Shown here piece after piece: positions 1-22,078 of a DNA stretch of 22,078 bases. The stretch comes from Amoebophrya sp. AT5.2 (Eukaryota; Sar; Dinophyceae; Syndiniales; Amoebophryaceae). Location: the NCBI GenBank assembly GCA_005223375.1, contig RXOD01004454.1, positions 1-22,078 on the forward strand, in the 5' to 3' direction. Made by a program: the position numbers and the translations under genes. Within the stretch, counting starts at the first letter, position 1. Every line of letters begins with the position of its first letter. A model generated the notes under the pieces. The model saw only the letters and a program-made list of their open reading frames with translations, was not told the origin of the DNA and did no database searches.

Positions 1-27
1 TCACTATTTTTTGTTCCTCTAAAGCAC

Positions 28-1878
28 ATGGCGGAGGAGGAGATGGAGCGCAACCGGCAGCAGGAGCAGCGGCAGGCCGAGCACGAGCGGCGCGAGCGGA
101 AGCTGCAGAAGCACCTGGAGTCCGTGCTGAAGCAGCAGGAGGGCTACCAGGACTACGCCAAGCTGCTCGACTACGCGGAGGACGTCGCGTTGCCGGGGAA
201 GCGGGGCAGCGGCGGCACGACGGAGCTGGACGCTTTCTTGGCGCGGAACGACGAGAAGAAGATCGTGAAGAAGTTCAAAGACCTGCTGGTGGAGCACCTG
301 AATGCGCCGCCGGCGCGGCTGTCCTCGCCTTCGGAGCCGTCGCCGTCTCGGGAGGAGGAGCGCGAGGACCTGACGCGGCAGGCGCGCAACACGCTGACAG
401 AGACCGCCTCCGCGCTGGAGCGGGAGACCATCGAGCGCTTCCGGACCAAGTTCGGGGCCCATCTTCTGGGGACGAGCAGTCCGCTGCCGCAACCGGTGCA
501 GCTGGGAGACCTAACGCTGAAGAACCTCAAGACGACGATGGCCAGCACGAATGCGATGGAGCGTATCGACCTGTGGAAGCCGGTCTTTTTGGGTTGGCGC
601 GAGTACGTGAAGCTAGAGCAGGCGGAAAGGAGGAAATCCGTGAGCCACATTGCAGTGGCCGCGCAGCAGCCGCCGACCACTAGTATATCGTCAAGCCGTA
701 ACAGCAGCAAGGAAACGGCAGCAGCAGCACCTACGCCGGGGGAGGGTGGAAGACGCACGCCAGTGAACCTGACCACGATAGAAGAAGGGCGAAACGGGCC
801 CCGCGGGAGGGACGTGAACCTGTCGGCGAGCGGTGTCTCGCTGTCCTACACGGGGACCTCGTCGTACGTGAGCGGCTCGTCCTACACGGGCTCAAGCTAC
901 ACATCGGGCAGCTCGTACACTGGATCATCTTCTGCTTCTGTCTCCTACAGCGGTACTAGTAGCTACACTGGGGGTTCAGCGTCGTCGTCGAGCTCCGTTT
1001 TGTCGCGCACACAGCAGTCCAGTGTAGTGGCAGGAGCGGCCGCAGGAGCAGATGCGGGAGTTGTTCCAGCAGGGGCGGTGGAACCTGCGGACGACGGGGA
1101 TCGCGAACTGACCGAGAGCATGCTCCTGAGTCAGAATGCCTCCGGCGAGGACCACGCGCACAACGTTTCACATGACGCAATTGGGGAAACGAAGAAGTCG
1201 CTGCCGACGCCGACCGACTCTGCGGTGTCATCGAACCTGAGCGCCGAGGGAGCTGGTACCGAGCAAGGCAGCAGCCGGCACCACAGGCGCGGCACGAGGG
1301 ACCACAAATCAGACAGGGAGAAAGATGAGCCGGGCGCGCACAAATCCGACCTAGGCGACCGGGACCGGGAGCACCGCAGACGAAAACACAAGCACAAGAA
1401 GAGTGAGGCTGGTGAAGCGGACGCGGACAACGGGAAAGGTGGTGGGAGTGATAATGAGGAAATAACCGGGGCAACCGGTGATGACAGCATGATGAAAACT
1501 GGCGGGACTGAAAAGAGCCGGCGAAAGCACCATCGGCAAACCCACCGAAGCAAGAAAAGCGAGGTAGGAGGTGACGGCAAAGACGCGCCAGAGGGACAGC
1601 ACCAGGAGAAGGAAATTGATAGTGACGTCGAGACGCACAGTCCAAAAGTGCGAAAAAAGCACCACCGAAGACACCACTCAAGTGATGAAGACGGAAAGGA
1701 TCAGAAGGACAAAGAAAGAAAATCCCACCGATCCGACCGGCACGAGCGCCACAAAAGGAAGAAAAGGGAGAAAGGGGATGCGGACGTCAGCGTCAGCATG
1801 ACAGAAACCGAAGAAGAAGAGACGAAAGCGGAGACCGTGGCTGCAAAGAGCGGGACAATATCTCTACAGAATGCCTAG
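28..1878 (+). CDS. Hypothetical low-complexity protein with coiled-coil start and Lys/Arg/His-rich tail
   Basis: I do not recognise a family. From the ATG at 28 the frame is open for 616 codons to TAG. Residues 1-50 are Glu/Arg/Gln-rich and look like a charged coiled coil. Residues 50-210 are the only part with globular-looking composition (Leu, Phe and Trp present). Residues 272-325 are a degenerate Ser-Tyr-Thr-Gly repeat. Residues about 400-600 are a disordered tail of alternating His/Arg/Lys and Asp/Glu runs, as seen in nuclear RNA-processing or chromatin proteins; a nuclear location is an inference from that. No membrane segment is seen. The reading frame is also open from base 1 to the ATG, and the bases before it (T-rich stretch ending in AAAG at 24) resemble a 3' splice site, so this could be the last exon of a longer gene cut by the window edge. 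Coding status is likely; function unknown. Confidence 0.7.
   Translation: MAEEEMERNRQQEQRQAEHERRERKLQKHLESVLKQQEGYQDYAKLLDYAEDVALPGKRGSGGTTELDAFLARNDEKKIVKKFKDLLVEHLNAPPARLSSPSEPSPSREEEREDLTRQARNTLTETASALERETIERFRTKFGAHLLGTSSPLPQPVQLGDLTLKNLKTTMASTNAMERIDLWKPVFLGWREYVKLEQAERRKSVSHIAVAAQQPPTTSISSSRNSSKETAAAAPTPGEGGRRTPVNLTTIEEGRNGPRGRDVNLSASGVSLSYTGTSSYVSGSSYTGSSYTSGSSYTGSSSASVSYSGTSSYTGGSASSSSSVLSRTQQSSVVAGAAAGADAGVVPAGAVEPADDGDRELTESMLLSQNASGEDHAHNVSHDAIGETKKSLPTPTDSAVSSNLSAEGAGTEQGSSRHHRRGTRDHKSDREKDEPGAHKSDLGDRDREHRRRKHKHKKSEAGEADADNGKGGGSDNEEITGATGDDSMMKTGGTEKSRRKHHRQTHRSKKSEVGGDGKDAPEGQHQEKEIDSDVETHSPKVRKKHHRRHHSSDEDGKDQKDKERKSHRSDRHERHKRKKREKGDADVSVSMTETEEEETKAETVAAKSGTISLQNA
841..1002 (+). 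repeat. In-frame degenerate Ser-Tyr-Thr-Gly repeat tract
   Basis: Within the first gene, residues 272-325 repeat short units of the kind SSYTGS/SYTSGS about eight times, with one Tyr every five to eight residues, and finish in a run of Ser. The DNA repeats are imperfect (units like TCSTACACNGGC), so the protein pattern is better kept than the DNA pattern. Confidence 0.7.
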
Positions 1879-3139
1879 AAGTATGCTGCTGCAGCTTGGC
1901 CTCGCGCTCGCGCACGCTCATGGACCGGAATTTTTGTGTAGGACCAAGTCCGTGAATGAACTCCGAACTAGATCGACGGCGATCCTTCGCGAACTCGATT
2001 GATGTTTGATTGTCACGAATTTTTCACATTCACTTCTCGTGTGCTCAGGTGCGCGCTGCTTCCTTCCGCAAAAGTGTTCAGTTCTGCTGTTGTAAGTCTA
2101 TCTTGGTGCAGAATTTGTTGCACGCGAGTCCGTGTCTGTGGAGATGCGATTGGAATGTGTGTGAGATAGAGGTGACTTGACATCAGCAACACTACGTACG
2201 TCCAAGCAAACAAAATAGTCGGCCGCTTCCTTGCGCTTCATGTCAAGGCCCTGATGCGTAGATCTCGCACCTCCGCGGCATGAACATATCCATCTAAGTA
2301 CGTGGTCCGTGCTGGCAATCGCGCTGCAACATGTCTTCTTTTGCTTGGAATCATGTGTGGTATTTGTATTTCTCGACCTCGAGTGCCCAGTGGTATGAGG
2401 AGTTGGTGGTATACGACGCTCAGCTTGATCTTCTAAAGCCTTCGGTTACTCGCTTACTGTCCGTGGTCTCTGACACGACCTACAGGACGAATGGGACCCC
2501 CATAAATTGCCTGCTTGGTTGCAAATTATACAATAAAAAATTCTCTGAAGCCCCGATCACCCCCTTTATACAACGCCGCGGATGAAGAAGGTCGCATGGA
2601 TGTGGAGTCCACAGCTGCAGCTTTTTGTGATGTATAACGTCGTGCGGTTGATGTGGATTGCCCATCAAGCCTTTAGTCACGTCCCGCCGACGGTTACGGC
2701 GCTGTAGCCATGATGTAGTTGTACTGCTTGTACGTTTTCAATTAATTCTTCAATGAATACCCGCAAATGCAGACAAAACAAAGAGCGCGTGCGCGAGCAG
2801 CACATGGACATACTACGAGAACTTCTGAACACCTAGTCATAGTCACAGTCATAGAACTAGAAGGTACGTAGACGTGCTTGCGAGGCTCGGCGACGTTTTC
2901 GACACGTGGTAGACCACTACATGATCATGAACAGACGAGCTAAAAAGCTGCACTGATTTCCGTTCGTCGCTTGTTTTTTAAGTTTACTGTTTATTAATTC
3001 AACTTGCACTAGCACTACAGACGAAGATCATACTTTGATTGCGAACGCGTCTTTTAGCCTCCGAACGTCTGGGTCTGCAGTCTACAGCTATACTTGTTCC
3101 ATTTTTTCCTCACTTACAGTCAGTTCTATCAACCACGGC
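1879..3139. other. Spacer between first and second genes; no supported gene
   Basis: About 1.26 kb of AT-richer sequence. It should contain the 3' UTR of the upstream gene and the 5' region of the next. I see no conserved protein. A T-rich stretch ending in ACAG at about 3102-3118, some 20 bases before the next start codon, has the form of a splice acceptor and could receive a 5' leader exon or a trans-spliced leader. No TATA box or terminator is convincing. Confidence 0.5.
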
Positions 3140-6100
3140 ATGCAGCAGTTACGAAACTTGATGCGGGGCCCTAGCAAGGGAGGTCGTGAGTCTTCGGGAT
3201 CAGGGTCAGCTGGTGAGGGTAGTGCTGGTGGAGGGGCTGCTCGTATTTCGGACCCCAACGCAATGGGCGCCTTCCGCGACGTGAAACAGGTATAGCCTTT
3301 ATCTTCATCATCTAGATCTACTACCTCGTTATCGTTAAACATCCACATGTACATCATTCATCTGCTCATCGGAGAGCAGTGCTCAAACTACATCAAACCT
3401 ACAAAATCAGGTCGTCCGCGCCCAGATCCCTGAGTCGGCTACCACCGTGCTGCTTGGTGAGTGCACCCACGGGACGGAGGAGTTTTACCGCCACCGCGCG
3501 GAGATCAGTAAGTACCTGATCGAGGTGCGGAAGTTCAAGGTGGTGATCGTGGAGGCCGACTGGCCCTTCATGTGGCACGTGAACCAGTACATCCACCGCA
3601 AGAAGGTGAACATGTTCCCGGACAACGTGCGATTCCCGGACTGGATGTGGCGCAACCAGCCCTTCGCGGAGCTGGTCGAGTGGATGCGGCAGATGAGCCA
3701 GACCGACAACGCCTGCTACCTTTTCGGCATGGACTGCTACTGCAAGGAAGAGTCACGCGCGGACCTGCTGCGTTGGCTCGACAACCACGACCCGGCGTTG
3801 AGCAAGGAGCTGCGCCAGACCTGCTTCCCGCGCGAGCGCCCGGACAAGTGGCCCGAAATCCTCTCCAAAATACAGTGGGGCCGGAGCGGGGGCGGCGGGG
3901 GCCGAAAAAATAGTACTAAATCTTCCACTGGTGCATCCTCTCCGCAGGTGATCAGCGGCAGCAACTTGACGCGCGACGAGGTGTACCCGGGAAGCTCGAA
4001 ACTGGATCGGTTCAACGCCGAGCAGAACCTGGAGTGCATGATTGCCGCGGACGAGTACTACACGAAGCAGCGGCTGGAGCCGCCGGGCTCCCAGGCAAGC
4101 TGGAACGCCCGCGACCAGCACATGGCGACCACGATTCTGCGGCTGAAGCACCAGGGCCGCGACACCTTCCAGCTTCCAAAAGGCGAGGCGGAGCTGAAGA
4201 TCATCGTGTGGGCGCACAACTCGCACGTCGGGGACTCCACGGCGACGCCCTCCGGCGGGGTCGACTTCGAGCGGAACGAAACTTGGAACCTGGGCCAGAT
4301 GTGCAAGTCCGTGCTGGAGAACGTCTTCGTCGTGGGCTTCTACAGCTTCTGCGGCGAGGTGCGCGCGGCGAAGGAGTGGGGCCGCCCGGGGCAAGTGATG
4401 CAGCTGCAGCCCGCGTTCGACAACTCGCTCGAACACCAGCTGCACACGCTCTTCCCGAAGAAGAGCGCTTTCGTGGCCCTGGACGCGAAGGCGAAAAACT
4501 GGTACCGGGCGCCGCCGGAGTTCGCGCTCCCGTGCGAGTACGAGTGCGTCTATCCGGGAGTGCGCGCGACGGAGAACTCCAGCTCCAAATCTAAGCTGGT
4601 GTTTGGCGACACCGGTACTGCGTCGCCGGCTGCACGCCGGCCCCCACTGAAATCCTTCACAGCGGTGGAGCGCGTCGGCGATCCCCGGTCGCAGGTGTGG
4701 CGCCTTCGCGCGAACAACTGCAGAGGCAAAGAGTCCTTTCGCTGGAACGACGAGTGCTGGGTTGACGAGTACACCGCGAACCGTTCGGTGTCCGTACACG
4801 CCCTGCCCGCGGAGGTGCTGCAGCGGCTCCGCGCGGACCCCTTGCGGTGGCTGAACTGCGCGCCCGTAATGCAACGCTGGGTCGGTGTCCAGTACCACCC
4901 CGAAACGGAGCTGCAGTCGCACTATGGAGAGATGCTTGCGAGCCAGGCCTACAACCTCCTCATTTTCGTGGACGAAACCACCGCGCTGGACGTGGACCTG
5001 AAGCCGACGAAGTCGAAGTTTGTTGACGCTGATGGAGGTAGTGGGGGGGCGGAGGAGGTGTCCGCCGCGGCGCAAAAGCGGCTGATGCGGGAGTACGCGA
5101 AGCTTTTGAAAGACCCGCCGCAGGGCGTGGAGGCGCACCCGCTGGAGGACAACATCCTCGAGTGGCACTTCCGGCTGACGGGAAACCAACCACCGTACAC
5201 GGGCGGGAGGTACCACGGGGTGCTCGAGTTCCCGAAGGCCTTCCCGATGCAGCCGCCCTCGATCCGCATGCTCACGCCCTCCGGGCGGTTCGAGATCAAC
5301 AAGCGCATCTGCCTCTCCATGAGCGACTTCCACGCGGAATCCTGGAACCCAGCGTGGACGGTCGAAAAGATCCTCGTCGGGCTGATGTCCTTCATGTACG
5401 AAGAGAGCACCGAATCCATCGGCAGCCTGCTGGACGCGTTCGAGACGCGGCAGCGCTACGCCAAGGAGAGCGAGTTCTTCAACCGCGAGAACGAAATCTA
5501 CACGCAGCTGTTCCCGGCAACATCAACGACGTCCTCCTCGTCGGGCGGGCCAGTAGTTGCGGAGATGAACTCTTCGTCGAGCACTTCCGAGGCCGGCAGG
5601 GCGAACAACAAGCGGCCGCGCAGGACCTCGAGCGCGGACGTTGTCGCTGGCGCGGCCGCTACTCCAAAAATGTCTCCCGCGGAGGACCACGAGGAAAACG
5701 ACGGGATTGCGTGTCGTTTTTGTCTTGGAAACGAAGGCTCGCTGGTGGCGCCGTGCGAGTGCCGGGGCACGAATCAGTACGTGCACCTCGCGTGCCTGCG
5801 GCAGTGGCAGAAGTCCGTGATGCTGACCCAGTCCACGCACCCGAAGTTTCAGACGAGGATCGACGCGATCTGCAACATCTGCGAGCGGCCGTTCAAGGAC
5901 AAGTTTCGGCCGAGGGACCGCAAGGAGGCGGTGCTTGAGTTCGCCGGCCCCGAAATGGCGCGGCGGCTGAAGAAGGGGAACCTGCTCGTCTCCTCGGAGA
6001 GGGAGTCGCGGGAGTCGACGGAGGCGATGGAGAAGAACCCGGAGCTGCGCATCCATCTGGAGCATTGGACGTACGCGGTGTACCTGATCGCGAACGACGT

Positions 6101-6671
6101 CGCGGTGCCGAACCCGGGGGAGTCCTCCTCCAGCAACAGCCGGGACGGCGGCGTGCTGGCGGTGAACCTGGTGCAAAAGCTGCCGAACGGGCCGCCGGCG
6201 AAGGTGTCGAACTCGCTGCCGGGGTACCGAACGCGGCAAATCAGCCCGTTGAACACGTGGAACCGGCTCTACAAGAGCCGGGTGGACAGTTTGCGCAGCG
6301 TCGCGCAGGTGGAGCACTTCATCGGCGGCCCGGTCGAGCCGGACGACTGCCTGGCGCTGGTGTTTCTGCCGAAGCTGGACGCGCGGTTCCGGCAAAAGGC
6401 GAACCACGTGCGCAACGGCATGTTCTTCGGGAACTTGCAGACCATCGCGGACCTGGCGGAGATGGCGCACGCAAGTAACAAGGACAACAGGACGAAGCTG
6501 TACATTTTCTGGGGGTACGCGGCGTGGAACACCAGCCAGCTCTTCGCGGAGATCGCGAAGCGCCACTGGGGCCTCGGAGTGGAGGAGTACGACTTCGACC
6601 CACTACCCACCTGGGACGACGTAGTCATGGACGTCTCAATGGCCAAGGAGTCCGAGTACTCCAAAAATTAA
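3140..6671 (+). CDS. Four-domain fusion: erythromycin esterase-like / Ubc6-type E2 / RING-CH E3 / AlgH (UPF0301)
   Basis: Exons 3140-3289 and 3411-6671 join in phase 0 to give 1136 residues, ending in TAA. Residues 60-576 match the erythromycin esterase family: GECTHG (Glu67, His70), EADWP, WAHNSHVGD (His319, His322) and the late motif YHPETELQSHY at 545; these include the family's metal/catalytic-site Glu and His positions. Residues 602-750 are a Ubc6/UBE2J-type ubiquitin-conjugating domain with ILEWHF, YHG, catalytic Cys684 in RICLS, then DFHAESWNPAW. Residues 817-880 are a RING-CH (MARCH-type) finger: Cys818, 821, 832, 834, His842, Cys845, 871, 874. Residues about 925-1110 resemble AlgH/DUF179, with GGPVEPD at 1022 and GYAAW at 1085. 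No membrane anchor is seen although Ubc6 enzymes are usually tail-anchored. The hydrolase substrate is unknown. ATG 3140 is the first Met in the exon 1 frame. One oddity: the HPN-equivalent Asn of the E2 is Ser674. Confidence 0.93.
3290..3410 (+). other. Intron of the fusion gene (GT...AG, 121 bases, phase 0)
   Basis: Donor CAG|GTATAG and acceptor AAATCAG|GTC. The upstream frame hits TAG in the first bases of the intron, while the downstream frame resumes exactly at the residues that lead into the esterase GECTHG motif, so splicing is needed for a complete domain. Confidence 0.88.
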
Positions 6672-7428
6672 CATGAATTCTGTGGTCCTCAGGAGTGCTG
6701 CCAAAAACCCGGAAACTTTGATAACCGAGCAGGCTTTATTTCTTGCATTTACAGGTGGATCCTGTGGTGAAGATGAAGAAGAGCGATGAATAGAATAGCG
6801 TCGTCCGAATAAATGCCGGCACAAAAACTGCTGGGGAAGCCTACGTAGAACGAGGAAGATGAAGGTCGTGTTGAAATAGAAATACAAAGTAGTTTCTTGC
6901 ACTTGTAGAATTATGTACGACCACTAGTGCATTGCAAATTCGACGTACGCCTCTGCGGCAGCAACCGATGACATAAACTGGACAATGGATATGGACGTTG
7001 AATATGATGGTTATGTTCTAGATGTAGATGGACACGGCCACGACCGTCACTGGCGGTGGCTGGTCGTGGATGAAGAAACTTCTTCTTGTTACAGAACCCT
7101 ACAGCAAGGTAGGTTGTGAGACTTCTTCGCGATAAAGACCATGCGTTTGAGGATCAAAGAAAGCGACTCAAACAAGGCGCGCGGTGTTTTCGCTTCCACG
7201 TGCTGGTGCTCGATTCCACGTGTTCTTGGTGCCTCGATTCCCCGGAGGCGGCACCAGTATCTTTTTTGAGCGAGTAAACAAAATAAGTACATGATCGACG
7301 AGTGTTGTTGTTCAGGTGAAAGGACGTTTTTTTTGTAAAAAAATACCAATACGACTACATACAAGCAGAAGGTCCCCAGCATTGATGTGAGCAGCCACCA
7401 GCTCGACGACCATAGTAGCTACGTGAAC
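6672..7428. other. Spacer; no supported gene
   Basis: About 750 bases between the fusion gene and the coiled-coil gene. It carries a GATGAA-like purine run at about 6762-6790 and, near 7326-7346, a T8-G-T-A7 stretch that is an almost perfect self-complementary A/T tract. I see no gene, RNA gene or clear promoter here. Confidence 0.5.
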
Positions 7429-9520
7429 ATGTCCAAGGCTGAGGACACCAAGCAGCAAAGCGGCGGCGGCCCTCGGGCCAGCTTCAACACTTCTGCTTCG
7501 CCGATGAACGCGAAGGCGAACATTGCGCCGGTCGCGGCCCACCAGGCCGCGGCCGGTCAGCAAGCGTCCTCTTCATCGGCTTCGGTCCCCCCGAGTCAGG
7601 AAGCCCTTATCTCCTTCGGCAACCTGGAGGCGGTCGTGCGCACGATAATGGAGAAGTTTAGCACACTGCAGAACGAGGTCGCGCATTTGGCTTCGGAGCA
7701 GAGGGAGCAGGCGAAGAAAACTGATTTTGGGCAGGAGGAGCGACGGATTTTGGAGCAGAGGCTCTTGCAGATGGAGCGGAAGTGGCAGCAGGAACTGAAA
7801 AACTCCGAGCATCGAAGAATGCAGATGGAGGGCTTCGGCAAGGAGTTAGAAACCACGGCCGGGCGAGAACAAAATCTGCGGAAAAAGGTGGAGCTACTGG
7901 AACAAGAAAAAGTGCTACTGCAGAATCTCGTCGAAACCCTGCACGTGCAGATCAGGGAAAAGGTCCCTTGGCGTCCATTCTGGACAATTTCTATCTGGTT
8001 TTGCAGTGTCTTCATTCGTACGTTCATAAGTGCAGCTGTCGAGGCCCCTCGGTACTTACTTCTACTTCTTGTTCTAGCTACGTCTAAGAGAAGCACCCCA
8101 AGACCATGACCAACACCAGGACCTCCTTACATGATTCCTTCAACAACATGATTTATTTTCATCAGATCGGGTCACTCTCTCAGGTTGGGCTTGGCGAGTT
8201 TTCTTCGCTGGAGTCTCGTCTCGCGCACTTCGGCAGCAAGCAGGAGTTGCAGGCGCTGCAGCTTTTGCTGCAGTCTGAGTACACGCGGCGGGAGCAGACC
8301 GAACGGCTGGTGGACCTCGTGAAGCAGGCGGAGCTGCGCGCGGAGGACCAGGCCACGTGTGCCTTTGTGCGCGCGGCCGTCGAGGACGTGAAGCGGGAGG
8401 TCCGCGAGGGCCGAGAGTTCGCCCTCCGCGAGCGCACCGACACGCAGATCGCGTCGCTGGGCCGCTGTTTTCAGGACCTCCAGCGCGAGCTGGAAACCTT
8501 CCAGGAAGTGGTGGACGGTCGCGTGTCCGCGTTGACGAAAAACGCAACAAAGTTCCAAGAGAGCTGCTCCGCGGAGCTGGACCAGCGCGCAGGAAAAAAC
8601 GCGTTCGAGGCCCTGGCGGCGGACCTGCGCGCGAGCTACCCCACGGCCTCGCTCGTGGCGGCACAGCTGGAGGAGGTGCACCGAGAGCTGGGCGACTGCA
8701 GGCAGCTCGCACGGGACTGCGCGACCAGGGTGAACGGGTCGGAGGTTCGCGGCAAATTGCGCGACCTGGAGGAGGCGCTGGCCGACAAGGCGACGAGGCT
8801 GGAAATCTCGCAGCTGCAAAACAGAGTGGAGCAGGAGTGCATCGAGGGACTGGGCAAGCGGCTCGATCGGGAAGTGGAGGACATCGGCGAAAAGGTGGAC
8901 TTCTTCTCCGCTACGAGGGGATCAGATGGTAAGTCAGTGCAAGTCTGTAACTGGAGGTAAGTAGGAGGAATTGGGTCCCCACTTGGGTGGCGAGTGCCGC
9001 GCCGCGCGGTTTCAGAGATGTCCCATTGTGGGCAGTTGTAGCGCCGGCGGGAGGCTACTAGTGAGCGGGAGCCATTGGGAGGGGAAAGGGACGACGCCAT
9101 CGAACTCGAAGCCATTAGCTAGATTTAGATAGTGCCAGAGCATGAAAGCAGGGTAAAGGCGGGACGCTTTTTAGGGGGGCGCTTTATTGCTAGCTGTGGG
9201 GTCGAACGGCAAGGGTTGTCGTCGTGCCAGGCCGGCCGACAGCGGAACGCCGCGTTTGCTCGTACTTGCCAGCTGGTCCCACCATATCCATAAAGGTGGA
9301 GCACTACCTGAACACGGAGGCAGAGCGGGTGCTCGGATACCGCATCTACGACGACGCGATCGAGGAACTGAAAGCCGTCCTGGCGGAGAAGGCGGACAAG
9401 GTCGACCACACCCGGCAGGGGGAGCAGAAGACGGACAAAACGGAGACGGCGCAACTGGCGGAGTCGACGGCGGTGCTGCAGCGACAACTCGAATACGTGG
9501 CGATCACGATTAAGGGTTGA
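7429..9520 (+). CDS. Hypothetical coiled-coil protein, at least three exons
   Basis: Supported exons are 7429-7962, 8184-8928 (or from 8166) and 9273-9520, giving about 508 (or 514) residues if TGA at 9518 is the true end. The start is the first ATG in the frame. Residues 1-65 are Ala/Ser/Gln-rich and probably disordered. From about residue 75 the protein is almost entirely heptad-like, rich in Glu, Gln, Arg and Leu, with no transmembrane segment: a long coiled coil. The family is not recognised; structural, cytoskeletal or basal-body roles are common for such proteins but nothing here proves one. The exon 2-3 joint is strong: donor GTAAGT at 8929 leaves one base, and the acceptor at 9272 supplies two, making GCT. 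The last part (residues about 434-508) stays charged and helical. The 3' end is uncertain because another exon-like stretch follows at 9918. Confidence 0.75.
7963..8183 (+). other. Intron 1 of coiled-coil gene, with two in-phase acceptors
   Basis: Donor AAG|GTCCCT. Two acceptors keep phase 0: TTTTCATCAG ending at 8165 and CTCTCTCAG ending at 8183. The choice adds or omits six residues (IGSLSQ). The 8165 site has the better pyrimidine tract. Confidence 0.7.
8929..9272 (+). other. Intron 2 of coiled-coil gene (344 bases, phase 1)
   Basis: Donor ATG|GTAAGT at 8929; acceptor TACTTGCCAG ending at 9272. A second consensus donor GAG|GTAAGT at 8957 would break the phase with this acceptor. The intron is more GC-rich than others in the window. 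Confidence 0.72.
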
Positions 9521-9917
9521 ACAAGAATTTAGGTCGCTATTAGGTCCAGGCTTAGGCTTGCTGAGAGTTCTCCACCTGCTGGCTCTCCCCTTCAGGGACT
9601 AAGATCGCCAGAGTTCTGACGTATGCCCCGCGAGAAGGCTGCGGCCTCCTGTGTGGGGTTCCACTTGTGTGCTGGTTCTCGGACCAGCTTACATCGAAGC
9701 CATAGGGCGCCAGCGAGTGCCTGGCTACGTAAGTACTGATGTCGGTTCAATCGGAAGAGAGCCATTAGGTGCGCACGAATGGACCCTGAAACATATTTAT
9801 CAGCTACTAGTACTTACCTCCGCTGACGATAGTGACCATGTCCATGGATGCCATCTGAGAACGCTAATGGGAACCGATAACAGCTAAACCTAAACCTAAA
9901 CCTGAAGCAGGACCTAG
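9521..9917. other. Intron-like or 3' stretch after the coiled-coil exon 3
   Basis: About 400 bases, GC content like intron 2 of the same gene. It contains TTAGG-like words near 9529-9556, a GTAAGT word at 9729, and a telomere-like tract at 9884. It ends at GGACCTAG, a usable splice acceptor for the exon-like stretch that follows. An open frame runs through 9651-9887 but shows no recognisable protein. Confidence 0.4.
9884..9903 (+). repeat. Interstitial telomere-like tract (CTAAAC)3CT
   Basis: Three and one third copies of CTAAAC, i.e. TTTAGG on the other strand, related to the TTTAGGG telomere repeat of plants and many algae. It lies 14 bases before a possible splice acceptor, so it might equally serve as stacked branch-point-like CTAAAC words. 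Confidence 0.6.
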
Positions 9918-10195
9918 GTTTTTTCAACCTCTAACACGACGTTTGGGCTGTCGAAACTGGCCCTCACCGGGGCGGGGAACGAGGGAAACTCGACTACCGA
10001 TCGATCCACGTCGTCCGAGACGAAGAAAGCGCGGGCGCAGCAGAAGACGCAGATCCTCATGCAGGCAGAAGCGCTGTGGCATTGGATCGTGCACAACAAA
10101 GCACCGGCACAAGTGAAAGATAATTCTCTGCACATAGGAAACCGCGGGGGCGCCGGCGCAGGAGTGGCGAAGAAAGCCTGCGCAGGGACGAGAAC
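9918..10195 (+). CDS. Possible further exon, perhaps of the upstream coiled-coil gene
   Basis: After the acceptor-like GGACCTAG a frame stays open from 9918 to a consensus donor GTAAGA at 10196, just where an in-frame TAA would otherwise end it. It would encode about 92 residues with a GC-rich, coding-like codon pattern, including a Gln/Lys/Ala helix-like part, then ALWHWIVHNKAPAQVKD and a Gly/Ala-rich end. It does not resemble a known domain. The link to exon 3 is unresolved: the weak donor at 9516 breaks phase, while a donor at 9497 (TAC|GTGGCG) would keep it. The next exon after 10195 could not be found. Confidence 0.35.
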
Positions 10196-11767
10196 GTAAG
10201 ACGACCGGAGACAACTCGAGCTGGGACCTAGTTGAGGTACTAAGCTCACTTCAACCATTGTGGTCGAGACGTTGACCTTGACGTAGATACCTGGAACAAG
10301 AAGATTGATGAATAGGATTGGGATAGTACTACAAAACCCCCAGAAGTACACTCGATCTCGAGGGCCGCAAACGCGAAGACTTCAGTCATGCAGTTTCGAT
10401 GAGTAGACTGAACTGCTTCAAGGAGCAAAGACAAAACTTCACGAAGTAAAAAAGTAAAGAGCACAGTGGTAAGAAAGTACTTAAGTAGTCAAAGCATCCG
10501 ATTCCGATCGCGCAGGCTAGTGTGGGAAGTGATCCGCATCATGATACGTAGTCCATGAGCATGCTGCGTCTCCGACTTGTCGCTGTAGTTGAACTAGAAA
10601 GATGACAATGTACACCATGACCATGATCACCAAACTGCATCAATCTTTTGGTTTGCTTTTTGCGTATATCGCACCATACCGATGCCCTTACAACCCATAG
10701 CGAAGTGATCGACCATGTCGAAAGCTCGCAATTCTGACTCTAACGTTGAAGTTGAATTTGTATAACAAACTACTCTACCCCTGTAGTCTGTACGATTAGT
10801 TTTGGTTCAGCATGATGCTTTCGCGCATGCAGCCGTACACTTCTTTCTTATTCTACGTGGTAGCCGTAGCTCAGTATGTCTATGTCACCTTCACCGTCCG
10901 AACTGGATCTGGTCCTGGTGGAGGTGGGACAACAGCAATTACAAGGCAACAGAAATGATGCCGGAGTTTGATTTTTTCGCCCGTCGCTCCTTAACAACAA
11001 GTATAACAACGACAACAAAAAAAAAGAGAAGGAAGCAGGCGAGAAGGTGTCACCCGTCTTAGCCTGATTAGATTCCGCTTGTGCTGATGCTGGAACTGGA
11101 TCTCCACGTGTTTCAAACCACAGCACTCGACGTCTGTTTTTCTGGAAAAATGTGATCGGCTCTCTCCACCTCGAGCGTCGGTGTGTACTGGTCTTTGAGA
11201 GTGATGAGAGATCACAAGAAGGTGGCCAGCGTTTTTCTCGTTTCGGTGATACGGAAACCACATTGACTGTAGATGTGCCGCCTCCTGTCGGCGACATACT
11301 AAGTAACTTTTTCTCCCCTGCTGCGTTGTCGATGTTGAGCTATCATTCGTGACTTCTGATAAATATCGTGCCAGGAACAGGAACTGTTGAAAACCAACTG
11401 GTGCGTCGCACCTAGGATCCTGTCTTCTACAGCCATAGGATACTGTGCTGCAGCAGATTCAACTGCATTCATTGTTGATTTTAAAAACCCCCTGCGTCTT
11501 GTGGGCCGCATTCTCTTTGTATTCTTGACCTTGCCATTTCTAATTTTTTCTCCGATAGTACCGAGCATGCTTGCCATGAACAAGAGGCCGCGCAGGGTCA
11601 ATCTCAAGTCCAGCACTCACCACCCATTCATTTTATATATCTCATTCGTTCCTCGTAGCCTAGAAGCCGCGTAGCCCCAGAAAATAAATCTACTGCCCCT
11701 TCCTACCCGTACCACAAGCGATAGGCAACCCGGAAAAGCGTCATTTTCAATCTTCACCTACGTGTAC
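10196..11767. other. Large spacer; no supported gene
   Basis: About 1.57 kb, mostly AT-rich and of low coding quality on both strands. It presumably holds the 3' UTR of the coiled-coil gene and the promoter or leader region of the RING gene. A 105-codon open frame on the minus strand (11616-11299) and a plus-strand frame with a hydrophobic segment (11387-11674) are not supported by family resemblance. No tRNA or other RNA gene is seen. Confidence 0.5.
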
Positions 11768-13021
11768 ATGAGGAGGATGCACCCAACGATTTTTTTCGAA
11801 GAGGAATCCGGCAGGCGGGAGGAGGGGGGCCGCGGTCGCAGCTCTCGAGCCTCAGATGATCCGTCACGTACCCGTGCCGAACAAGAAACGCTCTTGCCAC
11901 AAGATCGACATCCAGGAGAGAAGGAAACTGCAGAGCACGTCGAGGACCAAACTACGGGCAAGAACAAGTCAAGATCAATCCAGATCGAGCTTACTCGTCG
12001 TCGCACCTCCTCGTCGTCGACTGGAACCCGACAAGCACCCGCGGAGAATCACCCGAAAAATTCCGGCGAGGATACAGCGAAGGTCGCGCGGTCCTCTGAT
12101 GAAGATTCGGATAGTGGAAGTACCTTTACCGAGCCACTCGCGCCTCAATCAACGGCGACGCGTATGTCAACAATCGAAGAGTTTTTAGAAGAGCCACCTG
12201 CTCTTGTGCTCGCCGGTCGTGAAACGTCGGCTTCTGCAGCTGCAGCTTCGTCCGCTGCAGCTTCACCAGCGTCCTGGAGCAGAAGAAGGAGCAATGGAAC
12301 CCACCAGCAGCGCACCGGGATGAACATGAGAAGCGCCTCGGACCATTCCTCCAACATCAGAACTGAGGATGTTGCTCAGCACGACGCCCCAGGAACAGCC
12401 GCCGCCACTGGTGCGACGACGACAACGACTGGGAAGATGTTGAACGAGGTTCCGGAGCAGCAGGGCTCGGAGGAAGATTTGGAGTGCCCGATTTGCATGG
12501 ACTCGATTCAGAAGGAGGCGGCGGCGATGCGGTGCGCCAACAAGCACTACTGCCACGCGCAGTGTCTCTGCCAGTGGATTCAGTCCTGCCGGCGGCAGAG
12601 GATAACCCCGACCTGCCCGATCTGCCGCGCCGAGGTCCAGTTCCACGCCCGCAATTTGAAAGACTATCTCGACGCGAGCCGGAACGACGGGGGCACCTCC
12701 AGCAGTGCAGGCGGCGACGGCGCAAAAGGCAACACAAATGCCGCTACTTCTATGGACGAGGAAGAGCGCGGGTTTTTTGAGACCATCTACAATAACCTGG
12801 AACAGCAGGAGAACGGAGATGGGTGGGGCGGGGTCTCGTGGGAGAACGTCGAGTGGGGCGCAGGGCTGCTGGCCTGGCTGGGCATCGGCTTCTTCTCGGG
12901 CATGTCCACGCACGGAGGAATGATCGTGCCACTGGCAAGCAGCACGGACAACAGGATCGCGCAGACGGTCGGGTTCGCGGCAGGAGTTCTCACAAGCCTG
13001 TTCTTGATCAGCCGCCGTTGA
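11768..13021 (+). CDS. RING-H2 ubiquitin ligase-like protein with C-terminal membrane segments
   Basis: A single open frame of 417 residues from ATG 11768 (a second Met is at residue 4) to TGA. Residues 1-230 are disordered: Arg/Glu-rich, then Ser/Ala/Thr-rich. Residues 240-286 form a RING finger: Cys240, Cys243, Cys256, His260, His263, Cys266, Cys283 and Cys286, with the usual Trp270 and CPIC pairs at both ends, so it should bind two zinc ions and recruit an E2. Residues about 364-390 and 399-414 are hydrophobic and Gly-rich, ending in SRR, compatible with two C-terminal membrane passes. RING plus two C-terminal helices recalls RNF5/RNF185-type ER or mitochondrial-membrane ligases, though in those the RING is N-terminal. 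E3 activity is a family expectation; location and substrates are inference. Confidence 0.85.
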   Translation: MRRMHPTIFFEEESGRREEGGRGRSSRASDDPSRTRAEQETLLPQDRHPGEKETAEHVEDQTTGKNKSRSIQIELTRRRTSSSSTGTRQAPAENHPKNSGEDTAKVARSSDEDSDSGSTFTEPLAPQSTATRMSTIEEFLEEPPALVLAGRETSASAAAASSAAASPASWSRRRSNGTHQQRTGMNMRSASDHSSNIRTEDVAQHDAPGTAAATGATTTTTGKMLNEVPEQQGSEEDLECPICMDSIQKEAAAMRCANKHYCHAQCLCQWIQSCRRQRITPTCPICRAEVQFHARNLKDYLDASRNDGGTSSSAGGDGAKGNTNAATSMDEEERGFFETIYNNLEQQENGDGWGGVSWENVEWGAGLLAWLGIGFFSGMSTHGGMIVPLASSTDNRIAQTVGFAAGVLTSLFLISRR

Positions 13022-13897
13022 GGCTGAGTGACAAATGTACGAGAAACTACTTTTGGAGAGTTGCACACGGGCTGGAATGAAGCGAATCCTTTTTGCTTTT
13101 TTTCACGTGCTTTTGGTTTTGTTGAGGAAGCGACGAAACACCCACACACCCACTCCCACGCCAGAAGTGTCTATAAGTATACAATGAACTCGCTTGTCGC
13201 GACGCACGACAAAGACTAGACTTCACTTGTTTCGCATCGGCAAACGAGCCAGAAAAAAAGAAGTAGGAGGTGAATCAATCTACTCGTGTCCGCCTCTCCG
13301 ACAAGAAGCACACAGAACAAGTCCCGAGCTGTTCACCGGCAAGGCCAAGCGTTCTTCCACGGGGACGAGTACCAAGTGGAAATGGAAATGCACAGAGCCA
13401 GAACGAAGCTCATGCCCCCCAAGCAGCGGATATCGATATCGAATCGCGAAATCAACGTCAACAATACCTGTCCGGTGGTTCCCATTCTACTGTTCGTTGG
13501 ATCCTCAGAAATCAAGGCGTCGGTGAAAACTCGTCAATCGATCCACTGCCCGAAGACAAAAAAGTCTAAGAAGTCTTGCGTTCACTACTAAGCTATTAGC
13601 TTAACCTGAAGATGATGATGAAGGTGAAGCTGCACGGTCAACAGACAAATTTAAATTGTCCCCCTTTGCCATTTCTCGGTTTACTTACTTAACTGAAATA
13701 GAAGCAACAGCAAGTGCATGATTTTGATCTTGTTCTTGATTCTACCTAGATCTACAATCCCAATCGACGACACCAGGGTTTTGCTTTTGGTTGCCGGGTG
13801 GATTCGAAGAAATACGTCCTTGCTCTGTTATTTCTCGCTGGACCGAGCGAAAAACTTTCTGTGAAAAACTTCGAGCAAGGTACTGGCTCACCAGAGC
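13022..13897. other. Spacer; no supported gene
   Basis: About 880 bases. Between 13194 and 13591 all three plus-strand frames stay open for 99-110 codons, but none has a recognisable protein. A TATAAG word followed by TATAC lies at 13171-13181 and a GATGAA-type run at 13610-13627. CACCAG at 13888-13893, five bases before the next ATG, could be a splice acceptor. Confidence 0.45.
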
Positions 13898-14707
13898 ATG
13901 GATCAGCAGACTCCTTCCCTCTACCCGGACCTTCCGGTCTCGGGCGCCACATCGTCCTCCGCCGACCACTTGTTGGAGCGTGAGATGAGTCAAACGAGCC
14001 GGCAGACGCTGGAGATTTTGCAGGACCTAGCTACGCAATACAATCAGCTTGTGGACCGAACCAACGAGGTCGAGCGCCGTTTCCGTTCTGGCGAGTGGAG
14101 CGGTGGCCACGCTACCACGCAACTGTCACAAGTGGAGGCGGCTGCGAACAAACTGCAGGAAAAGCGCGTGGACTCGGTCCAAATCGCGGAGCTGCACTCT
14201 GGGAAAGAGACGGCGCGCGCGCTGCGGCGAAGCCTGAACAATGGCCTGGAGAGCTTCTTCGAACGCCTCACAGGCTTATTCAAGGATTTTCGCGAAGTAC
14301 CGCCTGGCGCTGCTGCGCCGGGCCGGACATCTGCGGCTGCTCCAGCCACGGGTAAAGGTCGCTTTGTTGAGCAGGAGGACAAAAGTGGATCGCCGGAACG
14401 AGATCTGCGCACGCCACGCAGGCCCAGGCAGGAGAAGGTGGGGGAGCCGTCGGCTTTCGGAAACGGACCTAGCTATCAAGGCCGTGAAGCTGGGAATGAA
14501 CAAGGGGAGGACCAGACAAGCCCGACAAGGAGAGAATTCGCTCGCACGGATGGACGCAGAATGCCGGCCGACCCCCGGACGGAATACGACCGGGAGCGGA
14601 GGCGCTATCTGGAGCAGCAACGACGCCGTGAAAGACAGGACCCCTTCGGATTATTCGGCCCTTGGGGTGGGCTGGACCCGTATCGAGGAAGAGGCTTTTT
14701 CTTCTAA
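13898..14707 (+). CDS. Hypothetical protein: short coiled coil followed by Arg-rich disordered tail
   Basis: The frame runs 269 residues from ATG to TAA. The family is not recognised. Residues 28-80 and 85-130 are amphipathic and helical, rich in Gln, Leu, Glu and Arg (for example QTLEILQDLATQYNQLVDR), compatible with coiled-coil pairing. Residues 135-225 are Pro/Gly/Ala/Arg-rich and likely disordered. Residues 228-250 form a strongly basic stretch (DRERRRYLEQQRRRERQ), and the protein ends in an unusual aromatic-Gly tail, GLFGPWGG...GRGFFF. There is no signal peptide or membrane segment. The start is chosen as the only upstream ATG in frame and is near a possible acceptor at 13893. Codon use is less GC-biased than in the neighbours, and a second open frame (14241-14792) overlaps it, so the call rests on composition rather than homology. 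Confidence 0.6.
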   Translation: MDQQTPSLYPDLPVSGATSSSADHLLEREMSQTSRQTLEILQDLATQYNQLVDRTNEVERRFRSGEWSGGHATTQLSQVEAAANKLQEKRVDSVQIAELHSGKETARALRRSLNNGLESFFERLTGLFKDFREVPPGAAAPGRTSAAAPATGKGRFVEQEDKSGSPERDLRTPRRPRQEKVGEPSAFGNGPSYQGREAGNEQGEDQTSPTRREFARTDGRRMPADPRTEYDRERRRYLEQQRRRERQDPFGLFGPWGGLDPYRGRGFFF

Positions 14708-15970
14708 CCGATCGGGGTGGCAGGTGGATGATATCATCATGAAAGAATATCTTCTACCGCTTCTGGTTATTTATCATGATACATATAGTTAGTATTTCAT
14801 TAGGCTAAGGCTACTTGAGTGACTGCAACGTGCCGACCAATACCTCGCTGCAAGTTCGAGCTTGCTGTGAGTGTGTAGTCCCTGTTTGTAGCCATCTTTT
14901 CGTATCATGATCCGCGGCGGCGCAAGAGCGGCACACGTCTGAGCTGTGATCGCTTTCTTCTGACGCGGCGCAATCAAAGACTTATCAGAAACTCAAGCAT
15001 GAAAGACTTTCTTATCGATCAAGCGAGTGACAACGCAGATTAACACAACCACACCCACAGAAAAGCACTACTAGCACCGGCGCGCAGAGCCAGAGGAGAC
15101 AGCTCGGCTTTGTACAAGGTCAAGGCAGATGCGCTGCCTTTTTTTCCGTGCGCAGCTTCGTATGAATGTACAAGAATGAGACGAAATTGCCCTTGTGACA
15201 TGTATATTCTTGTGTAAATTTAGATCGCAGCAGCGTTATTATCTTCGTTCTGTTTCGATTTCGACGGCTACGTCGTAGTGGTATACATAGTCTGTTTCGC
15301 AGGTTCTTGTTCTTCTTCTTGTTTGTTTCTACTGTGATTCGTGTCTTTGTTTCTCGTGCTAGCCCACCGACCAGACTCTTCTGCAACTCAAGTCAGTGGG
15401 TGAAACGCAAATTCTTCCCGCTCCCTCCACCACCTGGGTGGTCGTCTGCTGGCAGGCCTGCCCTCCAATCAAGATGGGAGAATTCCAGCAGGGAAAGTGG
15501 TTTGATTAAGTACGGCCGCGGGGGTCTTTCACATTTTTGAGGATCCGGCAATTCTTCTAATCTATCGGTCCGCTCATTCACATTCGGCTTTCGGTCTCGT
15601 AGTGGTCTGTAGCGTGCACAAAGCTCAGAACGTGAAGCCCTGACGTGACTGTGGCACGGCGAGGGTGCTCTGCTGTGCGTGGGCGTAAGTGGCTCTTGTT
15701 GAAGAAGCAGTTTGTCTTTGTCGTGCTCTGCTAGTGGTACCTCTGTCTGCATTCGTAAAACACCAATCGCTCAGCTTGGAAGATAGCTACTTTTAGTGAA
15801 TGCAATACTAACTTCTGTACTTAAAAAAAATTTAGAATGTAGTATTCCGGCTCCAGGGAGGACTTAGTTGCAATTCGCAGCCCCCCTCATCTGGAGTAAA
15901 AATGTTCACCTTGTTTTTCACAACTTCCGGTCACGGCTCCGACTGCTACTCCGAACGGGGGGCTCGATAG
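14708..15970. other. Spacer; no supported gene
   Basis: About 1.26 kb, AT-rich near 14700-15350 and 15770-15850. Open frames on either strand (15120-15386 minus, 15307-15540 plus, 15393-15752 minus) overlap each other and match nothing I know. It must hold the 3' end of the preceding gene and the 5' region of the oxidoreductase; no defined signals are visible. Confidence 0.5.
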
Positions 15971-18742
15971 ATGAACTCGGTGCCAAAAGGTGACGGACTG
16001 ACCGACCTCGGAAGGTGCTCGTATCTCGTCGTCGGCGCCGGCGCGCCGGCGCTCGCTTTCATCGACACCCTCATCACGCTGAATGAGGTCGATGAGAAGA
16101 TCACCAAGGACGCGCCGATCGTGTTGATCGACCGGCACGATGCCCCGGGTACGTTCAAAGTTTCTTTTTTCTCGTTCTCCGAAGTAGAATCAATCATAGC
16201 GATCGATTAGCTACTACTGTGGCTGTGATATGCCTATGCGTATGTCTGTGACTGCGCACATTTGCTTCTATGAAAAGGAAATAGAATCTTGACTCGACTA
16301 CGGCAAGCGCAATTCAAACTACAACGAACTTCTAGCTAGATCACTGCATGGCCCACCACTTCTTCTAATCCAGAAGTTTACAATCATCTCCATGTTTTGT
16401 CACGTACAACTTAACTATCTACGTTCCACCGCCGAAATTTCGAAGGGAAAGCGAATGCGAAAGTGATGGCAAAAACGAATTTACTGAGCGATGTCATTCA
16501 GCTGTCATTCCGCAGTCATCGTTAGAGAAGACGAAGAGGAGTTGCATTCAAAGAAATTTTCGCCAGCCCTGCCTGCTCTGAGTACTTAAACACTTACACT
16601 CATCAGGCGGGCACTGGAATGATGCCTACGAGTTCGTCCGCCTCCACAACCCCTCCCTCGTGTACGGTGTCTCGTCGAAGCAGCTTGAGGGCAGCTGGCT
16701 GACGCAGAATTTGCTCAAGCTCCGCCTCCCCACCGCTCACAGGGCCACGAAGCACGAAATTCTCGCGTACTACTCGGGGGTCCTCAAGACCTGGAAGGAA
16801 AAGGGCCTTGTGAAGTTCTTCGGAGGAGTGGAGTTCGATTTCCAGAAGGCCAAGGGCAATCTGGATCGGGCCGAAGTGTGCAAGGTTTGGTCCTCTGAAT
16901 CGGAAGTTGGGGAGCTGGAGGATGCAAGAAGAAGTTCCGGCTCAGATTCCACGAGCGGCTCCTCCCGGACCTCGAAATTCGGGAACCCCAACACTCTCAC
17001 CACTAACACTGACACTATCGTGGCCGCTGATGCCGAATTGCCCGCCTTCGACTTTGTTCTGCTTCAGAACAGGAATGCGCGCTTCCAGGTTTCTGTGGCC
17101 GAGAAGCTGGTTAACGCCACCCTCGGCGAAAATATTGTTCCCACGGCGAACAACATGCCATTCCGCGTCGAAGGACAGGGTAGGATTGAGGTTCGGGTGC
17201 CCAGTGAGCTGCACACTCTCCCACCGTCCTCGTTTGCAAGCAAGAAGTTCTGTATCCTCGGAGGAGGGAAGACGGGTATGGACGCCCTCGTGTGGCTGCA
17301 GCGCGACAAGGGAGTTGGCGCTGATCGGATTTCGTGGGTAACGGGAACAGAGACCTGGATGCTGAATCGCGAGCGGCTGGCGTCTCCCGGCGTGCTGGCG
17401 GACGCGGTTCTCGACGCCATGTTGAACGCTGGGGGTCCCGAGGAGACGGGCTATCTCGAAACCGCGCTGACCGAGCTCGAGCGCAGCGATCTTCTCCGCA
17501 GTATCGACGGCACGGGCGCGCATCGGCCGACAGACACAGACTTCAGGTTTCCCATCACCGACTTAGAGGAGCTGAGCTACCTCCGGAAACCGCAGCTGGT
17601 GAAGCACCGACAGGGCCACGTGGCCAAATTGAGTCTGGATGATGATGGGGGCGTGCGACTCCACTTCAAGGCGAGGGGCACCCGCACACAAACGTCGCTC
17701 GAGGACGAGAGCGTGACTCCCGGCGCGGCAGAGGAGGTTGTTTTCATCCACTGCACCGCGCCGGGACCGTTCACCGGGCGCCAGGGCTCACTGCCGCTGT
17801 ACCAGGGAAAGTACACGCTGAACCTGATGAACACCTCCCCTCCCCCGCGCGGAAGTTCCACGGGCTCGACGCAGTCAGGGTCGGTCCTCGCGTGGGTCGA
17901 GACTGGCCGCAGGCTGAACGCCGCCCAGGAGCAGGGTGTGGGTGAACGTGGCGCGTTGCGGGAAAGCGTGGAAATGATTTGCAATGCCGGACACGACGCA
18001 AGGCCAAGGCTTGTTCCGGGGGAGCGCGGAGATGGCGAGCAGGTGGGAGACGTGGTCCCGGAAGTGAGGAACGAGTGGAGCGCGGAGGAAAATTTGGCCA
18101 AGCTGATCCGCCCTGGTCGGCTTCATCTTTAGTAGCTGCAGCTCTACACCTACAGAAAACCATAAAAATGAATCAGCAGCAGCACATACCAGTTTTTCTT
18201 GTGCCACCGACCGGATGAAACGACAACGAGCCAGCCTGCTCTGTCCTGTGTTTTCATCGGAATCAATCTCTTTATATCTCAGATCTGGTCGCGACCCCGG
18301 AGAACTTCGCTCACGTGTGGAACTCGGGCGTTTTGAACTGCCTTGAGTTCGGGAAGCGGTCCGCCGACGGAAAGTTTCCGTCATACAGGGCATTTCTAGA
18401 CGGGAACCGCCTGATGACGTTCGGGCCTCTCCCGATCAGACGCCGACACCTGGAAACGATGGAAAAGCTGGAGGCCGCTATGAGCAAGGTGTCTACTTAC
18501 ATTTTTACTCAAAAGAAATACGTAGGTACGTGGTAAAGCACCCACAGTTTTTAGCTTCTCTCTTAGTTATCAGACTACGGTTTGTTGCGCTTTCTGAGTC
18601 CTTCTGCCTATAAGTTTTTACACCAAAACAGCGCAAGTTCGCGATGACTTTCCGGAAGAACGGCGTTGACGGGGCGGCAGACCTGGGCGCAGTCCGTTCC
18701 CTGGTGGCGATCATGATGAAAAAGGGTCTCCGTGGCAGCTGA
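15971..18742 (+). CDS. FAD/NAD(P)-binding oxidoreductase (flavin monooxygenase-like), four exons
   Basis: Exons 15971-16148, 16607-18115, 18283-18488 and 18632-18742 join to exactly 668 codons (667 residues plus TGA). The first Rossmann motif is VVGAGAPALAF (GAGAPA at 22-27), followed by an acidic-strand end IVLIDRHDAPG and, across intron 1, GGHWNDAYEFVRLH (61-74), a signature I know from bacterial FAD/NAD(P)-binding oxidoreductases. The second nucleotide motif ILGGGKTGMDA starts at 276, with WMLNRE shortly after, again typical of that group. These parts should bind FAD and NAD(P)H; the substrate is unknown. Compared with bacterial relatives it carries a Ser/Thr/Asp-rich insert around residues 157-200 and Ser/Gly-rich loops near 480-500. 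Exons 3-4 give a basic C-terminal helix region. A bacterial origin followed by intron gain is possible but unproven. Confidence 0.88.
16149..16606 (+). other. Intron 1 of the oxidoreductase gene (458 bases, phase 1)
   Basis: Donor CCGG|GTACGT, acceptor TTACACTCATCAG. Joining restores the Gly codon of the conserved APGGHW motif, which strongly supports both ends. The intron is AT-rich with stops in all frames. Confidence 0.88.
18116..18282 (+). other. Intron 2 of the oxidoreductase gene (167 bases, phase 1)
   Basis: Donor CCTG|GTCGGC and acceptor TTTATATCTCAG. One base upstream plus two downstream make GAT (Asp563), and the frame continues into a GC-rich, coding-like exon beginning DLVATPENFAHVW. 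Confidence 0.72.
18489..18631 (+). other. Intron 3 of the oxidoreductase gene (143 bases, phase 0)
   Basis: Donor AAG|GTGTCT, acceptor CAAAACAG. A second AG six bases on (ending 18637) is also in phase and would drop two residues (RK). Confidence 0.65.
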
Positions 18743-18762
18743 CGCGCATGCGCATGCGCATG
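18742..18762. repeat. Alternating purine-pyrimidine tract with 16-base palindrome
   Basis: Starting on the last base of the oxidoreductase stop codon, 21 bases alternate strictly purine/pyrimidine. They include three CGCATG units and the perfect palindrome GCGCATGCGCATGCGC at 18744-18759. Such DNA can form a Z-type helix or, in RNA, a self-pairing hairpin or dimer. Confidence 0.75.
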
Positions 18763-19518
18763 GCGCTCTTGGTTAGCATTAGGTTTATCCCACATGCGTA
18801 TTCTCTTCAGGCATATCATACGATAATGATAAAACTAAAAGGAAGAGCGAGGAGAAACACTATCCACTCTCACTCCCGTGGTCCGACGTCTTCAGGAGAT
18901 TGATTTCGATCTACGACAAGAGACAGAACGCGAACAGACACACTCCAAGGGCAAGGAAGTGCACAACCACAAACACAAAACAACAGATTGATAGCAGAAG
19001 AAAGCTGTCGTGAAATAAAGATCCACTCTCTACCAGCAGCACCTGTTTAAAGGGCGGAAAGACGACGACCGTGACGAGCTTGTTCCTTCCCTACGTACTG
19101 GTGAGCGTTGTAGGCATAGGCACAGAAGAGCCCGGCGTAATCACGAACATGATCAGCCTTGTACAAATCGTTCCTTGCTTGTCCGTTACCAATGCCGTGT
19201 CGTTTCTTCTACCTAGGAATAAGGCCGCTCGCAATCGCAAAGAATGCTTCTATCACGCCTGCTTCTAAGAACAAAACAGATCCTCGAAATGCATCAAAGA
19301 CGAAGATGTGAACCTTGAATAACTTCCGTGATGGTGAAGACATTCGTGTGGAAGAATGCACAATTCTACCGGCTTACTTTTGTCAGATCGGAAGAAAGTT
19401 TTGATGAGGCACAGGAAAAGCATCTAGCACCAGCACTACTTCTAGCGCTTCCTGATGCTGCTCCATCTGCTTGTTTCTTACAAAAATTCATCATTGACGA
19501 GTTTGTTTGTGATCTATA
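18763..19518. other. Spacer; no supported gene
   Basis: About 750 bases with no convincing gene. It contains the motif ACCTGTTTAAAGG at 19041-19053, which recurs at 21216. A 62-codon open frame (ATG 19331) ends on bases overlapping the next start codon as TAATG; it may be an upstream open reading frame in the leader, but there is no independent support. Confidence 0.45.
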
Positions 19519-20997
19519 ATGCTTCTCCTCGACTCGAGCGCGGCGGTTTCTGCCAGTCTCGAAAAGACGCTCGTGAAATGTTTTGCGGCTAACGACGATC
19601 TTCGGCTGTTGCAGGCGTTGCCCAACAGCGACGTGCAATACCTGGCTTTCGCTCTTCAGGAGGAGGGGCCGAAGGCGTACGGGTTTGACGTATTCCAGTG
19701 GGCGTTGTTTCTCTACGAAAAGCTTGTTGAAGTGCACGCGGAGGGCGAAGATGGCCTGGAGGCTATGGCCGCTGGTTTTTCGGCAACCGCCGATCATGAT
19801 GATACCGTTTTCGAGCAGGACGACGCCGAGCAGAACGACCCCGGGGACACCGGCGAAGACGATCTTCACGCGGACGGCAGCACTTCAAGCAAGGCAAAGG
19901 AGCTCTGGCTGGACGCATTCGAGCTTGCGATCGAGCGGCTTGCGGCCCCCGCTAATAAAGCAGCATCGAAAACAAGCAGTCTCTTTTTCGAGAAGGCGAA
20001 GTGCCCGTTTGAGACGAGTGGTGTGAGGGTGTTGGCTCTGCTTACGGAGGACGGGCAATACCACCCCGCAGTGACGGTTCGAGAAGTGCACGACGTCTTC
20101 AAGGATAACGGCGGCGACCACAAGATCGACATCGACAACAATGACACGACTGAGGGAGTGGGAGAGGGGGTGACTGCGTCGTCTGGAGCTGCTGGGCAGG
20201 AAGAAGTCCAGTTGCATGACGGTGACATTGGAATTGGAGGAGTAAGCGCTGATGGAACAGACGCAGCTGGAAGTAGACCGGGAAGCGGCATTGCTGGCGA
20301 ATCTGCCAACAATTTGCAGAAAGCTAACTCCAAGGCCACGAATATTAAAACGAAGAAGAAGATGAAGGAAGCGAAAGTCCGACCACGACGCGGTGGAGGT
20401 GGAAAATTACATCCTGCTGAGGCCACGCGATTTTTCGAGGTTCGGTTCACCGAATTCGGGAAAGTCCAACTGGTCAAGGAGGAAAACTTGATTTTCGACG
20501 ATCACGAGCAGGACCGCGACGACGGCGAAAAGGAAGTGGGCGAGGGTGAGTGCGAAGTATGCGGGTTGTTCTACTCTCGCATTACGTTCCACCACCTGAT
20601 TCCGAAGTCGACGCACCGGCGCTGGCTGCGGCGCAAGCGCTGGCCCCCGGTGTTCTACGCGGCATCAAAGGCGACGAGAGCAGGATCCTCATTGTTGGAA
20701 AAGCATTTGTGCCGGGGTTTGTGGTCTGGTGCCTGGGCGGATAAGACGGATCAGAAACTGCAGTGTACGGAGACAGCCACGAGCTCCACATCGACGTCCT
20801 CTTCGAGGAACAACGTACTAGTTCCGCCGCCAACTCGAATTCTTTTGAATTGCTACGGCGCAATGTTGTGCGGGAAGTGTCATGCGCAAGTGCATAAATT
20901 GGCGAGCAACGACGTGCTCGCTGTGGATTTTAACTCGGTGGACGCGATTTTGGCAGATCCGAGAATAAAAGCGTGGCTGACGTGGCGCGCAAAATGA
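19519..20997 (+). CDS. Split Tudor-like plus HNH-domain protein (predicted nuclease or nucleic-acid binder)
   Basis: One open frame of 492 residues from ATG to TGA. Residues 1-75 are helical; 85-130 acidic and disordered. Residues 169-188 (VRVLALLTEDGQYHPAVTV) look like the first strands of a Tudor/SMN-type barrel; after an insert of about 115 residues, acidic then basic (KTKKKMKEAKVRPRRGGGGK, a plausible nuclear signal), residues 304-328 give the closing strands ending in FTEFGKVQLVKEENL. The C-terminal part is an HNH fold: Cys345 and Cys348, then TFHHLIPKSTHRRW (His358, His359), and LCGKCHAQVH (Cys451, Cys454, His455, His459), finishing with an ILADPRIKAWLTW segment. The motif set and end match a small bacterial HNH protein family, but here the two halves are separated by an extra 50-60 residue Ser/Thr-rich insert. 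Nuclease activity is a family expectation only; Tudor assignment is tentative. Confidence 0.82.
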   Translation: MLLLDSSAAVSASLEKTLVKCFAANDDLRLLQALPNSDVQYLAFALQEEGPKAYGFDVFQWALFLYEKLVEVHAEGEDGLEAMAAGFSATADHDDTVFEQDDAEQNDPGDTGEDDLHADGSTSSKAKELWLDAFELAIERLAAPANKAASKTSSLFFEKAKCPFETSGVRVLALLTEDGQYHPAVTVREVHDVFKDNGGDHKIDIDNNDTTEGVGEGVTASSGAAGQEEVQLHDGDIGIGGVSADGTDAAGSRPGSGIAGESANNLQKANSKATNIKTKKKMKEAKVRPRRGGGGKLHPAEATRFFEVRFTEFGKVQLVKEENLIFDDHEQDRDDGEKEVGEGECEVCGLFYSRITFHHLIPKSTHRRWLRRKRWPPVFYAASKATRAGSSLLEKHLCRGLWSGAWADKTDQKLQCTETATSSTSTSSSRNNVLVPPPTRILLNCYGAMLCGKCHAQVHKLASNDVLAVDFNSVDAILADPRIKAWLTWRAK

Positions 20998-21521
20998 TCT
21001 ACTATCTTCTGCTGGAATCCCTGACCAGCATTTGCATTGTCATTGTCTCTACAAAGAAACAAACAGCAAGAGCACCGACCGGAAACTTGAAACACGAACG
21101 CTAGCACCTGAGCCTGAGGAGCCGTCATGCTACCGGTCACCTGGACCGGACAGGAACTCCCTACTTCTAGGTTTTGACCGCGCCCCGAAGGTCTTGGCAA
21201 CGTAAAAAAAAAAATACCTGTTTAAAGGTCAAATCATAATTTGAAGAGAGTGCGATCTCTGCTGAAAACGCTGCGTCAGCTCCTGCAGTGCCTTGTGCTT
21301 GTTCGACAACAGTATTTATAGTAGAGTTAGTTTACGTCGTCGACCAACATCTTATTTGAGTTCCGAGAAGATGAGCAAGAGCCTCTACAGCGACGAGGAC
21401 CACCACCTCGTAGAGATCATCAAATACGGAGCGGTAGCTTCGCCTCCAGCTATATTTCGCAAGCGAGCAAAACAGAAACACGCAGACTGCGGCCGGGTAG
21501 TATCAATTGATCTAAATCACG
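20998..21521. other. Spacer or leader before the TMEM107-like gene
   Basis: About 520 bases. It holds an A11 run at 21203-21214, followed directly by the shared motif ACCTGTTTAAAGG (21216-21228), then a T-rich stretch and a coding-like open frame starting at ATG 21371 (see separate entry). No other gene is seen. Confidence 0.5.
21371..21433 (+). other. Possible upstream ORF or 5' exon before the TMEM107-like gene
   Basis: From ATG 21371 the sequence encodes MSKSLYSDEDHHLVEIIKYG then Ala, and reaches a donor-like GCG|GTAGCT at 21434. The composition is coding-like. A canonical acceptor in phase with the TMEM107 frame is missing: the AG at 21500 leads to an in-frame TAA. It could be an upstream ORF, an exon joined through a non-canonical intron, or chance. 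Confidence 0.3.
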
Positions 21522-21953
21522 ATGGTCGCGGCGACTCCGTGGCACCTGCATGTGGGGCAGAGTGTCTTCATCCCTGCGCGGTACATTCTGGCGCTCGGGC
21601 AGGTGACCTTGAACGGCATCTGCTACCGCTACCCCCAGCCCTACCTGCGGGCCGCGCTGCCGTTCGGGAACCACACGGACAACGAGGCGGAGCTCCGCAC
21701 CATCGTGTTCTTCACGTTGTTCTTCCTGATACTCGAGCTCATTCTGTTTCTGTTCGGGTTGTCGCTCTACAAGAGAGGACTGCAGCTCACGCAGACGGTG
21801 TTTCACTTTTTCGGCGCGGTCCTCTCGCTGTTCGTGGTTCTGTCGAGCGCGCACTACTACTGGTGGGCACACTTCCTGCTCTTCACAAGTCTGGTCCCCT
21901 TCCTGCTGCAGGTCGGCTTCGACGCAACCGTGTTCGCTATGCGGATTGCGTAG
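21522..21953 (+). CDS. TMEM107: TMEM107-like ciliary transition-zone membrane protein
   Basis: The frame from ATG to TAG encodes 143 residues, close to the roughly 140 of animal TMEM107. Four hydrophobic segments are visible at about 15-36, 58-83, 90-114 and 115-140, the expected topology. The N-terminal FIPARYILAL matches the family's L-V-P-S-R-F-L type start of helix 1, and ALP before the loop, the LELILFLFGLSLY segment and the final FDATVFAM region align along the whole length. TMEM107 belongs to the MKS module of the transition zone at the base of cilia, where it helps gate membrane protein entry; that role is known from animals and inferred here. An in-frame TAA at 21513 sits just upstream, supporting the ATG as start unless a non-canonical intron is used. 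Its presence implies a flagellated stage. Confidence 0.82.
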   Translation: MVAATPWHLHVGQSVFIPARYILALGQVTLNGICYRYPQPYLRAALPFGNHTDNEAELRTIVFFTLFFLILELILFLFGLSLYKRGLQLTQTVFHFFGAVLSLFVVLSSAHYYWWAHFLLFTSLVPFLLQVGFDATVFAMRIA

Positions 21954-21987
21954 TAAATAGCAAAAAATAACCAGCGAACCTGAGCCA

Positions 21988-22042
21988 GATGATGAAGCTG
22001 ATGAAGATGAAAGATGATGATGAAGAACAAGATGAACTGATG
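21988..22042 (+). repeat. GATGAA-type simple repeat
   Basis: Degenerate run of GAT/GAA triplets about 35 bases after the TMEM107-like stop codon. Shorter runs of the same kind occur at about 6762-6790 and 13610-13627, also downstream of genes. Confidence 0.65.
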
Positions 22043-22078
22043 ACGTTGACGTACGTATATCGGCCATGGCCCAATATT

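What the first reader, a model, noticed from the sequence alone, without database searches (positions are those of the whole stretch)
3140..6671. Erythromycin esterase-like, Ubc6-type E2, RING-CH E3 and AlgH domains in one polypeptide
Seen: four domain signatures in a single frame after one in-phase splice, with esterase Glu67/His70/His319/His322, E2 Cys684, all eight RING-CH ligands and AlgH GGPVEP...GYAAW motifs intact. Known: E2 and E3 are normally separate proteins (a few E2-E3 hybrids exist), Ubc6/UBE2J enzymes act in ER-associated degradation, erythromycin esterase-like and AlgH proteins are mainly bacterial. Inference: a self-contained ubiquitination enzyme coupled to a hydrolase. The esterase could recognise or process a small molecule or lipid-like ester on the target, or act as a sensor. 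I know of no described protein with this architecture.
Basis: partly seen in the sequence, partly recalled or inferred. Interest (0 to 1): 0.92.

Follow-up and report, generated by a model that had tools for sequence, protein, structure and literature searches.

The report
Esterase, E2 and E3 fused together
A dinoflagellate-lineage gene joins a bacterial-type esterase, a ubiquitin-carrying enzyme, a matching RING ligase and an AlgH domain in one protein that looks built to tag targets with ubiquitin unaided.

Summary
One open frame (3339-6671, 1,110 codons, containing exon 2, 3411-6671) carries Pfam matches above cut-off for erythromycin esterase, ubiquitin-conjugating E2, RING-CH and AlgH. 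A predicted phase-0 intron (3290-3410) adds a 50-residue exon, giving 1,136 aa.

The E2 is Ubc6/UBE2J2-type. Its cysteine, the RING-CH ligands and the esterase catalytic residues are intact. The RING-CH's best solved match is Doa10, the known partner of Ubc6 (a MARCH-type chain ranks first when a three-gene profile is used). Residues that let J2 enzymes esterify hydroxyls are kept, but the Thr-flap is altered. No membrane anchor is apparent, so classical membrane ERAD is unlikely.

New here: the 50.7-Mb source assembly carries the dinoflagellate spliced leader, a separate UBE2J-type E2 with a hydrophobic tail, and two more genes in which RING-CH is followed by a divergent AlgH-like region. RING-CH-AlgH thus looks like a recurring module. 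The esterase-E2 and E2-RING-CH joins are seen only in this gene.

Most likely it is a soluble self-contained ubiquitin ligase with a probably active hydrolase attached. Cis activity, linkage chemistry and substrate are inferred. The large protein database was switched off, so how widespread this architecture is remains open.

The parts
3140..3289 (+). exon 1, residues 1-50 (Gly/Ser-rich N-terminus)
   Evidence: ATG plus phase-0 GT-AG intron; GC3 only 0.54; prediction without transcript
3290..3410 (+). intron, 121 nt, GTATAG...AATCAG
   Evidence: not confirmed by RNA
3091..3119 (+). pyrimidine-rich tract ending in AG 20 nt before the ATG: possible spliced-leader or cis acceptor
   Evidence: read directly; inference
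3411..6671 (+). exon 2 with all four domains and the TAA stop
3519..4979 (+). erythromycin esterase-like domain (residues 87-573 by Pfam; catalytic Glu67/His70 lie just before it; His319/His322 inside)
3459..3470 (+). catalytic Glu67 ... His70 (ECTH)
   Evidence: Glu67 and His70 invariant in 71 bacterial rows
4209..4226 (+). catalytic WAHNSH, His319 and His322
   Evidence: both His invariant in 71 bacterial rows
4545..4829 (+). 95-residue insertion in the esterase, without counterpart in most of the 71 bacterial rows
   Evidence: mostly pLDDT below 50
5079..5414 (+). E2 core (residues 607-718); the PDB match extends it to 5052-5522
   Evidence: PF00179; UBE2J2 2f4w E=5.5e-44
5304..5345 (+). 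E2 active-site loop RICLSMSDFHAESW with Cys684, Ser686, Asp689, His691
   Evidence: roles of the equivalent Ubc6 residues from PMC11649903 passages
5712..5882 (+). RING-CH domain (residues 818-874)
   Evidence: PF12906; Doa10 2m6m E=9.6e-8
5976..6620 (+). AlgH-like domain (Pfam core 6309-6572; GNLLVSS ... GGPVEP ... GYAAW); outer limits approximate
   Evidence: PF02622 38.8 bits; found at E=3.5e-8 by a profile made from the two paralogues only

Best explanation
A soluble, single-chain ubiquitin ligase in which a J2-type E2 and a Doa10/MARCH-class RING-CH work in cis. Expected steps: E1 charges Cys684; the RING-CH, tethered by about 63 residues, activates the E2~ubiquitin conjugate; ubiquitin is passed to a hydroxyl (Ser/Thr) or lysine of a target. 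The AlgH domain, apparently a standing partner of RING-CH in this genome, most likely acts as a recognition or assembly module. The esterase domain, of bacterial type with an intact active site, most likely acts on an ester, lactone or related bond of the target or of a bound small molecule, and so decides what is presented to the ligase. Shown here: the joined frame, the domain identities, intact catalytic residues, no apparent membrane anchor, and two further genes with RING-CH followed by AlgH-like sequence. Inferred: activity in cis, linkage chemistry, and the roles of the esterase and AlgH domains.
Against: The Thr-flap is one residue longer than in Ubc6 and UBE2J2 and has Ser719 where they have the important Thr, so hydroxyl selectivity is not certain. 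With a profile of the three RING-CH-AlgH modules a MARCH-type chain (2d8s) ranks above Doa10, so the partner match is to the RING-CH class, not to Doa10 alone. Doa10/MARCHF6 RINGs need a C-terminal element for full effect; none was looked for or seen here. The esterase-E2 and E2-RING-CH joins have no second example. There is no transcript or protein evidence. The structure job on E2-RING-AlgH failed (pLDDT 37.4), so nothing shows that the RING can reach the E2 in cis; action between chains is equally open. AlgH has no established biochemical role known to me.
Confidence: 0.6

Rival explanations
1. The esterase domain is a catalytically unused scaffold or sensor that binds a ligand, and only the E2-RING half is an enzyme.
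For: 28 of 102 conserved esterase columns differ from the bacterial consensus, and a 95-residue insertion is present, so substrate specificity at least has probably changed.
Against: The catalytic Glu, the His residues and the surrounding invariant residues named are all kept, which neutral drift would not be expected to preserve.
Confidence: 0.2
2. Assembly chimaera or run-on of neighbouring genes: the polypeptide is not made as one.
For: The esterase-E2 and E2-RING-CH joins are each seen once; exon 1 is uncertain.
Against: All domains share one exon with no stop in 1,110 codons (chance about 6e-15 by base composition), with coding GC3 across all linkers. RING-CH followed by AlgH-like sequence recurs on two other contigs.
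Confidence: 0.05
3. Writer and eraser in one: the esterase removes the oxyester-linked ubiquitin that the J2-type E2 attaches.
For: J2 enzymes make ubiquitin oxyesters (PMC11649903 passages). The attached domain is of an ester-hydrolase family.
Against: The enzymes reported to cleave ubiquitin oxyesters are deubiquitylases (PMC9527308 passages). No member of the erythromycin-esterase family is known to me to act on ubiquitin (recall).
Confidence: 0.07
4. The E2-RING pair modifies only lysines or itself, and the fusion is a plain quality-control ligase that happened to capture two bacterial domains.
For: The Thr-flap departs from the J2 pattern, which in Ubc6 matters for serine reactivity.
Against: His691, Ser686 and Asp689 are kept; RING-CH and AlgH-like sequence go together in three genes, so at least that pairing is not a one-off.
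Confidence: 0.2

Closest known systems
Ubc6 / UBE2J2 (J2 family E2)
   Same: GRF motif; R-x-C-x-S-x-S-D-aromatic-H active-site loop; best solved relatives
   Different: no membrane anchor apparent; Thr-flap one residue longer with Ser for Thr; fused between other domains
Doa10 / MARCHF6 RING-CH ligases
   Same: RING-CH with all eight ligands; best solved match of the window RING alone is Doa10, of the three-gene profile a MARCH-type chain, 2d8s; partners of Ubc6/UBE2J2 (PMC11649903 passages)
   Different: no transmembrane body; carries its own E2 and an AlgH domain
UBE2O, an E2-E3 hybrid (PMC6162346 passage); BIRC6 (recalled)
   Same: E2 and ligase function in one chain
   Different: different E2 type; RING-CH rather than their ligase parts (recalled)
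Bacterial multidomain erythromycin esterases (PRTase-Ere, PRTase-hydrolase-Ere, PCMT-Ere)
   Same: same esterase subfamily, 31-36% identical over 48 rows; 7 of 10 scanned proteins join it to another enzyme domain
   Different: partners are N-terminal; none of the 10 scanned shows E2, RING or AlgH at E<=0.001
EreC (6xcq, 6xcs), 2qgm and BcR135 (2rad, 3b55) structures
   Different: 95-residue insertion; eukaryotic fusion
AlgH / UPF0301 and Arabidopsis DUF179-1/-3
   Same: AlgH family by sequence; DUF179-1/-3 also associate with a degradation machine, CLPC1 (PMC8889267 passages)
   Different: here fused behind RING-CH

Membership tests
J2-type E2 (Ubc6/UBE2J2) | catalytic Cys, GRF motif, active-site insertion with the general-base His | tested here: met
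   features from PMC11649903 passages
J2-type E2 (Ubc6/UBE2J2) | Thr-flap with the Thr equivalent to Ubc6 Thr121 | tested here: inconclusive
   aligned residue is Ser719 and the flap is one residue longer; the hydroxyl is kept, the length is not; a UBE2J1 origin is not excluded, as no J1 chain appears among the matches shown
J2-type E2 (Ubc6/UBE2J2) | C-terminal membrane anchor | tested here: not met
   best 19-residue hydropathy 1.12 against 2.34 for the tail of the C1565 paralogue; hydropathy only
RING-CH E3 | C4HC3 ligand set and RINGv profile | tested here: met
   PF12906 39 bits against cut-off 21.6; ligands listed
Doa10/MARCHF6 | multi-pass membrane body | tested here: not met
   no transmembrane segment by hydropathy
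Doa10/MARCHF6 | C-terminal element supporting the RING | not tested
   feature from PMC11649903 passages
Erythromycin esterase superfamily | profile match and catalytic Glu/His set | tested here: met
   PF05139 215 bits; fold
Macrolide-resistance erythromycin esterases | match above cut-off to the NCBIfam resistance-gene models | tested here: not met
   the two listed are EreD 17.5 bits against cut-off 800 and EreB 12 against 750: a relative, not a resistance Ere
AlgH (PF02622) | whole-domain profile match | tested here: inconclusive
   above cut-off but only profile 54-130 of 157; N-terminal part supported only by alignment with paralogues
E2-E3 hybrid | ubiquitin transfer by one chain without a separate E3 | not testable with these tools
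   needs biochemistry

The most novel reading that the evidence does not exclude
A ligase for ester chemistry: the esterase opens a lactone or ester in a small molecule, lipid or modified protein and so frees a hydroxyl, which the hydroxyl-reactive J2-type E2, driven by its own RING-CH, then caps with ubiquitin; or the esterase reverses that ester. Either would be a single protein that edits and ubiquitinates non-lysine or non-protein targets, with AlgH as a eukaryotic E3 module.
Probability: 0.1. Interest if true: 0.92.

Novelty: new variant of a known kind. Interest (0 to 1): 0.68.

Why it matters
The fusion ties a Ubc6/Doa10-type pair into one soluble chain, which would make a J2-type E2 and RING-CH unit that can be purified and assayed without membranes; serine and threonine ubiquitination by this pair is a live question (PMC11649903). 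It also gives the little-understood AlgH family a concrete setting (RING-CH ligases, three genes of one genome) and puts a bacterial-type esterase, a family already listed as horizontally acquired in a dinoflagellate (PMC11453091), inside the ubiquitin system.

Tried and rejected

Result against the module claim: in the leave-one-out test, when C1478 is left out only 42 residues of its second AlgH exon are found (E=9.5e-6); its first AlgH half is not found even at E<=10. For C1005 the whole-frame E is 4.7e-6, but its single stretches reach only 0.0022 and 1. A search of the genome with the C1005 AlgH frame found only itself. The first half of AlgH in C1478 rests on pairwise alignment with the window.

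Literature searches. Seen: PMC11649903 (outline, abstract, passages); PMC8889267, PMC4580454, PMC11453091, PMC6249206 (nothing on the esterase or AlgH), PMC6027434, PMC9527308, PMC6162346 (passages each). All other papers were seen as listings only. The library lacks most subscription papers. Recalled, from no call: BIRC6, the FHA-like motif, the Symbiodinium remark.

Nine of the 80 with partial matches or cut frames were dropped before the conservation count, leaving 71. For the structure alignment those nine and nine more from Mycobacterium, Nocardia, Legionella, Ralstonia and Burkholderia were left out, leaving 62, of which the 48 best-scoring were used. Ten of the 80 proteins were scanned for Pfam partners, chosen mainly for long N-termini, so they are no random sample. 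The 64 own-genome loci overlap each other.

Full report
What is there. Exon 2 (3411-6671) lies in one open frame of 1,110 codons (3339-6671); with exon 1 (3140-3289) across a 121-nt GT-AG intron the product is 1,136 aa. Pfam finds, in order, erythromycin esterase (E=2.6e-63), ubiquitin-conjugating enzyme (2.7e-19), RING-variant (8.9e-10) and AlgH (9.7e-9), each above its curated cut-off. By base composition the frame would stay open by chance with probability near 6e-15, and third-position GC is 0.76-0.94 in all domains and linkers of exon 2 against 0.43-0.50 in flanking DNA. Exon 1 is weaker (GC3 0.54); it, or another upstream exon, is needed because exon 2 has no ATG before the catalytic Glu67/His70 (read from the sequence). 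A pyrimidine tract ending in AG lies 20 nt before the ATG, as one would expect of a splice acceptor; that it takes the spliced leader is inference.

Source. The own assembly has 50.7 Mb in 2,759 contigs. The exact dinoflagellate spliced leader occurs 18 times (10 forward, 8 reverse), against 0 for the backward control. PMC6027434 (passages) gives the leader sequence and reports trans-splicing in all dinoflagellates examined, including Amoebophrya, and in Perkinsus marinus. So the genome is of the dinoflagellate-perkinsid lineage. Its compactness recalls Syndiniales such as Amoebophrya (sizes in PMC11453091 passages), but the 18S search did not complete, so the genus is open. The assembly may be incomplete, and the search counts are lower bounds, so 'only one copy' means one copy found.

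E2. Closest solved structures are UBE2J2 (E=5.5e-44) and Ubc6 (3.1e-42). PMC11649903 (abstract and passages) shows that Ubc6 and UBE2J2 attach ubiquitin to serine, that Cys87, Ser89, His94 and Thr121 of Ubc6 matter, and that Doa10 or MARCHF6 RING constructs stimulate transfer, best with a C-terminal element that I did not look for here. The window protein has GRF (675-677), R682, C684, S686, D689, F690 and H691 in matching places. The Thr-flap differs: one extra residue, and Ser719 opposite Thr121. Hydroxyl chemistry is therefore likely but not assured. Hydropathy shows no transmembrane segment (best 19-residue mean 1.12). A separate UBE2J-type gene on C1565, 40% identical to the window E2 over its first exon, ends in a hydrophobic stretch (2.34) and also matches UBE2J2/Ubc6 best. 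So the membrane role is probably covered elsewhere.

RING-CH and AlgH. The RING-CH has all eight ligands. Alone it matches Doa10 best among solved chains (2m6m, 9.6e-8, then 2d8s 2.2e-6); a profile of three genes puts 2d8s first (1.7e-7) and Doa10 second (9.9e-7). Few RING-CH chains appear in either list. Seven RINGv loci were found in the genome at E<=0.001. The contigs overlap only in the window's own, so E2 with RING-CH occurs once; other kinds of RING next to E2s were not checked. On C1478 and C1005 the RING-CH is followed by an AlgH-like region split by introns or insertions: Pfam 18.6 and 19.3 bits, below the cut-off of 27. The window's RING-CH-AlgH query matches C1478 at E=1.1e-21, 42% over residues 4-132, that is RING-CH plus the start of AlgH. 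Profiles made from two of the three AlgH parts find the window at E=3.5e-8 over most of the domain, C1005 at 4.7e-6, and of C1478 only the second exon at 9.5e-6, among 2,175 six-frame frames of 64 overlapping own-genome loci that include the four other RINGv loci; the best other frame is 0.34. The first AlgH half of C1478 is not recovered that way. The profile of the three modules also matches UPF0301/AlgH structures (2do8, E=1.5e-4, and weaker ones). Against this, a search with the C1005 AlgH frame found only itself, and PF02622 finds only the window gene. I take the module as likely, with AlgH strongly diverged in the other two genes. Neither C1478 nor C1005 has an E2 or esterase match.

How it most likely works. 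The known pairing of J2 E2s with RING-CH ligases, and their tethering here by about 63 residues, make a cis ligase the simplest reading. AlgH is probably a recognition or assembly part: it goes with RING-CH, and its Arabidopsis relatives DUF179-1 and DUF179-3 are listed as interactors of the CLPC1 chaperone, within a set of unknown proteins proposed as possible adaptors (PMC8889267 passages). The esterase is probably active and presents or alters the target. None of these functional steps has been shown.

Novelty. E2-E3 hybrids exist (UBE2O). No paper listed in seven searches appears to describe this combination; most were judged from the listing. The protein database was unavailable, and no eukaryotic genome collection is on hand, so relatives in other dinoflagellates may well exist. 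From recall only, RING-CH proteins with a similar downstream region occur in Symbiodinium.

Noticed in passing
G000:C1478 (L169:4270-7505, - strand): Second gene with RING-CH followed by an AlgH-like region, with a long insertion inside AlgH and the domain apparently split by an intron; no E2 or esterase match on the contig.
   Followed up: partly
G000:C1005 (L171:3526-5690): Third gene with RING-CH followed by an AlgH-like region, the RING-CH itself carrying a long insertion between its first and second ligand pairs.
   Followed up: partly
G000:C1565 (L041:1333-2705): Separate UBE2J-type E2 with a C-terminal hydrophobic tail; its Thr-flap has Ala opposite Ubc6 Thr121 (alignment).
   Followed up: partly
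G000:C119 (L176:1245-5612, - strand): 1,456-codon open frame with an E2 domain near its N-terminus: another very long E2 protein.
   Followed up: no
G000:C2046 (L003/L174): RING-CH exon followed downstream by a frame that looks FHA-like (recalled motif, not profile-tested).
   Followed up: no
window 11675-13018, + strand: RING-finger protein (zf-RING_2, 22.6 bits, below cut-off) with hydrophobic C-terminal stretches, 5 kb downstream of the fusion gene.
   Followed up: no
window 21516-21950, + strand: TMEM107-like membrane protein (PF14995, E=1.9e-14), a family tied to cilia (recalled), which suggests a ciliated or flagellated source.
   Followed up: no
window 5610-5624: KRPRR (residues 784-788) in the E2-RING linker resembles a nuclear localisation signal.
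   Followed up: no
G000, 18 places: Exact dinoflagellate spliced-leader sequences scattered over 17 contigs.
   Followed up: partly
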